Shown piece after piece: positions 1-64,000 of a DNA stretch of 64,000 bases (the stretch's first letter is position 1; each line of letters begins with the position of its first letter). The notes under the pieces are model-generated. The model was not told where the DNA came from. It did not search any database and saw only the letters and a list, made by a program, of their open reading frames with translations. The stretch spans positions 62,001 through 126,000 of the forward strand of contig NZ_JAAAMG010000014.1 in assembly GCF_010500815.1 (NCBI RefSeq), in the 5' to 3' direction. The position numbers and the translations under genes were made by a program. The DNA is from Jiella pacifica. Its GTDB lineage: Bacteria > Pseudomonadota > Alphaproteobacteria > Rhizobiales > Rhizobiaceae.

Positions 1-25
1 GCCAGCCTCGCCGCCGTCGTTCTCG

Positions 26-3000
26 TCAGCGGCCAAGCTTTTCCTTCAGGGCCGCGAGCTTGGCGAAGGGTGAATCCGGGTCGATGCGCTGTGGTGCCTT
101 GTCCCGCCGGCCTTCGCCGCCACCGCCCTTGTCGCGCTGGGGGCCACGGTTGGGCCGATCGCCGAAATCCTGGCCCTTCTGATCCTTGCCTTTGCCGCCG
201 CCCTTGCCGAAGCGTTGCGGCCGGCCTTCGCCTTCCTGGTTCTCGTGGCGACGGGCAAAACGTTGGCGGCCCTGGGACGGGCCGGCATCCGCCGCCACTT
301 CGCCCGGCTGGCCCTGCCCCGGGCGTCCTTGCCCGGCGCCGCGTCCCCGACGGCCCTGGCGATTCTGACCGGCGTTGCGATCGCCGCGATGCGGCCGCCA
401 GACCTGGACGATGCGCGGCTCGGCGGGCTCTTCGGACGGCGCCGGCGCCTCCCCCGCCGCGCCCGGTTCCGGCGCAGCTGACTGATCGGTCGCCAAAGCC
501 CCTTCCGGCGCGGTCTGGCGCGAAGCTTCGGCGGCAACGTCGTCCCCGGCTGCCTGCGTCTCGCCTCCGGCCGAAACGGCATCCGCGGCGACTGGCGCGA
601 CGGCCGTCTCGACGACGGCTTCACCTGCGAGCCCGGCGTCATCGGCCACGGCTGCCGCTGGCGGCGTCTCGGTAGCCGGTTCCGGCTCGGACGCGCCCGA
701 TTGCGAGACATTGCCTGAGGACACCGTCTCGTCGCCATCAGCCGGATCGGCGCTTTCCGCGGCAGAAACGGATCCGTCCTCATCGGCAGCGACGGTGTCC
801 GGCTCGCCTGCTTCCGCGTCCACGACGCCAGAAGCCGCAGCCTCGCCCGCTTCATCCGCGGACGCTTCTCCGTCGGTTGCCTCGGACGGCTGCGGCGCTG
901 CGGCGCTGGCGGCGGCTTCGGCCGCCTTGCGCACAGATTCGGCCTTGTCGGCTGCCTCCTTGGCGGCGGCTTCCTCGTCAAGCCGCGTCAGTTCTGCCTC
1001 AACGGCATCCGCCTGCATCGGCTGCGGCCGGTAGCCGAGACCCTTGAGAATCTCGTCCATGTCGTCGGCGGTCGCACCGAGGATCGACATCATCGCCGGC
1101 GTCACCAGGAACTGTGCGCCGTTGTAACCACCGTCCGGACGCTTCCCGGTGCCGGGCTTCCAGCCGAGCGCCGGGCGGATGAGGTCGGCGAGACGCTCCA
1201 GAATGTCGACGCGCACGGCCCGTCGCCCGAGCAGCCGGTAACCGGCGAGCTTGTAGAAGATCGGATCGTAGGCCGTATCGGCGACAGCCGAGGTCCGCCC
1301 GGTCGAAAGCAGATGGGTCACGTCGCCGAAGCCCGGGCGATCGCGGCCATCGTTCTGGATCGCCCAGAGCAATGTCAGGAGGCTGGCCGGGGCCGGCTTG
1401 ATCAACGCCGGCACGAAGATGTGGTAGGCGCCGAACCGCACGCCGCAGCGCCTGAGAGCCGCCCGCGCGCCCTGATCGAGCCCCCGCACCTCCTCGGAAA
1501 CGTCGCGACGCTGCAGGATGCCGTATTCCTCGACGATGCGATAAGCGAGGCCGCGGGCGACGCCCTCGAGGCCTTCGGCCTGCTTCAGATCGGCGAGCGG
1601 CTTCAGGACCGTGGAGACCTGATAGGTGACGAATCGCTCGAGCCGGTTCGCCACCATGTCCCGCGGCGGGCCGGTCAGCTGCTCGTCGGCAAGCAGGACG
1701 ATTCGCGGCTTCAGCGGGTCCTCGCCGCCCGTCAGCGTCGCGACCGGCGCGCCGAGCCAGCGGACCAGCCCGTCGGAGCCGAGCGCCAGATCGCCGTTCG
1801 GCGCATTGGCGAAACGCTCCGCCCGCTTGTCGAACTCACCGGCCAGCGCCTTCTGCGCAGCCGTTCGCACGGCCCGACCGTCCGCGCCCTCGGCCTTCGT
1901 GTCGGGCGAGAAACGAAAACCCTGCAGTTCGCCCACGGCGTGGCCCTCGACCGTCACCGTACCGTCGTTGGCGATTTCTGCTTCCATGAACGCGTTCTCT
2001 CTCAGCCGCTTCATCAAGACGCTTGTCCTGCGGTCTACGAACCGTTTCGTCAACCTGTCGTGCAAAGCGTCGGACAGTCGGTTCTCGATGTCGCGAGTCT
2101 TTTCCTGCCAGTGTGTCGGATCGGCAAGCCATTCCGGCCGGTGCGAAATGTAGGTCCAGGTGCGGATTTCGGCGATCCGCTGGGACAGGGTGTCGAGATC
2201 GCCCTCGGTGCGGTCGGCCCGGCGGACCTGGGCCGCCATGTAGTCTTCGGAGACATGACCGTTGTCGGCGACGTCGGTATAGATCGAGGCGATGATCTCG
2301 GCATGCTGGGCCGGCGCGATGCGCCGATAGTCGGGAAGCTTGCAGGTCTCCCACAAGAGCTCGACGCGCTTCGCCCCCCTCGCCCGCTTGGCAATGTCGG
2401 GCAGGCGCGAGAGGAACTCCAGTGCCCGCTGGTCGACCGCCGGCAGCGCTTTCGCCAAGGCTTCGTTCGGCGGCGGCTGCTCCAGGCTGTCCTTCAGCGC
2501 ATCGATGGAGGCGAAGTCGAGATTGCCGCTGCGCCACTGCAGCACCTTCACGGGCGCGAAGCTGTGCGCCTCCAGAGCCTCGACGAGTTCGTCGGGCAGC
2601 GGATTGACCTGGCCTGTCACACCGAATGTGCCGTCGCGCACATGGCGGCCCGCCCGACCGGCGATCTGGCCGTATTCGGCGGCCGTCAACTGGCGATACT
2701 GGAAGCCGTCGAACTTCCAGTCCTGGGCGAAGGCGACGTGGTCGACGTCGAGATTGAGCCCCATGCCGATGGCGTCGGTGGCGACGAGATAGTCGACCTC
2801 GCCGGCCTGGTAGAGCTCGACCTGGGCGTTGCGGGTGCGTGGGCTGAGCGCCCCGAGAACCACCGCCGCACCACCCCTTTGCCGGCGGATCAACTCGGCG
2901 ATGGCGTAAACCTCTTCGGCCGAGAAGGCGACGATGGCCGAGCGCCGCGGCAGCCGGGTGATCTTCTTCGAACCGGCATAGAGAAGGTTCGACATGCGCG

Positions 3001-3475
3001 GCCGGGTCTGGGTGGAAAGGCCGGGGATCAGCCGGTTCAGGACGCCCTGCATGGTGCCGGCGCCGAGCAGCAGCGTTTCCTGGAAGCCCCGGGCGGTGAG
3101 GATCCGGTCGGTGAAGGTGTGGCCGCGCTCCAGATCGCCGGCGAGCTGCACCTCGTCGACCGCGACGAAGGCGGTGCCGGGATTGCGCGGCATCGCCTCG
3201 ACGGTGCAGACGAAATAGCGGGCGTTGGGCGGCCGGATCTTCTCCTCGCCGGTGATCAGCGCGACATGGCCGGCGCCGACCCGGTCGCAGACCTTCTGAT
3301 AGACCTCGCGAGCGAGCAGCCTGAGCGGCAGGCCGATGGTGCCGGAGCCGTGGGCGATCATCCGCTCGATGGCGAGATGGGTCTTGCCGGTGTTGGTCGG
3401 CCCGAGGACGGCCGTGACATTGGCGTCGGCGGGGCGAGCCTTTGGGATGGATTGGGGGATGATCGGTCGGTTCAT
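26..3475 (-). CDS. SUV3/MgpS-like DExH RNA helicase with disordered RGG-like tail
   Basis: The N-terminal half is a superfamily 2 helicase of the mitochondrial SUV3 type. With numbering from the upstream GTG at 3514, the Walker A motif GPTNTGKT is at residues 38-45 and the DEVQ motif is near 120; a helicase C domain with GQIAGRAGRH follows. Known relatives unwind structured RNA with degradosome enzymes; here that role is inferred. From about residue 830 the protein becomes an Ala/Glu/Asp-rich stretch, then a basic Gly/Arg/Gln tail (GRRGRGAGQG, GKGGGKGKDQKG), and ends in a short motif DSPFAKLAALKEKL. At about 1150 residues it is longer than most family members because of this tail. I prefer the ATG at 3475 (MNRPIIPQ); an in-frame GTG 39 bases upstream is possible. 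A long opposite-strand reading frame here is a GC-rich artefact. Confidence 0.88.
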   Translation of the reverse strand: MNRPIIPQSIPKARPADANVTAVLGPTNTGKTHLAIERMIAHGSGTIGLPLRLLAREVYQKVCDRVGAGHVALITGEEKIRPPNARYFVCTVEAMPRNPGTAFVAVDEVQLAGDLERGHTFTDRILTARGFQETLLLGAGTMQGVLNRLIPGLSTQTRPRMSNLLYAGSKKITRLPRRSAIVAFSAEEVYAIAELIRRQRGGAAVVLGALSPRTRNAQVELYQAGEVDYLVATDAIGMGLNLDVDHVAFAQDWKFDGFQYRQLTAAEYGQIAGRAGRHVRDGTFGVTGQVNPLPDELVEALEAHSFAPVKVLQWRSGNLDFASIDALKDSLEQPPPNEALAKALPAVDQRALEFLSRLPDIAKRARGAKRVELLWETCKLPDYRRIAPAQHAEIIASIYTDVADNGHVSEDYMAAQVRRADRTEGDLDTLSQRIAEIRTWTYISHRPEWLADPTHWQEKTRDIENRLSDALHDRLTKRFVDRRTSVLMKRLRENAFMEAEIANDGTVTVEGHAVGELQGFRFSPDTKAEGADGRAVRTAAQKALAGEFDKRAERFANAPNGDLALGSDGLVRWLGAPVATLTGGEDPLKPRIVLLADEQLTGPPRDMVANRLERFVTYQVSTVLKPLADLKQAEGLEGVARGLAYRIVEEYGILQRRDVSEEVRGLDQGARAALRRCGVRFGAYHIFVPALIKPAPASLLTLLWAIQNDGRDRPGFGDVTHLLSTGRTSAVADTAYDPIFYKLAGYRLLGRRAVRVDILERLADLIRPALGWKPGTGKRPDGGYNGAQFLVTPAMMSILGATADDMDEILKGLGYRPQPMQADAVEAELTRLDEEAAAKEAADKAESVRKAAEAAASAAAPQPSEATDGEASADEAGEAAASGVVDAEAGEPDTVAADEDGSVSAAESADPADGDETVSSGNVSQSGASEPEPATETPPAAAVADDAGLAGEAVVETAVAPVAADAVSAGGETQAAGDDVAAEASRQTAPEGALATDQSAAPEPGAAGEAPAPSEEPAEPRIVQVWRPHRGDRNAGQNRQGRRGRGAGQGRPGQGQPGEVAADAGPSQGRQRFARRHENQEGEGRPQRFGKGGGKGKDQKGQDFGDRPNRGPQRDKGGGGEGRRDKAPQRIDPDSPFAKLAALKEKLGR

Positions 3476-3607
3476 GAGCCCGTCGATTGCGGATCGCGGC
3501 GGGGCAGTGAGCACACGGATCTCGCTGCTGTTTCGCTAACCTAGTGCGTTGGGAGCCATTGCAAAAGCCTCGACCTCGAAGCGAACCGAGAATACGGCTT
3601 ACCGCAA

Positions 3608-3968
3608 TTGCGGGTGAGACGCGTCAACGCCCTGCCAGGGCCCCCTCGCCGCTGCGGCCGCGCGCCCTTCTTCATCCGAGCCCCTCCTGAAGCGTGGTCG
3701 ACGACCGCCCTCTGCACCTTCTATCCGGGCCAGGATGAGGGCAACGTCTTCGGCTGGTTCGCCAATGCGATCGAGACGTCCTACGATCTGAGCGACATCC
3801 TACGATCTGAGCATGGAGCGCCTGTCCGCCGACATTGACTGGAAGGGCCTGTTCGAGACGGCCCTTGGTGCCCTTCTCGGCATCGCAAGCTCGGGCGGCG
3901 ATCAGCGGGACTTTGCCCGCAAGGTTGCCGAGGACCCGGGCTCCGAGGGCACCAGCGCGCGGGCATGA
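3608..3968 (+). pseudogene. Frameshifted remnant of a small gene
   Basis: Two overlapping frames look like one broken gene. The first frame carries a coding-like stretch (YPGQDEGNVFGWFANAIE then TSYDLS) that breaks off near 3793. The second resumes with YDLS-MERLSADIDWKG and runs through a hydrophobic segment (FETALGALLGIAS) to a TGA at 3966-3968. The break coincides with a 19-bp tandem duplication, and removing one copy joins the frames into a single reading frame. I do not recognise the family. It lies directly upstream of a toxin-antitoxin pair, which suits a small acquired island that is decaying. The 5' boundary is uncertain, since residues before about 3700 do not look coding. A short protein could still start at the ATG at 3813 (51 residues). 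The rest of 3545-4001 holds no other gene. Confidence 0.5.
3775..3812. repeat. 19-bp tandem duplication, one mismatch
   Basis: The unit gacgtcctacgatctgagc (3775-3793) is followed at once by gacatcctacgatctgagc (3794-3812). The copies differ at one base. Because 19 is not a multiple of 3, the duplication shifts the reading frame of the remnant it lies in. Confidence 0.9.
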
Positions 3969-3986
3969 ACCTCTTGACCGCTTCAA

Positions 3987-4014
3987 TGTAGCAACATATT
4001 TTTGCGTTACTACA
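3987..4014 (+). promoter_or_regulatory. Inverted-repeat operator of the toxin-antitoxin operon
   Basis: The arms TGTAGCAAC (3987-3995) and GTTACTACA (4006-4014) pair at 8 of 9 positions around an AT-rich 10-base centre. The repeat ends one base before the Shine-Dalgarno sequence AAGGAGG and 11 bases before the antitoxin ATG. Antitoxins of the PhD/YefM family bind such palindromes with the toxin to repress their own operon. The site is seen in the sequence; autoregulation is inferred. Confidence 0.65.
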
Positions 4015-4025
4015 AGGAGGCGGTC

Positions 4026-4277
4026 ATGGCCACGATCTCGTCACGCGAACTCAATCAGGACATCGGCGCGGCGAAGCGCGCCGCCGCCGTGGCACCGGTC
4101 GTCATCACCGATCGGGGCAAGCCTGCCTTCGTCCTGATGACCCACGAGGAATTCCGGCGGATGAGCGGCGAGAAGGCCGGCCCCACCATGCTCGATCTCC
4201 TCGCCAACGAGGACGCCGCCGGTATCGACATTGCTTTCGAGCGCTCTGCCCTGGCGGGCCGGGACGTCGCATTTTGA
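4026..4277 (+). CDS. Type II antitoxin, PhD/YefM family
   Basis: An 83-residue antitoxin. The N-terminal part ISSRELNQDIGAAKRAA is the ribbon-helix DNA-binding fold of PhD/YefM proteins, followed by VVITDRGKPAFVLMTHEEF, also typical. The C-terminal tail (LANEDAAGIDIAFERS) should wrap the toxin. The start at 4026 is chosen because AAGGAGG lies just upstream; an earlier ATG at 4002 lies inside the operator palindrome. The stop overlaps the toxin start, so the two are translationally coupled. The product neutralises the neighbouring PIN toxin and probably represses the operon. Confidence 0.88.
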   Translation: MATISSRELNQDIGAAKRAAAVAPVVITDRGKPAFVLMTHEEFRRMSGEKAGPTMLDLLANEDAAGIDIAFERSALAGRDVAF

Positions 4278-4702
4278 CGGCATACCTCGTCGACACGAAC
4301 GTCCTGTCGGAAGCCCGCAAGGGCCGCCGGGCCGATCCGCTCGTGCAGCGGTGGTTCGAGGAGGTGCCGCAGCGCGCCTTCTTCCTGTCGGTGATCACCA
4401 TCATGGAGATCCGTCGGGGCATCCTGCGCCTCGCGCGCCGCGCCCCCGACGACGCCGCCACGCTTGAGCGCTGGCTCACCGGCAACGTCCTGCCAGCCTA
4501 TGATGGCCGCATCCTGCCGTTCGGTGCGACGGAGGCGATGCTTTGCGGCGCCATGCAGGCCGAGGCAGGCACCGAGAGCTATGACAGCCTCTTAGCCGCG
4601 ACGGCTGCAGTCCACGGCCTCGCGGTGCTCACCAGGAACACGCGGGATTTCCGCTTTCCCGAGATCACGGTCATCGATCCATTTGGGCAGGGTCCGGGCT
4701 AG
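4274..4702 (+). CDS. vapC: VapC-type PIN-domain toxin ribonuclease
   Basis: A 142-residue PIN-domain protein. The acidic metal-binding residues are visible: Asp in LVDTNVLSE near the N-terminus, Glu in ITIMEIRRG, and C-terminal acidic residues in ESYDSLLAA and LTRNTRDF. VapC toxins cut specific RNAs, often initiator tRNA or rRNA; the target cannot be told from sequence. The start is a TTG within TTGA, overlapping the antitoxin stop by four bases. PhD-type antitoxins paired with VapC toxins are common in alphaproteobacteria. Catalytic residues are intact, so the module looks functional. Confidence 0.88.
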   Translation: MTAYLVDTNVLSEARKGRRADPLVQRWFEEVPQRAFFLSVITIMEIRRGILRLARRAPDDAATLERWLTGNVLPAYDGRILPFGATEAMLCGAMQAEAGTESYDSLLAATAAVHGLAVLTRNTRDFRFPEITVIDPFGQGPG

Positions 4703-4767
4703 GCGTTCGGCACTGCCGGAACACCGCCCGGCTGCGCTTGTCGATCTGCTTCCACTTCATCTCAGCC

Positions 4768-5703
4768 CTACCAATTCGCTCCACCGGCATCGGTCAGCAA
4801 AAACGCCTCGCCGCAGGCTTTGGCGAGGTTGCGGACGCGCAGGATGTAGCTCTGGCGCTCGGTCACCGAGATGACGCCGCGGGCGTCGAGCAGGTTGAAG
4901 ACGTGGGACGCCTTGATGCACTGGTCGTAGGCCGGCAGGACGCATTTGTGCAGGCCGCCGGCCTGCCCCGGAGCGCCGAAGGCGAGGACCGCCTTGCACT
5001 CGTTTTCCGCGTCGATGAAGTGCTGGTGCAGGATCTTCGTATCGGCGATCTCGAAATTGTAGCGGGAATATTCCTGCTCGGCCTGCAGGAAGACGTCGCC
5101 GTATGTGACCTTCTCGGCCCCCTCGCGGCCGTTGAAATTGAGGTCGTAGACGTTGTCGACGTTCTGGACGTACATCGCCAGCCGCTCGAGCCCGTAGGTC
5201 AGCTCGCCGGCGACGGGGGCGCATTCGATGCCGCAGACCTGCTGGAAGTAGGTGAACTGCGAGACCTCCATGCCGTCGCACCAGCATTCCCAGCCGAGGC
5301 CCCAGGCGCCGAGCGTCGGGCTCTCCCAGTCGTCCTCGACGAAGCGGATGTCGTGCAGGCCGGTGTCGATGCCGATCGCCTTCAGCGAGCCGAGATAGAG
5401 CTCCTGCAGGTTGGCCGGGTTCGGCTTCAGGATCACCTGGTACTGGTAGTAGTGCTGCAGCCGGTTGGGGTTTTCGCCGTAGCGACCGTCCTTCGGCCGC
5501 CGCGACGGCTGGACGTATGCGGCGTTCCACGGCCGGGGCCCCAGCGCCCGCAGCGTCGTCGCCGGATGGAAGGTGCCGGCGCCGACCTCCATGTCGTAAG
5601 GCTGCAGCACGACGCAGCCGTAATCGGCCCAGTAGCGATGCAACGTCAGGATCAGCGCCTGGAAGGAGCGGCGCGGGTCCATGTGGGGGGCAAGGTCTGA
5701 CAT
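4768..5703 (-). CDS. glyQ: Glycyl-tRNA synthetase alpha subunit
   Basis: The catalytic subunit of the bacterial alpha2beta2 glycyl-tRNA synthetase, about 311 residues, which is normal for GlyQ. Conserved blocks include [59 protein letters not shown] and [18 protein letters not shown]. The start [10 protein letters not shown] at 5703 fits family length; an ATG six codons upstream (5721) is also in frame. The beta subunit gene glyS usually follows glyQ closely in related genomes, but here the toxin-antitoxin pair and the helicase gene lie downstream instead. Confidence 0.97.
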
Positions 5704-5865
5704 GATGGGACGGTCCGGCATGATCCCGCGAAACGAGACGCGGCGGGCGAAAAGGGTCGGACGCGAGTTGCCACGGGGGCGGGAGGCCGGTCAAGGCTGG
5801 GCCGATGGCGGGCGGACGCGACCGTTCGTCCGTCGCCGACGAAACTGCCGGACCGCAACGTGCAG

Positions 5866-7806
5866 TCAGGCTCGTGCCAGCCGTTCGTCCGGCTGTGCCT
5901 TGTCCTCGACCCAGGCGACGAGTTCGTCGATCGGCATCGGCCTGGCGAGCAGGTAGCCCTGATAGAAGTCGCAGTCGATCGACTGGAGGAAGTGGAGCTG
6001 CGTTGCGTCCTCCACGCCTTCCGCAATGCATTGCATCCGCATCGACTTGCAGAAGGCAATGACGGCGGAAAGAAGCTCGCGGCCCTCGGCATCGTCGGCG
6101 CCGGCGACGAAGCTGCTGTCGATCTTGACCTTGTCGATCGGCAGCCTGCGTAGATAGCTGAGACTCGACTGGCCGGTGCCGAAGTCGTCGAGGGCGATCT
6201 TGATCCCGAGCGAGCGAAGCAGCCGCATCGATGCCTCGGCAGCCTCGAAGTCCCTGACCACCGCCGTTTCCGTCAACTCCATGACGAGCCGCGACGGGTG
6301 AACGCCCGAGCGCCGCACCAGCGCCATGATGGCGACGACCGTCTCGTGGCACGTGATGTCGTGCGCCGACAGATTGAAGGAGAGCATCACCCCCGTCGGA
6401 AGGCGCTCGAGACAGGCGAGGGCCTTGCCGAGAAGCGTCAAGGTCAGGCGGTGCATGATGCCCGCCCGCTCCGCGAGCAGGATGAAGACGTCGGGCGCGA
6501 CCCGACCGAGTTCGGGGCTCGTCCAGCGCGCCAGAGCCTCGACGAACACGATGGTTTGCCCGTCGATGCTGGCGATCGGCTGGAGATGGACCTCCATCTC
6601 GCCGTCGAGGTCCGCCACCTGAAGGGCGGCTTCCACCGCCCGTTCGGAGCGGATGCGCTTCTCGTGTTCGGGCGAGTAGAGCGTCGCAAAGCCGCGGCGC
6701 TCGCTCTTGGTCTTGTAGAGGGCGTAGTCGGCGCCGTCGTAGAGTTCGCGCGAGGTCCCGGAAATGTCGCGCGTCGTCGCCACCCCGCAAGAGGCGCCGA
6801 TCGAGACGGTGATGTCTTCCAGCTGGAATGGCTCCGAAAGGACCTGGCAAACATGTCCGGCAAGCGCCATGGCCTTTGCTTCGTCCCCCTCGATCACGAA
6901 GGCGAACTCGTCGCCGCCCAGACGTGCCACGAGGCCATGATCCGCGAAGATGTCACGCAGGCGCTCTCCGACCGCTTCGAGAAGTTCGTCGCCAACCACA
7001 TGACCGAAGGTGTCGTTCGCGGCCTTGAAGCGATCGAGATCGATGACGCCAAGGGCAAGCTCCCGCCCGTCCGTGCGGCAGCGTTCGATGCTGCGGTCGG
7101 CCTCTGAGAAGAAGAGGCGCCGGTTCGGCAGCCCGGTCAACATGTCGGTATGGGCGAGCTTGGTGATCTCCCGGTTCAGTTTCTCCGTGTGTACCTGCGT
7201 CCGGATCAGCATCGCGAAGCCGTCGAAACTATTGAGGAGGACGCGGATCATCACGAGCGTGACGAGGAGGATGTTGAAGCCGATGGCGGTGTAGACCGCG
7301 TCGTCGGGCGATACGTAGAAGGCGAGGTACGGAAGAGTGACGATCGCCGTGACCGCCAACGCCGCCTGGGGCAGATGCATCAGACAGAAAATGCAGCCGA
7401 TCACCGTGATCGCGATGAAGATGGCGACGTGAGTTTGCTGATGCTCGTCACCATATTGGCTCAAATGCAGCGACCAGGAGATGTAGGCGAGCGCGATCAC
7501 CGATCCCAGTATCGTGGTGCGCTTCAGAAGCCGGACAGCTTCCTCTTCGCCGACCGTCGCCGCGGGGGAACGCACCCATTTCACCAGGCGGACGACGCTG
7601 ACCGTCACCAGCACGGCCGGGATCCAGACTGCCATCCACTGGGGCGCGGTACCGTAATGGGTGTAAGCGACCGCAAGGGCATTCATGCTCAGCAAAGCGT
7701 AGAGGAGCGGGATCTGCCGCTGCAACTCGCGGAACTGTGCTTGAGCAAGTCCGGGCTCGATGGTCCGGAATGTCAGCCAGTCGATGGATTTCTTGAAAAC
7801 GACCAC
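5866..7806 (-). CDS. Membrane GGDEF-EAL cyclic-di-GMP enzyme
   Basis: A 646-residue protein with about six hydrophobic segments in residues 30-200, a GGDEF domain (motif RLGGDEF near 297-301) and an EAL domain (EAL at 423-425, DDFGTG near 540-545, then AEGVED and YQGYLLARPM). Both catalytic signatures are intact, so it could make and break c-di-GMP. The product-inhibition site RxxD expected before GGDEF is absent (ADHG instead). The start is a GTG at 7806 with GGAGG five bases upstream. A perfect AGGATATATCCT palindrome and a CtrA-like half-consensus lie just upstream. The N-terminal membrane region resembles other uncharacterised rhizobial sensors; its signal is unknown. Confidence 0.93.
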   Translation of the reverse strand: MVVFKKSIDWLTFRTIEPGLAQAQFRELQRQIPLLYALLSMNALAVAYTHYGTAPQWMAVWIPAVLVTVSVVRLVKWVRSPAATVGEEEAVRLLKRTTILGSVIALAYISWSLHLSQYGDEHQQTHVAIFIAITVIGCIFCLMHLPQAALAVTAIVTLPYLAFYVSPDDAVYTAIGFNILLVTLVMIRVLLNSFDGFAMLIRTQVHTEKLNREITKLAHTDMLTGLPNRRLFFSEADRSIERCRTDGRELALGVIDLDRFKAANDTFGHVVGDELLEAVGERLRDIFADHGLVARLGGDEFAFVIEGDEAKAMALAGHVCQVLSEPFQLEDITVSIGASCGVATTRDISGTSRELYDGADYALYKTKSERRGFATLYSPEHEKRIRSERAVEAALQVADLDGEMEVHLQPIASIDGQTIVFVEALARWTSPELGRVAPDVFILLAERAGIMHRLTLTLLGKALACLERLPTGVMLSFNLSAHDITCHETVVAIMALVRRSGVHPSRLVMELTETAVVRDFEAAEASMRLLRSLGIKIALDDFGTGQSSLSYLRRLPIDKVKIDSSFVAGADDAEGRELLSAVIAFCKSMRMQCIAEGVEDATQLHFLQSIDCDFYQGYLLARPMPIDELVAWVEDKAQPDERLARA

Positions 7807-7820
7807 GTTAGCCTCCGCGC

Positions 7821-7860
7821 AGGATATATCCTTACGAAAGCAGCATTAAGCCTAAGTTAG
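7821..7860 (-). promoter_or_regulatory. Palindrome and CtrA-like box upstream of the GGDEF-EAL gene
   Basis: Two signals lie 15-54 bases upstream of the GTG start. A perfect 12-bp palindrome AGGATATATCCT is at 7821-7832. A TTAA-N7-TTAG element is at 7846-7860, one base short of the CtrA core TTAA-N7-TTAA. The rest of 7807-8061 shows no gene. Confidence 0.35.
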
Positions 7861-8061
7861 CTCGACGGATTCTCGACCGATCCGGCATCGGGCGTCTAAA
7901 CAGGTGGTCGCTCGTCATCGATGTCACTACAGCTAGAGACTGCAGCTGCGCCGCCGCGGATGTCGACACGCAGGTGGAATCGCAGGCTGTCGAAGCGAAC
8001 ATCCCGAACGCCCCCCGGAACGACCTGGCGGCCCGCCGTCGGTCAAACGTTGTCGCGCCTC

Positions 8062-8739
8062 CTACCAGTCGCCGAGAACCGGCAGCCGCGTCGCCCTCCC
8101 CTTCGCGCGGTCGATCAGCAATTTCGACACGGCCAGCAGCCAGACGATCATGATCATGCCGACGCAGCGCTCGATCAGCCCGTCGATCGAGGTTGGCGAG
8201 AACCAGAAGGCCGCAGCGCCCGCCACCCAGAGGATCGCGCAGGCGATGTTGAACCAGAACCAGCGGCGGCGGAAGCGGTAGAAGCCGGCGGCCGTCAGGA
8301 GCGCCGAGGCGGTGAAAACCAGCGCCATCACGCCGACCACCGGCAGATGGATGACGAGGCCGCCCGGCTCGCCGTCGCCATATTCGCCATGGGCGCCGAT
8401 GACGACGATGAGGATCGCCATGAGGGTCAGGAGCCAGGAGCCGGCCGTCCAGCTCCAATTGCCCCAGTGCAGCCGGCGCAGGCCGGCGGCGGCGGCGAGA
8501 ACTCCGGCGGCGAAGGCATAGAGGCCGATGTCCATGATGACGGCGTAACGGCCGGCGGCGAGCGCGCTGATCGTATCAGCGATCATGCCCTCGTTCGGCC
8601 GGACGATCACGCCCACGACGTTTGCGGTCACCGCGGCGATGCAGCCGAGGATGCCGACGACGCCGCAGAAGTAGAAGAGGCGCGGATGGCTGGCGTCGTC
8701 ATGGCTTTCCTTGCCGTGGCCGGCCTCGATGTCCAGCAT
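8062..8739 (-). CDS. DUF998-family integral membrane protein
   Basis: A 225-residue membrane protein with about six hydrophobic helices, starting with CGVVGILGCIAAVTANVVG and ending before a basic tail (DRAKGRATRLPVLGDW). Pattern and length fit the DUF998 family, which has no settled function. The N-terminus has a polar leader (MLDIEAGHGKESHDDASH). It stands alone between the GGDEF-EAL gene and a zinc alcohol dehydrogenase, both on the same strand. No catalytic motif is visible. Confidence 0.75.
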   Translation of the reverse strand: MLDIEAGHGKESHDDASHPRLFYFCGVVGILGCIAAVTANVVGVIVRPNEGMIADTISALAAGRYAVIMDIGLYAFAAGVLAAAAGLRRLHWGNWSWTAGSWLLTLMAILIVVIGAHGEYGDGEPGGLVIHLPVVGVMALVFTASALLTAAGFYRFRRRWFWFNIACAILWVAGAAAFWFSPTSIDGLIERCVGMIMIVWLLAVSKLLIDRAKGRATRLPVLGDW

Positions 8740-8876
8740 TGGTCTCGCTCTCCTCTCGGCGTTTGTTCAACAGGGCGGCATGCCGGACCTCGTCCCGGTC
8801 CCACCGACTATGACCCAGGCGCTCGTCACTGAAATGACGCCGCAACCGCAGCGGGTCGGCGCGTTCCTGACGCACA

Positions 8877-8904
8877 ATGGCCGCGGCACCCATGCCGCGG
8901 CCAT
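8877..8904 (-). terminator. Strong GC hairpin downstream of the alcohol dehydrogenase gene
   Basis: Arms ATGGCCGCGGC (8877-8887) and GCCGCGGCCAT (8894-8904) pair perfectly over 11 bp with a six-base loop, 32 bases past the stop codon. There is no clear U-run after it, so it may be a transcript-stabilising hairpin instead. Confidence 0.45.
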
Positions 8905-8935
8905 CCAACGAAGCCTCTTTGGAGCGCTGCACCCG

Positions 8936-10105
8936 TTACGGCGTCAGCACGACCTTGGTGCAGCCATCCTTCTTGTCGCGGAACGTCTTGTAGAGGTCCG
9001 GGCCGTCTTCCAGCGTGCCGCGATGGGAGATGAAGGAGGTGGTATCGAACTGGCCTTCCTGGATGCGCACCAGAAGGTCGTCGGCCCATTTGTTGACGTG
9101 GGTCTGGCCCATCTTGAAGCTCAGCGACTTGTTCATCGCCGCGCCGAAGGGGATCTTGTCGACGAGGCCGCCATAGACGCCGGGCACCGAGATCGTGCCG
9201 CCCGGACGGCAGACATAGATCATCTCGCGCAAGACATGCGGCCGATCGGTCTCGGCCATCACCGCCTGCTTGGCGCGGTCGTAGAGGTGCTCGACCCCGT
9301 AGCCAGAATGGGCCTCCATGCCGACGCAGTCGATGCAGGCGTCCGGGCCCTTGTTGTCGGTCAGCTCGTTCAGCCGCTCGACGGTGCTCTCGTTCTGGAA
9401 GTCGATGGTGATGGCGCCCATCCGCTGGGCAATGGCCAAACGTTCGGGCACCTCGTCGATGACGACCACCTGCTTCGCCCCCTGGATGATGGCGCTCTGC
9501 AGTGCGAACAGGCCGACCGGGCCGGCGCCCCAGATCGCCACGGTGTCCGTCGGCTTGATGTCGCAGTTCTTGGCGCCCTGCCAGCCGGTCGGCAGGATGT
9601 CGCCGAGGAACAGCACCTCCTCGTCGGTCATGCCGTTGGGAACCTTCACCGGCCCGACATCCGCATAGGGCACGCGGACGAATTCGGCCTGGCCGCCGGA
9701 ATAGCCGCCGGTCAAATGCGAGTAGCCATAAAGACCAGCGGTGGTGTGGCCGAACATCTTGGCGGCGAGGTCGGCATTGCGGTTGGAGCGCTCGCAGACG
9801 GAGAAGTTGCCGCGCTTGCACTGATCGCATTCGCCGCACACGATGGTGAATGGCACGACGATCCGGTCGCCGACCTTCAGCTTCTTGGTGTCGCGGCCGA
9901 CCTCCATGACCTCGCCCATGAACTCATGACCGACGATGTCGCCCGATTCCATGCCGGGCATGAAGCCGTCGTAAAAGTGGAGATCCGACCCGCAGATCGC
10001 GCAGGCGGTCATCTTGATGATCACGTCGCGACCGTCCTCGATCGTCGGATCGGGGACGCTTTCGCATCGCATGTCGTGCTTGCCGTGCCAGGTGATGGCC
10101 TTCAT
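8936..10105 (-). CDS. Zinc-dependent alcohol dehydrogenase (MDR family)
   Basis: A 389-residue medium-chain dehydrogenase. Catalytic zinc ligands are in CAICGSDLHFYDG and VGHEFMGEV. The structural zinc site is complete (CGECDQCKRGNFSVC). The Rossmann motif GAGPVG lies mid-protein (WGAGPVGLFALQSA), followed by VVVIDEVPERL, whose acidic residue suggests NAD preference. The layout resembles glutathione-independent formaldehyde dehydrogenase-like proteins common in alphaproteobacteria; the substrate is not known. It appears monocistronic. Confidence 0.9.
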   Translation of the reverse strand: MKAITWHGKHDMRCESVPDPTIEDGRDVIIKMTACAICGSDLHFYDGFMPGMESGDIVGHEFMGEVMEVGRDTKKLKVGDRIVVPFTIVCGECDQCKRGNFSVCERSNRNADLAAKMFGHTTAGLYGYSHLTGGYSGGQAEFVRVPYADVGPVKVPNGMTDEEVLFLGDILPTGWQGAKNCDIKPTDTVAIWGAGPVGLFALQSAIIQGAKQVVVIDEVPERLAIAQRMGAITIDFQNESTVERLNELTDNKGPDACIDCVGMEAHSGYGVEHLYDRAKQAVMAETDRPHVLREMIYVCRPGGTISVPGVYGGLVDKIPFGAAMNKSLSFKMGQTHVNKWADDLLVRIQEGQFDTTSFISHRGTLEDGPDLYKTFRDKKDGCTKVVLTP

Positions 10106-10241
10106 CGTCGCCTCCGTCAGATAGGAATATCGACAGGGGAATCGGGGCGAAGGGCCGCATGTTCCATTCCCGTGGCTGGCTGCTTTGGCAGTCAGCTACG
10201 GGTTGCGACGACGAAGAAGATCGACGGCAAGAGGTGCCGCG

Positions 10242-10436
10242 TCAGTCCTTGCGGACGCGATAGACGCCATCCGGGCCGCGCACGAGCGTTCCCTGCGCAC
10301 CGGTGCGCACCTCCGCTTCGGCCTGCCGGTTTCGCTCGGAGACCTTCTCGGCATCCTTCGCCATCTGCTTGAAGCCGAGCCAGGCCGCGGCTCCGACGAG
10401 GCCCAGGAGTATGAGCTGGGGCATCGCTTCGATCAT
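10242..10436 (-). CDS. Small single-pass membrane protein upstream of glyQ region
   Basis: About 64 residues: an N-terminal membrane helix (PQLILLGLVGAAAWLGF), a charged helical stretch (KQMAKDAEKVSERNRQAEAE) and a C-terminal GTLVRGPDGVYRVRKD. Similar small proteins sit between the S49 peptidase and glyQ in many Hyphomicrobiales. Function unknown. Start choice is unclear: the ATG at 10436 has GGAG touching it, while the next ATG (MPQLI) has GGAG 12 bases upstream. Confidence 0.7.
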   Translation of the reverse strand: MIEAMPQLILLGLVGAAAWLGFKQMAKDAEKVSERNRQAEAEVRTGAQGTLVRGPDGVYRVRKD

Positions 10437-10552
10437 CTCCAAAACACACCTTCTGTCGCCATTATGCGCCTTCGCCGCCATGCCGGCAATTCACCATCTG
10501 CGGCGTACTCGCCCGTTGTCGGGAGAACATTCGCGCGCAGAGGCAGCGATCC

Positions 10553-11422
10553 TCAGAGCCCGAATCTCGCCCAGACCGCCCGCTCCTCGATCTGGGCGAA
10601 GATCCGGTCGGCCACGCCCTCGCCGATCGCGGCGAGGCCGCTTTCCGATCCGGTGCTGATGCCCTTCGGCTTGCGGCCGAAAAGCGAGCGGCCCTGGCTG
10701 ATCAACTCCAGCTTGACGGTCTCGCCGTAGCGCAGCCGCAGCGTCTCGCGGATGTCGCCGAGGGCGTCGACGAGGCCGAGGTCGAGCCCCCGCTTGCCGG
10801 ACCAGAACAGGCCGGAGAACATCTGGTCGTCCTCGACGAGCCTTGCGCCCCGCCGCGACTTGACGAGATCGATGAACGTGTCGTGGATCTCCAGTTGCAG
10901 CGATTTCAGATGGGCGACGTCCTCCGGCTTTTCCGGCTGGAACGGGTCGAGCGTCGCCTTGTTCTGACCGGCGGTGTGGACGCGGCGCTCGATGCCGAGT
11001 TTGGCGATTGCCTCGACGAAACCGAAGGAGCCGGAGACGACGCCGATCGAGCCGACGATGGAGGACGGATCCGCGATGATCTCGTCGCCGGCGCAGGCGA
11101 TCATGTAGCCGCCGGAGGCCGCGACGTCCTCGACGAAGACGAGGACGGTCTTCTGCTTTTCGTCGGCCAGATCGCGGATCCGCTTGAAGATCAGCCGCGA
11201 CTGCACCGGCGAGCCGCCGGGCGAGTTGACGACGATGGCGACGGCCGGCGCCGCCTTGTCACCGAAGGCCTTTTCGAGCAGCGGCGCGGCCGTCGCGATC
11301 GACAGTCCCTGCCGGAAGGGCGAGCTGGAGGCCGCGATCATGCCCGAGAGCTTGACCACCGGAATGGTGACGCCCTCCCGACGAAAGCGCTTCGGGAGGA
11401 ATTTCTTGAGCGGGTTGGCCAA
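10553..11422 (-). CDS. S49 family serine peptidase (SohB/SppA-like)
   Basis: A signal-peptide-peptidase-like protease of about 289 residues. The nucleophile serine is in DVAASGGYMIACAGDEI and the general-base lysine is likely in GQNKATLDPF; NSPGGSP and GSIGVVSGSFG are also conserved. The N-terminus (LANPLKKFLPKRFRREG) has no clear signal peptide and probably sits at the membrane face. A TTG at 11422 is taken as start because of the AAAGG upstream and family length; the frame stays open further upstream (to 11491) but that part is not conserved. It is one of a run of minus-strand genes in conserved rhizobial order with the methylase and DUF2007 genes. Confidence 0.88.
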   Translation of the reverse strand: MANPLKKFLPKRFRREGVTIPVVKLSGMIAASSSPFRQGLSIATAAPLLEKAFGDKAAPAVAIVVNSPGGSPVQSRLIFKRIRDLADEKQKTVLVFVEDVAASGGYMIACAGDEIIADPSSIVGSIGVVSGSFGFVEAIAKLGIERRVHTAGQNKATLDPFQPEKPEDVAHLKSLQLEIHDTFIDLVKSRRGARLVEDDQMFSGLFWSGKRGLDLGLVDALGDIRETLRLRYGETVKLELISQGRSLFGRKPKGISTGSESGLAAIGEGVADRIFAQIEERAVWARFGL

Positions 11423-11536
11423 GAGGATGCCTTTGGGTGCGGTTCTTCTAAAAGATCCCCTCGCATTTAAGCACTCCCCGCGGCTTCGCAAACGGTGCGG
11501 TTCGGCGACGTTCGCCTGCGCCCGACCGCGACGGGT

Positions 11537-12394
11537 TCACATCTCGGCGAGGGGAAGCGTCGCGGTGCCTCGGGCGATGCCTTCGGACAGCTCCGCCGGG
11601 TGGCCGCCCGCATCTTCGAGGGCGATCCCTTCGAGCAGCCGCAGCGGCGCGCGCGTGCCTCGTCTCGCCGTGACGACGATGCGCTCTGCCGGCGCTCCTG
11701 CCCGGGTATGGACCGGCAGGACGGTCACGCCGCCGAGACGGGCCTCGAGTGTTTGCAGGACCTCGCCGAGACGATCCGCCCTCAACACCGCCACCAGTCG
11801 CCCTTTCGGCGCCAGCAGCGCGGCGGCGACGGCGAACCAGCGGCCGAGCGACATCCCGTCTTGGGCGAACAGTGCCTTGTCGCGCACCGGATCCGGTGGC
11901 CGGCGGTGGTTCGCCGGATGGAATGGGGGATTGGTCAGAACGAGATCGAAGGCCGAATCACCGAGGCCGGCAGCCCCGCGCGGGACGCGGCCGGCGCCGA
12001 TGTCGATCTCGGTAACAGCGATGCGGCTCGCAAAGGCAGCGTTCTGCGGCAGGGCCAGCGAGTGGCGGCAGAGCGCCGCCATGATCGGTTGGGCCTCTGC
12101 GAGCGTCACCGTCGCCGCCGGCGCGCGAAGCGCCGCGCTGAAGCCGACGACACCCGATCCGGCACCGAGATCGGCGATCCTGCCGGCGAATCCGGAGGCG
12201 ACGCAGGCGGAAAGCAGCATGGCGTCGAGGCCCGAGCGGTAGCCCCAGCCCTTCGGCTGAAACACCGTGAAGCCACCGCTATGAAAGGCGTCGAGCCGCA
12301 CCGGGCGGCCGTCGATCGTCACATCGCCGAAGGGATCGGCCACCATCGCCGGTCGGATCTCCGTCAAGCCCGCATCGGCCGGCTCGCGCATCAT
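11537..12394 (-). CDS. tRNA1(Val) A37 N6-methyltransferase-like protein
   Basis: A SAM-dependent methyltransferase of about 285 residues. The SAM-binding loop IADLGAGSGVVGFS and the catalytic NPPF motif (LVLTNPPFHPANHRR) mark N6-adenine methylases of the YfiC/TrmN6 type. Early residues GYRSGLDAMLLSA are typical. Modification of tRNA is inferred from the family. Start is unclear because the 5' end lies in a 17-bp tandem repeat: ATGs at 12394 and 12391, or a GTG at 12421 one unit upstream. Confidence 0.88.
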   Translation of the reverse strand: MMREPADAGLTEIRPAMVADPFGDVTIDGRPVRLDAFHSGGFTVFQPKGWGYRSGLDAMLLSACVASGFAGRIADLGAGSGVVGFSAALRAPAATVTLAEAQPIMAALCRHSLALPQNAAFASRIAVTEIDIGAGRVPRGAAGLGDSAFDLVLTNPPFHPANHRRPPDPVRDKALFAQDGMSLGRWFAVAAALLAPKGRLVAVLRADRLGEVLQTLEARLGGVTVLPVHTRAGAPAERIVVTARRGTRAPLRLLEGIALEDAGGHPAELSEGIARGTATLPLAEM

Positions 12395-12435
12395 TCGGCC
12401 CCACGCATCATTCGGCCCCACGCGTCATTCGGCCA
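12387..12435. repeat. 17-bp tandem repeat, 2.9 copies, at a gene junction
   Basis: The unit cgcatcattcggcccca occurs at 12387-12403 and 12404-12420, followed by a partial diverged copy at 12421-12435. It covers the stop codon of the DUF2007 gene and the start region of the methylase gene. Confidence 0.9.
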
Positions 12436-12652
12436 TGGAGATCTCGTGGCCGAGATCGGCATCGCGCAGGAGCCGGCGTGCCTGGTCGAGGCACTCCGGA
12501 TCGACGAGGACGCGCCGGGGCAGGACGCCGATCGAGCCGTCGAGAATGCTCATATGGGCGTCCGCGACGAAATGCACGATCTCGGCATCCTTCAGCAAGG
12601 CGTCGACGAACGAGATCAGCACCGCGTCGTTCGATCGCATGAGTTCCTTCAT
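12425..12652 (-). CDS. DUF2007 domain protein (putative signal-transducing protein)
   Basis: A 75-residue protein beginning MKELMRSNDAVLISFVDALL and containing DAEIVHFVADAHMS, matching the DUF2007 fold related to the PII-like alpha/beta family. The ATG at 12652 has AAAGGA eight bases upstream. It sits between the polyprenyl synthase gene (divergent) and the methylase gene, as in many Hyphomicrobiales. Function is unknown. Confidence 0.85.
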   Translation of the reverse strand: MKELMRSNDAVLISFVDALLKDAEIVHFVADAHMSILDGSIGVLPRRVLVDPECLDQARRLLRDADLGHEISMAE

Positions 12653-12989
12653 GATGCATCCTTTCAACCGACGGCGTTTCGCCGCCCCGCGGGCCGGCCT
12701 CCATCTTTCCGATGGCACAACGCCTTGTCGAGGCCGAAAGTGCCGTGCCGCCCGCAGCGAGCCTGAGAAGGCGACGCCCGCCCCCCCGTCACGGCGAATT
12801 TCATGCGTGATCTGAGCTTCGAATGGACGCGCGGCGCGAAGACGCCATCTTGGCGACCAGGGATGCTGCGCTCCGCCCGCTTGCAGGTGGCTGCGACGAA
12901 CGCGCGACCACCGCCCTTGCGGGGGGCCGCGCCCTCGGCCTATTGCAGCGCAGAAATCGCTCTGCGGAGAGCTCGAATAACGGAGAAGC
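12653..12989. other. Divergent intergenic region
   Basis: These 337 bases separate the minus-strand DUF2007 gene from the plus-strand polyprenyl synthase gene and must hold both promoters. I see no convincing gene, RNA or strong hairpin. Confidence 0.5.
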
Positions 12990-14006
12990 ATGGTGAGCCT
13001 GGCCATCCGCGCCGCACAGCGGCAGACCCGCGGGTCGATCGATCCGATCCTCGCGCTGACCAAAGAGGACATGGCGCGGGTCAACGATCTGATCCTCGCC
13101 ATGGCTGGCTCGAACGTGGAACTCATCCCGCAGATCGCCGAACATCTCATCTCCTCGGGCGGCAAGCGGCTGCGGCCGATGCTGACCATCGCCTCGGCCC
13201 TGGCCCATGGCTATGACGGCGCCGATCACGTCAAGCTCGCCGCCAGCGTCGAGTTCATGCACACCGCGACGCTGCTCCACGACGACGTCGTCGACGAGAG
13301 CGACATGCGGCGCGGCAAGAGCACGGCGCGCACCATCTGGGGCAATCAGGCGAGCGTCCTCGTCGGCGACTTCCTGCTGGGCCAGGCCTTCAAGATGATG
13401 GTCGAGGTCGGTTCGCTCGACGCGTTGGCGATCCTGTCTGCAGCGTCGGCGGTGATCGCCGAGGGCGAAGTCTGGCAGCTCGCGGCCGCCAAGCAGATGA
13501 CCACAAGCGAGGCGGACTATCTCGCCGTCATCGACGCCAAGACCGCCGCGTTGTTCTCCGCCGCCACGGAGGTCGGACCGGTGATCGCCGGCAAGGGCGA
13601 GAGCGAGCGCGCGGCGATGCGCGACTATGGCCGCTCCCTCGGCCTGGCGTTCCAGCTCGTCGACGACGTCCTCGACTATCGCAGCTCCCTGGCCGATCTC
13701 GGCAAGAACACCGGCGACGACTTCCGCGAAGGCAAGATCACCCTGCCGGTCATTCTGGCCTATGCGAAGGGCGACGCCGAGGAGAAGGCCTTCTGGCAGA
13801 GCGCGATGGAGGGCGGCCAGAACGACGACGCGGCGCTTGCCCGCGCCAAGGAACTGCTGCAGAGCCACGGCGCCCTCGAAGCGACGATCGAGCGGGCGCG
13901 GGACTTCGGTCAGGAGGCCTATCGCGCCGCCGCGACCCTGCCGCCCTCGCCGGCCCGAGAGGCGATGCTCGGCGTCGTCGACTTCTGCGTCGATCGGCTG
14001 AATTGA
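12990..14006 (+). CDS. Polyprenyl (octaprenyl-type) diphosphate synthase
   Basis: A trans-isoprenyl diphosphate synthase of 338 residues that builds the side chain of ubiquinone from IPP. Both aspartate-rich motifs are present: DDVVD at residues 98-102 and DDVLDY further on, with GGKRLRPML near residue 60. Chain length cannot be read exactly; ubiquinone-10 in the group suggests decaprenyl, while the annotation family is octaprenyl/decaprenyl. The plus-strand run continues with an exported TPR protein and ispE, linking isoprenoid precursor supply and use. Confidence 0.93.
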   Translation: MVSLAIRAAQRQTRGSIDPILALTKEDMARVNDLILAMAGSNVELIPQIAEHLISSGGKRLRPMLTIASALAHGYDGADHVKLAASVEFMHTATLLHDDVVDESDMRRGKSTARTIWGNQASVLVGDFLLGQAFKMMVEVGSLDALAILSAASAVIAEGEVWQLAAAKQMTTSEADYLAVIDAKTAALFSAATEVGPVIAGKGESERAAMRDYGRSLGLAFQLVDDVLDYRSSLADLGKNTGDDFREGKITLPVILAYAKGDAEEKAFWQSAMEGGQNDDAALARAKELLQSHGALEATIERARDFGQEAYRAAATLPPSPAREAMLGVVDFCVDRLN

Positions 14007-14126
14007 TCGGCTCGACCGACGCGATCCGGGCCACTTCGACGTGATCGCCGGCATTGCCGCGGGCCTCGTCGCATTGCGGTCAAGGTCTTTGTGCAACACG
14101 CCGAAGAGACTTGCAAATTGTCGCGA

Positions 14127-14146
14127 GTTCGCGTCACTTCGCGAAC
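14127..14146. promoter_or_regulatory. Small inverted repeat upstream of the TPR gene
   Basis: GTTCGCG (14127-14133) and CGCGAAC (14140-14146) form a perfect 7-bp inverted repeat with a six-base centre, about 72 bases before the GTG of the TPR gene. It could be an operator or a weak hairpin; no factor can be named. Confidence 0.25.
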
Positions 14147-14217
14147 CGTCCGGGCTGCCCCGGCCGCGGCACCTTGCAAGGAAACCGCACCGGCCCCGCC
14201 GGAGGAAAGGATCCATC

Positions 14218-16119
14218 GTGACGCTTTCGCGCCTCTTCACCACCTTGATGGCGTCGGCCGTGATCGTTCTTGCAGGGAGCGGGGCGGGCCGTGCGGCCGG
14301 GCAGGACGGGCTGTCCGCCCTGGCGAAGGCGCCGGTGGAGATCGCCGGCTCGCTCTCTGGCGCCTATCTGGCGGCCAAGACCGCCCAGGCCTCGGGCGAT
14401 CTCGACGCCGCGAGCGACTTCTACACCCAGGCGCTGTCGATCGACCCGACTGCGGAGGCCCTGCAGCAGGACGCGATGTTCGCCTATCTGGCGGACGGAC
14501 GGTTCAAGGACGGCGTCGACCTCGCGGCGAAGCTTCGCGACGACGCGAACGTCTCGAAGGTGGCGCGAATCACCCTCGGCGTCGACGCCCTGACGAAAGG
14601 CGACTTCGAGGCCGCGATTTCCGAATTCGACGTCGTCAATCCGACCGATCTCGACGCGCTTCTCCTCGCCCATCTGATGGCCTGGGCCGAGGTCGGCGCC
14701 GGCCGGGTCGACGAGGCGCTGTCGCGGATCGATCAGAGCACCGGCGCACCCTGGTACGCGATCTTCAACGCCTATCAGAAGGGCCTGATCGCCTCGCTCG
14801 CCAACCGGCCGCAGGTGGCGCGCACGGTGTTGTCGAAGGTCGTCGGGGACCAGACCCTCGCCCGCACCTCTCCAGACGCCTATCTCGGCGCCGCCGACGC
14901 CCTCGCCCGGCTCGAGGTGCGCGAAGGCAACAAGCAGGCTGCGCTGAAGGCGGTCGATGCCGGGCTTGCCGTCGCGCCGAACTACACGCCGCTGACCTTC
15001 CTGCGCGATCGAATCGATCGCGGCGAGACGATCGAGCCGGCCGCCGCCTCCGTTCAGGAGGGTGCGGCCGAGAGCCTCTACGTGCTCGGTCAGGCAATCA
15101 ACCGGGGCGACGGCCGCGACGTCGCGCTGCTCTACTTCCAGCTGGCGAGGGCGCTGGCGCCGCGCAGCCCGGCGCTCCTGACCGCGCTCGCCGGCATCGC
15201 CGAGCAGGCGAACCAGCTGGAACTGGCCATCTCCTACTACAAGGAGATCCCCGAGAATTCCGCCTTCCGCCGGACCGCCGACCTGCAGATCGGCCTCGAC
15301 CTCTGGTATGCCGAGAAGAAGGACGAGGCGAAACGGCATCTGGAACGGGCGGTGCGCGACTATCCGGACGACGTGCGCGCCCATACCGCGCTCGCCGACG
15401 TCCTGTCCGCCAACAAGGAATATGCCGAAGCGGCCGAGGCGCTGAACAAGGCGGTGGAACTCGCCAAGGCGGGCGACGAGGAGAACTGGAACCTCTACTA
15501 TCAGCGCGGCATCGCCTACGAGCGCCAGAAGATGTGGGACAAGGCCGAGCCCGACTTCAAGAAGGCGCTGGAGCTTTCGCCCGACCAGCCACAGGTCCTG
15601 AACTATCTCGGCTATTCCTGGGTCGACATGAACCGCCATCTCGACGAGGGCCTCGACATGATCAAGCGGGCCGTCGACCTCAGGCCCAATGACGGCTACA
15701 TCATCGACAGCCTCGGCTGGGCCTACTACCGCCTCGGCCGCTACGACGATGCCGTCGAGCAGCTCGAGCGGGCCGTCCTGATCACGCCGATGGAGCCGAC
15801 GGTCAACGATCATCTCGGCGACGCCTATTGGCAGGTTGGCCGCAAGCGCGAGGCGAAGTTCCAGTGGGAGCGCGCCCTCGTCGGTAAGCCGGAGCCCGAG
15901 CCCGATCAGCGCCGGGCGATCGAGGCGAAGCTGAAGAACGGCCTGACGGGCACAGCTTCCAGCGAAAAGGCCGAAGCCGGCGACGCCGAGACCGCCCCGC
16001 GGGCCGAGGCCGAAGCCAAGTCCCCGGCAACCGACCTTCCCGCCAAGCCCGCCGCCGCACCGGCAAGCCAGCAGCCGTCGGAGGCGGCACCGGGCGCAGC
16101 CCCGACGACCACGAACTGA
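14218..16119 (+). CDS. Exported tetratricopeptide-repeat protein
   Basis: A 633-residue protein with a signal peptide (LFTTLMASAVIVLAGSGAGRAA) followed by TPR helices across most of its length; clear repeats include AHTALADVLSANKEYAEAAE and SLGWAYYRLGRYDDAVEQLE. The last 50 residues are Ala/Glu/Pro-rich and probably disordered. It likely acts as a periplasmic scaffold; relatives have been called cellulose-synthase or O-linked-transferase like, without firm function. The start is GTG at 14218, preceded by GGAGGAAAGG. It sits between polyprenyl synthase and ispE, 22 bases before the latter. Confidence 0.87.
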   Translation: MTLSRLFTTLMASAVIVLAGSGAGRAAGQDGLSALAKAPVEIAGSLSGAYLAAKTAQASGDLDAASDFYTQALSIDPTAEALQQDAMFAYLADGRFKDGVDLAAKLRDDANVSKVARITLGVDALTKGDFEAAISEFDVVNPTDLDALLLAHLMAWAEVGAGRVDEALSRIDQSTGAPWYAIFNAYQKGLIASLANRPQVARTVLSKVVGDQTLARTSPDAYLGAADALARLEVREGNKQAALKAVDAGLAVAPNYTPLTFLRDRIDRGETIEPAAASVQEGAAESLYVLGQAINRGDGRDVALLYFQLARALAPRSPALLTALAGIAEQANQLELAISYYKEIPENSAFRRTADLQIGLDLWYAEKKDEAKRHLERAVRDYPDDVRAHTALADVLSANKEYAEAAEALNKAVELAKAGDEENWNLYYQRGIAYERQKMWDKAEPDFKKALELSPDQPQVLNYLGYSWVDMNRHLDEGLDMIKRAVDLRPNDGYIIDSLGWAYYRLGRYDDAVEQLERAVLITPMEPTVNDHLGDAYWQVGRKREAKFQWERALVGKPEPEPDQRRAIEAKLKNGLTGTASSEKAEAGDAETAPRAEAEAKSPATDLPAKPAAAPASQQPSEAAPGAAPTTTN

Positions 16120-16141
16120 CGGGTCTGCCGCACGAAGCCGG

Positions 16142-17104
16142 ATGGTGGGACACATGGATGCCTTGACCGTTTCGGCCGAATGCCGGCTCGCACCCGCCAA
16201 GGTCAATCTCGCGCTCCATGTCGTCGGGCGGCGGGACGACGGCTATCATCTCCTGGAAAGTCTCGTCGTCTTCGACGCGGTGGCAAGCGACGAGGTCGTC
16301 GTCCGCCCGCGCGGCGACGACACCAGCCTCCGTGATCTGGAAGCGGGAATCGATCGCCTCGGCGTTTCCGGCCGCTTCGCCTCGAGCGTTCCGACCGGCG
16401 ATGGCAACATACTCCTGCAGGCGGCCGCCCTCGCCCGCGCAGAACTCGCAAAGTTCGGGTTGTCGCTGCCTCCCCTCGACATTGCGCTGACGAAGCATCT
16501 TCCCGTCGCCGCCGGCATCGGCGGCGGCTCGGCCGATGCCGCGGCCCTCCTCGCCCTCGTTGCGGCCGATGCGCCCGGGGCGGCGCGGACGGCGCTTGCC
16601 GCCGCGGCCATTCGCCTCGGCGCCGACGTTCCCATGTGCCTCGAAGGACGGGCGGCCTTCGTGTCGGGCATCGGCGAGGCAATCCGGCCGGTCGAGGCGA
16701 TGCCGGAACTTCCGATCCTGCTGGTCAATCCGGGCATTGCCGTCGAAACGGCCGTCGTCTTCCGCATGCTCGCCCGGCGCGACAATCCGCCGATGCCGGC
16801 GCTGCCGGGATACGGCTTTTCATCCCTTGCCGAACTCGTCGCCTATCTCGGCGAAACGCGCAACGACCTGGCGCTCGCCGCCGGGTCGCTGGCGCCCGGA
16901 ATCGAGATGGCGCGGGCGCGGTTGCTGGCCGCCGGTGCTCTCTTCGCCCGCATGTCCGGATCCGGGGCGACGGTCTTCGGGCTCTTTGCAGACGCGGCTG
17001 CCCGCGACGAAGCGGCGCGGACCATCGCCGGGGAAGAGCCCGGCTGGTGGCTGTCGCGTCGCCCCGGCACCGACGCGCCGGACGACGGAAGGAATTTGCC
17101 ATGA
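16142..17104 (+). CDS. ispE: 4-diphosphocytidyl-2-C-methyl-D-erythritol kinase
   Basis: A GHMP kinase of the non-mevalonate isoprenoid pathway that phosphorylates CDP-methylerythritol. Conserved parts are APAKVNLALHVVGRRDDGYHL at the N-terminus, the phosphate-binding loop LPVAAGIGGGSADAAALL, and GSGATVFGLF near the C-terminus. About 320 residues; an internal ATG at 16154 (MDALTV) may be the true start. The stop overlaps the moaB start in ATGA, so translation is coupled. Confidence 0.95.
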   Translation: MVGHMDALTVSAECRLAPAKVNLALHVVGRRDDGYHLLESLVVFDAVASDEVVVRPRGDDTSLRDLEAGIDRLGVSGRFASSVPTGDGNILLQAAALARAELAKFGLSLPPLDIALTKHLPVAAGIGGGSADAAALLALVAADAPGAARTALAAAAIRLGADVPMCLEGRAAFVSGIGEAIRPVEAMPELPILLVNPGIAVETAVVFRMLARRDNPPMPALPGYGFSSLAELVAYLGETRNDLALAAGSLAPGIEMARARLLAAGALFARMSGSGATVFGLFADAAARDEAARTIAGEEPGWWLSRRPGTDAPDDGRNLP

Positions 17105-17649
17105 GCGACACCGAACGCACCTTCGTGCCCCTGTCGATTGCCGTCCTCACCGTCTCCGACACCCGCAGCCTCGCCGACGACCGCTCCGGCGACACCCTCG
17201 CCGACCGGCTGACCGGCGCCGGCCATCGCCTCGCCGACCGCAGGATCGTGACGGACGACGTCGAAGCCATCCGCACGGCGGTCAAGGCCTGGTGCGAGGA
17301 CCCCGAGGTCGACGTCGTCATCACCACCGGCGGCACCGGCTTCACCGGCCGCGATGTTACGCCCGAGGCGCTCGAACCCCTGTTCGAGAAGCGGATGGAC
17401 GGCTTTTCGGCGATCTTCCACCGGATCTCCTTCGAGAAGATCGGCGTTTCGACCATCCAGTCGCGCGCCACCGGCGGGGTCCTCGGCGCCACCTTCGTCT
17501 TCGTTTTGCCCGGCTCGCCCGGCGCCTGCCGCGACGGCTGGGACCACATCCTGAAGGACCAGCTCGACTACCGGCACCGTCCCTGCAACTTCGTCGAGAT
17601 CATGCCGCGCCTCGACGAACATCTGCGCCGCGGCGGCCTCAGCGCCTGA
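17101..17649 (+). CDS. moaB: Molybdenum cofactor biosynthesis protein B
   Basis: A 182-residue MogA/MoaB-type protein. It carries IAVLTVSDTR, the MPT-binding signature TTGGTGFTGRDVTPEAL, and PGSPGACRDGW. MoaB/MogA proteins adenylylate molybdopterin before molybdenum insertion. The start ATG overlaps the ispE stop by four bases. It is the last gene of the plus-strand run; the next gene is convergent, with only 12 bases between stops. Confidence 0.93.
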   Translation: MSDTERTFVPLSIAVLTVSDTRSLADDRSGDTLADRLTGAGHRLADRRIVTDDVEAIRTAVKAWCEDPEVDVVITTGGTGFTGRDVTPEALEPLFEKRMDGFSAIFHRISFEKIGVSTIQSRATGGVLGATFVFVLPGSPGACRDGWDHILKDQLDYRHRPCNFVEIMPRLDEHLRRGGLSA

Positions 17650-17661
17650 GGCAGGTTTCCG

Positions 17662-20121
17662 TCAAGAGGCGATGCCGGCCTCGGCGAGGACGGCGAGGAT
17701 CGCCTTGCGATAGGCGACGAAGGCCGGGTCCGGCCCGATCGGCGCCGGCGGCTGCGGGACGGGGGGTGACGAGTCGACCACCGCCGCGGGTGCCCGCCGG
17801 GTGCCGCCCCGCACCGAATGCATCTTCCGCTCGGCCCAGACGATGACGTCGCGCACCTTCTGGCCGGCGAGGAACGGGTTCGCCTTGATCACGCCGGCGC
17901 CGACGACGGCGACGACCGCCGCTTCCGGATCGGCCGAGAGCACCTGGTTGGCCCCGTCCATGCCGAGGAAATGGGCGAGATAGAGCCGCCCCGCGGTGAT
18001 CCGATGGCCGCGCCTGACGAGATAAGCCTCGCCCTCCCGGGCAAGATTGCGGATCATCTCGCGCGACAGCGTCGGATCGTATCGAAGGTCGAGAATTTCC
18101 CGTGGCGAGAGGCTGCCGGCAAGGTCCGGCCGGTAGGTGCGGATCATCCGCAGCCAGGTCGAGGCGATGAACTGGCCGAGGCCGGTGGCGCTCGACAGGG
18201 GGTTCTTGGCGCGGGCATTGCCGCCGCTCTCCACCTTGACGATCCATGCGACGAGCTGATCGACGGCACCGGCCGCCGAGACCGCCGGCGCGGCATTGCC
18301 GGCAACAGCCGTGACGTCGGCGGAAACCGCGTGCTCGTTGGTGCCCAGAGGATTGATCGCCTCGCCGTCGGCATAGAGCTCGAAATGCAGGTGCGGCCCC
18401 GTCGACAGGCCGGTGGTGCCGACATAGCCGATCAGATCACCCGCCGCGAGCTTCTGCCCTGGTTTCAGCCCGGGCGCGAAGCGGCTGAGATGGGCATAGC
18501 GGGTCTCGCGCCCGCCGCCGTGATCGATTCGCACGAGATTGCCGTAGCCCTTCCCGTCCCCGGCATGAAGGAGAGTGCCGGCAAAGGCGGCATGGACCGC
18601 CGTTCCCCGCGGCGCCGCCCAGTCGACTCCCTTGTGGATGCGCACGGTCTTGAGGATCGGGTGCCGGCGCGGTCCGAAGGTGGAAGTCAGGACGCCCTCG
18701 ACCGGCACGACCATGCCGTTCGTCGCGGCGGCCCCGGATGACGTGCCGCTCGGGCCGGGCCTGCTCCGGCCGTCGTGACAGGCGGGGGCCTCGGTGGAGG
18801 GCCGGAACACGAAGCAGGCGAGCGGCCCTTCGCCCCGGCTGACGGCGGCGTAGCGCACGCCCGCCGCCCCGGCCAAGCCGTCGCCGGCAGGCTTGGCATC
18901 GTAGAGCAGGTCGAAGCGATCGTTCGGTGTCGCGATGGCGTCGAGGTCGTGATCCCGCGACAGAAGCATGATGGCTTCGCCGACCACCTCCATCGGCACG
19001 CCGTTGCGGATGCCGGTGGAATAGATCGCATCGAGCAGCCGGTACTGGCGCTCGCCGGGCGGCTCCTCTCCGGCCCTTCGCGCCAGATCGACCGCAGCGA
19101 AGGGATCGGCGCCGAGGGAAAAGCTGCCGCCGGTTTCGCGGGCCAGCGTGCCGAGATAGGTCTGGCCGGCATAGAGCGACAGTTGCGCGACGAGGAGCCT
19201 GGCGTAGCTGCTTGGCCGCAGCCCGCGGAGGCCGATCACCATGTCGGGCGCGAGTTCCTCGATCTTCAGGAGATCGCGGGCAGCCGCAGCGGCAGCCGAG
19301 GCGTCCTCAGGTTCGAAGCCACGCTCGCTCAGGAACCGGATGAGCGGCAGCGGCGCGAGTATCCGCTCGCCGAACGTCTCGGTCTCCGCGAAACGCTCGC
19401 TCTCCGGGCGCAGCCAGGCGAGGCTCGTCGTGTCCTCGATCCGGGTCTTCTCGAAGACCGGCAGGGGCGCTGTGCCTTGGTCGACGGTCTCGCCCCAACC
19501 GGCGCCCTCGGCATCCTCGATGCCGGCGCCTGCATTCAGCGGATCATTCCCCGCCGCCTCCTCGTCCTCCTCCCCGACCGCCAAGGCATCACCTTCGTCC
19601 AGCCCCGCCGGCGGGGCGTCGCGCTGGGCTTGAAAGAAGGCGAAGTCGGCCTGGCTGGAGGGGATCTGGACCATCAGCCGCTCGCCGACGCTGACCAGCC
19701 GGTCCGACAGGAGCATCAGTTTCGGCGATGAAACCGTTTCCGAAAGGCTCTCGGGCCGATCGACGACCCTCAGCCGGGACGCGGGCCCGGCCGCGCCGCC
19801 GAGCGTCACGATCAGCGGATCGCCGGGCAGGTCGAGCATCGTCGGCCCGGCGATGCCCGCCTCGTCGAGGTTGGCCTCGATTGCGATCTGCGCCGCACCG
19901 TCGTCCTCGACGGCGAGATTGAGTTCCGCGTCGATCGGAATCGTGTCGTTTGCCGGCACAAGGGCGTAGAGGGCCGCACCGAGGCACAGCACGGCGCAGA
20001 CCACTCCGGCGCCCAGCCGCTTTCGAACACGCCGCGCCGCGCGCTGGCGCCCTTGGTCGACACGGTCGCGGCGAAACGCCGGATCGATGCGGTGGGTCTC
20101 GGCTTCCTCGCGAACCGCCAT
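17662..20121 (-). CDS. M23 endopeptidase fused to a transglycosylase-like domain
   Basis: An 819-residue envelope protein. A membrane anchor (GAGVVCAVLCLGAALYALV) is near residue 40. A long middle region follows, then an M23 LytM domain with the zinc motifs HKGVD near residue 500 and HLHFE near 577. After it, at about residues 620-760, comes a lysozyme-like segment with the likely catalytic Glu in VKVESGGNARAKNP and the GLGQFIASTWLRM block seen in SLT transglycosylases. The protein could cut both peptide and glycan bonds of peptidoglycan, or one domain may only bind. Most rhizobial M23 proteins of this type end after the M23 domain, so the fusion is unusual. The C-terminal end is Pro-rich. 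Confidence 0.85.
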   Translation of the reverse strand: MAVREEAETHRIDPAFRRDRVDQGRQRAARRVRKRLGAGVVCAVLCLGAALYALVPANDTIPIDAELNLAVEDDGAAQIAIEANLDEAGIAGPTMLDLPGDPLIVTLGGAAGPASRLRVVDRPESLSETVSSPKLMLLSDRLVSVGERLMVQIPSSQADFAFFQAQRDAPPAGLDEGDALAVGEEDEEAAGNDPLNAGAGIEDAEGAGWGETVDQGTAPLPVFEKTRIEDTTSLAWLRPESERFAETETFGERILAPLPLIRFLSERGFEPEDASAAAAAARDLLKIEELAPDMVIGLRGLRPSSYARLLVAQLSLYAGQTYLGTLARETGGSFSLGADPFAAVDLARRAGEEPPGERQYRLLDAIYSTGIRNGVPMEVVGEAIMLLSRDHDLDAIATPNDRFDLLYDAKPAGDGLAGAAGVRYAAVSRGEGPLACFVFRPSTEAPACHDGRSRPGPSGTSSGAAATNGMVVPVEGVLTSTFGPRRHPILKTVRIHKGVDWAAPRGTAVHAAFAGTLLHAGDGKGYGNLVRIDHGGGRETRYAHLSRFAPGLKPGQKLAAGDLIGYVGTTGLSTGPHLHFELYADGEAINPLGTNEHAVSADVTAVAGNAAPAVSAAGAVDQLVAWIVKVESGGNARAKNPLSSATGLGQFIASTWLRMIRTYRPDLAGSLSPREILDLRYDPTLSREMIRNLAREGEAYLVRRGHRITAGRLYLAHFLGMDGANQVLSADPEAAVVAVVGAGVIKANPFLAGQKVRDVIVWAERKMHSVRGGTRRAPAAVVDSSPPVPQPPAPIGPDPAFVAYRKAILAVLAEAGIAS

Positions 20122-20364
20122 CGCCGCCTCAATCGAAAGCGCAGGGGCTCGTGGCCGCGCCCGGCGGGGCAGAGGCTCCCGGCGCGAGGCCGGCCGCCGG
20201 CGTCGGATCGATCGAGATCGGCGGGTTCGGGAGCAAGTTCGGCGTCCTTCAAGACCTCCGGAATGGCTGCCGATGCTAGCGCAGCACGAGATCGATTTCT
20301 ACCGATGATTGAATAAGACGAGTGGTCTGCGATCGGAGCCGAGGGCGGGTGTGCGGCACGCCGA

Positions 20365-20850
20365 TCACGAGCGCGGCGACAGGAACAGCGTCCAGCGCGG
20401 CACCGCCTCGGTGTCGACCTCCAGGAACTTTGCCGGGCGGTAGCCCCGCTGGAAGCAGGCTTCGGTGCCGGCGATCTCGAAGCTCTTCGCGCCGACGCAC
20501 ATGTCGGTCGAACCATAGAGCACCGGGCGCCCGAAGACGTCTTCGGCATGGACATAGACGTAGCGGGCGGACAGTTCGTCGCGGATGGTGGTGGCACACC
20601 GGTTTGCGCCGACGATCCACCAGCCTCGGGTCGAAAAGCCGTCGCCGGCGTCGCGTCCGATGGCGACGTTGACGACGTCGAGGGACTGGTTGCAGACGAC
20701 GAACTGGGCCTCGGCCGCTCCTGCCGGCAACAGGCCCGCGGCAAGGACTGCCGCGCCGGCGAGGGCCGGCGAGCTTCCGCTGCGTCGGCGGCGGCCTGGA
20801 CATTCCAGGACATGCGCAGTTGCCGTCCGATCCCTACGCGACAGCGCCAT
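20365..20850 (-). CDS. DUF1036 exported protein
   Basis: A 161-residue protein with an Ala-rich signal sequence (AGAAVLAAGLLPAGAAEA) and a DUF1036 domain: FVVCNQSLDVVNVAIGRD, FSTRGWWIVGANRCATTI, FLEVDTEAVPRWTLFL. Four or more cysteines suggest periplasmic disulfides. Function is unknown. The ATG at 20850 has AAGGA 12 bases upstream; the frame remains open further back but that part crosses the divergent promoter region. It diverges from the Exb/Ton-like operon. Confidence 0.82.
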   Translation of the reverse strand: MALSRRDRTATAHVLECPGRRRRSGSSPALAGAAVLAAGLLPAGAAEAQFVVCNQSLDVVNVAIGRDAGDGFSTRGWWIVGANRCATTIRDELSARYVYVHAEDVFGRPVLYGSTDMCVGAKSFEIAGTEACFQRGYRPAKFLEVDTEAVPRWTLFLSPRS

Positions 20851-21004
20851 GGGAAATCTGTATCCTTCAAGGCCAGCGTGATAGAGGTTTCTATCAAAGG
20901 TTGATGACGGGTTCCAGAGAGAGGGCGTGAGCGGCAGGATGAAGATCAGGGTCAATTCAGGCAGCGTATCGAACCGGCAACCGGCCGGGCGGAGGAATTT
21001 CGCG

Positions 21005-21535
21005 ATGGTCATCCGGCAGTTCGTTCGGACGACAGCGGCCGTCGCACCGGCCGCGCTTCTCGTCGCCGGTCTGGCGCTCGGCGCAGGAAGCGCTCTCGCC
21101 CAGGAGAGCGGCGCCGCGACGCAGGGCGCAGAGACAGGTGAGGCTCAGACCGGCGGCACCGAGGCCGGCGCGCCGCCGGCAGCGCAGAGCGGTCTCGGCC
21201 TCGAACTCAACAACGCGGTCGACGACGCCGGCCTCTGCCGCCTGTCCTACGTCGCGGTGAACGACACGGGCCAGCCGCTCGCAAAGGTCTCCTACGACGT
21301 CGTCGTCTTCGACCAGAACGGCCAGGTCTCGCAGTTCCTCGTCCTGCAGTTCGGGCAGCTTCCCGCCGGCAAGACCAAGGTGGTGCAGTTCGATCTTGCC
21401 GATCAGCCCTGCGCCGGGATCTCGCGCATCCTCGTCAACGACATCGCCGAATGCGAGACGAGCCAGGGCAGCGCCGGCATCTGCATGGAGGCGCTCCGCC
21501 CGACGTCGCGCACCGCCATCACCTTCGACACGTAA
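21005..21535 (+). CDS. Periplasmic protein, first gene of the Exb/Ton-like operon
   Basis: A 176-residue exported protein with signal peptide (APAALLVAGLALGAGSALAQ) and an acidic Gly/Ala linker before a compact beta-rich domain: LCRLSYVAVNDTGQPLAKVSY, VVVFDQNGQVSQFLVLQF, LPAGKTKVVQFDLADQPC. Four cysteines in the mature domain could form disulfides. I do not recognise an enzyme motif; similar proteins seem to accompany ExbB/ExbD-like genes in other Hyphomicrobiales. GGAGGA lies just upstream of the ATG at 21005. Only 18 bases separate it from the ExbB-like gene, so it is probably cotranscribed and may be the client or partner of the complex. Confidence 0.75.
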   Translation: MVIRQFVRTTAAVAPAALLVAGLALGAGSALAQESGAATQGAETGEAQTGGTEAGAPPAAQSGLGLELNNAVDDAGLCRLSYVAVNDTGQPLAKVSYDVVVFDQNGQVSQFLVLQFGQLPAGKTKVVQFDLADQPCAGISRILVNDIAECETSQGSAGICMEALRPTSRTAITFDT

Positions 21536-21553
21536 GGGAGCGGCGGCAGCGCC

Positions 21554-22249
21554 ATGTGGGAGATCATCGCCTCGCAGCTCCGCTCCAGCGCCGGCCCGAT
21601 CCTCGTCGTTCTCGTGCTCCTGTCGATCGCCGGCCTTGCCGTGTCGATCGTCAAGGCGATCGAGTTCCGGCGGGCCGGGATCGGCAGGCCCAGCGAGAGC
21701 CGGTCTTTCGCCGGCAACGCCGGCCGGGCGCCGTTGCTGCGCGCCAACGTCCTCGCTGCAGCCAAAGGCGCCCTATCCGAAGCCCCGCCCGGGCCGGAAA
21801 GCCGCGAGCGCGCCGGCGCGCTGGCCGAGGAGGCGGCGATCGAGGGCCTTTCGCGGCTTTCGCGGCATCTGCCGTTTCTCGACGCAATCGTCCAGGCCGC
21901 GCCGATGCTCGGCCTGCTCGGCACGGTCTTCGGCATGATCGAGGTGTTCTTCACCATGTCCGGGACGCAAGGGGCGATCGATCCGGCGCTCCTGTCCGCC
22001 GGCATCTTTGCGGCCCTGATCACGACTGCCGCAGGGCTCGTCGTCGCCATCCCGTTCTTCTTCGCCGCCGCCTATTTCGACGCCGCGCTCGAAACCGAGA
22101 CGCGGGCGATCGAGGGACTGATCCTCCGGGCGATCCACGGTGACGCGCCGCGCAGCGCGGCCTATTCGCGCCGACGCCTTGCGACGATCCCGTCCGACGA
22201 GGAAACCGCGAGCGGCGACCTCGACCGGGCGCTCGCCCGGCCGCGCTGA
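21554..22249 (+). CDS. ExbB/TolQ/MotA-family proton-channel subunit
   Basis: A 231-residue inner-membrane protein with three hydrophobic segments. The second carries APMLGLLGTVFGMIEVFF and the third TTAAGLVVAIPFFFAAAYF, matching the conserved transmembrane motifs of ExbB and TolQ. Such proteins form a pentamer around an ExbD or TolR dimer and use proton flow to drive a TonB or TolA protein. Gene order (ExbB-like, ExbD-like, ExbD-like, TonB-like) supports a complete motor. It is not clearly TolQ, since no pal, tolB or ybgC is adjacent. A shorter N-terminal loop and an Arg-rich tail are seen. Confidence 0.87.
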   Translation: MWEIIASQLRSSAGPILVVLVLLSIAGLAVSIVKAIEFRRAGIGRPSESRSFAGNAGRAPLLRANVLAAAKGALSEAPPGPESRERAGALAEEAAIEGLSRLSRHLPFLDAIVQAAPMLGLLGTVFGMIEVFFTMSGTQGAIDPALLSAGIFAALITTAAGLVVAIPFFFAAAYFDAALETETRAIEGLILRAIHGDAPRSAAYSRRRLATIPSDEETASGDLDRALARPR

Positions 22250-22252
22250 TCC

Positions 22253-22705
22253 ATGCGCCGGCCGCGGGCAAGAGCACGACGAGGCTTCGTCCTGACGCCG
22301 CTCGTCGACGTGATCTTTCTCCTTGTGATCTTCTTCGCCCTGTCCTCGCGCATCGCCCCCTTCGGCCTGATCCCCGTCAGCGGACAGGGGCGTGCGACCG
22401 TCGGCGGCAACGGCACCGAGACGACGCCCCGTTCCGTGGCACCGGCCGACGAGACCCTCGTCGTCCTGCGCGGAAGGGCGCGGCTCGGATCGCGCGTCCT
22501 TGCGCTCGACGCGCTTCGACCGGCGGCCATCCGGATGCGCGAAGCCGGCACCCGGTCGGTCCTTCTCCTGACCGCACGGAGCGCCCGCACCGAGGATGTC
22601 GCCAGGGCTCTCGATGCGCTCCAGCGCGCCGGCGTCGAAAACGTCCGTCTGATCGCGGCGCCAGCCGCAAGCGCCGAGACCGGCGGTGGGGAGGCTTCGC
22701 CATGA
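22253..22705 (+). CDS. ExbD/TolR-family protein 1 (channel Asp present)
   Basis: A 150-residue protein with one N-terminal transmembrane helix (LTPLVDVIFLLVIFFAL), a periplasmic domain and an Ala/Gly-rich end. The Asp in LVDVIF corresponds to the protonatable Asp25 of ExbD. It starts three bases after the ExbB-like stop and overlaps the next ExbD-like gene by four bases. It should pair with the ExbB-like protein to form the ion channel. Confidence 0.85.
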   Translation: MRRPRARARRGFVLTPLVDVIFLLVIFFALSSRIAPFGLIPVSGQGRATVGGNGTETTPRSVAPADETLVVLRGRARLGSRVLALDALRPAAIRMREAGTRSVLLLTARSARTEDVARALDALQRAGVENVRLIAAPAASAETGGGEASP

Positions 22706-23151
22706 GCCTCCGACGCTCCGCTGCGAGCCGGGTTCTGCGGCCCGCCCGCCGCCGCCCCCGAGCCGATCCGGCCATGCCGACGATCAACATCGTCTTCCTC
22801 CTCCTCCTGTTCTTCCTCCTCGCCGGCACGCTCACCGCGCCGGGCGAGAGCGAGATCGACCCGGCAAGGGTCGGCGCCGAGGCCGGCGAGCGCCTGCCGC
22901 GACCGCTGCTGGCGATCACCGAGGACGGGGCGCTCAGCCTCGACGGGCGGACGATCGCCCGCGCCGAACTCGCCGAGGCGATCGCCGGGCTCACCGCGCC
23001 GGACGGCGGCGACACACCGATCCTCTACGTGCTGGCGGCGCGCGACCTCGCGGGAAGCGTTCTCGTCCAGATCCTCGGCGAGGCTTCGGCCGCCGGCGCC
23101 GCGACGAGCCTCGTCGTCCTCAATGCCGGCGGCGGGCAGGCCTCGCCATGA
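22702..23151 (+). CDS. ExbD/TolR-family protein 2 (Asp replaced by Asn)
   Basis: A 149-residue ExbD-like protein. Its transmembrane segment MPTINIVFLLLLFFLLAG aligns with that of ExbD, but the channel Asp is an Asn. The N-terminal cytoplasmic part is strongly basic (RRSAASRVLRPARRRPRA). The periplasmic domain is of usual size. Start and stop overlap both neighbours by four bases (ATGA), so translation is coupled. It probably forms a heterodimer with the Asp-bearing ExbD1; it cannot carry the proton itself if the family mechanism holds. Confidence 0.82.
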   Translation: MSLRRSAASRVLRPARRRPRADPAMPTINIVFLLLLFFLLAGTLTAPGESEIDPARVGAEAGERLPRPLLAITEDGALSLDGRTIARAELAEAIAGLTAPDGGDTPILYVLAARDLAGSVLVQILGEASAAGAATSLVVLNAGGGQASP

Positions 23152-26015
23152 GGGCGCAGACTCGGCTCTGGGCGGCGGCCGGCGGCCTGTCGCTCGCCAT
23201 CCATGCCGGGCTCGGAGCGCTGGCCCTCGCGCTCATGCCCGAGACGGGGCGGCAACCGGCGAAAGAAACCGCGATCACCATCGAAGAGATCGAGACCAGA
23301 ACCACCAGCCTCACGCCGGCCCGCGCAACGAGAGCCCATCCCGCCCCCGCCGGCAGGGTGGATCCGGTGCGATCCGAGGCGCAGGCCCTGTCCGCCACGG
23401 CGCCGGCGAGCCGGGCAGACCGTGTGCCACCGACGTCGATCGACCCGCTGGGCCACGCCTCGGCAGAGACGTTGTCGGCGGCCGCGCCGCAAAAGCAACT
23501 TCGGCCGGACGATGCCGGACAGCAACCCGTCACGCTCGGTCCGTCGGCATCGATCGCGCCCGTGCCGAACGAGCCGATCCCCGCCCATGAAAGCCGTCCG
23601 CAGTCGACCGAACTCGCCGCCGTTCAGCCTGACACGGCCACGACGAACACTGCCAGACCGTCGCCTCCCGTCCCGGAGCCCGAGACAGCCGCCCCCGCCG
23701 CGCCGAAGGCGGTCGCTGCGGCCGAATTGCGGGGGATCGTCGCTCGCCCGGCGGCGCCCTTGCCGGTCGAATCTGCCGCGCCTCGGCCACTCGCGACGTC
23801 GCCGAGCGAAGCAGTCGCTGCGACGACCCGCCTCGCCGAGGTGGCAACGCCCGCCAGCCCGGAAGAACTTGCCGGGACGGCGCCAGGCACGGCGGCCACG
23901 AGAGCCTCGCCGGAACAGTTGTCGCCTTCATCCACGAACGAAAATTCTGCCGCCGAAACCGTGCGTCCTGCCCCCGCCGAATCCGCCAAGCTCGAACCGC
24001 AATCGCCCGAACCGACCGCGGCCGTTCGGCCGGCTGAATCTCCTCCGAGGCCGATGATTGCCGCGAGGACGCGGCCAAGCGCAATCGAGGCCGCCGGCGG
24101 CAGCGGAAACATCCTGGTCCCGCCGAAGTCGCCGGAACGAGCGGAGACCGTCATGGAGGTCGCGCGAGAGCTTTCACCGACGGGCCCCGGACCAGCTCTA
24201 CAGGCGGCCGAAGCTGGCGATATGGCGTCCCCGGTCCTGCCCCGGGTCCTGAGGACGGAAACCGGCGCGGAGACGCCGGCGACTCCCCTCTCGCCGCGCA
24301 TGGCGGCTCGAGTTGGAGCAGCGCCACCGGAGGCCTCGTCGCCCGCACCGATCGCCTTGGCGCAGTCCACCGGCGCCGGTCCGGTGCTGACGGCGAAACG
24401 CGCCGACGAGAGTGCGACGATCTTTTTGCCCCACCCGGTAGAGCAGCCTCGACCTCAAGAGGTCGAGGCCAGTGGGTCTTTCGAGCCGCTCGCGTCACGA
24501 AGGCCGCAACCGGGCCTGGCCGTTTCGGCGGCCACCCTCGCAGCGGCGGACGCCGAGACGATGGCCCTTGCAGCGGCGTCTCCCGTCGTTCCGCCGGCGA
24601 GACGGCGCCCCTCGCCCGTCGCCGCGGCCCGTCCGAGGCCGGCATCATCCGGGCGTCAGGACGAAACCCTGCTGGTCGGTGAGACGGCGGTGGGAACGAT
24701 GGCCCCGAGAGCGGCCCCGAAGGAGCCGCCCGACTTGCCGGCGCCGACGATTCTCGACGGGCGAGCCGACCCGGCCGTGCGGGTGGCCGCGTCAGCCGCC
24801 GTCCCCGGCCGTCTCGCGGAGGCGAAAGGGGCGGCGGCCGAAGCGGTGCCTCCCGCGCCCTTGACCGGTAACGTCTCGGGTGGAGCGATCGTCCCGCGGG
24901 TGACGGCCGAAGTCGCCACCGCTTCGGATGCGCCCGACATCGCTCCGGAAGTGACGGCCGGCGCTGCCGCCACTCCGACTTCGGGGCTGCTGGCTGTCGT
25001 CCCGCGGGTCGGTGCCGATGCGGCCGCCGCTTCGACGCCGGGGCGTCTCGCCGTCGCTCCGCGGGCCCCTGCAGGTTCGATACTGGCCGCTTCGACACCT
25101 GCCGCCGACCTGGCGGCGTCGACCGCGCCGGTCATCCAGCCGCCCCAAACGGAACCGGCCAAGGCCGCCGCCGCGGTCTCCGCCTCCGTTTCCGGCAGGT
25201 TCGCACCGGTCGAGCCCAGCCAGGTCGCCTCCGCACGACCCGGCCGGATCGCGCCCGCCCCAGCGGCCCGTCGCGAAGAGGCCGAGCTGGCCGCGCTGTC
25301 GCCCCGCCGCCCGCAGACGATCGCCGGAACGCCGGGAGGCACGCATGAGCAGGCGCAAAGCGACGACGACGGGCCGCAGGCGACGCTCGCCGAGCTCGTC
25401 GCCGCCTATCCCGGGGGCAATTGCTTCGCCGCCTTGACGGAGGCCGGCAAGGCCGCCGGCGAGTTCCGCATCACCGCGCTCTCGGACGATCAGGGCCGGC
25501 TCGAGGACTTTGCCGACACCCTCATCGAGCAATCGCCGAAAGAGGCCTTCCGCCGCGTCTATATCGACGGCGGCGAAGTCGCCGAGGCGCAATGCCGCGC
25601 CCTCGCCTCGCTGCCGGACATGCCGGGCTATCCAGCCTATGGCCTGACGCTGGAGCTCGACCAGCGCCGGATCGTCAGCGGCAGGACGCTCGCCGGCGGC
25701 ATCGCCGGCGTGCCGGCGGGGGACACGCTCGACCTTCTCCTCGTCGACGACGAAGGCCTCGTGCAGTCGCTCTCGAGCTACCTCACCCGGAAGGGCGCCA
25801 CGGCAAGGTTCGAAGTGCCCGTCACCGCCTCGGGTCCCGAGACCCGCACGGCGCAGATCCTGATCGCCCTGACCCTGCCCGAAGCGCTGATCCATGCCGA
25901 CGGCGCAGGCGGCGAGCCGGCCGGCCCGTTCTTCGAGGAGCTGGCCGAAACGCTGGCGGCAAAGGGCCTGAAGGGCGAGTTTGCCGTCGACCACTTCCTC
26001 GTCAGGCCGAGATAG
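23148..26015 (+). CDS. Very long TonB-like energy transducer with novel C-terminal domain
   Basis: A 955-residue protein. The N-terminal helix reads GGLSLAIHAGLGALALALM and keeps the S-x3-H motif (S15, H19) that TonB needs to couple to ExbB/ExbD. About 700 residues of Ala/Pro/Glu-rich linker follow, including an imperfect repeat (PRVTAEVATAS, PRVGADAAAAS). The last 210 residues form a compact domain: YPGGNCFAAL, RRVYIDGGEVAEAQCRAL, DTLDLLLVDDEGLVQSLSSYL. It lacks the TonB C-terminal fold; from memory it resembles C-terminal domains of some rhizobial Ser/Thr kinases. It overlaps ExbD2 by four bases and ends the operon. Role as force transmitter is inferred from context and the N-terminal motif. 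Confidence 0.8.
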   Translation: MRAQTRLWAAAGGLSLAIHAGLGALALALMPETGRQPAKETAITIEEIETRTTSLTPARATRAHPAPAGRVDPVRSEAQALSATAPASRADRVPPTSIDPLGHASAETLSAAAPQKQLRPDDAGQQPVTLGPSASIAPVPNEPIPAHESRPQSTELAAVQPDTATTNTARPSPPVPEPETAAPAAPKAVAAAELRGIVARPAAPLPVESAAPRPLATSPSEAVAATTRLAEVATPASPEELAGTAPGTAATRASPEQLSPSSTNENSAAETVRPAPAESAKLEPQSPEPTAAVRPAESPPRPMIAARTRPSAIEAAGGSGNILVPPKSPERAETVMEVARELSPTGPGPALQAAEAGDMASPVLPRVLRTETGAETPATPLSPRMAARVGAAPPEASSPAPIALAQSTGAGPVLTAKRADESATIFLPHPVEQPRPQEVEASGSFEPLASRRPQPGLAVSAATLAAADAETMALAAASPVVPPARRRPSPVAAARPRPASSGRQDETLLVGETAVGTMAPRAAPKEPPDLPAPTILDGRADPAVRVAASAAVPGRLAEAKGAAAEAVPPAPLTGNVSGGAIVPRVTAEVATASDAPDIAPEVTAGAAATPTSGLLAVVPRVGADAAAASTPGRLAVAPRAPAGSILAASTPAADLAASTAPVIQPPQTEPAKAAAAVSASVSGRFAPVEPSQVASARPGRIAPAPAARREEAELAALSPRRPQTIAGTPGGTHEQAQSDDDGPQATLAELVAAYPGGNCFAALTEAGKAAGEFRITALSDDQGRLEDFADTLIEQSPKEAFRRVYIDGGEVAEAQCRALASLPDMPGYPAYGLTLELDQRRIVSGRTLAGGIAGVPAGDTLDLLLVDDEGLVQSLSSYLTRKGATARFEVPVTASGPETRTAQILIALTLPEALIHADGAGGEPAGPFFEELAETLAAKGLKGEFAVDHFLVRPR

Positions 26016-26060
26016 CGTCGACGGGCAACGACACCGGCACGCCCGTCACCGCCTCGCCGA

Positions 26061-27074
26061 TCAGTGGCGGGGCGCCCGCGGCTCGGCGACCCGGTCCGGC
26101 CGGCCGAGAACGCCGCCGGCAGCGCCGACGGCCATGCCGAGCAGCATCGCCACGAAGGCGGCGAGCGAGGCCCGCGCCAGCGCACTCGCGGCGGCGCGGC
26201 GCGCTGCTTCCATCTCCGTGCGGGCCTGGGCGAAACGCTCCGCGAAGCCGTCGAAGCGCCGCTCGGCTTCGGCCCTGGCGACGCCGGCCACTCCAGCGAT
26301 GGCATCGACAGCGGCGCCGCGCGCCTGCTGGTCCCCGTCGGAGAGTGCCGCGACGACCTCGGCATAAACGACGTCGCGATCGGCTGGGGCGGCCGGTGCG
26401 GCAGATCCGGACGCCGGCGCACTTTGGTCGGGCGTCGCGGCCCCGGCCTCGGCCTCGGCCGCGCCGCCACTCGGTCGAGGAGCCGGCGCGAAGAGTTGTT
26501 CCGAGCTGCCCTTCAGGGAATCGGCGAGCGACGACGAGCCCGGGGCGAGCGCTTCGGCCGCCGTCGCCATCTCGCCGACCGACTGGCCGAGGACGCCGAA
26601 GGCGCCACCGACGAGGCTCGCCGCGCCGCTGCTGAGGAGATAGAGGGCGAGAAGGGCGGTGACCGCCCAGGTGACGACCCCGTGCAGCGCCCCGTCGATC
26701 CGCGACGGGACGCCGGCGAAGCGACCGGCCGCGAAGGCCCCGGCGAAGACGCCGACGAGCACCACGAAGACGGCCCAGAGGCCGCCAACCGAGACTATCC
26801 CGGAGGCCGTGCCGGTCGGCGACGAGAGGCCGACGCCGAGCCCGAAAAGGCCGAGCATGAACTGGATCATCAAGGCGAGGATCGCTCCGGCGAGAATGGC
26901 GCCCCAGGAGACGCGCCAGAGGTTTGCGGCCGGCGCACTCGCGCGCTCGCGCCCAAGATCGTTGATGCGTGTTTCCGCGTGGCGCGCCCGATCGCGCCCC
27001 GCACCCGACAAATCAGCGATTTCCGCCTCCCTACACTGGTTCGAGGGGGTCGAGCGCCCCGAGCGCCACCCCAT
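26061..27074 (-). CDS. Multi-pass membrane protein, YrzE/PhnA-like (copy 1)
   Basis: An integral membrane protein with helices at WGAILAGAILALMIQFMLGLF, LWAVFVVLVGVFAGAFAAG, a third around VVTWAVTALLALYLLSSG and a C-terminal LAAFVAMLLGMAVGAAGGVLG. A large Ala-rich soluble loop holds VVYAEVVAALSDGDQQARGA and a helix EAERRFDGFAERFAQA. Similar proteins are annotated YrzE or PhnA-like, function unknown. The next gene (27168-28154) has the same plan, so they are tandem paralogues. Start is uncertain: ATG at 27074, ATG at 27152, or a downstream TTG preceded by GGGAGG. Confidence 0.7.
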   Translation of the reverse strand: MGWRSGRSTPSNQCREAEIADLSGAGRDRARHAETRINDLGRERASAPAANLWRVSWGAILAGAILALMIQFMLGLFGLGVGLSSPTGTASGIVSVGGLWAVFVVLVGVFAGAFAAGRFAGVPSRIDGALHGVVTWAVTALLALYLLSSGAASLVGGAFGVLGQSVGEMATAAEALAPGSSSLADSLKGSSEQLFAPAPRPSGGAAEAEAGAATPDQSAPASGSAAPAAPADRDVVYAEVVAALSDGDQQARGAAVDAIAGVAGVARAEAERRFDGFAERFAQARTEMEAARRAAASALARASLAAFVAMLLGMAVGAAGGVLGRPDRVAEPRAPRH

Positions 27075-27167
27075 TTCTTTCGGCCCCTGCGGCCTCCGCG
27101 AATGGGAGGCAGCCGCAGGCCATGATCGCAGAACGAACGCGGTCCGCGCCACGGTCGCCCGCTCCGC

Positions 27168-28154
27168 TTAGTGCCATCGCGCGCCGAGCTCCACCACCCG
27201 GCTGCGGTGCCGACCCAGAACACCGCCGAACAGACAGGCGAGCAAGGCGGCCAAGAGCGCAACGAAAGCGGAGAAGCAGGCCGTGCTGACGGCGCCCGCC
27301 GCCGCGGCGGCGGAACGGCGCGCGCTTCGCAACGCCCGATCATGCGCCTGCTGCCAAGCGATCAGCCGTCGCTCGGCCACCGGCTTCGTCACGCCGGCCG
27401 CAGCCTCGATCGCATCGACGGCGGCTGCAACGGCCGCTTCGTCCGCCGTTTCGTCGATACCGGCGAAGACAGTCGTCAGCGCGGTCCCGGTGTCGCTCCG
27501 GCTCGTCCCCGCGCGATCGGGAACACGGTCCTCGGCGCTTGCGGGATCGAGAAACATCTGAACCTCGCCTCGCAGTGCCGAGAGCTCCACGGAGGCGTCC
27601 GGCGACGGCACACGGGTAGCCACCGCCATCGCCGCGACGGCATTACCGACCGGACCGAGACTGCGGTCGACGAGCGCAGGCGGCCGCAGGGTCAGGATGA
27701 CCACCGCGGCGAGCAGCGCACTCGAAAAGGTCAGGAGGCCGCAGAACAGCGCGTCGCGGAACCGGTGGGCATCGGCGAGACGCGCGCTGGCAAAACCGCC
27801 GATCGCGAAGGCGAGCGCGCTCGCCGCGACCCAGAAGACCCCGGCGATCGAGACGAAGGGCGCTCCCCGTCCGGCCTGGTACAAGTCCTCGATCAAGCCG
27901 AAGCCGGCCAGCGCGGCGCTGAGTTGCACCATCGCGGCAACGAGAACACCGGCCGCGGCCGCCTGAAAGACGGCGTCGGTCGATGCAAATGTCGGCGCTT
28001 GCTTCTGACGCTGCAAACTTCGTCTTCGCCTCAACTGAAGGGTCGACCGGCGGCAGCCGGTCACTGCGTCGTTGCCTAGCCATTCACTGCGGAAAACGCC
28101 AGCATCTCGTGCCTTGCCGGCTGATGGTTCGTCTTTCTGACGGTTTCTTTGCAT
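27168..28154 (-). CDS. Multi-pass membrane protein, YrzE/PhnA-like (copy 2)
   Basis: About 328 residues with helices at QAAAAGVLVAAMVQLSAALA, VFWVAASALAFAIGGFASA, LLTFSSALLAAVVILTL and C-terminal FSAFVALLAALLACLFGGVLG. The soluble part has ETADEAAVAAAVDAIEAAAGV and VAERRLIAWQQA, matching the layout of the neighbouring gene. The C-terminal GGVLGRHRSRVVE parallels GGVLGRPDRVAE in copy 1, supporting paralogy. Function unknown. The ATG at 28154 (MQRNRQ) is chosen; the frame is open upstream only because it runs opposite rpsU. Confidence 0.68.
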   Translation of the reverse strand: MQRNRQKDEPSAGKARDAGVFRSEWLGNDAVTGCRRSTLQLRRRRSLQRQKQAPTFASTDAVFQAAAAGVLVAAMVQLSAALAGFGLIEDLYQAGRGAPFVSIAGVFWVAASALAFAIGGFASARLADAHRFRDALFCGLLTFSSALLAAVVILTLRPPALVDRSLGPVGNAVAAMAVATRVPSPDASVELSALRGEVQMFLDPASAEDRVPDRAGTSRSDTGTALTTVFAGIDETADEAAVAAAVDAIEAAAGVTKPVAERRLIAWQQAHDRALRSARRSAAAAAGAVSTACFSAFVALLAALLACLFGGVLGRHRSRVVELGARWH

Positions 28155-28267
28155 CTCGACAAGACCCGGACGATCTGATAACGGAGCGCATCTTGCGGTG
28201 CGCGGTGCCTCGCCAGAACAGACCGCATTCTGAACCCAATTATCTAGCGCTATAAACGGAACACTCG

Positions 28268-28495
28268 GTGCAGATACTCGTCCGCGACAACAATGTGGAT
28301 CAGGCGCTCCGCGCGCTGAAGAAGAAGATGCAACGCGAAGGCATCTTCCGCGAAATGAAAATGCGCAACTTCTACGAAAAGCCTTCGGAGAAGCGGGCGC
28401 GTGAAAAGGCCGAGGCCGTGCGTCGGGCTCGCAAACTCGCCCGCAAGCGCGCGCAGCGCGAAGGGGTTGCCGGCGGCGGTCGCGCCGCACCTTGA
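28268..28495 (+). CDS. rpsU: 30S ribosomal protein S21
   Basis: A 75-residue S21: [39 protein letters not shown] and a basic C-terminus. S21 joins the 30S subunit near the anti-Shine-Dalgarno and helps initiation. The start is GTG at 28268, seven bases after CGGA. The TPR lipoprotein downstream is its usual neighbour in Hyphomicrobiales. Confidence 0.97.
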
Positions 28496-28691
28496 GGCTT
28501 GAGCCTCGCGGACAAATCGTCGCGCGGCCTGGCGGCGCGGCCATCCTTGCATGGGCCCGCCGAGACCTTTCTAAAGGTCGTTTTGCTGGCCGTTGACGGA
28601 CCGGATACATCGCCGAGGGCAACACCCGCGGCGATTTTTCTGCGTTGGCAGCACGAACGATTTCAAAATACGGCCGCTTGTGCGAGATAGT

Positions 28692-29621
28692 ATGAAAAGC
28701 TCACTCGAAACAGCTGGACGAACCACCATCGACATGCGGATCACCGATCGCCCATCGCCCGCCGCCTTTCGGCGAGGCTACGCCCCTCACGCCCTGGCGG
28801 ATGGCCGCAAAGGCATGTTCGCCGCCCTCCTCTGCGGCATGACGGTGATCGCAGGTTGCCAGACCGGGGCGGACGTCGCCGCGATCCAGGCGATCTCCCT
28901 CGACAAGAACCAGGGCACCGAGCAGAACATCGGTTCCCTGACCGCGACGGTGAACGCCAACCCGTCGGATCCCGAAGGCTACAACGTTCGCGGCACGGCC
29001 TATGGCCGGGCCGGCGAGTACGAAAACGCCATTGCCGACTTCAACCGCGCCATCCAGCTTGATCCGAATTTCTACCAGGCCTATGCCAACCGGGCGCTGA
29101 TCTATCGCCAGATCAACGATCCGGCCAAGGCCGCCGCCGACTACAACAAGGCGATCGCGATCAATCCGCGCTACGGCTCGGCCTATATCGGCCTCGGTAA
29201 CGTCTACCGGGTGGCGGGGCGCAACCGCGAGGCGCTCGGCTATTTCCAGAAGGCGATCGACCTCGGCACTTCGGATCCGCGAGCCTACCACAATCGCGGC
29301 CTGCTCTATCAGATCGACGGCCAGCACAAGCTGGCGATCGAGGACTTCTCCCGAGCGATCTCGCTGCAGCCGAGTGCCGCCGAGCCCTATTCGGCCAGAG
29401 GCGTCTCCTATCTGGCGACGGGCGACGACGACAACGCCTTCGAGGACTTCAACACCGCGCTGCGGCTCGACGACACCAAGGCGGAATACTGGACCAACCA
29501 GGCCCTCGCCTACGAGCGCAAGGGCGACCGCAGCAAGGCGTTCCGCTCCTATGCCCGCGCCGCGCAGTTGAACCCGGACTACCGTCCGGCCAAGGACGGC
29601 ATGTCGCGCACCAGGGTGTGA
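28692..29621 (+). CDS. TPR-repeat lipoprotein
   Basis: A 309-residue protein. A hydrophobic segment with a lipobox (MFAALLCGMTVIAGC) ends at about residue 57, preceded by an unusually long basic leader, so the true start may be an internal ATG at 28734 or 28815. At least five TPRs follow (EYENAIADFNRAIQLDPN, REALGYFQKAIDLG, KLAIEDFSRAISLQPS). It is probably an inner- or outer-membrane lipoprotein scaffold. The rpsU-TPR order is conserved in related genomes. Confidence 0.85.
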   Translation: MKSSLETAGRTTIDMRITDRPSPAAFRRGYAPHALADGRKGMFAALLCGMTVIAGCQTGADVAAIQAISLDKNQGTEQNIGSLTATVNANPSDPEGYNVRGTAYGRAGEYENAIADFNRAIQLDPNFYQAYANRALIYRQINDPAKAAADYNKAIAINPRYGSAYIGLGNVYRVAGRNREALGYFQKAIDLGTSDPRAYHNRGLLYQIDGQHKLAIEDFSRAISLQPSAAEPYSARGVSYLATGDDDNAFEDFNTALRLDDTKAEYWTNQALAYERKGDRSKAFRSYARAAQLNPDYRPAKDGMSRTRV

Positions 29622-29725
29622 CGAGGAAAGCGCATCGCATCGGGAAGCCAGGCTCGCCCGTTTCCGAAGCCGACCTCTCATCCCACGCCCTTGCGAGCCG
29701 GCGAACCGCCGGTCATATCCGCCCC

Positions 29726-30857
<1,132 letters not shown>

Positions 30858-30883
<26 letters not shown>

Positions 30884-31238
30884 GCCGCCCGTTCCGGCAG
30901 GCTCGATGAGCGCGCCGGGAAGCGCGCTGCCCGATCACGAGGCAGGGCCCGAGGCACGGGTGCGCCGGGCCCTCATGCAGTTGCGCGAAGGCGGCTTCCT
31001 GCCGCGCCCCGACGTCGCTGCGGGATCGGCGGCGCTCGGCGCAGGCGCGCTCGGCGCCGGAGCCGTCGGCGCCCTGGCCCTCGGTGCCTGCGCGCTTGGC
31101 GCCGTCGCCGTCGGGGCGTTCGCCATCGGGCGTCTGTCCGTCGGCCGGGCAAGGATCGAGGAGGCGGAGATCGGCCGCCTGAGGATCGGCCGGCTCGAGG
31201 TGGAGAGTTTCGTTCCAACCAGCCGAAGGCTCGGATAG
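30858..31238 (+). CDS. Degenerate pentapeptide-repeat protein
   Basis: A 126-residue protein. After a helical N-terminal half (EARVRRALMQLREGGFLPRP) come about 12 units with strict five-residue period: ALGAG, ALGAG, AVGAL, ALGAC, ALGAV, AVGAF, AIGRL, SVGRA, RIEEA, EIGRL, RIGRL, EVESF. The central residue is always Leu, Ile or Val. This suggests a right-handed quadrilateral beta-helix like pentapeptide-repeat proteins, although the classic A(D/N)LxX code is not met. Similar runs occur in other proteobacterial hypotheticals. Function unknown. GGAG lies eight bases before the ATG; the gene starts inside queG. Confidence 0.68.
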
Positions 31239-31243
31239 AGCCC

Positions 31244-32158
31244 ATGCATCTTTTCGTCTTCGGCTACGGCTACTCGGCCGCCCATTTCGTCGACAGCCTC
31301 GACAAGCAACGGGTGACGGTCGAGGCCGTCACGGTCCGCTCGCGCGACAAGGCTTCCTCCATCGCCGCCCATGGTCTGAAGCCGCTGGTCTTCAATGGCG
31401 AGCGGCCGGCCGACGGCGTTGCGGGGGCGCTCTTCCGCGCCACCCATCTCCTCGTCTCGGCCCCGCCGGGCCACAAGGCGCCGAAAGGCGCCAGCGTCGG
31501 AGGCGCCAATGCCCGCTCCGGCGACCCGGTGCTGCGCTGGTATTTCGACGAGATCGCCCATGGCAGCCGGAACCTGCAATGGATCGGCTATCTGTCGACC
31601 GTCGGGGTCTATGGCGATCACGAGGGCGAATGGGTCGACGAGGAGAGCGAGGTAAAGCCGCGCTCGGAGCGCTCGAAGGCGCGCGTCGAGGCGGAGAAGG
31701 CGTGGATGAAGCTCGGCGAGACACGCCGGATCCCCGTCGCGATCATCCGCCTGTCGGGGATCTACGGGCTAGGCCGCAACAGCTTCGTCAGCCTGAAGAA
31801 CGGCACGGCCAAGCGCCTGGTCAAGCCGGGGCAGGTGTTCAACCGTATCCATGTCGAAGACATCGCCGGAGCGACGAAGCTCTTGGCCGAAAAGCGCCTC
31901 GGTGGGATCTTCAACGTCACCGACGACGAGCCCGCGCCGCCCCAGGACGTGGTGCTTCATGCCGCCGAGATGGTGGGCGCCGCGCCGCCGGATGAAAGCG
32001 ACTTCGCCACCGCCGAACTCTCGCCCATGGCGCGCAGCTTCTACGGCGAGAACAAGCGTGTCTCGAACAAGAAGATCAGGCAGGCGGGATATGACTTTCG
32101 CTATCCGACCTATCGCGAGGGACTGGAGAGTGTGAAGGGCGATTACGAGGAAAAATGA
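31244..32158 (+). CDS. NAD(P)-dependent SDR-type epimerase/dehydratase-like protein
   Basis: A 304-residue Rossmann protein of the extended/atypical SDR type. The N-terminal nucleotide motif is FVFGYGYSAAHF. IGYLSTVGVYGDHEGEWVDE carries the family motif STxGVYG, and RLSGIYGLGRNS and NRIHVEDIAGA follow. Proteins of this subtype are often called YeeZ-like. Substrate unknown. It begins five bases after the pentapeptide gene, so queG, the repeat protein and this gene may form one transcript. Confidence 0.85.
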   Translation: MHLFVFGYGYSAAHFVDSLDKQRVTVEAVTVRSRDKASSIAAHGLKPLVFNGERPADGVAGALFRATHLLVSAPPGHKAPKGASVGGANARSGDPVLRWYFDEIAHGSRNLQWIGYLSTVGVYGDHEGEWVDEESEVKPRSERSKARVEAEKAWMKLGETRRIPVAIIRLSGIYGLGRNSFVSLKNGTAKRLVKPGQVFNRIHVEDIAGATKLLAEKRLGGIFNVTDDEPAPPQDVVLHAAEMVGAAPPDESDFATAELSPMARSFYGENKRVSNKKIRQAGYDFRYPTYREGLESVKGDYEEK

Positions 32159-32301
32159 GGCGAACGGCCCGTCTCGCCGCGGCACCTTCGGCTCGTTGCC
32201 TCCCGGCCGACCTGCGGCCCGGCGGCAACAGTCGGCACCCGACATCCGGCGCGGCCCGAATGTGTCGATTTATTGCCCCAATCGGCAATCACGAGTTCGT
32301 C

Positions 32302-33234
32302 ATGAACTTGAAACACGCCGTTACCGCATTTCGCCGCACCGTTGCTGCCCTCCTCGTCCTGCCGCTCGCCGGCTGCATCGGGGCGCCAGGCGCCGACGAG
32401 GCCTTCGACGCCCTTGCCGCCAAGAAGGATTTCGGCCCAGCGCAGGAATGCCTGGCCCGAGCGATGTATTTCGAATCGAACCGGTCCAGCGAGGACGGTA
32501 TGCTGGCCGTCGGCACCGTCGTGATGAACAGGGTAAGCTCCTCGGACTATCCCGACGACGTCTGCCAGGTCGTCGGCCAGCCGAACCAGTTCGCCCCCGG
32601 CGTGATGACGCGCGAGATGCGGGCCGGCAAGGAGCTCGCCATGCAGGTCGCCTATCGCGTCCTCGACGGCGAGCGGCACAAGGGCGTCGACAAGGCGAAA
32701 TTCTTCCACACTGCGGGAATGAACTTTCCCTATCGCAACATGAGCTATCGGCTGATCGCCGGCGGCAATGCCTTCTACGAAAAAGTCTCCCGTCGCCTCG
32801 ATCCCGAAGCGCGGATCGTCAGCCAGGCGGAGGTTCGGCAGGCTCAGAATGCCGGCGGCGCCATCGATCTGATGCGCACCGCATCCACTCGCCCGCAAAC
32901 GTCCGTCGGTTCGTCGACGGCCATCGGCTATGCCGAGCCGCGACCGGCGAGCGGCGCGCCGGTTCCGCACGGGCGGCCGGCAGAAGCGGCCGCGACCGCA
33001 ACGAAGAGCCCGTTCCTCGACATGTTCCGGGACCGCCAGAGGTCGCCGGCCAAGGGCGAGGAGCGCCAGGGCCGCGTGGTCGAGGCGGCAGCGGCCGAAG
33101 CGCCCGCTCGTGAGGGTTCAGCCTCCGAGGATCTGCCCGGCGTCGAAACCAAGCTCGGACTTGCCGACGATCATGGAGCGGAGGTGAGCGCCACCACCGC
33201 GAAGGAAACGGAAGCCTGGCTGCGGCGGTGGTGA
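32302..33234 (+). CDS. SleB/CwlJ-family cell wall hydrolase lipoprotein
   Basis: A 310-residue protein with a lipobox (LLVLPLAGCIGAP) and a hydrolase-2 domain: ECLARAMYFESNRSSEDGML (Glu in YFESN likely catalytic), VGTVVMNRV, QFAPGVMTREM, FFHTAGM. In spore formers this fold cuts cortex peptidoglycan; in Gram-negatives it probably remodels the sacculus. The C-terminal third is Ala/Glu/Ser-rich and likely disordered. ATG at 32302 is preferred; the frame is open upstream but lacks a signal peptide. Confidence 0.85.
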   Translation: MNLKHAVTAFRRTVAALLVLPLAGCIGAPGADEAFDALAAKKDFGPAQECLARAMYFESNRSSEDGMLAVGTVVMNRVSSSDYPDDVCQVVGQPNQFAPGVMTREMRAGKELAMQVAYRVLDGERHKGVDKAKFFHTAGMNFPYRNMSYRLIAGGNAFYEKVSRRLDPEARIVSQAEVRQAQNAGGAIDLMRTASTRPQTSVGSSTAIGYAEPRPASGAPVPHGRPAEAAATATKSPFLDMFRDRQRSPAKGEERQGRVVEAAAAEAPAREGSASEDLPGVETKLGLADDHGAEVSATTAKETEAWLRRW

Positions 33235-33377
33235 GGCGCTGACGTCTCCCTTCGCGACGGATGATGCCTGCATCGCCCCGCCACCGCTGGCAACGCGCGC
33301 TCGCCCGCTATATCTGCGACGGAGCCGTGGACCGGTCGAGCAACCGGATGCGGGCTGGCGGGACGAAGAGTTGATCG

Positions 33378-34856
33378 ATGGCAGGCATGAATGGCGAAGC
33401 GCCGCCGGCGCCGACCGGAAACCGCGCGGCCCCCGATCGGGTCGGCCCGGTCCTCTTTGCGCAAGGCGGCGACGCCGACCGGGACAGGCTGCGGGCGCTC
33501 CTCGTGCTCCCTGCCGGAGAGCGCCCTCCGAAGCTCGTCACAGACGAGGGGGAGATAGCGCCGGTGACGCTCGCCGAGGAATTCGGTCGCACCGTCCACG
33601 CCTATGATTTCTCCCTGCCGAGTGGGACTGGCGGCACTTACGAGATCGCTGACGCCGGCCATCCCGTCGTCTCGCCGGCGACGCCCGACATGCGCGTCGC
33701 CTATGTCTCCTGCAATGGCCAGGAGGAGGGCGATCTCGACCGTCCCATCGAGGAGCGGGACGCGGTGTGGCAACGGCTGGCCGACGAGAACCTGCAAAAT
33801 CCCTTCGCCCTGCTCCTCCAGGGTGGCGATCAGCTCTATGCCGACGACGTCCTTCTCTGCCATCCGGAGGTCGAACGCTGGGCGAGCATGAAGAAAACCG
33901 AGCGCGGCGCCGTCCCGCTGACGCCCGAGATCACCGAAGCGTTGCGCCGCTTCTATTTCGAGCGGTACCTCATCACCTACGCGCGCCCGGCCTTCGCCAG
34001 CCTCGCCGCACGCGTCCCCTCGATCATGATGTGGGACGATCACGACATCATCGACGGCTGGGGAAGTCATCCCGCGGAAATGCTCGACAGCCCTGTCGGG
34101 GCCGAGATCTTCGCCGCCGCGCGGGAGATGTTCCTGATCTTCCAGTTGGCGGTGCGGCCGGGCGAAACGCCGGCGACCGGCTTCGACCCAACCGGGACCA
34201 GTCTCGGCACCGCGATCCGCTATCCCGGCCTTTCGATCATTTCGCCGGACCTGCGCAGCGAGCGCCGCCTCGAGCAGGTGATGGGGCCGGCCGGCTGGCG
34301 CATGTTGGAAACCGCCTTCGCGCAAACTCCGAAGGGCGACCGCATCCTTTTGATGTCGAGTGTGCCGGCGCTCGGACCACGACTGAGCTGGGTGGAATTC
34401 GCCGCCGACGTGATCCCCGGCAGCAACGAATACGAGGACGACCTGCGCGACCAGTGGCAAAGCCGCACCCACCGGACCGAGTGGAAGCGGCTCCTGTCGC
34501 TGTTGGCGAACTGGGGAGAGAGCGGGCGGGGCGAACTCACCGTCCTGTCCGGCGAGATTCACCTGGCCACCCGGGGCGAGATGCGGCTGAAGGGCGGCGG
34601 CGTCATGCACCAGCTCGTCGCCTCGGGCATTTCCCATCCGGCGCCCTCGCCCGGCTATCCGAGAATGCTCGGCCTCCTGGCCAAATTCGGCGAGAGCCCG
34701 CTCAAGGGACGCAAGATCCGGATCCGCCCCCTGCCCGGCTACGCGACGACCTATGCCGGCGAGCGCAACTTCCTCGTCCTCCATCGTCACGGCATCGCCT
34801 GGAAGGCTGCCTGGGAACTGGAACACACCGGACGGACGGAGCCAGTCTCCATCTGA
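33378..34856 (+). CDS. PhoD-like metallophosphatase
   Basis: A 492-residue protein of the PhoD-like phosphatase family. Likely metal ligands are in GGDQLYADD, MMWDDHDIIDGWG and VLSGEIHLATRGEM. SCNGQEEGDLD precedes them. No signal peptide is seen, unlike secreted PhoD, so it may act in the cytoplasm. Substrate unknown. ATG at 33378 has GAAGAG upstream; a second ATG is three codons later. Confidence 0.85.
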   Translation: MAGMNGEAPPAPTGNRAAPDRVGPVLFAQGGDADRDRLRALLVLPAGERPPKLVTDEGEIAPVTLAEEFGRTVHAYDFSLPSGTGGTYEIADAGHPVVSPATPDMRVAYVSCNGQEEGDLDRPIEERDAVWQRLADENLQNPFALLLQGGDQLYADDVLLCHPEVERWASMKKTERGAVPLTPEITEALRRFYFERYLITYARPAFASLAARVPSIMMWDDHDIIDGWGSHPAEMLDSPVGAEIFAAAREMFLIFQLAVRPGETPATGFDPTGTSLGTAIRYPGLSIISPDLRSERRLEQVMGPAGWRMLETAFAQTPKGDRILLMSSVPALGPRLSWVEFAADVIPGSNEYEDDLRDQWQSRTHRTEWKRLLSLLANWGESGRGELTVLSGEIHLATRGEMRLKGGGVMHQLVASGISHPAPSPGYPRMLGLLAKFGESPLKGRKIRIRPLPGYATTYAGERNFLVLHRHGIAWKAAWELEHTGRTEPVSI

Positions 34857-35452
34857 GGCCGAAAGACCAGGAAGCCGCCCCACTTGCCCCGCAAGAACGT
34901 CACGCGGCGATCCTTCGAGCCTGTCGCACGCGGCAGCCCCAAACGGTATGGCCGACGGAGCGAAACGGCGAGGCACCCATGAACTGGCCGGCGCGTCCTT
35001 CTCGACAACCTCTCTTTACCCAACGTCAGATAAATTGCTTTTAGAGCGATACCAGGAAAGCCGCGACTGGATTGTATTTTATGGTCTGCTCGCCGGAAAA
35101 TTGTTTATCCCAGCATGAATGAGCGGCAATTTGATGAATATATGCGCAATTTAAACTGCAGAATCCACATTGACTCTCTTTTCGTCGAGCGTCAAATTGC
35201 CTGTGCTTGATACTGATTACCCGGCTGAAGAATGGCATCGCCATCGGGTCACGACTCCGCGGCATTAGGAGTCAGGGCTTAAATCGCACGGATCGACGAA
35301 CGATACATACCACGACCCACGATCTCGACATTCTCCCGACGGAGGTTCCGAAACGGAATGTCGAAACTTCGCGCGTCCTGTGATCGCCGGGTTGAGACAA
35401 GGTCCACCCGTAAAGTGGAGGCATCACTCGCCCATCGATTCGGGGGAGGGAA

Positions 35453-35524
35453 ATGACCAGCCAGGCGGCGGCGCCTCGTACGGAGGCGCCGGTTCGGCAT
35501 CAAGCGTTGGGGCATGGATCGTAG
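35453..35524 (+). CDS. Possible 23-residue leader peptide or microprotein
   Basis: MTSQAAAPRTEAP then VRHQALGHGS, preceded by a strong Shine-Dalgarno GGGGGAGGG four bases upstream. No known family. It ends 20 bases before a second small frame. Possibly a leader, or a remnant. Confidence 0.25.
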   Translation: MTSQAAAPRTEAPVRHQALGHGS

Positions 35525-35544
35525 TATCGGAATCGAGGCGTCTC

Positions 35545-35673
35545 ATGCAGCAGCATTCGGCATCGGCAGATCGCAAGATCAAGCTGGACTTGACCAAACT
35601 CTTCGGAATCCGGGCAGTCCGGGCTTTGCCCGGCGGTTTCCGCCCGATCACCATTCTCAAGCGCGCCGCTTGA
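35545..35673 (+). CDS. Possible 42-residue basic small protein
   Basis: Reads MQQHSASADRKIKLDL, then TKLFGIRAVRALPGGFRPIT and ILKRAA. Net basic, amphipathic. It follows the 23-residue frame closely but has no good ribosome site of its own. Unrecognised. Confidence 0.25.
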   Translation: MQQHSASADRKIKLDLTKLFGIRAVRALPGGFRPITILKRAA

Positions 35674-36021
35674 GACTTTCCGGGCCCACCATCCTCGTCA
35701 GCGCTTTTCGGCCGACCCTCGGCCTGTAGCCGGCCCGATCAGGCTTCGGCTGCAAGTGCGCTTCCGCGGCTTCGCGACCCGCCAGTCGATCCCGGTGGCA
35801 TCAGCGAAGATTGGGTGAAGACGGTCGAAGAAGCGGTCGGCGGAGGGCGCCGCCGCATATCGCGGGAAGTGCGTCGAAGGCCGCCCGCCTTTCCCCTCCA
35901 GGGTACATTCCGCCACACGGCCTTCCCGCATCGGTGCGCAGAGAAGATACCGTTTCGCCTTCGACGATGCTGCGCTATCAAACGATCTTCGCATGTCTCG
36001 TCGAATCCCGGAGCGAACCCC

Positions 36022-36654
36022 ATGACGATCCGCCTGTCTCGCGAGGACTTCGTCGCGCGATTGCCGGAGCTTCCGCCTGGCGGCAGGCGTCTGATCGCCC
36101 TCGCGGGTCCCCCCGGCGCCGGCAAGAGCACCCTTTCCGATTGGCTGCTGGGCGAACTCGACCGGGCGGCGCCCGGCCGGGCGGCGGTGTTGCCGATGGA
36201 CGGTTTCCACTTCGACGACATGGTGCTGGAAGCGCGGGGCGACCGGCCGCGCAAGGGTGCGCCCCACACCTTCGACACCGGCGGCCTCACCACGACGCTG
36301 AAGCGCCTCGTCGAAAACCCGGAGTGCGAGATCGCCATTCCTGTCTTCGACCGGGCGATCGAGATCGCCCGCGCCGGCGCGCGCATCATCGGGCCGGACG
36401 TCCGCACCATCCTCGTCGAAGGCAACTACCTGCTGCTCGACGACGCGGCATGGTCGCCGATGCGGGCATTCTTCGACGTCACCGCCTTCATCGACGTCCC
36501 GGAGGCGACCTTGCGCGAACGGCTGGCGGCGCGCTGGGTCGGCTATGGGCTCGACGAGGCTGCCATTCACGCCAAGCTGGAAGGCAACGACTTTCTCAAC
36601 ATGCGCACGGTGATCGCCAACAGCGTACCGGCGGACTTCGCCATCGTCGAATAA
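36022..36654 (+). CDS. P-loop nucleoside/pantothenate-type kinase
   Basis: A 210-residue P-loop kinase. Walker A is GPPGAGKST, followed by VLPMDGFHFDDMVLEARG and GAPHTFDTGGL. ILVEGNYLLLDD precedes the lid (RWVGYGLDEAAI). It resembles the uridine kinase / YggC group, sometimes called nucleoside/nucleotide kinase family protein. The substrate may be a sugar or nucleoside and cannot be fixed from sequence. ATG at 36022 gives family length. Confidence 0.83.
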   Translation: MTIRLSREDFVARLPELPPGGRRLIALAGPPGAGKSTLSDWLLGELDRAAPGRAAVLPMDGFHFDDMVLEARGDRPRKGAPHTFDTGGLTTTLKRLVENPECEIAIPVFDRAIEIARAGARIIGPDVRTILVEGNYLLLDDAAWSPMRAFFDVTAFIDVPEATLRERLAARWVGYGLDEAAIHAKLEGNDFLNMRTVIANSVPADFAIVE

Positions 36655-36803
36655 GCCCTCCCGGCGAAGCGCCGTCGCGAGCCACGTCGACAGAGACGTG
36701 CCGGCGGCGGCGGGGATACTGGGAGCGGGACCGAGGAACTCGAAACGCGAGCCCGCCCGCTCCCGACGTTTCGGCCCCAGACAGCACGGAGAAAGGACCG
36801 CCG

Positions 36804-37658
36804 TCAGTTCCGCGGGCAACCGCGCGCTTCGGCCAACCGGCCGATGGCGATCAGTTCCGGCCGATACTCGAAATGCATCGTGTCGTAGTGATACCACTTG
36901 CCTCCCCAGATGAAGCCGTGGCGCTCGAAGACGTCGACGATGCGCTTGGGAAACTTGTTGCGATAGCGGGGCACGTTGCCGGGCTTGCCGCCGCTCCACA
37001 GCCAATAGTCGGCATATTTCGTGTTGAGGTCGATCGCCGCCCCGAAACTGTGGGCGGAAAGCCGCTTGGTGCCGGCGACGACGCGCCAGTTGAAGGTGCC
37101 GGCGGACGGCACGAGATAAGCTTTCAGGTCGGGCTCGGCGGAAAGCTCCCTCTCCACGGACTTCAGGGCCGCGTCTGCGCCGCCGGCCGTGGCGAAGGGG
37201 AGCTTGGCTCCGAACCAGTCCACGCGGGCGAGATTGGCCTCCGCCGCCTGCCGTGTCGCGCCGTAGATCGCGCGGAAGACGGCGTCGTTGCGGATGCGGC
37301 CGGGATCGAAGTTGCGCTCCGGCGGCTGGCCGTCGTCGCAGGCGCCGATCGGATAGATCTGGGACAGCATGTCTTCGACGTCGGCGGCGGCGAGCTTCTC
37401 CTCGTGATCCTTCTGCCGCCCGTCGTCGACGGCAATGCGGCTGCCATCGGCCAGCACGAGGGCGTCGGGTTCGATCGCCGCCACGGCTCCCGGATAGGCG
37501 CTCTGCAGCGCCGCGAGCCGGTCGAACAAGGGCACCGTAGAGGCCGCGCTTGCGGCAGGAGGCGCAAGAGCCGCCACAATCGCTGCGACCAGGAAGAGGT
37601 CGGCGGCAAACTTCGCCCGCCGAATCCAGTCACGCGAACGTCGCCCCTCAGCAGCCAT
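36804..37658 (-). CDS. M15-family peptidase, VanY/endolysin-like, exported
   Basis: A 284-residue protein with a signal segment (FLVAAIVAALAPPAASAA). Zinc motifs of M15 peptidases are visible: RLSAHSFGAAIDLN (H, D) and YHYDTMHFEYRPEL (H). Such enzymes cleave the peptide side chains of peptidoglycan. The start overlaps the stop of the upstream YARHG gene by 11 bases, so they are likely one operon. Confidence 0.87.
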   Translation of the reverse strand: MAAEGRRSRDWIRRAKFAADLFLVAAIVAALAPPAASAASTVPLFDRLAALQSAYPGAVAAIEPDALVLADGSRIAVDDGRQKDHEEKLAAADVEDMLSQIYPIGACDDGQPPERNFDPGRIRNDAVFRAIYGATRQAAEANLARVDWFGAKLPFATAGGADAALKSVERELSAEPDLKAYLVPSAGTFNWRVVAGTKRLSAHSFGAAIDLNTKYADYWLWSGGKPGNVPRYRNKFPKRIVDVFERHGFIWGGKWYHYDTMHFEYRPELIAIGRLAEARGCPRN

Positions 37659-39060
37659 TCTGCCGCTCCAGGGCCTGGAGCCGGCTCACCTCCGAAGCGT
37701 CGGAGCCGCGCGGGCTGGCACCGGTGCAGCCGGCATTCGAGAAATATCGCTGTGCCTTCGCCGTCTTGAAGCAGTAGCCGGCGAGATCGAACAGAAGGTT
37801 GCGCGCGTACCAGAGCTGCCCGCAGGTGGATGCGGCGAGATCTGCGGGAATCGGATAGCCGCGATAGGTCGGACCGGTATTGGCCGGCGGATTGTAGGCC
37901 GGTGGATTGTAAGCGGGCGGCTGATTGGTGCTCGGTGGCGCGCCGTAGTTCGGCACCACCACGGCCTGGCGGGTATCGTCCTGCCCCTCCGGCTGCGTGT
38001 TTTGCCGCGAAGCGGCCTTCTGCTGCTCCGCCTCGGCCCTGGCGCGCTCTTCCTCCGCGGCCTTCACCCGATCCGCCTCCTGCCGCTTCATGGTGAGGAA
38101 CGCCGAAGCGGTATCTGCCTGGGGACAGGCGCGGTTATCCAGCATGAACCGCTCATAGGCATCGAGCGTGTCGAGTCGCCGCGCGTCGCGATAGGCGGTT
38201 TCGCAGGCCGCGCCCTTCGCGGCCTGATCGCGCAGGGCCATGACGACGTCGCGGCCCGGGCAGTCGATGTTCTCGTCGAGATAGGCCGAATAGGCCGCGA
38301 CCGACCCCTCGGCGCGGGCCCGGGCGAAGTTCCGTTCGCAGCGCTCGCGATCGGCCTTCTGTGCCTCGCTCGCCCGCAGCGCCGTGACGAGGCCGTCGGC
38401 CTCGCCGGCCTGCGGACATTGCGGAAAGAAGTCCCGAAACGCTTCGAGCCGCGCCGGGTCGTTGTCGCGTTTCGCCTTGGCGAAGGCCGCGGCGCAGGCC
38501 GGATCCTCCTTCTCGGTCGGGATCTCGACGGAAAACGACTGGACGCAGTTGAGCCCCGGATCGGCCCCTCCTGCGCCGCGCGCCCAGAGCCGGATTTCGG
38601 CGTCGACGCTGGCGCCATTGTCGCGGAACGGCCGGACGAGGACGGTGATGTCGGCGCTGGAGGCACTCGCCACCAGTTGGTCGATCTCGCGGGACGCGCC
38701 CTCGGAAAAGCCGCTGTAGCTCGTGGCGATCGACTGGAAATTGTCGGCCTTGGTGGTGCGGGCGTTGGTGCGCGTCGAGATCAGTTCGGAAAGGTCCGAG
38801 AGGATCGCCGTCTTCTCGACCGGGCCGAGCAGCGTGTCGTCGGTGCTGACGCCGAGGATGTGGATGTGCTGCGCCCCGCCGTTCGGCACGCATTGCCGGT
38901 TGATCTGCAGCCCCTGCAGATTGGTCAGGATCTGCAGTTCCCAAAGCTCGTATTGCGCGGCGGCCGAGACCGGCCGTGGCAGCACAATCGAGCCGCAGAG
39001 GAAGGCGAAGAGAGCGATCCTGGCGATGAGTTCGGTCAAAGCGAAAACCCGTCGTCTCAT
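37648..39060 (-). CDS. Exported protein with C-terminal YARHG domain
   Basis: About 470 residues with a signal peptide (IALFAFLCGSIVLPRPVSAA). The middle has repeated helical segments (CAAAFAKAKRDNDPARLEAF, CERNFARARAEGSVAAYSAY, CETAYRDARRLDTLDAYERF) of about 45 residues each, with Cys at each start. A Pro/Asn/Tyr-rich spacer (NQPPAYNPPAYNPPAN) precedes a YARHG-like domain (CGQLWYARNLLFDLAGYCF). YARHG domains are extracellular and their role is unknown. M6 (39060) is used as start; a second ATG is five codons upstream. Confidence 0.82.
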   Translation of the reverse strand: MRRRVFALTELIARIALFAFLCGSIVLPRPVSAAAQYELWELQILTNLQGLQINRQCVPNGGAQHIHILGVSTDDTLLGPVEKTAILSDLSELISTRTNARTTKADNFQSIATSYSGFSEGASREIDQLVASASSADITVLVRPFRDNGASVDAEIRLWARGAGGADPGLNCVQSFSVEIPTEKEDPACAAAFAKAKRDNDPARLEAFRDFFPQCPQAGEADGLVTALRASEAQKADRERCERNFARARAEGSVAAYSAYLDENIDCPGRDVVMALRDQAAKGAACETAYRDARRLDTLDAYERFMLDNRACPQADTASAFLTMKRQEADRVKAAEEERARAEAEQQKAASRQNTQPEGQDDTRQAVVVPNYGAPPSTNQPPAYNPPAYNPPANTGPTYRGYPIPADLAASTCGQLWYARNLLFDLAGYCFKTAKAQRYFSNAGCTGASPRGSDASEVSRLQALERQNGC

Positions 39061-39256
39061 GACACTACCGCGCATCGAAGCGCAAAGTTCAAGCGGCGCT
39101 CCGCCTCGTCGGCCCCGGGACGTTTAAGCACGAAGTCGCGGCCGTGTCGACGGAATTGACGTTGCGTCGCCTTGCGGTGCGTGCATGCTCTTTTGCCTCC
39201 GGCTCTGCGGGCGGGACTTGCCGCGACACGCGGCGGATGCTTCTTGGCATGTTGCG

Positions 39257-40897
39257 ATGCAAAATTATCAGACCCTCACCGCCGCATTCACCTGGAACCT
39301 GCCCGCCCGCTACAATATCGCGGCCGCCTGCGCCGACGATTGGGCGCGGGCGGCGCCCCGGCGCGTCTGCCTGATCGAAGATCGCGGCGAAGCCCCGGCG
39401 GTGACGCTCGGCTACGGCGAACTGGCGCTTTCCTCCCGCAGGCTCGCCGCTGCGATGGCGGCGAAGGGCGTTGGTCTCGGCGATCGCGTGGCGATCGTCC
39501 TGCCCCAGAGTTTTCAGACGGCGATCGCCCATCTCGCCGTCTACCGGCTCGGCGCCATCGCCGTGCCGCTGGCGATGCGTTTCGGCCCGGAGGCGCTGGG
39601 CTTCCGGCTGAAGGCGGCGGGCGCGAAGATGGCCGTGCTGCACCGCGACGGGCTCGAGACCTTCGGCGCCGTCCAGGATGAACTGCCGGCCCTTGAAAGC
39701 GTCGTCGTGGTCGAAGGCGAACGCGACCAAGGCGGCGACCAACTCGACTTCGATCGCCTGATCGCCGAGACGAACGGAACCATCGAGGACGCCGCGACGG
39801 GGCCGGACGATCCGGCGCTGATCATCTTCACCTCCGGCACGACCGGACCGCCCAAGGGCGCGCTGCACGGGCACCGGGTCGTCCTCGGCCATCTGCCGGG
39901 CATCCGCTTCCATCACGAGGATTATCCGCAAGCCGGAGACCGGATCTGGACGCCATCCGACTGGGCTTGGGCCGGCGGTCTCCTCAACGTCCTCCTGCCG
40001 TCGCTGCAGCTCGGCGTGCCGGTGGTGTTTTCGTCCGAGCGGTTTCGGGCGGATGAGGCCTACCGGCTGATGGCGCGGCAAGGGGTCCGGAACGCCTTCC
40101 TGCCGGCGACGGCGCTGCGCATGCTGGCCGCTGCGGGCGACGAGCCGGCGGTGAAGGATCTCACCCTTCGCACCATCGCGTCGGCCGGCGAAAGCCTGCC
40201 GGCGGCGACCTACGAATGGGCGCGCCGGTCCCTCGCCATCACGGTCAACGAGTTCTACGGCCAAACCGAATGCAACATGGTGCTCGGCTCCTCGGCAGCT
40301 CACGGCGTCTCGCGCGCCGGGGCGATCGGCAAATCCGTGCCCGGCCACGTCGTCGCGCTTCTCGGCGCGGACGGGCGGGAAGTGCCGAGGGGCACGCCCG
40401 GAACGATCGCGGTCAAGGCGCCCGACCCGGTGATGTTTCTGAATTACTGGCAGGACCCCGAAGCGACCACGGCGAAATTTTCCGGCGACTGGCTGATCAC
40501 CGGCGATCAGGCGGTGATGGACGAGGACGGCTACGTCGCCTTCGTCGGCCGCGACGACGACATCATCACCTCGGCGGGATACCGGATCGGCCCGGGCGAG
40601 GTGGAAAACTGCCTGCTCGCCCACGAGGCGGTGAAACTCGCCGCCGTCGTCGGCAAGCCGGACCCGCTGCGCACCGAGATCGTCAAGGCCTATGTCGTCT
40701 TGAAGGACGGACAGCCCGGCTCCGCCGCCCTTGCCGCGGATATCCAGAGCTTCGTTCGCACCAAGCTGTCGGCCCACGAATACCCGCGCGAGATCGCCTT
40801 CGTCGACGAGATGCCCTTGACGACCAGCGGCAAGATCGTCCGCCGGATTTTTCGCGAGCGCGCCCATGCCGAAGCGGCCGAGGCTGGCGAGAAGTGA
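39257..40897 (+). CDS. Acyl-CoA synthetase / AMP-binding enzyme
   Basis: A 546-residue ANL-superfamily ligase. The phosphate loop FTSGTTGPPKGALH, the adenine motif EFYGQTECNMVLG and SAGYRIGPGEVE are intact, as is the catalytic lysine region TTSGKIVRRIFRE near the end. Activates a carboxylic acid, likely a medium-chain fatty or aromatic acid. Start MQNYQTL at 39257; weak ribosome site. Confidence 0.9.
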   Translation: MQNYQTLTAAFTWNLPARYNIAAACADDWARAAPRRVCLIEDRGEAPAVTLGYGELALSSRRLAAAMAAKGVGLGDRVAIVLPQSFQTAIAHLAVYRLGAIAVPLAMRFGPEALGFRLKAAGAKMAVLHRDGLETFGAVQDELPALESVVVVEGERDQGGDQLDFDRLIAETNGTIEDAATGPDDPALIIFTSGTTGPPKGALHGHRVVLGHLPGIRFHHEDYPQAGDRIWTPSDWAWAGGLLNVLLPSLQLGVPVVFSSERFRADEAYRLMARQGVRNAFLPATALRMLAAAGDEPAVKDLTLRTIASAGESLPAATYEWARRSLAITVNEFYGQTECNMVLGSSAAHGVSRAGAIGKSVPGHVVALLGADGREVPRGTPGTIAVKAPDPVMFLNYWQDPEATTAKFSGDWLITGDQAVMDEDGYVAFVGRDDDIITSAGYRIGPGEVENCLLAHEAVKLAAVVGKPDPLRTEIVKAYVVLKDGQPGSAALAADIQSFVRTKLSAHEYPREIAFVDEMPLTTSGKIVRRIFRERAHAEAAEAGEK

Positions 40898-40929
40898 CGG
40901 CGTCATCGGCCCGGATGGTTAAAAAACAC

Positions 40930-40948
40930 GGTTAACGACCGATTAACC
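40930..40948 (+). promoter_or_regulatory. CtrA-binding box upstream of the porin gene
   Basis: TTAACGACCGATTAAC at 40932-40947 fits the full CtrA consensus TTAA-N7-TTAAC. It is also part of a small GGTTAA/TTAACC inverted repeat. It lies 84 bases before the porin ATG and 34 bases after the synthetase stop, so it should act on the porin. A further TTAA lies at 40919-40922 with nonstandard spacing. Confidence 0.7.
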
Positions 40949-41031
40949 CTTCCCTGCGACAGTCCCGCTCAAGGTGGCGGCGGCAATCTGCGGCGCAAAT
41001 CAAGCCGCCATGGGCAGAGGATCTGAAGTCG

Positions 41032-41832
41032 ATGAAAGTGTGGAATTGGTTCGGCGCACTCGCGTCTGTCGCGATCTGCTCGGCGAGCGGGACGGCGATC
41101 GCCGCCGATCTTTCCCCGATCTACGATATGCCGACCTATGAGAGCGTACCGGAGGTTCAGCCGGTCGAGATCGGCACCGGCTGGTACCTGCGCGGCGACG
41201 TCGGCTACCAGTTCAAGAGCGATCTCGACACCAGCTTCGATGCCAGCATCAACGGCGCGACCGTGGCGAGCGGCACGTATGACGGCCTGGAACTGCCGGC
41301 GAGCGCTTCCTTCAGCGCCGGCATCGGCTACAAGTTCAACGAGTTCCTTCGTGCCGACGCGACCTTCGGCTACTGGAGCCGGGACGTCGACGGGGCTGGC
41401 CTCACCTCCGGCGCTCTTTCCGTCGACACCGAGGCGACGGCCTACGAACTGATGGCCAACGCCTATGTCGATCTCGGCACCTATGCCGGCTTCACGCCCT
41501 ATCTCGGCGCCGGCGCGGGCGGCGTACAAGTGTCTTACGATCTGAAATGCAACTATGCCGGCATCGATTGCAGCTCGACCTACGACAGTTTGGGCATCGA
41601 GGAAGGCTCCGACTGGCGCTTCGCCTATTCGTTGATGGCCGGCGTTTCCTATGACGTTTCGCAGAATCTGAAGTTCGACCTCGGCTATCGATTCACCGAT
41701 GTCGACGGTGGCGAAATGCTGTCGATCTCGGGGGTCGACACCTCGACTGGCAACACCTTCAACGCGACCAGCCGGGACGACGGTTTCCAGCGCCATACCA
41801 TCCAGGCGGGTATTCGCTATTCGCTCTGGTAG
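41032..41832 (+). CDS. Omp25/RopB-like outer membrane beta-barrel protein
   Basis: A 266-residue porin-like protein with signal peptide (GALASVAICSASGTAIAA), periplasmic start ADLSPIYDMP, alternating amphipathic strands (GWYLRGDVGYQFK, FSAGIGYKFNEFLRADATFG) and a C-terminal aromatic residue (YSLW) for BamA insertion. Two Cys (CNYAGIDC) sit in a loop. Related Omp25/Omp31/RopB proteins are major outer-membrane proteins of rhizobia. A CtrA box upstream suggests cell-cycle control. Shine-Dalgarno AGAGGA lies 10 bases before the ATG. Confidence 0.88.
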   Translation: MKVWNWFGALASVAICSASGTAIAADLSPIYDMPTYESVPEVQPVEIGTGWYLRGDVGYQFKSDLDTSFDASINGATVASGTYDGLELPASASFSAGIGYKFNEFLRADATFGYWSRDVDGAGLTSGALSVDTEATAYELMANAYVDLGTYAGFTPYLGAGAGGVQVSYDLKCNYAGIDCSSTYDSLGIEEGSDWRFAYSLMAGVSYDVSQNLKFDLGYRFTDVDGGEMLSISGVDTSTGNTFNATSRDDGFQRHTIQAGIRYSLW

Positions 41833-41904
41833 GCCCGGCGGTATCGTTTCGGGCTGAGAGACCGGCCGATTTCTTCCACTGCGGCCGCTCCTCGAGAGCA
41901 ATGT

Positions 41905-41928
41905 CGGTCGGCCGCCTGCGGCTGACCG
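41905..41928 (+). terminator. Hairpin downstream of the porin gene
   Basis: CGGTCGGCC (41905-41913) pairs with GGCTGACCG (41920-41928) with one wobble. No U-run follows, so termination is uncertain. The rest of 41833-42105 shows no gene. Confidence 0.3.
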
Positions 41929-42105
41929 TCGCGGTAATCCTCTTTGATTCAGGCGGTTGCCTTCGGGTAACAACGAGTCGTGGCGCCCCGGCTCCCAAGC
42001 GTTCGTCGGGGGAGCACGATCATTTCTGACTCTTTTGAACGATCGGCTAAAGGCGGCTTTAAGTTGTAATCAGGCATTATCAGTTGCGGAGGACGTCGCG
42101 ACGCC

Positions 42106-43368
42106 ATGCAACTGGATCAAGTCGATCGCCTGATATTCGAACGCGGCTATCGCTTCGCCTTCCCGGAGGACGTCGAGGCGGCATACAACGCTTACCGCAT
42201 GCGCTTCAGGCGCCGTTTGTCGACCGCCATGCTGGGGCCGACGCTCGTCTGCTACAATGTCTTCCTCGTCGTCGATTACCAGCTGTTGCCGGAGACATTC
42301 TGGCTGAGCGTGATGCTTCACTTCCTCGTCGTCTCGCCGATCATCGTCCTGTCGTCGATCCGCATTCAGACCGACTGCGATCTCCTCACGCAGGACGTCT
42401 GCACGGCGCTGGGCCCCCTGGCGATGATCGGACAGGTGATGGCGATCTACGCGATGAGCACCAGTGAGTCCGCGCAGCACTATCAATATCTGGCGATCTT
42501 CGTGCTCATCTACATGAATCTGTTGTTCCGGATGGAATACCGGCATGCCATCGTCGCGAGCGCATGTGCCGTGACGGTGTATGTCGGAACGCTGCTCGTC
42601 GCCGGAGCACCGCTGCCGGTCCTGGTGATCGGCGTGATGGCGTCCGGTGCGGCCTGCTATCTCTCGCTGTCGGGAAACCGCCAGATGCAGCGGGATGCGC
42701 GCCATGGCTTCCTGCGCCGCATGCAGGACAAGCTCCGCATCGAAGAAGCAAAGACCGAGGCATCGCGGGATGCGCTGACCGGGCTGTTCAACCGCCGCCG
42801 CCTGGAAGCGGTGTTCGCGGAGCTGGCGACGGTGTCGCCGGAGCTGCCCGTCGCCGTGCTGATGATCGACGTCGATCACTTCAAGCAGTTCAACGATCAG
42901 AACGGCCATCTCGCGGGGGACCTGTGCCTGCGGGCGATCGCCGATCTTTTGGTCGGCGTGGCCCGGAAGGATCGCGATCTCGTTGTTCGCTTCGGTGGCG
43001 AGGAGTTTCTGGTTCTCCTGCCAGCCACCTTGGCCGACGATGCCTTGCGAATTGCCGAACGCATCCGTTCCGAGATCGAGGCTCTCGGCATCCGTCATGC
43101 GGATGGCAAGACGGGCGTCACCGTCAGCATCGGCGCGATGGTCGACGACATGAGCGCCGGCTCGCCCAAGACGCTCATCGCAGGCGCAGACGCGGCGCTC
43201 TACGCCGCCAAGCAGGCCGGCCGCAACCGGGTCTGGCCGCCGCCGCTGCCCTATCCCGCCGAAGACCTATCCGAAAGCCTTGAAGGCGACGAGAGTAAAG
43301 GTGTCGGACACGCCCTCGAGCACCTGCAGCCGCTCCGTGACGAAGTGGCCGATGTCGCGGTCGTCTGA
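42106..43368 (+). CDS. Membrane diguanylate cyclase (GGDEF)
   Basis: A 420-residue protein with about five membrane helices (residues 40-190) and a C-terminal GGDEF domain: GLFNRRRLEAVF, DVDHFKQFND, RFGGEEFLVLLP. Catalytic motif is intact (GGEEF). The inhibitory site is KDRD in place of RxxD, so feedback may be weak. The tail after NRVW is about 45 residues and is encoded opposite the 3' end of the Lrp-like gene. Makes c-di-GMP; no EAL domain is present. Confidence 0.92.
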   Translation: MQLDQVDRLIFERGYRFAFPEDVEAAYNAYRMRFRRRLSTAMLGPTLVCYNVFLVVDYQLLPETFWLSVMLHFLVVSPIIVLSSIRIQTDCDLLTQDVCTALGPLAMIGQVMAIYAMSTSESAQHYQYLAIFVLIYMNLLFRMEYRHAIVASACAVTVYVGTLLVAGAPLPVLVIGVMASGAACYLSLSGNRQMQRDARHGFLRRMQDKLRIEEAKTEASRDALTGLFNRRRLEAVFAELATVSPELPVAVLMIDVDHFKQFNDQNGHLAGDLCLRAIADLLVGVARKDRDLVVRFGGEEFLVLLPATLADDALRIAERIRSEIEALGIRHADGKTGVTVSIGAMVDDMSAGSPKTLIAGADAALYAAKQAGRNRVWPPPLPYPAEDLSESLEGDESKGVGHALEHLQPLRDEVADVAVV

Positions 43369-43509
43369 CAGATAGAACTTCGCGATGAGATCGTAGTGCC
43401 CGGAGGTCGAATACACCTCCGAAATCTCCTCGACTTCCAGCGCCAGAGAATCCGCCACCTTATAGGCCATGCCCGGCCGGCATTTGAACTGTACGAAGAT
43501 CGTCTGCAT
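43267..43509 (-). CDS. Stand-alone Lrp/AsnC ligand-binding (RAM) domain protein
   Basis: An 80-residue protein made only of the RAM domain of Lrp/AsnC regulators: MQTIFVQFKCRPGMAYKVAD, SGHYDLIAKFYLSDDRDIGHF, VLEGVSDTFTLVAF. No DNA-binding helix-turn-helix is present. Such short proteins are common in Hyphomicrobiales; they probably bind amino acids. Its 3' end overlaps the convergent diguanylate cyclase gene by 102 bases. Confidence 0.88.
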   Translation of the reverse strand: MQTIFVQFKCRPGMAYKVADSLALEVEEISEVYSTSGHYDLIAKFYLSDDRDIGHFVTERLQVLEGVSDTFTLVAFKAFG

Positions 43510-43621
43510 CGTCTTTTCCCGCCGTCGCCATGCGCGATTGCCTTGTCTGAATCGCCTTGATCGTCACGGCTTATAGGCCGAGCGTCAAGGCCGCGAAAGC
43601 GCCCGGGCGGCGCCCCTGTCG

Positions 43622-44263
43622 TCAGACCAGCGCCGCGACACGGCGTTTCAGCTCCGGCAGGAGTTCGTCCGCAAACCACGGGTGACGTCGCAGCCAGGCG
43701 TTGTTGCGCCAGGAGGGATGCGGCAGCGGCAGGACGGGCGCGAAGCGGCCGCCGTCATCCAGGACCGCCCGCCAGTCCAGGACCGTCTCGGTCAAGGAGC
43801 GCTTCGGGCCGGCCTTCACGTGAAAGCGCTGGGCATATAGGCCGATCGCCAGAACCAGTTCGACCTGCGGCATCGCCGCCATCACCCGTGCATGCCAGGT
43901 GGCGCGGCATTCCCGTCGGGGCGGCAGGTCGCCGCCCTTGCCGTCATAGCCGGGAAAGCAGAATCCCATCGGCACGATGGCGATGCGGGAGGGATCGTAG
44001 AAGACCTCCGGGCCGATCCCCATCCAGTCCCTGAGGCGGATGCCGGAGGGGTCGTTGAAGGGCTTCGTCGTCTTGTCGGCAAGATTGCCCGGCGCCTGCC
44101 CGGCGACGACGATCCGCGCCGCGGGCGAAAGCGCCAGGACGGGATTGGGCTCGATCGGCAGCGGCCGACCGATCGGCTGGTCACGGCAGATCCGGCATGT
44201 CCGGATCGTCCGGTAGAGCGCCTGCGGATCTTCCGCGTCGCCGACCTCGTTCGCGACGTGCAT
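43622..44263 (-). CDS. Uracil-DNA glycosylase family protein
   Basis: A 213-residue protein of the UDG superfamily: cysteines in TCRICRDQP, the motif IVVAGQAPGNLADKT and the active-site segment PLPHPSWRNNAWLRR. The first fits a family 4/5-like or short YgiQ-adjacent UDG; the Cys pair hints at an iron-sulfur cluster but only two Cys are close (CRIC). Uracil excision is inferred. It ends the minus-strand pair with the GST gene, nine bases apart. Confidence 0.83.
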   Translation of the reverse strand: MHVANEVGDAEDPQALYRTIRTCRICRDQPIGRPLPIEPNPVLALSPAARIVVAGQAPGNLADKTTKPFNDPSGIRLRDWMGIGPEVFYDPSRIAIVPMGFCFPGYDGKGGDLPPRRECRATWHARVMAAMPQVELVLAIGLYAQRFHVKAGPKRSLTETVLDWRAVLDDGGRFAPVLPLPHPSWRNNAWLRRHPWFADELLPELKRRVAALV

Positions 44264-44272
44264 GACGAACGC

Positions 44273-44890
44273 TCAGGCCTTGGCACTCGGACGGGCGGAG
44301 ACCTCCTCGTACCAGCGCGCCACGTTCGAAAGTCCGTCCGGCATGGCGATCTTCGCCGGCTTCATGAAATCGATCGCGACGAGGCCGGTGATGTCGGCAA
44401 CGGAAAAGCCGTCGCCCGCGGCGAAGCGGTTGCCCGCGAGATGAGCGTCGAACAGCTGCAGGAACTCCGCCGCCTTGTCGCGGTTCGCCTCGCCCCAGGC
44501 GGGGATCTGCGGTACCTCCCACTCGGCCATGGCCGGGTGGGTGTGACGGAAGGCCGCAGCCACGGACGCGTAGAGCCCCAGTTCGAGCCGGCGGTTCCAC
44601 ATCTCAATGGTGGCGATCTCGAGGGGCGTCACTCCGAACAGCGGCGGCTCGGGGTGAAGCGCCTCGACATAGCGGCAGATGGCGATCGATTCGGTGATGA
44701 CGGTGCCATCGTCCAGTTCGAGCACCGGCAGGCGCTTGAAGGGATTGCGGCTGGCGATCTCGTCCGAGCGGTGCTCGAGCTTGGTCATGTCGACCGGCAC
44801 GAGCGCGATCTCGACCTTCTTCTCGGCCATGAAGATCCGAGTCCGCCGCGGGTTGGGCGCGCGGCCGCCGTCGAACAGGCGCATCGGCAT
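44273..44890 (-). CDS. Glutathione S-transferase family protein
   Basis: A 205-residue GST. N-terminal thioredoxin fold (MRLFDGGRAPNPRRTRIF), the glutathione-binding cis-Pro and Glu-Ser motif (LPVLELDDGTVITESIAICRY) and C-terminal helical domain (FSVADITGLVAIDF with the N-capping motif). ATG at 44890 has GGGAG four bases upstream; the ATG at 44884 is also possible. Confidence 0.9.
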   Translation of the reverse strand: MPMRLFDGGRAPNPRRTRIFMAEKKVEIALVPVDMTKLEHRSDEIASRNPFKRLPVLELDDGTVITESIAICRYVEALHPEPPLFGVTPLEIATIEMWNRRLELGLYASVAAAFRHTHPAMAEWEVPQIPAWGEANRDKAAEFLQLFDAHLAGNRFAAGDGFSVADITGLVAIDFMKPAKIAMPDGLSNVARWYEEVSARPSAKA

Positions 44891-45064
44891 TTTCTCCCGT
44901 CGTTCCGTTGGCGGAAAGCCTCCGCCTCCGGTTGGTTCCCGTCGTTCTGACGGCAATGACTGGCCCGCCACGAATTTCCGGTTCCTTAAGGCATTTTTTT
45001 AAGGTTGAGGAAACAGAATGGTGGTCCGACCGAAACGCGATCAAAGGCCTTCTGCCGTCAGTTC

Positions 45065-46579
45065 ATGTCTTTTGCAGCACCGCCCACCGTCGACCATGGC
45101 TCCGCCCGCCGACCTGCCGTTCGCAACGGCGAACTCGCAAAGACGTTGCGGGCCGCTCGCGAGCGCCTGGCGATGCGCGGCGAGATCGGGCCACGCTTCA
45201 CGCGCGAGCTTTTGATCCACCATGCGGCCGCGTTGAAGGCTGCGGCCTTCATCCTGCCGCTGCCGGTCATGGCAACGGGATTCGGTCTGTCGGTGTTTCT
45301 CGGGCCGCTGCCGGCGGCCCTGTGGACGCTCGTCGCCCTCGGCTGCTATCTCGCTCTGGTGGCGACGGCGCGCCGCTTCGGCAGCGAGCCCGTGCCGGAC
45401 GAGGCGCTGGTGCGCTGGCGCGGCCTGTTCCTCACCGGCCATGCGATGACGGGCCTGTGCTGGGCCTATCTTGCCGCGCTCGATCCGGCCGGCTTCCCGG
45501 GCCGCGAATTCGGGATCTTTCAGTTCACGGTGCTGTTCGTCGTCATCGCCTCGACGGCCATGATCTCCTTCACCCTGAAGGCCGTGGTTCCGGTGACCTT
45601 CGCACTTGCCGCCGTCTTCCTCGGCCTAGGCATCGCCGGCGAGCCCAATGCCGCCCACATCGCGATGACCGGCATCCTGATTGCAGCCGTCGCCTTCTTT
45701 TCCCTCGTCAGCGAGATCCTGCGGCGTTCGGCGCTGCGCGGCTTCGTCCACCAGGCCGAGAAGGACGAGCTGATCGCCGAGCTCGAGACTGCTCAGGTGA
45801 TCTCCGACGAAGCGCGGCGGCGGGCCGAGGAGGCCAACCTCGCCAAATCGCGATTCCTCGCCACCATGAGCCACGAACTCAGAACCCCCCTTAACGCCAT
45901 TCTCGGCTTTTCGGAGGTGATGAGCGGCGAGATGCTCGGCCCGCTCGGCTCCGATACCTATCGCTCCTACGTCCGCGACATCCACTCCTCCGGCCAGCAC
46001 CTGCTCGGGTTGATCAACGAGATTCTCGATCTGTCGCGGATCGAGGCCGGGCAGTTCAGCCTCAACGAGGAGGCCGTCGAACTGGTCGCCATCGCCAGAG
46101 AGTGCCTCGGCGTCGTGCGGATCAAGGCGGAGGCCAAGGGACTGCGGGTCCATGGCGCCTTCGAGCAGAACCTGCCGGCATTGTGGGCCGACGAGCGGGC
46201 AGTTCGCCAGATCATCCTCAATCTCTTGTCCAATGCCGTGAAATTCACCCCCCGGGGCGGCGAGATCGTCGTCTCCGTCGGCTGGACGGCGGGCGCCGGA
46301 CAGTACGTCTCGGTGAAGGACGACGGTCCAGGCATCGCCGAGGCGGAAATTCCGCTCGTCCTGTCCACCTTCGGCCAGGGTTCGGTGGCGATGAAGAGCG
46401 CCGAACAGGGAACCGGCCTCGGCCTGCCGATCGTCCAGGCGCTCGTCAAGCTGCACAATGGCGGGTTTCAGCTTCGTTCCAAACTGCGCGAGGGGACCGA
46501 AACCATTGCGGTCTTCCCGCAATCGCGCGTCCTCGAAGTGATGCCGGCGCTCGACGACCCGCGATGGGCCGCCGAGTGA
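45065..46579 (+). CDS. Membrane histidine kinase, DivJ/PleC/PdhS type
   Basis: About 504 residues with five to six membrane helices, a short coiled linker, and kinase core: H-box FLATMSHELRTPLNAILGFSE near residue 270, N-box NLLSNAVKF near 387, G-box TGLGLPIVQ near 448. The H-box is of the DivJ/PleC/PdhS group, whose members phosphorylate DivK in alphaproteobacteria. No PAS domain is seen, unlike PleC. The partner is not encoded next to it. Start uncertain: ATG 45065, TTG 45005 or ATG 45176. Confidence 0.87.
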   Translation: MSFAAPPTVDHGSARRPAVRNGELAKTLRAARERLAMRGEIGPRFTRELLIHHAAALKAAAFILPLPVMATGFGLSVFLGPLPAALWTLVALGCYLALVATARRFGSEPVPDEALVRWRGLFLTGHAMTGLCWAYLAALDPAGFPGREFGIFQFTVLFVVIASTAMISFTLKAVVPVTFALAAVFLGLGIAGEPNAAHIAMTGILIAAVAFFSLVSEILRRSALRGFVHQAEKDELIAELETAQVISDEARRRAEEANLAKSRFLATMSHELRTPLNAILGFSEVMSGEMLGPLGSDTYRSYVRDIHSSGQHLLGLINEILDLSRIEAGQFSLNEEAVELVAIARECLGVVRIKAEAKGLRVHGAFEQNLPALWADERAVRQIILNLLSNAVKFTPRGGEIVVSVGWTAGAGQYVSVKDDGPGIAEAEIPLVLSTFGQGSVAMKSAEQGTGLGLPIVQALVKLHNGGFQLRSKLREGTETIAVFPQSRVLEVMPALDDPRWAAE

Positions 46580-46675
46580 TCCGGCATGGCGGGAACGCCC
46601 GCTCTCGGTTGCGTCCCGGGCTTAACGTCGCCATATGGGCGGGAATTGACACGCCCAACTTCGAGCCGAATTTCG

Positions 46676-46921
46676 ATGGCGATCGAAAGCCCCTGCATTC
46701 GGACCTGCAGCATCGACCCCGCGACCGAGCTGTGTCGCGGCTGTGGGCGCACGATCGCGGAGATCGCCGGCTGGGCATCGTTTTCGCCCGAGACGCGTCG
46801 GACCATCATGGCAAGGCTCAGCGAGCCGGCAACCAGTCCGCCCGCACCTTCGAGAGACCGGCCCTGTTCGGCACGAGACGTGCGAAGGCAGAGGACCGCA
46901 GCGAGCGCCGATGCGTCGTGA
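46676..46921 (+). CDS. DUF1289 small cysteine-rich protein
   Basis: An 81-residue protein with MAIESPCIRTCSIDP, LCRGCGRTIAEIAGW and RRTIMARL, the DUF1289 signature (Fe-S or zinc binding by four Cys is likely). The C-terminus is disordered. It overlaps the aspartic-protease gene by 11 bases, a pairing seen often in Hyphomicrobiales. Confidence 0.87.
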   Translation: MAIESPCIRTCSIDPATELCRGCGRTIAEIAGWASFSPETRRTIMARLSEPATSPPAPSRDRPCSARDVRRQRTAASADAS

Positions 46922-47621
46922 CCTGATTCTGTATTTCGTACTCGGTGCGCTGGCGCTGACGCTGGTGCTGCTCGTGACCAACGGGGACGGCACGATCCTC
47001 GGTCTCGGCGAGGACAGTTTCGCGCATCTGGCCCGGCTCGCCATTTTCGGTCTCGCCATCGGCGCCGTCGTGGTGATGTCCGCGCGGTTCCGCTTCGGGC
47101 AGATGCTGCGCAATGTCCTGATCTGGACCGCCGTCTTCGGGGCGGTGATCGGCGTCTATGCCTTCCAGCCGGAATTCCTGGCCTTGAAGAACCGTGTCTT
47201 CGCCGTGTTGATGCCCGGCAGCGTGGTGTCCCTCGGCGAGGAGGGCGGGCATCGCCGTTTCATGGCGACGCGGGCCGCCGATGGACATTTCTATCTCGAT
47301 GGCGCGATCGACGGCGAACCGACGACCTTCATCGTCGACACCGGCGCCTCGGTGGTTGCGATGGATGCCGAGACGGCACGATCGGTCGGCGTCGATCTCT
47401 CGCGGCTGAGCTTCTCCAATGAGGTCATGACCGCCAACGGCATCGCCAAGGCGGCGCCGATCCGGCTCCAATCGGTCACCATCGGCGGGATCACTCGAAC
47501 CAATGTCGCGGCCGCCGTCACCGAAGGGCCGGGCCTCGACACGGTGCTCCTCGGCATGAGCTTCCTCGGGACATTGACGTCCTACGACTTTCGCGGCGAC
47601 CGGCTGGTGATGACGGACTGA
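46911..47621 (+). CDS. Membrane-anchored aspartic protease (TIGR02281, clan AA)
   Basis: A 236-residue protein with three N-terminal membrane helices and a retropepsin-like domain: TFIVDTGASVVAMDAETA holds the catalytic Asp, and VLLGMSFLGTL is the family flap/hydrophobic-Gly motif. Probably acts as a dimer in the periplasm. Start ATG 46911 overlaps DUF1289. Confidence 0.87.
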   Translation: MRRDLILYFVLGALALTLVLLVTNGDGTILGLGEDSFAHLARLAIFGLAIGAVVVMSARFRFGQMLRNVLIWTAVFGAVIGVYAFQPEFLALKNRVFAVLMPGSVVSLGEEGGHRRFMATRAADGHFYLDGAIDGEPTTFIVDTGASVVAMDAETARSVGVDLSRLSFSNEVMTANGIAKAAPIRLQSVTIGGITRTNVAAAVTEGPGLDTVLLGMSFLGTLTSYDFRGDRLVMTD

Positions 47622-47639
47622 ACGGAATCGGGGCCGACG

Positions 47640-48464
47640 TCAGATCAGGCTCCAGGCAAACCGCGCCGCGACGATCAACAGGAAGCAGCCGAAGCCGAGT
47701 TCCAACTGCCTGCGAGACAGCCGGTGCGCCAGCGCCGCGCCGAGCGGCACAGCGAGGATGGAAGCGGGCGCGACCAGCGCAACGGCGAAGACGTTGACGT
47801 AGCCAAGGCTGAAGGCCGGCAAAGCCGCCTCGCCCCAGCCGCCGGCGATGTAGGTCAGGAGCCCCGGTACGGCGATCAACGCGCCGACGCCGGCGCTCGT
47901 CGCCACCGCCTGGTGGATCGACCGGCCGTAGAGCGTCATGAAGGTGTTGTTGAGAACGCCGCCGCCAATCCCCATCAGCGCCGACAAGATGCCGATGATC
48001 AAGCCGGCGACGAAGCGGCCGAACCCGCCCGGCAGATCGTCGCCGAGCCGGAAGGACAGCCGGCCGACCAGCATCTTCAAACCCAGGAGAAAGGCGAGCG
48101 TGGCGAAGATCGCCCGGAGTTCCGCCGAACTCGCCACCGAGGCGGTGAGCGCGCCGACGACGGCACCGAGAGGAATCGCCAACAGCCATTGCTTCAACAG
48201 GGTCGTATCCACGGCGCCGCGCCTCAGATGCGACGTCAGCGACCGGATCGACGTCGGCACGATGATGGCGATCGACGAGCCGACGGCGAGATGCATCGAG
48301 ACGAGATGACTGACGCCGAGCGTCTCGAAGGTCTGGTAGAGCACCGGGACGAAGATCGCCCCGCCGCCGATGCCGAACAGGCCGGCCAGGAAGCCGGCTG
48401 CCGCGGCGGCGACAAGAAGGGTCGCGATGATAGGAATGAGGCTGACGCCGTCGGGGATGGTCAT
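47640..48464 (-). CDS. TauE/SafE-family membrane transporter
   Basis: A 274-residue protein with about eight helices and the repeated motif GLFGIGGGAIFVPVL near the N-terminus and SALMGIGGGVLNNTFM later. TauE/SafE proteins export or import sulfonates or sulfite; the actual substrate is not known. Convergent with the protease gene. Confidence 0.88.
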   Translation of the reverse strand: MTIPDGVSLIPIIATLLVAAAAAGFLAGLFGIGGGAIFVPVLYQTFETLGVSHLVSMHLAVGSSIAIIVPTSIRSLTSHLRRGAVDTTLLKQWLLAIPLGAVVGALTASVASSAELRAIFATLAFLLGLKMLVGRLSFRLGDDLPGGFGRFVAGLIIGILSALMGIGGGVLNNTFMTLYGRSIHQAVATSAGVGALIAVPGLLTYIAGGWGEAALPAFSLGYVNVFAVALVAPASILAVPLGAALAHRLSRRQLELGFGCFLLIVAARFAWSLI

Positions 48465-48546
48465 TGCAACGGCCTAGCCGATGCAGGCGGCCCGATGCAC
48501 CAACTTTCGTAAGGCGACCGTCGCGTTCTCCACCGATGGCGCCGAA

Positions 48547-50091
48547 TCACGTCTGCGCCGCCGCCGGCTCCCGCCGAGCCGCCTTGCCGGAGAGCCTGAT
48601 CTCGAAGCGCGTACCGGGGCGATCGCGGGCCGCAAGCTTGATCTCTCCGCCGTGGGCCTCGACGATCTCCGCGGCGATCGGCAGGCCGAGACCGGTTCCG
48701 CCCGAGCGGGCGGAACCGCGAAAGGCCTTGAAGAGATTTTCGCGGGCGACTTCGGGAAGCCCTGGGCCGGTGTCCTCGACGAACATCTGCAACTCGCCCC
48801 AGCCGCCCGGCCCGGCCGCCTGAAGCTCAGCGCCGATCCGGATCTGCCGAACCACCACGGAGGGATCCTCGGCAAGGCTCGTCAGGGCTTCGACCGCATT
48901 GCGGCACAGATTGAGCATGACCCGGTGGAACTGGTCCGGATCGACCATGGCGAGAAGATCGGCCGGCACCGCGTTGACCAGCCCGATCCCCGACTTCGGG
49001 TCGAGGGCGAGGCTCTCATAGACGTCTTCGGCGAGCAGCCTCAGCCGGACCTCGCGGCGCACCGGCGCGCTCTCCACCGCCCGGCCGTAAGCCAGCACCG
49101 ACTGGGTATAATGCAGCGCCCGATCGAGACTGCGCAGAAGCAGGGGAGCGAAGCGCTGCACCGTCGGATCCTCGACCGCGGCCAGACGGTCGGAGATCAT
49201 CTGGCTGGAGGCGAGGATGTTGCGCAGGTCGTGATTGATCTTCGAGACGGCGAGGCCGAGTTCGGCGAGGTGGCGCTGCTCGCGCAGGGTCTCGTTCAGC
49301 CGCCGCTGCATTTCGGCGAGTTCGCCCTCGGCGACGCCGATCTCGTCGGATCGGCGATTCGGCTTGATGATCCGGTCCGGGTCGGTCGGATTGGCGCCGA
49401 AACTGACCATCGACCGGGTCATGTTGAGGATCGGCCGCACGAGATAACGGCTGATCGCGGTGTAGACCAGGAGCGCGGCGAAGAGTGCGATCGACAGGGA
49501 CAACAGGAAGACGTTGCGGGAATAGACGAGCATCGCCCGGCGCAAAGGCCGCTCGGCCATCACCACTTCGGCGCGCACGGCCTCCTCGCCCACCTCGCCC
49601 TGAACCCGCATCGTCCGATTACCGCCGAACAGCAGCGTGTCGAAGGCGCCGAAGATCATGTCCATCGCCGACTGGTCGGACAGAGAGATCTGGACGTCCG
49701 GGATGCCGACGGTCTCGGCCCGCGCCAGAAGCCGCGAGGCATCCTGATCGTTGATCGCGATCAACTGGGCGTCGAGCGCCTTCAACAGCGCCGATTCCTG
49801 GTTCGGCCCGAGCACCGAGCCGGGGCCGGCGTCGACTTCCTCCGAGGCGAGACCGGCAACGGCGACGGTCTCGATCTTGGCCGTCAGCCAATCGTAGCGG
49901 AACTTGGCGACCGAGGGCACGAAGATCAGCACTTCGGCGAGCATGACGGCGAGCGCAGTGATGACGAGAATGCGCGACGACAGCCGCCGCCGCACCTTCG
50001 GCACCGGCTGGTCGCCGGAAGCGCCCGCCACCGATCTCACTCGGTCGTCCAAGAATGTCCCCGCTCTCGCCCGGCCGCCCTCCCGCGGCAT
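48547..50091 (-). CDS. HAMP-containing sensor histidine kinase
   Basis: About 514 residues: a transmembrane helix (ILVITALAVMLAEVLIFVP), a periplasmic sensor region of about 130 residues, a second helix (VFLLSLSIALFAALLVYTAI), HAMP, then kinase core with HDLRN at about residue 287 (KINHDLRNILASSQ), N-box MLNLCRNAVEAL and GTGLGLPIAAEIVEAHGG. No response regulator is adjacent. ATG 50091 is used; a GTG at 50136 is in frame. Confidence 0.87.
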   Translation of the reverse strand: MPREGGRARAGTFLDDRVRSVAGASGDQPVPKVRRRLSSRILVITALAVMLAEVLIFVPSVAKFRYDWLTAKIETVAVAGLASEEVDAGPGSVLGPNQESALLKALDAQLIAINDQDASRLLARAETVGIPDVQISLSDQSAMDMIFGAFDTLLFGGNRTMRVQGEVGEEAVRAEVVMAERPLRRAMLVYSRNVFLLSLSIALFAALLVYTAISRYLVRPILNMTRSMVSFGANPTDPDRIIKPNRRSDEIGVAEGELAEMQRRLNETLREQRHLAELGLAVSKINHDLRNILASSQMISDRLAAVEDPTVQRFAPLLLRSLDRALHYTQSVLAYGRAVESAPVRREVRLRLLAEDVYESLALDPKSGIGLVNAVPADLLAMVDPDQFHRVMLNLCRNAVEALTSLAEDPSVVVRQIRIGAELQAAGPGGWGELQMFVEDTGPGLPEVARENLFKAFRGSARSGGTGLGLPIAAEIVEAHGGEIKLAARDRPGTRFEIRLSGKAARREPAAAQT

Positions 50092-50188
50092 TCGACCTCG
50101 ATCCCGGATCCCGTCCGATCCGGACCCTATTCTCACCGCCCGTCGGCCCCCCAGCCGAAATCAAAGCGACGAAACCATCATCGGCCTT

Positions 50189-51613
50189 TCAACCGAGCCG
50201 GGCAAGCAAGCGCACCGCCCGACGCACGAAGGCCTTCTCCGTATAGGGGCGATAGTAGACCGTTGCCGCGCGCTTTCCAATTTCCGAGAGCGTCGGATAG
50301 GGCGAAATGAAGTCGCGAAGATCGGAAACGGCCATGTTCTTTCCGACCGCGAGCGACAGCATGTTGGTCATCTCGCCGGCGGCGAGCCCGACGACACCGG
50401 CGCCGATGATGCGCCCGCCCTTGCCCAGAACGAGCTTCACCAGCCCGTCGGTATGGCGTTCCGCCTGGGCCCTGTCGTTTTCAGCGTAGGGCCACCGGAG
50501 CACGTCCTTCAGCGCGCCCGAGGCTTTCGCCTCGGCCTCCGTGGCGCCGATCTGCCCGAGCTCGGGATCGGTGAAGGTGACATGCGGCAAATGGTCACGC
50601 CGTTCCTTAACCGGCAGGCGGAAGAGGATCGGGCGAAGCACCAGGCCAGCCTGATAGTTGGCGACATGGGTGAATTGCGGGCCGCCGGCGATGTCGCCCA
50701 CGGCGTAGACGCGGCGATTGGTGGTGCGCAGATCGGGGCGGACCTTGATGCCCTTGGCGTCATAGTCGATGCTGGCGGCCTTCAGCCCGAGACCCTCGAC
50801 ATTCGGCGCCCGCCCGACGGCGACGAGAAGATGGCTTGCCGCGATCTCCTCGCGGCCCCCACCCGTCTCGATGGTGATGGAGGGGCCGGCCTCACCTTTC
50901 CTCACGGCAACGACCTTGGCGCCCTTCCGCAGGCTCACCCCCTCCTCCCGCAGCCGGTCGAGAACCACGGCGGCAAGTTCCGGATCGTCACGGCCGAGAA
51001 ACGTCCCGGCTTCCACCACCGTCACCTTCGAGCCAAGCCGCCGATGGGCCTGGGCGAGTTCGAGGCCGATCGGCCCGCCGCCGATGACGACCAGATGGTC
51101 GGGCCGTTCCCGGAGGTCGAAGATCGTCTCGTTGGTGAAGAACGGCGTCTCCTTCAGCCCGTCGATCGGCGGCACGAAGGGCGAGGAGCCGGCGGCGATC
51201 ACATAGCGGCGCGCCTGGACGATCTGTCCGGCCGCCGAAACGGTCTTCTCGTCGACGAACTCGGCGTGGGATTTCACCACGGTGACGCCAAGGCTCTCGA
51301 AGCGCTCGACGGAATCGTTCGGCGCGATGGCGTCGATGACGCCGCGGACATGATCCTTGACGGCGGAAAAATCGACCTGCGGCTCGCCGACCGAAATGCC
51401 GAAGCGCTTCGCCTCGCGGATCGCGGCGACGTGTTTTCCCGCGGCGATGAGCGCCTTGGACGGCACGCAGCCATAGTTCAGGCAGTCGCCGCCCATCTTG
51501 CCGCGCTCGACCAGAACCACCTTCACGCCGAAGGCGGCGGCCGCCGCGGCCGTCGTCAGCCCGCCGGAGCCGGCACCGATGACGCAGATGTCCGGCTTGA
51601 GAATGGGCGCCAT
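50189..51613 (-). CDS. FAD-dependent pyridine nucleotide-disulfide oxidoreductase (MerA/Lpd-like)
   Basis: A 474-residue flavoprotein with FAD motif VIGAGSGGLTTAAAA, redox-active disulfide GGDCLNYGCVPSK, NAD motif VIGGGPIGLELAQ and FAD motif VYAVGDIAG. At the C-terminus the dihydrolipoamide dehydrogenase motif (H-x-H-P) reads SPYPTLSE, so the catalytic His is Tyr, as in mercuric-reductase-like relatives. Substrate unknown. It follows a TVP38 gene by 88 bases, a pairing that recurs. Confidence 0.88.
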   Translation of the reverse strand: MAPILKPDICVIGAGSGGLTTAAAAAAFGVKVVLVERGKMGGDCLNYGCVPSKALIAAGKHVAAIREAKRFGISVGEPQVDFSAVKDHVRGVIDAIAPNDSVERFESLGVTVVKSHAEFVDEKTVSAAGQIVQARRYVIAAGSSPFVPPIDGLKETPFFTNETIFDLRERPDHLVVIGGGPIGLELAQAHRRLGSKVTVVEAGTFLGRDDPELAAVVLDRLREEGVSLRKGAKVVAVRKGEAGPSITIETGGGREEIAASHLLVAVGRAPNVEGLGLKAASIDYDAKGIKVRPDLRTTNRRVYAVGDIAGGPQFTHVANYQAGLVLRPILFRLPVKERRDHLPHVTFTDPELGQIGATEAEAKASGALKDVLRWPYAENDRAQAERHTDGLVKLVLGKGGRIIGAGVVGLAAGEMTNMLSLAVGKNMAVSDLRDFISPYPTLSEIGKRAATVYYRPYTEKAFVRRAVRLLARLG

Positions 51614-51701
51614 CGCCGCTCCTCCCTCGTTGTCAGAATTTCCTCATATCTGGCATCGGCGGCCCGAACGGAACGTCCGGGCCGCCGTCGGTCTCGACGT
51701 T

Positions 51702-52529
51702 TCAGGCCGCGCGTTTGCGCAGCACCGTCTTCTTCAGCACCACGCCGAGAATGGCCAGCGCGGCGAGGCCGACAAGGGCGATGGTCATTTCCGGCGTCAC
51801 CAGATCCCCGATCGAAACGTCGTTCTCGCCGGCATTGACCAGTGCCTGATCGAGACCTGAGCCGAGAAATGCATAGACCATCGAGCCGGGGATGATGCCG
51901 AGAAAGGTGGTGACGACATAGGTGCCGAGCGTCACGTCGAAGAAGGCCGGGGCGACATTGACGACGAAGAAGGGCAAAACGGGCGTCAGCCTGAGGATCA
52001 GGAGATAGGCGAAGGCGTCGTCGCGGAACCCTGCGGCAAAGCGCGCAATGGCACCGCCGGACTTCTTGCGCAGGACGTCGCCGAAGGCGGTGCGCGCGGC
52101 GAGGAACAGGATGGTCGCGCCCAGAGTGGCGCCGATCACCGTCAGCGTCCCGCCGATCAGCCAGCCGAACAGGAAGCCGGAGGCGACCGTCACCAGCGAG
52201 GCGGCGGGAAAGGACACCGCGACGAGCCCGGCATAGAGGAGGATGAAACCAAGGCCGGAAAGAAAGACGTTGGCCGAGACCCATTCCTTCAACACGTCCC
52301 GGCTGTCGAGGAAGGCCTGCAGCGAGAGATAGCGGTGAAGGCCCAGCATGTAGGCGGTGGCCAGCGCCGCGAGGAGAACCAGGATCGGCAGGTAGCGCGA
52401 GAGGCCGGAAGACTTGGTCGAGCCGACCGTCCCCGACGCCGCCTTCGATGCGGGATCGGCGCCGCCTGCCACATCGGCAGCCGACGCTTCAGCTCTCGGG
52501 TCGTTCGGCTTCGGCCTTGCGATCGGCAT
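51702..52529 (-). CDS. TVP38/TMEM64 (SNARE-associated, DedA-like) membrane protein
   Basis: A 275-residue membrane protein with six helices. The VTT/DedA core is visible (FPAASLVTVASGFLFGWLIG, RLTPVLPFFVVNVAPAFF). N-terminal 40 residues are Pro/Ala-rich and cytoplasmic. Family members may flip lipids or affect membrane protection. Located upstream of the FAD oxidoreductase on the same strand. Confidence 0.88.
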   Translation of the reverse strand: MPIARPKPNDPRAEASAADVAGGADPASKAASGTVGSTKSSGLSRYLPILVLLAALATAYMLGLHRYLSLQAFLDSRDVLKEWVSANVFLSGLGFILLYAGLVAVSFPAASLVTVASGFLFGWLIGGTLTVIGATLGATILFLAARTAFGDVLRKKSGGAIARFAAGFRDDAFAYLLILRLTPVLPFFVVNVAPAFFDVTLGTYVVTTFLGIIPGSMVYAFLGSGLDQALVNAGENDVSIGDLVTPEMTIALVGLAALAILGVVLKKTVLRKRAA

Positions 52530-52722
52530 GGCGGCTCACGTCTCCGGCTGTCGGACGCAAAAATGCGGCCCGAGCGATTGAACGGCGCTGCCCGGACGGT
52601 CCACCGCCGGTCGGCATCGACATGAACGACTTCGTCGAACGATAGGCCGACATTACCGCCCGGCGACCACACTTTGGGAACACGGTTGCGTCAACAGCGG
52701 GGGAACTACGGGCGCGCCCACC

Positions 52723-53832
52723 TCACGCCGCCCGGCGCATCTGCGAACGGATCGCCCGCCCCTTCTCGTCGAAAAGGCGCATCGCCTCCGGCCTTGCGGT
52801 AAGGCCGATCGTCGTACCGCGCTCGATGGCGATCTCGCCCGGCAGCTTGGCGACGAAGGGCTCGTCCGCCCGGCCGTTGTCGATATAGACCAACGTCACC
52901 TCGCCGAGCGATTCGGTCAGCACCACCTTGCCGCGGAACGGCGCGCCGGCCTCTTCGGTGACGGACAGGTCTTCCGGCCGGATGCCGAGATGGGCGGGCT
53001 TGCCCTGCAGCGAGCCGGAGGTCGCGATCGGCAGGTCGACCTTCGAGCCGCCCTCCGGCACGACGCGGGTGGTCGCCCCTGCGCTCTCGATCTTCGCCGG
53101 CAGGATGTTCATCGAGGGCGAACCGAGAAACTTGGCGACGAAGAGATTGTCCGGCGAATTATAAAGATCCATGGGCGAGCCGACCTGTTCGACATTGCCC
53201 TTGTTGAGGACGACGATCCGATCGGCCAGCGTCATCGCCTCGACCTGGTCGTGGGTGACGTAGACCATCGTCGTCCCCTCCATCCGCTCGTGCAGCCGGG
53301 CGATCTCGATGCGGGTCTGGACGCGCAGGGCGGCGTCGAGATTGGAAAGCGGTTCGTCGAACAGGAACACCTGCGGATCGCGGGTGATTGCCCGGCCGAT
53401 CGCGACGCGCTGGCGCTGGCCGCCGGACAGCGCCTTGGGCAGCCGGTCGAGATAGGGCTCGATCTGCAGGATGCGCGCCGCTTCGCGGACCTTCCCGTCG
53501 ATCTCGGACTTCGGCTTTCCCTTCTCCAGCGTCAGGCCGAAGGCCATGTTCTCGTAGACCGTCATGTGCGGATAGAGCGCGTAGGACTGGAATACCATGG
53601 CGATGCCGCGCTGCTTCGGCGTCAGGGCGTTCACCACCTTACCGCCGATCTCCAGCGTGCCGCCGCTGATGTCCTCGAGCCCAGCGATGACGCGCAGAAG
53701 CGTCGACTTGCCGCAGCCGGACGGGCCGACGAAGACGACGAACTCGCCGGCCCTGATGTCGAGGTCGATGCCGTGCAGCACCTCCACCGAGCCATAGGCC
53801 TTGCGGACCCCGGTGAGCTTGAGATTGGCCAT
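52723..53832 (-). CDS. Sugar ABC transporter ATP-binding protein (UgpC/MsmX type)
   Basis: A 369-residue ATPase with Walker A GPSGCGKSTLL, signature LSGGQRQRVAIGRA, Walker B VFLFDEPLSNLDA, and a C-terminal TOBE/OB regulatory domain (LGIRPEDLSVTEEAGAP). Powers the permease pair encoded upstream in the same operon. Starts 28 bases after the glucosidase gene. Confidence 0.93.
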   Translation of the reverse strand: MANLKLTGVRKAYGSVEVLHGIDLDIRAGEFVVFVGPSGCGKSTLLRVIAGLEDISGGTLEIGGKVVNALTPKQRGIAMVFQSYALYPHMTVYENMAFGLTLEKGKPKSEIDGKVREAARILQIEPYLDRLPKALSGGQRQRVAIGRAITRDPQVFLFDEPLSNLDAALRVQTRIEIARLHERMEGTTMVYVTHDQVEAMTLADRIVVLNKGNVEQVGSPMDLYNSPDNLFVAKFLGSPSMNILPAKIESAGATTRVVPEGGSKVDLPIATSGSLQGKPAHLGIRPEDLSVTEEAGAPFRGKVVLTESLGEVTLVYIDNGRADEPFVAKLPGEIAIERGTTIGLTARPEAMRLFDEKGRAIRSQMRRAA

Positions 53833-53860
53833 CAGATCCTCCCAAATCCGTTCGCGCCTG

Positions 53861-55540
53861 TCAGAGGGCGCCGATGAAGCCGTCGTGGTCGTCGAGATGA
53901 ACGAGCGTCCCCTCCCGGCGGCCGCTAAAACCGTGGTCGCCCAGCGGATGCGGGTCTAGGCCCTCAGGCAGCGGAAAGACGCCTGCATCCTCGGACAGAT
54001 TGAAGACGCAAAGGAGCGTCTCTCCCGCGCCTTGCCGCAGGAAGGCAAGGATGCCCGCCGGCGCATCGAGGAAGCGGATCGCCCCTGTCGCCAGCACCGG
54101 ATGCCGTCGCCGAAAGCCGATCAGGCCGCGATAGAAGTGCAGCAGCGAGCCTTGATCGGCCTCCATCGCGTCGACGGCTCGCGCCGCATGTTCCGGCGGC
54201 ACCGGCAGCCAGGGTCGGCCAGCGGTGAAGCCGGCGTGAGCGCTGCCCGCCTCCCAGGCCATCGGCGTGCGGCAGCCGTCGCGGCCCTTCACCTCCGGCC
54301 AGAAGTTGATGCCGTAGGGATCGACCAGATCCTCATAGGCAACGTCGGCCTCCGTCAGGCCGAGCTCCTCGCCCTGATAGAGGCAGACCGAACCGCGCAA
54401 GGTGAGGAGAATACCGGCGGCGAGCCGCAAGGCGCGCTCGGCGTCGCGGCCGCCGGCGGTCCAGCGCGTGGCGTGGCGTTCGACGTCGTGATTCGAGAAC
54501 GCCCAGCAGGCCCAGCCCTGAGGCCCCGCCGCCTCGAAGCGCTCGACGACCGCCCGGATCGCCTGCGGCTCCGGCATGTGGCCGGAGAGGAAGTCGAAGG
54601 CGTAGCACATCTGCAGCCGGTCCGGCCCGGTTGTGTACTCGGCCATCAGCTCGACGCCGCGGATCCGCTCGCCGACCTCGCCGACGGTCATCGCGCCGTA
54701 TTCGTCGAGCAGCGCCCGCAACTCGGCGAAGAAGGTGAGAACCTCCGGCCGGTTCTTGTCGTGGAGGTGATCCTGGAAATTGTAGGGCTGGTTGCGCGAG
54801 GCCATCACCTCGGACTGCAGCCCGGGATCGAGCGGCGGATTGTCGGTGAGATCGGCGTCGTGGAAGTAGAAATTCGCCGTGTCGAGCCGGAAGCCGTCGA
54901 CGCCGCGCTCCAGCCAGAAGCGGACGTCGTCGAGCAGCGCCCGCCGGACGGAGGGATTGTGGAAGTTCAGATCCGGCTGCGAGGTGAGGAAGTTGTGGAG
55001 GTAGTATTGCCGACGGCGGGAATCCCACTCCCAGGACGTGCCGCCGAAGACCGAGAGCCAGTTGTTCGGCGGCGTGCCGTCGGGTTTGGGATCGGCCCAG
55101 ACATACCAGTCGGCCCTGTCATTGTCGCGGCTCGAACGGCTCTCGACGAACCAGGGGTGGAGGTTCGAGGTGTGGGACAGCACCTGGTCGATGATCACCT
55201 TCAGCCCCAGCCGGTGAGCCTCGGCAACGAGGGCGTCGAAATCATCGAGTGTCCCGAAGATCGGATCGACGTCCCGGTAGTTCGCAATGTCGTAGCCGAA
55301 ATCCTTCATCGGCGAGGTCATGAAGGGCGAGATCCAGATCGCGTCGACGCCGAGCGAGGCAACGTGGGCGAGGCGGCGGGTGATGCCGGCGAGATCGCCG
55401 ATGCCGTCGCCATTGGAATCCTGAAACGAGCGCGGATAGATCTGGTAGAGGACGCAGCCCCGCCACCAGTCCCTGTCCTCACTCATGGCGGAAGCATTGG
55501 GGGCGGCAACTTCGGCCCTGTCGTCCAAGCCTATCTCCAT
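53861..55540 (-). CDS. GH13 alpha-glucosidase (oligo-1,6-glucosidase type)
   Basis: About 559 residues, a GH13 (beta/alpha)8 enzyme. WWRGCVLYQIYPRSFQDSNG, nucleophile Asp in VDGFRLDTANF, acid/base Glu in MTVGEVGE and transition-state Asp in AFSNHDVERH are intact. No signal peptide, so imported alpha-glucosides are cleaved in the cytoplasm. Start ATG at 55540 overlaps the GNAT stop (ATGA); MSEDRDWW at 55486 is an alternative. Operon order matches sinorhizobial aglEFGAK. Confidence 0.92.
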   Translation of the reverse strand: MEIGLDDRAEVAAPNASAMSEDRDWWRGCVLYQIYPRSFQDSNGDGIGDLAGITRRLAHVASLGVDAIWISPFMTSPMKDFGYDIANYRDVDPIFGTLDDFDALVAEAHRLGLKVIIDQVLSHTSNLHPWFVESRSSRDNDRADWYVWADPKPDGTPPNNWLSVFGGTSWEWDSRRRQYYLHNFLTSQPDLNFHNPSVRRALLDDVRFWLERGVDGFRLDTANFYFHDADLTDNPPLDPGLQSEVMASRNQPYNFQDHLHDKNRPEVLTFFAELRALLDEYGAMTVGEVGERIRGVELMAEYTTGPDRLQMCYAFDFLSGHMPEPQAIRAVVERFEAAGPQGWACWAFSNHDVERHATRWTAGGRDAERALRLAAGILLTLRGSVCLYQGEELGLTEADVAYEDLVDPYGINFWPEVKGRDGCRTPMAWEAGSAHAGFTAGRPWLPVPPEHAARAVDAMEADQGSLLHFYRGLIGFRRRHPVLATGAIRFLDAPAGILAFLRQGAGETLLCVFNLSEDAGVFPLPEGLDPHPLGDHGFSGRREGTLVHLDDHDGFIGAL

Positions 55541-56055
55541 CAGGCGGCGGCCTCGAAGGCCGGATGATAGGTGATCTCGCCGCTCGGCGCAGGCGGTGCC
55601 ATCACCAGCCGCTGAACATATTGCACCGGCAGGCCGCGATAGGTCAGCGCCGGGTCGCTGGCAAAGCCGAAGCGGGTGTAGAAGGCCGGATCGCCGAAGA
55701 GAACGCAGCCCTTGGCGCCGAGCCTCTCCAGACGTCGCAAGCCTTCCACGACGAGGGCGGTGCCAACGCCCCGGCGTTGCGACTGCGGCCAAACCGACAC
55801 CGGGCCAAGGCCGTACCAGCCCGCCTCATCGCTTTCGATCGACACTGGCGAAAAGGCGACGTGCCCGAGAATGGAGCCCTCGACATCGACGGCGACGAGG
55901 GACAGCGTCAAGGCTTTTGCGGCGCGCAGGGCGTCGACGATTGCGCCTTCCGTCTGGTCGCTATGCGGCGCATCCGCGAAGGCCGCTTCGGTCAAGGCGC
56001 GGATCGCCTCTTCGTCGCCCGGCTCCTCCGGCCGGATCAAGGGTTTGCCCACCAT
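55540..56055 (-). CDS. GNAT-family N-acetyltransferase
   Basis: A 171-residue GNAT: PLIRPEEPGDEEAIRALTEAAF, the acetyl-CoA loop RRGVGTALVVEGLRRL and ALVVEG, FYTRFGFAS near the end. Substrate unknown. It lies inside the sugar operon, two bases after the permease stop and overlapping the glucosidase start, so it is cotranslated with them. This is not part of the usual agl or thu operon. Confidence 0.9.
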   Translation of the reverse strand: MVGKPLIRPEEPGDEEAIRALTEAAFADAPHSDQTEGAIVDALRAAKALTLSLVAVDVEGSILGHVAFSPVSIESDEAGWYGLGPVSVWPQSQRRGVGTALVVEGLRRLERLGAKGCVLFGDPAFYTRFGFASDPALTYRGLPVQYVQRLVMAPPAPSGEITYHPAFEAAA

Positions 56056-56057
56056 CG

Positions 56058-56885
<828 letters not shown>

Positions 56886-56886
56886 C

Positions 56887-57888
56887 TCATTTCCCCCTGC
56901 CGCCGAGATCGAGCCGGGCGATCTTGATGTAGAACAAGGTGATGAAGGCGATCACCAGGAACAGAAGCGTCGAGGCCGCCGAGCCATAGGCGAACTTGTC
57001 GAACTGGAAGAGATTTTCCTGGGCGAAGACCGACATCGACTTCGTCTGGGTGTTGTTGGGCGTCAGCACGTAGATGAGGTCGAACACCCGCAGCGCGTCG
57101 AGTGCCCGGAAGATCACCGCGACGAGGATCGCCGGGCGGATCAGCGGAAGCGTCACCTTCCAGAACACCTTGACCGGATGGATGCCGTCGATCTTCGCCG
57201 CCTCGTAGACGTCGCCCGGCACCATCTGCAGGCCGGCGAGGATGAGCAGTGCCATGAAGGGGGTCGTCTTCCACACGTCGACGATGATCACCGCCCACAT
57301 CGCCGTGTCGGGACTGGCCGTCCAGGCGACGGGGGCGGAAATGATGCCGATCGCCATCAGCATATCGTTGAGGATGCCGAACTGGTCGTTCATCATCCAG
57401 GCCCACATCTTGGCCGAGACGATGGTCGGGATCGCCCAGGGAATGAGGACGGCAGCGCGCACGAAGCCGCGGCCCTTGAACTCGGCATTGAGGACGAGGG
57501 CGAAGACGAGGCCGAGCACCGTCTCGATCGCCACGGAGATGACCGAGTAATAGACGGTGTTGTAGACGGCGTTCCACCATTGCGGATCGAAGAGGAGGCC
57601 GAAATACTCGCCCTCCCCGTCGCCGTAGTCGACATATTCCCAGTAGTTTCGCAGGCCGACGAACTCGGCCCCTTCGAGGTCGGAGAGGCTGGCGTTGGTG
57701 AGCGAGAACCAGATGGTCTTCAGGAGCGGCCAGCCGGCGACGAGGGCGAGCACGAGAAGCATCGGCGCCAGAAACAGCCAGGCCGACCTCAGGCGCTGGC
57801 GCGAGAGGTCCGAGCGGGGCCGCGCGCCCTTGCGCTCGACATCGAGCGCCTTGTCGGTCGGCGGAACGCCAGCCTGAACGTTTGCCAT
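56887..57888 (-). CDS. Sugar ABC transporter permease, MalF type
   Basis: A 333-residue permease. First helix WLFLAPMLLVLALVAGWPLL, periplasmic loop, and EAA loop YEAAKIDGIHPVKVFWKVTL. Shine-Dalgarno GGAGGAGACG directly precedes the ATG at 57888. Partner of the MalG-type subunit. Confidence 0.92.
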   Translation of the reverse strand: MANVQAGVPPTDKALDVERKGARPRSDLSRQRLRSAWLFLAPMLLVLALVAGWPLLKTIWFSLTNASLSDLEGAEFVGLRNYWEYVDYGDGEGEYFGLLFDPQWWNAVYNTVYYSVISVAIETVLGLVFALVLNAEFKGRGFVRAAVLIPWAIPTIVSAKMWAWMMNDQFGILNDMLMAIGIISAPVAWTASPDTAMWAVIIVDVWKTTPFMALLILAGLQMVPGDVYEAAKIDGIHPVKVFWKVTLPLIRPAILVAVIFRALDALRVFDLIYVLTPNNTQTKSMSVFAQENLFQFDKFAYGSAASTLLFLVIAFITLFYIKIARLDLGGRGK

Positions 57889-58076
57889 CGTCTCCTCCCA
57901 CCGGGCACCAGACGGACCGCACGGCCCGGCCGCTCGGCCGGCCTCCGCCCTTGCAGGTTCCGTCGTTCCAGCGTCGGCCCGGCGCCCTGACGTCGCCGAC
58001 GCGGGTGCCATCGCGGACGCGCCGCGACGGCGATGCTTGCGGACGCCTTGCGGCGCCGGCTCGCCTCAGGCGGGGA

Positions 58077-59342
58077 TCACTCCCAGGCGCTGCGCTTCAG
58101 GCGGCGCAGCCGCTTCTCCAGCTGGTCGAGATTGTCGGCGGCCGAGCCCCGCCCGGACAGCGTCTCGTTGACCGCGGTCCAGAATTCCTTGGAGACCTCG
58201 TTGTACTGCTTCTTCGTCGCCGCCGAGGGCCGCGGCACGGCATTCTCGACGACATCGCCCCAGGCGGCGACGATCGGCTGCGCCTCGGCGATCTCCGGAT
58301 CCTCGTAGAGGGCCGGGATGGTCGGCAGGCGCGAGGAGTTCATCGCCCGCTCCTTCTGGGCCTCTTGCGAACCGAGGAATTTCACCAGCTCGATCGCGGC
58401 TTCCTGGTGCTCAGAATATTTCGACACGGCGAGATTCCAGCCGCCGAGGCATGCGGCCGACTTGCCGCCCTCGCCCGCCGGCAGCGGCGTGACGTCGAAC
58501 TTGCCCTTCACGGCGCTGTCATCGCCCGCCGACAGGGCATAGGCATAGGGCCAGTTGCGCATGAAGACGGCATTGCCCGTCTGCCAGACGCCGCGGGCCT
58601 CTTCCTCCTTGTAGGAAAGCACGCCCTCCGGGGCGATGGTGCCGACCCAGCCTTTGGCCATGTCGATGGCCGCGGCGGCCTTCTCGTTGTTGATGGTGAT
58701 CTCGCCATCCGGCGAGACGATCTGACCGCCGCCATTGGAGGCCACCCATTCCAACGCGTCGCAGGTCAGGCCCTCATAGGGCGCACCCTGGAAGACGAAG
58801 CCGTTCATCTGGCCGTTGCCGGCCTCCCGCTCCTTGTCCTGGATCTCCTTGGCCGTCTCGGTCAGCTCGGCCCAGGTCTTCGGCGGCTCCTTGCCGTATT
58901 TCTCCAGAAGATCGCTGCGATAATACAGGGCCGGCGCGTCGGTATACATCGGGAAGGCGACGAGCTTGCCGTCCACCGTCTGGGACTGGATGATCGACGG
59001 GTTGTGCTTGGGGATCTCGTCCTTCATCGCCTCGGAAAGGTCGACGAAGTTGGTGGCCAGCTGCGGCGCCCAGATCACGTCGGTGCGATAGACGTCGACA
59101 TCCGCGTTGCCGGCCGACAGCCAGAGCCGGTATTGGCCGAACTGGTCGGTCGTCGAGGCCGGCATCTCGACGAGCTTGACGGTGTGACCGGTCTCCTTCT
59201 CGAACGCGTCGAGCTGCATTCTCAGTTCGGAAATGTCCTTGCCGATCGAGCCGGCGACGAGCGCCAGCTCCTCGGCCTTGGCGGCACCACCGGACATGAG
59301 CGCGCTTGCGGCCACGGCGAGCGCCATGTTGCGGAATTTCAT
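58077..59342 (-). CDS. Sugar ABC transporter substrate-binding protein
   Basis: A 421-residue periplasmic protein with signal peptide (MALAVAASALMSGGAAKA) and a class-1/ group D binding fold (ELALVAGSIGKDISELRMQL, FPMYTDAPALYYRSDLLEKYG). Resembles trehalose/maltose-binding proteins (ThuE/TMBP). ATG 59342 has GGGAGGAAG upstream. First gene of the operon, with a 188-base gap to the permease gene. Confidence 0.9.
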   Translation of the reverse strand: MKFRNMALAVAASALMSGGAAKAEELALVAGSIGKDISELRMQLDAFEKETGHTVKLVEMPASTTDQFGQYRLWLSAGNADVDVYRTDVIWAPQLATNFVDLSEAMKDEIPKHNPSIIQSQTVDGKLVAFPMYTDAPALYYRSDLLEKYGKEPPKTWAELTETAKEIQDKEREAGNGQMNGFVFQGAPYEGLTCDALEWVASNGGGQIVSPDGEITINNEKAAAAIDMAKGWVGTIAPEGVLSYKEEEARGVWQTGNAVFMRNWPYAYALSAGDDSAVKGKFDVTPLPAGEGGKSAACLGGWNLAVSKYSEHQEAAIELVKFLGSQEAQKERAMNSSRLPTIPALYEDPEIAEAQPIVAAWGDVVENAVPRPSAATKKQYNEVSKEFWTAVNETLSGRGSAADNLDQLEKRLRRLKRSAWE

Positions 59343-59460
59343 TCGACTTCCTCCCATCCTGGTCGTCGATGCGACACGCCGGCGCGTCTTTGCGACGTCT
59401 GTGGACGATCGGCTCCACCACTCCCATGGCCGGCGCCGCGTCGCATCCCGTTGTTATGGA

Positions 59461-59488
59461 ATGCTAGCCGAAGAAGAAGGAAAGGCAA
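59461..59488 (-). promoter_or_regulatory. Possible sigma70-type promoter for the sugar operon
   Basis: On the minus strand TTGCCT and TAGCAT are spaced by 16 bases, about 120 bases before the binding-protein start. The boxes fit poorly enough that this is only a candidate. The remainder of 59343-59670 holds no gene. Confidence 0.25.
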
Positions 59489-59630
59489 GTTGTGGTGAGG
59501 AAAGTTCGTTGACGCCGGCGGGGCCGGAGCGGACGTCTCGTGACCCCGCGGAGCCAGACAATGCGCGGCGAAAGCGCCGGCTCTGGCGGTACGACCGGCC
59601 CCTTCATCGGGCAAAGCGACCGTCCAAGAC

Positions 59631-59664
59631 GGCGCGGCATGCCGGCATTGGACGATGCCGCGCC
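59631..59664 (-). terminator. Hairpin downstream of urtE
   Basis: GGCGCGGCAT (59631-59640) pairs with ATGCCGCGCC (59655-59664), a perfect 10-bp stem with a 14-base loop, seven bases past the urtE stop. Reading on the minus strand, a weak T-rich stretch follows. It probably ends the urt operon transcript. Confidence 0.45.
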
Positions 59665-59670
59665 CGCCCG

Positions 59671-60366
59671 TCAGACCGTCAGGTGCTTGCGAACCTCGGG
59701 GTCGTCCAGGCCTTCCGCCGGCCCGTCGAAGACGATCTCGCCCCGGTCCATGACATAGACCTTGTCGGCAAGCTCGCGGCAGAAATCGAGATACTGCTCG
59801 ACGAGGAGGATGGCGATGCCGGAATTGTCCTTCAGAAAGCGGATCGCCCGACCGATGTCCTTGATGATCGAAGGCTGGATGCCCTCGGTCGGCTCGTCCA
59901 GCACCAGGAGCCGTGGCCGGGTGACCAGAGCCCGGCCGATCGCAAGCTGCTGTTGCTGACCGCCGGAGAGGTCGCCGCCACGCCTTCCGAGCATGCCCTT
60001 CAGCACGGGAAAAAGCTCGAAAACGTGATCGGGGATCGAGCGGTCGGCGGCCTTCAGCGGCGCGTAGCCGGTCTGGAGGTTCTCCTTCACCGTCAGAAGC
60101 GGGAAGATCTCGCGCCCCTGCGGCACGAAGCCGATGCCCCGCCGCGCCCGGTTGTAGGGCGCCTCGCGGCCCATCACCTCGCCGTCGAAGGCGATCTCGC
60201 CGCGGCGGATCGGCTGCTGGCCGACGACGGCGCGCAGCAGCGACGTCTTGCCGACGCCGTTGCGCCCGAGGACGCAAGTGATCTCGCCGCTCTTGGCACT
60301 GACCGAGACGTTCCGGAGCGCCTGGGCGGCGCCGTAGTAGAGATCGACGTTGGAGACGGTCAGCAT
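59671..60366 (-). CDS. urtE: Urea ABC transporter ATP-binding subunit UrtE
   Basis: A 231-residue ATPase of the LivF type: Walker A GRNGVGKTSLL, signature GGDLSGGQQQQLAIGRAL, Walker B LLVLDEPTEGIQPSI. The wording EPTEGIQPSIIKDIG is characteristic of UrtE. Part of the UrtABCDE urea/short-chain amide importer. A 267-base gap, filled by a palindromic repeat, separates it from urtD. Confidence 0.94.
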   Translation of the reverse strand: MLTVSNVDLYYGAAQALRNVSVSAKSGEITCVLGRNGVGKTSLLRAVVGQQPIRRGEIAFDGEVMGREAPYNRARRGIGFVPQGREIFPLLTVKENLQTGYAPLKAADRSIPDHVFELFPVLKGMLGRRGGDLSGGQQQQLAIGRALVTRPRLLVLDEPTEGIQPSIIKDIGRAIRFLKDNSGIAILLVEQYLDFCRELADKVYVMDRGEIVFDGPAEGLDDPEVRKHLTV

Positions 60367-60457
60367 GAATGAAATCCCCGCAATCGCGCCTCACATTGCG
60401 ATCCGCCCGGCGGTGAGGCGGTACGGTCATCGGCAGCCGCCGAGACTCCCAAAGTCG

Positions 60458-60597
60458 CCCTCATCCTGAGGTGCGGGCCGGCTCGCAGAGCCGGCCCGCC
60501 TCGAAGGGCGAGGGCGTGGCTCGACGCCGCGGTTGCGCCCCCTCGCCCTTCGAGGCGCGGCATGTCTAACGACATGTCGCGCACCTCAGGATGAGGG
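60458..60597. repeat. Complex palindromic intergenic repeat in the urt operon
   Basis: Outer arms CCCTCATCCTGAGGTGCG (60458-60475) and its exact complement (60580-60597) pair over 18 bp. Inside are a perfect hairpin GGGCCGGCTC-gca-GAGCCGGCCC, and CTCGAAGGGCGAGGG pairing with CCCTCGCCCTTCGAG. The design matches the REP-like palindromes (cctcatcctgag type) scattered in Rhizobiales. It lies between urtD and urtE. Confidence 0.85.
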
Positions 60598-60633
60598 GGC
60601 GGGGCAACGTCGCCTGGACTGCAATCATCATGG

Positions 60634-61665
60634 TCATCGCCCCAGATACACCTCGATCACCTTCGGATCGGCCGAGACCTTGTCGAGCGTTCCCTCCGAC
60701 AGCACCGAGCCCTCATGCAGGCAGGTGACCTTCACCCCCAGCGCCCGGACGAAATGCATGTCGTGCTCGACCACGACGACCGAGCGGGTCCGGGCGATGT
60801 CGCGCAGGAGCCGCGCGGTCTGCTCGGTCTCGGCGTCGGTCATGCCGGCGACCGGCTCGTCGACGAGGAGCAGCTCCGGGTCCTGGGCGAGCAGCATGCC
60901 GATTTCGAGCCACTGCTTCTGGCCGTGGGAGAGATTGGCGGCGAAGGTCTCGCGCTTTTCCGTCAGCCGCGTCGTTTCGAGGATCGCCTCGATCCGCTGC
61001 CGCTCGGCCTCGTCCTTGCGGTGGACGAGCGCTTCGAGCACGGAGCGCGGCCCCGACAAGGACAGGCGGATGTTGTCCTCCACCGTGTGGCTCTCGAAGA
61101 CGGTCGGCTTCTGGAACTTGCGGCCGATGCCCATGGAGGCGATCGCCGCCTCGTCGTGACGGGTGAGGTCGACGTCGCCGCCGAAGAAGACCTCGCCCTT
61201 GTCGGGCCTCGTCTTGCCGGTGATGATGTCCATCATCGTCGTCTTGCCGGCGCCGTTCGGGCCGATGATCGCCCGCATCTCGCCCTTCTCGATGACCAGG
61301 GAGAGGTTGTTGATCGCCTTGAAGCCGTCGAAGCTTTTGGTGACGCCGTTGAGATAGAGCAGCGTATCGCGCCGGGCCCGGCCCTGTGCCTCGATGGCCA
61401 GCCGGCGCTCGCGCATCTGAGCGGCGTAGGGATGCGGCGAGACGACGGGCTCGCCGTGGCCGTTTTCGAACGGCTGCTCGACAGGCGCCGGTGACGACGG
61501 CACGGCCTCGCGGGGCCTTGCTGCCTGCGCCGCGACGGGAGCAATGCCGGCACGGCCTGTATTTTCCTGCACCGGCTGCGTTGCCGGTTCGCGACCGCCG
61601 CCTTGCGGCGTCGTCAGCGCGTGCACGTCGTCTGCCACCTTGCCTGCCACTTTTGCCTCGACCAT
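60634..61665 (-). CDS. urtD: Urea ABC transporter ATP-binding subunit UrtD, N-terminally extended
   Basis: A 343-residue LivG-type ATPase: Walker A GPNGAGKTTMMD near residue 135, signature LSHGQKQWLEIGMLL, Walker B LLLVDEPVAGMTDAE. About 100 residues precede the usual start (Pro/Ala-rich, AARPREAVPSSPAP); the family is usually about 250 residues. The extension begins five bases after urtC, so it is likely translated; MRERRLAIEAQ at 61416 is a later start option. Confidence 0.9.
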   Translation of the reverse strand: MVEAKVAGKVADDVHALTTPQGGGREPATQPVQENTGRAGIAPVAAQAARPREAVPSSPAPVEQPFENGHGEPVVSPHPYAAQMRERRLAIEAQGRARRDTLLYLNGVTKSFDGFKAINNLSLVIEKGEMRAIIGPNGAGKTTMMDIITGKTRPDKGEVFFGGDVDLTRHDEAAIASMGIGRKFQKPTVFESHTVEDNIRLSLSGPRSVLEALVHRKDEAERQRIEAILETTRLTEKRETFAANLSHGQKQWLEIGMLLAQDPELLLVDEPVAGMTDAETEQTARLLRDIARTRSVVVVEHDMHFVRALGVKVTCLHEGSVLSEGTLDKVSADPKVIEVYLGR

Positions 61666-61670
61666 CCCGC

Positions 61671-62821
61671 CTACTCCGCCGGATTGGGGACGGCCCCGGC
61701 CGTCTCCCCCTTTTCGGCCTCTTTGGCCCGCCGCCCCGCCCGGAAGGCGTCCCAGCCATGGTCGATGGTGCCGACGATGCCGCGCGGCAGAAGCAGCGTG
61801 ACGAAGACGAACAGGCCGCCCAGAAGGAACAGCCAGAATTCCGGCGCGACGGCAGTGAAGACGGTCTTGCCGTAATTGACCAGCAGCGCACCGATCACCG
61901 GACCGATCAGCGTGCCCCGGCCGCCGACCGCCGCCCAGACGACGATCTCGATGGAATTGACCGGCGAGAACTCGCCGGGATTGATGATGCCGACCTGCGG
62001 GACGTAGAGCGCCCCGGCGATCCCCGCCATGACGGCCGAGACGGTGAAGGCGAAGAGCTTCACATATTCCGGCCGCCAGCCGATGAAGCGGGTGCGGCTT
62101 TCGGCATCGCGCACCGCGATCATCAGCTTGCCGAGCTTCGACCGGGTGATCCAGCCGACGAGAAGCACGCCGAGTGCGAGGGCTATGCAGCTCACGGCGA
62201 AGAGGCCGGCCCTCGTCGCATCGGCCTGGATCGAAAAGCCGAGGATGTCCTTGAAGTCGGTGAGGCCGTTATTGCCGCCGAAGCCCATGTCGTTGCGGAA
62301 AAAGGCGAGGAGCAGGGCGTAGGTCATCGCCTGGGTGATGATCGACAGATAGACGCCGGTGACGCGGGAGCGGAAGGCGAAGAAGCCGAAGACGAAGGCG
62401 AGCAGCCCCGGAACCAGCATCACCATGAGCGCGGCGAACCAGAACTGGTCGAAGCCGGTCCAGTACCACGGCAGTTCCTTCCAATTCAGGAACACCATGA
62501 AGTCCGGCAGCTCGGGATTGCCGTAGACGCCGCGGGCGCCGATCTGGCGCATCAGATACATGCCATGGCATAGCCGCCGAGGGCGAAGAAGGCGCCATGG
62601 CCGAGCGACAGGATGCCGCAATAGCCCCAGACGAGATCCAGCGCGAGGGCGAGCAGCGCGTAGCAGACATATTTGCCGAACAGCGGCACGAGATAGGACG
62701 GCACGTGCAGCGGATGATCCGCCGGCAGCGCAAGGTTCGACAGCGGCACGAGGATCGCCGCGGCCAGGATCGCGGCGATGAGGATCCAGACACGGGCACC
62801 GAGGAAGCGGGCGAGGATCAT
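61671..62821 (-). pseudogene. urtC: urtC, urea ABC permease, broken by a frameshift
   Basis: Two frames together make a complete UrtC. The N-terminal part (MILARFLGARVWILIAAIL to GHGAFFALGGYAM) starts at 62821. At about 62561-62566 the frame shifts: the reading ATG-GCA-TGT runs to a TGA at 62552, while the rest of the protein (MYLMRQIGARGVYGNPELPD onward, to AGAVPNPAE) is in another frame. Adding one G (ATGGGCATG) restores the UrtC sequence GYAMGMYLMRQIG. Either a real one-base deletion or a sequencing error. Downstream translation could restart at the ATG of MYLM, giving about 297 residues lacking the first helices. Confidence 0.82.
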
Positions 62822-62981
62822 CGCGCGCCCTCGGTGCTCGAAAGGTAGGTCGCGAGGGGCCTGCGACGGTGGGTCGTTTGACCTCCCCCCGGGACCGCTA
62901 CAGCATCCACACATCTGCACGGTGCTTTACTGGCGGACCTGTTCGAGGGGGCATCTGCGGGGATGGGCAAATGTTGACGCT

Positions 62982-63112
62982 TCGTCATTCTCGGGCCCCG
63001 TCCCGAGAATCCAGGGGCAACTGCCGCTGCATAAATCGCTTCCGCCCTCTGTTGCCGAAGCGAATTGCGCTCGACGATCTCTGGATTCTCGGGACGGGGC
63101 CCGAGAATGACG
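62982..63112. repeat. Long palindromic repeat between urtB and urtC
   Basis: Perfect 32-bp inverted arms at 62982-63013 and 63081-63112, beginning CGTCATTCTCGGGCCCC and ending CGAGAATCCAG, with 67 bases between. Each arm also has an internal CTCGGG/CCCGAG pair. The element accounts for a third of the gap 62822-63185, which has no gene. A different family from the 60458 element. Confidence 0.87.
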
Positions 63113-63185
63113 ACGTGCCGAGGCTGGCGCTTCAGCCAATCGCTGGCGCGGCGGAACATCGAAAGAGGTTTCAAAGCCTGGGCGC

Positions 63186-64000
63186 TCATGCGTCGACGAA
63201 CCTCCCCTTCTGGGCGAAGAGGCCGCGGGGGCGCTTCTGGATGAACAGAATGATGAGCACGAGGACGACGATCTTGCCGAGGACGGCCCCGGCAAAAGGT
63301 TCGAGGAACTTGTTGACGATGCCAAGGGTCATCGCGCCGACGAGCGTCCCCCAGAGATTGCCGACCCCGCCGAAGACGACGACCATGAATGAGTCGATGA
63401 TGTAGCCCTGGCCGAGATTGGGCGAGACGTTGTCGATCTGGGAGAGCGCCACGCCGGCGATGCCGGCGATTCCAGAGCCCAGCGCAAAGGTCATGGCGTC
63501 CACCCATGGCGTTCGGATGCCCATCGCCGCCGCCATCCGGCGGTTCTGGGTGACGGCGCGCATCTGCAGGCCGAGCGGCGTCTTGTTGAGGACGGCGAGG
63601 AGCGCCAGGAAGACGACCAGCGCGAAGACGATGATCCACAGCCGGTTCCAGGTGACGGACATCAGCCCGACGTCGAAGGCGCCGGACATCCAGTCCGGAT
63701 TGCCGACCTGCCGGTTGGAGGGGCCGAAGATGGTGCGCACCGCCTGCTGCAGGATCAGCGAGACACCGAAGGTCGCCAGCAGCGTCTCCAGCGGGCGGCC
63801 GTAGAGGAAGCGGATCAGCCCGCGCTCCATCACGAGACCGACGGCGCCGGAGACCAGGAAGGCGAGCGGCAGGGCGATCGTCAGCGACCACTCGAACAGG
63901 CCGGGCGCGTTGTTGCGGATGAACTCCTGCACCACGAAGGTCGTATAGGCGCCGAGCATCACCATCTCGCCATGAGCCATGTTGATGACCCCCATCACGC
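63186..64000 (-). CDS. urtB: Urea ABC transporter permease UrtB (5' end outside window)
   Basis: The C-terminal 270 or so residues of a LivH-type permease: GVINMAHGEMVMLGAYTTF, FGVSLILQQAVRTIFGPSNR and MGIRTPWVDAMTFALGSG typical of UrtB. The frame continues past base 64000, so the start and urtA would lie beyond. Forms the channel with UrtC. Confidence 0.93.
   Translation of the reverse strand, partial: VMGVINMAHGEMVMLGAYTTFVVQEFIRNNAPGLFEWSLTIALPLAFLVSGAVGLVMERGLIRFLYGRPLETLLATFGVSLILQQAVRTIFGPSNRQVGNPDWMSGAFDVGLMSVTWNRLWIIVFALVVFLALLAVLNKTPLGLQMRAVTQNRRMAAAMGIRTPWVDAMTFALGSGIAGIAGVALSQIDNVSPNLGQGYIIDSFMVVVFGGVGNLWGTLVGAMTLGIVNKFLEPFAGAVLGKIVVLVLIILFIQKRPRGLFAQKGRFVDA

What the first reader, a model, noticed from the sequence alone, without database searches (positions are those of the whole stretch)
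21005..26015. Five-gene Exb/Ton-like motor with a giant TonB-like protein
A periplasmic protein, an ExbB/TolQ-like channel, two ExbD-like proteins and a 955-residue protein are encoded in one tight block (gaps 18 and 3 bases, then two ATGA overlaps). The last protein has a single N-terminal helix with the S-x3-H motif (SLAIH) that TonB uses to couple to ExbB/ExbD, yet its linker is about 700 residues long and its C-terminal domain is not the TonB fold. From memory that domain resembles C-terminal domains of some rhizobial Ser/Thr kinases. It could drive an unknown outer-membrane or wall process rather than siderophore uptake; no TonB-dependent receptor lies nearby.
Basis: partly seen in the sequence, partly recalled or inferred. 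Interest (0 to 1): 0.78.

Follow-up and report, generated by a model that had tools for sequence, protein, structure and literature searches.

The report
Ton-like motor linked to T6SS kinase
Five neighbouring genes in a Jiella bacterium encode what looks like a proton-driven envelope motor whose far end is not the usual TonB domain but the outer domain of the kinase that switches on the type VI toxin injector, which suggests an unrecognised energy-driven control part of that injector.

Summary
In detail: A (periplasmic), ExbB, ExbD1, ExbD2 and a 955-residue TonB-like protein E form one tight operon. E's last 209 residues match no Pfam or NCBIfam family. The same domain ends Ser/Thr kinases that, in the loci read, stand beside TssM, TagF and PppA genes: PpkA-type kinases of type VI secretion (T6SS). 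Jiella has one. In 297 genomes of the order, 28 of 30 with the domain have TssB (47 of 297 overall). In 5 of 6 genomes outside Jiella with an E of this type, E lies inside a T6SS locus, within one gene of PpkA in four; the sixth contig is too short to judge. Elsewhere the A module usually carries an ordinary TonB_C. So a Ton-type motor has had its output domain exchanged for the PpkA sensor domain. ExbD2 has Asn where ExbD1 has the channel Asp, in 25 of 25 clusters. Best explanation: a proton-driven envelope input to the T6SS phosphorylation switch. The T6SS link is well supported; the direction of signalling is inferred. Against: in Jiella the operon is not in the T6SS locus, one Jiella keeps it without detectable T6SS, and 24 of 30 domain-bearing genomes show no such E.

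The parts
21005..21535 (+). A: secreted/periplasmic protein, 176 aa; four Cys invariant in the 9 sequences aligned
   Evidence: no Pfam or NCBIfam family above its cut-off; family found in 36 of 385 class and 128 of 297 order genomes
21554..22249 (+). B: ExbB/TolQ-type proton channel, 231 aa
   Evidence: PF01618 3.6e-26
22253..22705 (+). C: ExbD1, 150 aa, TM motif TPLVDVIFLL with the channel Asp
   Evidence: PF02472 2.8e-9
22702..23151 (+). D: ExbD2, 149 aa, TM motif PTINIVFLL: Asn in place of the channel Asp
   Evidence: PF02472 7.5e-10
23148..26015 (+). E: TonB-like transducer, 955 aa: N-terminal helix with SLAIH, 713-residue Ala/Pro-rich linker, PpkA-type C-terminal domain
25386..26012 (+). 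C-terminal domain of E (residues 747-955), shared with T6SS PpkA-type kinases; alpha/beta part then Ig-like beta-sandwich in the AlphaFold2 model
20365..20811 (-). DUF1036 secreted protein, divergent neighbour; DUF1036 also lies near the shared domain in 13 of 32 loci fetched elsewhere
   Evidence: PF06282 1.2e-31; linkage
17662..20121 (-). Membrane-anchored peptidoglycan hydrolase (by family), Peptidase_M23 plus a sub-threshold SLT match; full-length homologue near the shared domain in 10 of 32 loci fetched elsewhere
   Evidence: PF01551 1.4e-32; PF01464 0.0011, below cut-off; linkage

Best explanation
The operon encodes a proton-motive-force-driven envelope module of the type VI secretion system. 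ExbB and an unequal ExbD1/ExbD2 pair form an Exb-type motor (families shown; motor action inferred). E couples to it through its N-terminal helix with the S-x3-H motif and reaches into the periplasm by a flexible linker (sequence shown; coupling inferred). E's end is the periplasmic domain of PpkA, the kinase that licenses T6SS assembly (homology shown). I propose that the E domain and the PpkA domain bind the same periplasmic partner, or each other, so that motor-driven movement of E reports on or sets up an envelope site (protein A, the DUF1036 protein and the M23 hydrolase being candidate partners) and thereby gates PpkA phosphorylation of Fha or TssL. It would play the role that TagQRST plays in Pseudomonas, RtkS in Serratia and TssW in Acidovorax (inferred). 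Confidence: about 0.85 that the module in its T6SS-locus form is a T6SS accessory, about 0.65 that this also holds for the unlinked Jiella operon, about 0.45 that its main role is input to PpkA.
For: Same domain on E and on the genome's own PpkA-type kinase; that kinase lies in TssK-TssL-TssM-TagF-PppA order. Domain and T6SS co-occur: 28 of 30 domain-bearing genomes have TssB against 47 of 297 overall, Fisher p 1.7e-24, not corrected for relatedness; of the two misses G059 has TssC and G475 is 83% complete in 450 contigs. E lies in a T6SS locus in 5 of 6 non-Jiella genomes (G059, G312, G591, G653, G702); PpkA is next to E in G312 and G591 and one gene away in G653 and G702; G059 has a contig-cut kinase-like half beside M23, DUF1036 and A to D. 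In G653 and G702 PppA-PpkA-ExbD2-E is an operon-like run. DUF1036 lies near the domain in 13 of 32 loci fetched and the full-length M23 homologue in 10 of 32; both adjoin the operon in the window. In the genus, the 7 genomes with the PpkA domain all have an intact E; G008, without TssB, TssC or PpkA, has lost A to D and the front of E in a deletion. Two Cys and one Gly are invariant in 51 domain copies from E proteins and kinases.
Against: In Jiella the operon is not in the T6SS locus: on the G001 chromosome E is at 1.66 Mb, TssB at 1.32 Mb and PpkA at 3.61 Mb. G009 keeps A to E intact with no TssB, TssC or PpkA domain found, and has neither M23 nor DUF1036 beside it. 24 of the 30 domain-bearing order genomes show no E of this type, so E is not needed for T6SS in general. 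G002 has TssB and TssC but neither E nor the PpkA domain. Protein A was found without a detected ExbB in 20 of 36 class loci. No interaction, phosphorylation or secretion data exist here, and the fold tells nothing of the ligand.
Confidence: 0.45

Rival explanations
1. Mechanical rather than signalling role in T6SS: the motor drives E to position or anchor the T6SS membrane complex, or to open the wall together with the M23/SLT hydrolase, as the outer-membrane anchor TssW positions T6SS in Acidovorax.
For: M23 and DUF1036 genes adjoin the operon in the window and lie near the PpkA-type domain in other loci; TssW binds PpkA and TssM and sets T6SS position (PMC12607579, passages).
Against: The E domain is that of the kinase, which points at the kinase pathway first; the hydrolase is beside the operon on the other strand, not in it.
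Confidence: 0.25
2. A general envelope motor unrelated to T6SS: E borrowed a periplasmic ligand-binding domain that PpkA also uses, and acts in outer-membrane or wall upkeep; gene neighbourhood with T6SS is secondary.
For: A modules with an ordinary TonB_C end are widespread: 128 of 297 order genomes have A and 18 of 20 further A loci carry a TonB_C-like transducer (Pfam confirms six of six transducers sent, five of them from these loci). G009 keeps A to E without detectable T6SS. The Jiella operon is unlinked to T6SS.
Against: All 5 judgeable non-Jiella E genes of this type are in T6SS loci; G312, G591 and G653 carry both a T6SS-type and a TonB_C-type module, so the two are specialised.
Confidence: 0.2
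3. An ordinary TonB-ExbB-ExbD system for outer-membrane receptors with a diverged TonB end.
For: ExbB, ExbD, S-x3-H helix and Pro-rich linker are Ton-like; the genome has six Plug-domain receptors.
Against: The end domain is homologous to that of PpkA and gives no TonB_C hit; the genome has two other TonB_C proteins, one about 1.5 kb from another ExbB-family gene.
Confidence: 0.04

Closest known systems
TonB-ExbB-ExbD and TolQ-TolR-TolA
   Same: ExbB-type channel, ExbD proteins, transducer with one N-terminal helix bearing S-x3-H (motif recalled) and a Pro-rich linker
   Different: End domain gives no TonB_C hit; two unequal ExbD proteins, one with Asn for Asp; fifth periplasmic protein A; no receptor on the contig
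Alphaproteobacterial A-(ExbB-ExbD-ExbD)-TonB_C modules (described here; unnamed)
   Same: Homologous A, ExbB, ExbD1 (Asp) and ExbD2 (Asn)
   Different: Standard TonB_C end. Of 56 A loci scanned, only L072 has the PpkA-type domain or kinase in the fetched stretch; other T6SS genes were not searched for there. Their role is not known to me
T6SS threonine-phosphorylation pathway (PpkA, PppA, Fha, TagF) with inputs TagQRST, RtkS, TssW
   Same: PpkA's periplasmic domain is the shared part; periplasmic or outer-membrane proteins feed PpkA
   Different: In the passages read, the inputs TagQRST (Pseudomonas), RtkS (Serratia) and TssW (Acidovorax) are not described as Exb/Ton-type motors
Myxococcus AglRQS-Glt gliding motor
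   Same: One ExbB-like and two ExbD-like proteins, with TonB-like GltG/GltJ (PMC9389320, passages)
   Different: AglQ and AglS are both said there to have the Asp; gliding, not secretion

Membership tests
ExbB (MotA/TolQ/ExbB) | PF01618 profile above cut-off | tested here: met
   91.8 bits against cut-off 22.9
ExbD/TolR | PF02472 profile above cut-off, both proteins | tested here: met
   37.6 and 39.4 bits against 25.4
ExbD/TolR | Protonatable Asp in the transmembrane helix, in both proteins | tested here: not met
   Met by ExbD1 (LVDV), not by ExbD2 (INIV); same in 25 of 25 two-ExbD clusters, 8 of them from the genus. ExbD2 is ExbD by profile, without this feature
TonB | Single N-terminal helix with S-x3-H (recalled) | tested here: met
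   SLAIH in the window; His in 14 of 14 E proteins of this type, S-x3-H in 12, A-x3-H in 2 (sequences; the script found 8, the other 6 were read by eye)
TonB | TonB_C C-terminal domain (PF03544 or related) | tested here: not met
   No Pfam hit for full E or the domain; 51 related domains scanned, no TonB_C among the families listed. Not filed as TonB; works like TonB in its membrane half
T6SS PpkA-type kinase periplasmic domain | Homology to the C-terminal domain of kinases encoded with TssM, TagF, PppA | tested here: met
T6SS accessory module | Encoded in T6SS loci | tested here: inconclusive
   Met in 5 of 6 non-Jiella genomes; not met for the Jiella operon
T6SS accessory module | Co-occurrence of the domain with T6SS | tested here: met
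   28 of 30 genomes TssB-positive; exceptions G475 and, within the genus, G009
BON domain (first half of the end domain) | PF04972 match or clear fold match | tested here: inconclusive
   No BON among the families listed for 51 members; DolP 6xmv at Z 5.4, rmsd 2.3, 60 aligned, tied with unrelated rows; a divergent T6SS-linked protein in L235 does hit BON 1.3e-6, hhalign to it weak
DUF4384 (second half of the end domain) | PF14326 match | tested here: inconclusive
   1 of 51 members at E 0.14
Input to PpkA (functional equivalent of TagQRST/RtkS) | Binds or activates PpkA | not testable with these tools
   needs experiment

The most novel reading that the evidence does not exclude
A proton-driven Exb/Ton-type motor is a built-in part of some alphaproteobacterial T6SS: E and PpkA carry the same periplasmic domain and meet through it, so that mechanical energy delivered across the envelope gates a Hanks-type kinase and hence toxin injection. 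The motor itself is lopsided, with one ExbD carrying the channel Asp and the other Asn.
Probability: 0.35. Interest if true: 0.9.

Novelty: new variant of a known kind. Interest (0 to 1): 0.76.

Why it matters
How the T6SS kinase PpkA is switched on is described for only a few species in the passages read; a 2023 review says an unknown protein promotes it in Agrobacterium tumefaciens (PMC10482370, passages). This operon is a concrete candidate for some relatives in the same order. To my knowledge it would be the first Ton-type motor acting on a signalling kinase rather than on outer-membrane receptors, and it offers a natural motor with an unequal ExbD pair for testing how many Asp residues such motors need. 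Six paper searches showed no title or abstract describing ExbB/ExbD with PpkA or T6SS in this way; their listings were partly capped (15 of 99 papers shown, 12 of 54, 4 of 4, none found, 3 of 3, 10 of 28), and subscription papers are mostly absent from that library.

Tried and rejected
Standard TonB for receptors: rejected because the end domain is PpkA-like and the genome has other TonB_C proteins. Known fold for the end domain: Foldseek and VIA on the whole domain gave Ig-like sandwiches for residues 84-209 (Z about 10, rmsd 2.1-3.4, 90-102 aligned; mostly antibodies, also DUF4785 4kh9), a common fold that tells no function. The first 85 residues alone gave no Foldseek match under E 0.001; best VIA rows Z 6.0 or less (MamM C-terminal domains; DolP 5.4), not decisive. 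PDB sequence searches with A2, A1 and A5 gave nothing under E 0.01.

Number of times the domain swap arose: the tree puts 12 E copies together (89/91, not starred) and the G653/G702 copies with their own kinases (98/91, starred), but a single E clade is not rejected (AU p 0.192), so I do not claim two origins. In that tree I relabelled the L030 row as E by hand (the start of its E is on L031) and left L031 and L151 (contig-cut, kinase-like) as U. hhalign of the 51-member profile to the L235 protein was weak (Prob 6.6, E 0.0056).

Rows dropped or limits: the Asp/Asn count leaves out loci where at most one ExbD was picked up (L080, L091, L100, L107, L239); ExbD proteins of L265-L284 were not examined. 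The linker dN/dS was out of frame on one side and is not used. The TonB_C-like profile was built from 8 of the 36 class loci (L074, L077, L079, L081, L087, L090, L091, L100), so only the 20 loci L265-L284 count as a test; they were taken mostly from the stronger A hits, not at random. Of the three class genomes with the domain one (G140, E 8.3e-4, partial) gave no domain hit when its stretch was rescanned (L181). The genome searches score a limited number of first-look candidates, so absences are soft. Neighbourhoods were read for some kinase loci only (L033, L155, L162, L168; ten loci; L241 and L242); most Tss names there are mine by eye, with Pfam support. Two figures in my notes are wrong and are replaced here: A to E distance in G591 is about 25 kb, not 18 (note), and 10 of the 20 loci have ExbB, not 11-12 (note).
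Full report
What is there. B is an ExbB-type channel and C and D are ExbD proteins by Pfam. E is 955 residues: one N-terminal helix with S15-L-A-I-H19, a 713-residue linker rich in Ala and Pro, and a C-terminal domain at 25386-26012. Neither E nor that domain has a Pfam or NCBIfam hit up to E 5. The window is G000:C6:62001-126000; same-genus contigs match, by length, records named Jiella and one named Aurantimonas sp., so I call the genus Jiella.

The end domain is that of a kinase. A search of 61 genomes (this one and relatives) with the domain found it in E of Jiella and, weakly, at the end of four proteins with open frames of 715-750 residues, one of them in this genome. That one is a Ser/Thr kinase (Pkinase 5.8e-34). 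A profile (A2) found the domain in 30 of 297 genomes of the order and in 3 of 385 of the class, one of them weak and not confirmed. Of 51 copies collected, 35 are on ORFs with a kinase domain. In those 51 copies, two Cys and one Gly are invariant; the two Cys suggest a periplasmic disulphide (inference).

The kinases are T6SS kinases. In the loci read, their neighbours are TssL, TssM, TagF, a PP2C phosphatase (PppA) and other Tss proteins (mostly named by eye). Pfam confirms IcmF and TagF_N for this genome's locus and IcmF, TagF_N and PP2C for G653's. In this genome the order is TssK-TssL-TssM-TagF-PppA-kinase on contig C4, with TssA, B, C, Hcp, E, F, G and ClpV on C1 (TssB and TssC by Pfam). 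Of the 30 domain-bearing order genomes, 28 have TssB; overall 47 of 297 do (Fisher p 1.7e-24, not corrected for relatedness). G059 has TssC instead; G475, an incomplete genome, has neither.

E lies in T6SS loci in other lineages. Six non-Jiella genomes carry an E of this type. G653 and G702: TssL-TssM-TagF-PppA-PpkA-ExbD2-E in a row on one strand, with ExbB, A and DUF1036 on the other and ExbD1 beyond. G312: M23, a caspase-like gene, DUF1036, A-B-C-D-E, then PpkA, PppA and TssM. G591: TssL to PpkA convergent with E-ExbD2-ExbD1, then VgrG, FHA, TssA to ClpV, and about 25 kb from E M23-DUF1036-A-ExbB. G059: a contig-cut kinase-like half, M23, DUF1036, A-B-C-D and the start of E on one contig; the end of E, ClpV, TssG, TssF, TssE, Hcp and TssC on another. 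G475: ExbD1, ExbD2 and E on a 3.1 kb contig, not judgeable. DUF1036 is within the fetched stretch in 13 of 32 domain loci (L150-L181), the full-length M23 homologue in 10 of 32; the same two genes stand beside the operon in the window. 24 of the 30 order genomes with the domain showed no E of this type.

The common form has a normal TonB. Protein A occurs in 36 of 385 class genomes and 128 of 297 order genomes. In the 36 class loci fetched (L072-L107), ExbB is next to A in 16; in 20 no ExbB was detected. Of the 15 loci read, 12 show a TonB_C-like transducer by eye, L072 the PpkA-type, and two (L080, L094) none. In 20 further A loci of the order, 18 have a TonB_C-like transducer, 10 have ExbB and none has the PpkA-type domain. 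Pfam confirms TonB_C in six of six transducers sent, five of them from these 20 loci. G312, G591 and G653 hold both kinds. So the T6SS-type module is a specialised form whose output domain was exchanged. The domain tree prefers two exchanges but does not reject one.

An unequal ExbD pair. In 25 of 25 two-ExbD clusters, of both kinds, ExbD1 has the transmembrane Asp and ExbD2 has Asn. If the two form the usual ExbD dimer inside the ExbB ring (inference), only one side can carry protons through this residue. In AglRQS of Myxococcus both ExbD-like proteins are said to have the Asp (PMC9389320, passages).

Within the genus. Of 10 genomes including this one, 8 have an intact E, one (G008) a remnant, one (G002) none. 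TssB and TssC are found in G000-G007 only; the PpkA domain in 7 (G000, G001, G003-G007). All 7 with the PpkA domain have E; G002 has TssB and TssC but neither. G008, without T6SS hits, has lost A to D and the front of E in one deletion that by eye runs from the start of A into the linker of E. G009 has no TssB, TssC or PpkA domain found and lacks M23 and DUF1036 beside A, yet keeps A to E intact. That is the strongest point against a purely T6SS role, unless T6SS loss was recent.

How it may work. In Pseudomonas the complex TagQRST, in Serratia the periplasmic protein RtkS and in Acidovorax the outer-membrane protein TssW act on PpkA; RtkS binds its periplasmic domain, and TagQRST is said to be restricted to Pseudomonas (PMC6082577, PMC12607579; passages). 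A. tumefaciens lacks TagQRST orthologues (PMC3953482, passages) and a review says an unknown protein promotes its PpkA (PMC10482370, passages). I propose that E presents a PpkA-type domain at a distance from the inner membrane, driven by ExbB-ExbD, and that E and PpkA meet the same partner or each other. Shown: shared domain, shared loci, co-occurrence, motor families. Inferred: coupling, partner, direction of signalling. The paper searches showed no earlier report, within capped listings (search listings only, apart from the papers read in passages).

Structure. AlphaFold2 gives a confident model of the end domain (pLDDT 87.3, pTM 0.86, 8 sequences): an alpha/beta part (about residues 1-82) and an Ig-like sandwich (84-209). 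The first part alone (pLDDT 87.8) has a helix-strand-strand-helix-strand-helix order; a BON-like fold is possible but not shown.

Noticed in passing
L235:9421-11763 (G517) and L236:12067-12977 (G599): About 2 kb from TssB, next to A, lies another long Ala/Pro-rich TonB-like protein; the G517 one ends in a BON match plus a weak DUF4384 match, with no ExbB/ExbD seen nearby. The G599 one is cut by the contig end. A possible third, divergent E type.
   Followed up: partly
L029:8500-9574 (G008): By eye, one deletion joins the start of A to the late linker of E and removes ExbB, ExbD1 and ExbD2, in a genome of the genus without TssB, TssC or PpkA hits; what is left of E has an internal stop.
   Followed up: yes
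L072:691-2304, L154:2533-4254, L157:3679-5217, L162:1014-2366, L168:11340-12584: Caspase-like (by eye) secreted proteins recur near these T6SS kinase loci.
   Followed up: no
L023:3844-4486 (G001) and G001:C1:1325219-1326147: In the G001 assembly ExbD2 is split between two frames and TssC is found in three pieces; sequencing errors or decay.
   Followed up: no
L022 and L032 (G003, contigs C44 and C49): The operon region occurs on two contigs of this genome with the same protein matches: assembly duplicate or true copy.
   Followed up: no
26061-28625, - strand: Two related-looking membrane proteins of unknown function lie tail to tail with E; the nearer one stays beside E or its remnant in L022-L029.
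   Followed up: no
about 30930-31240: ORF 30690-31238 (+) has a GALGAGALGAGAVGALALGACALG run that looks like a short repeat protein.
   Followed up: no
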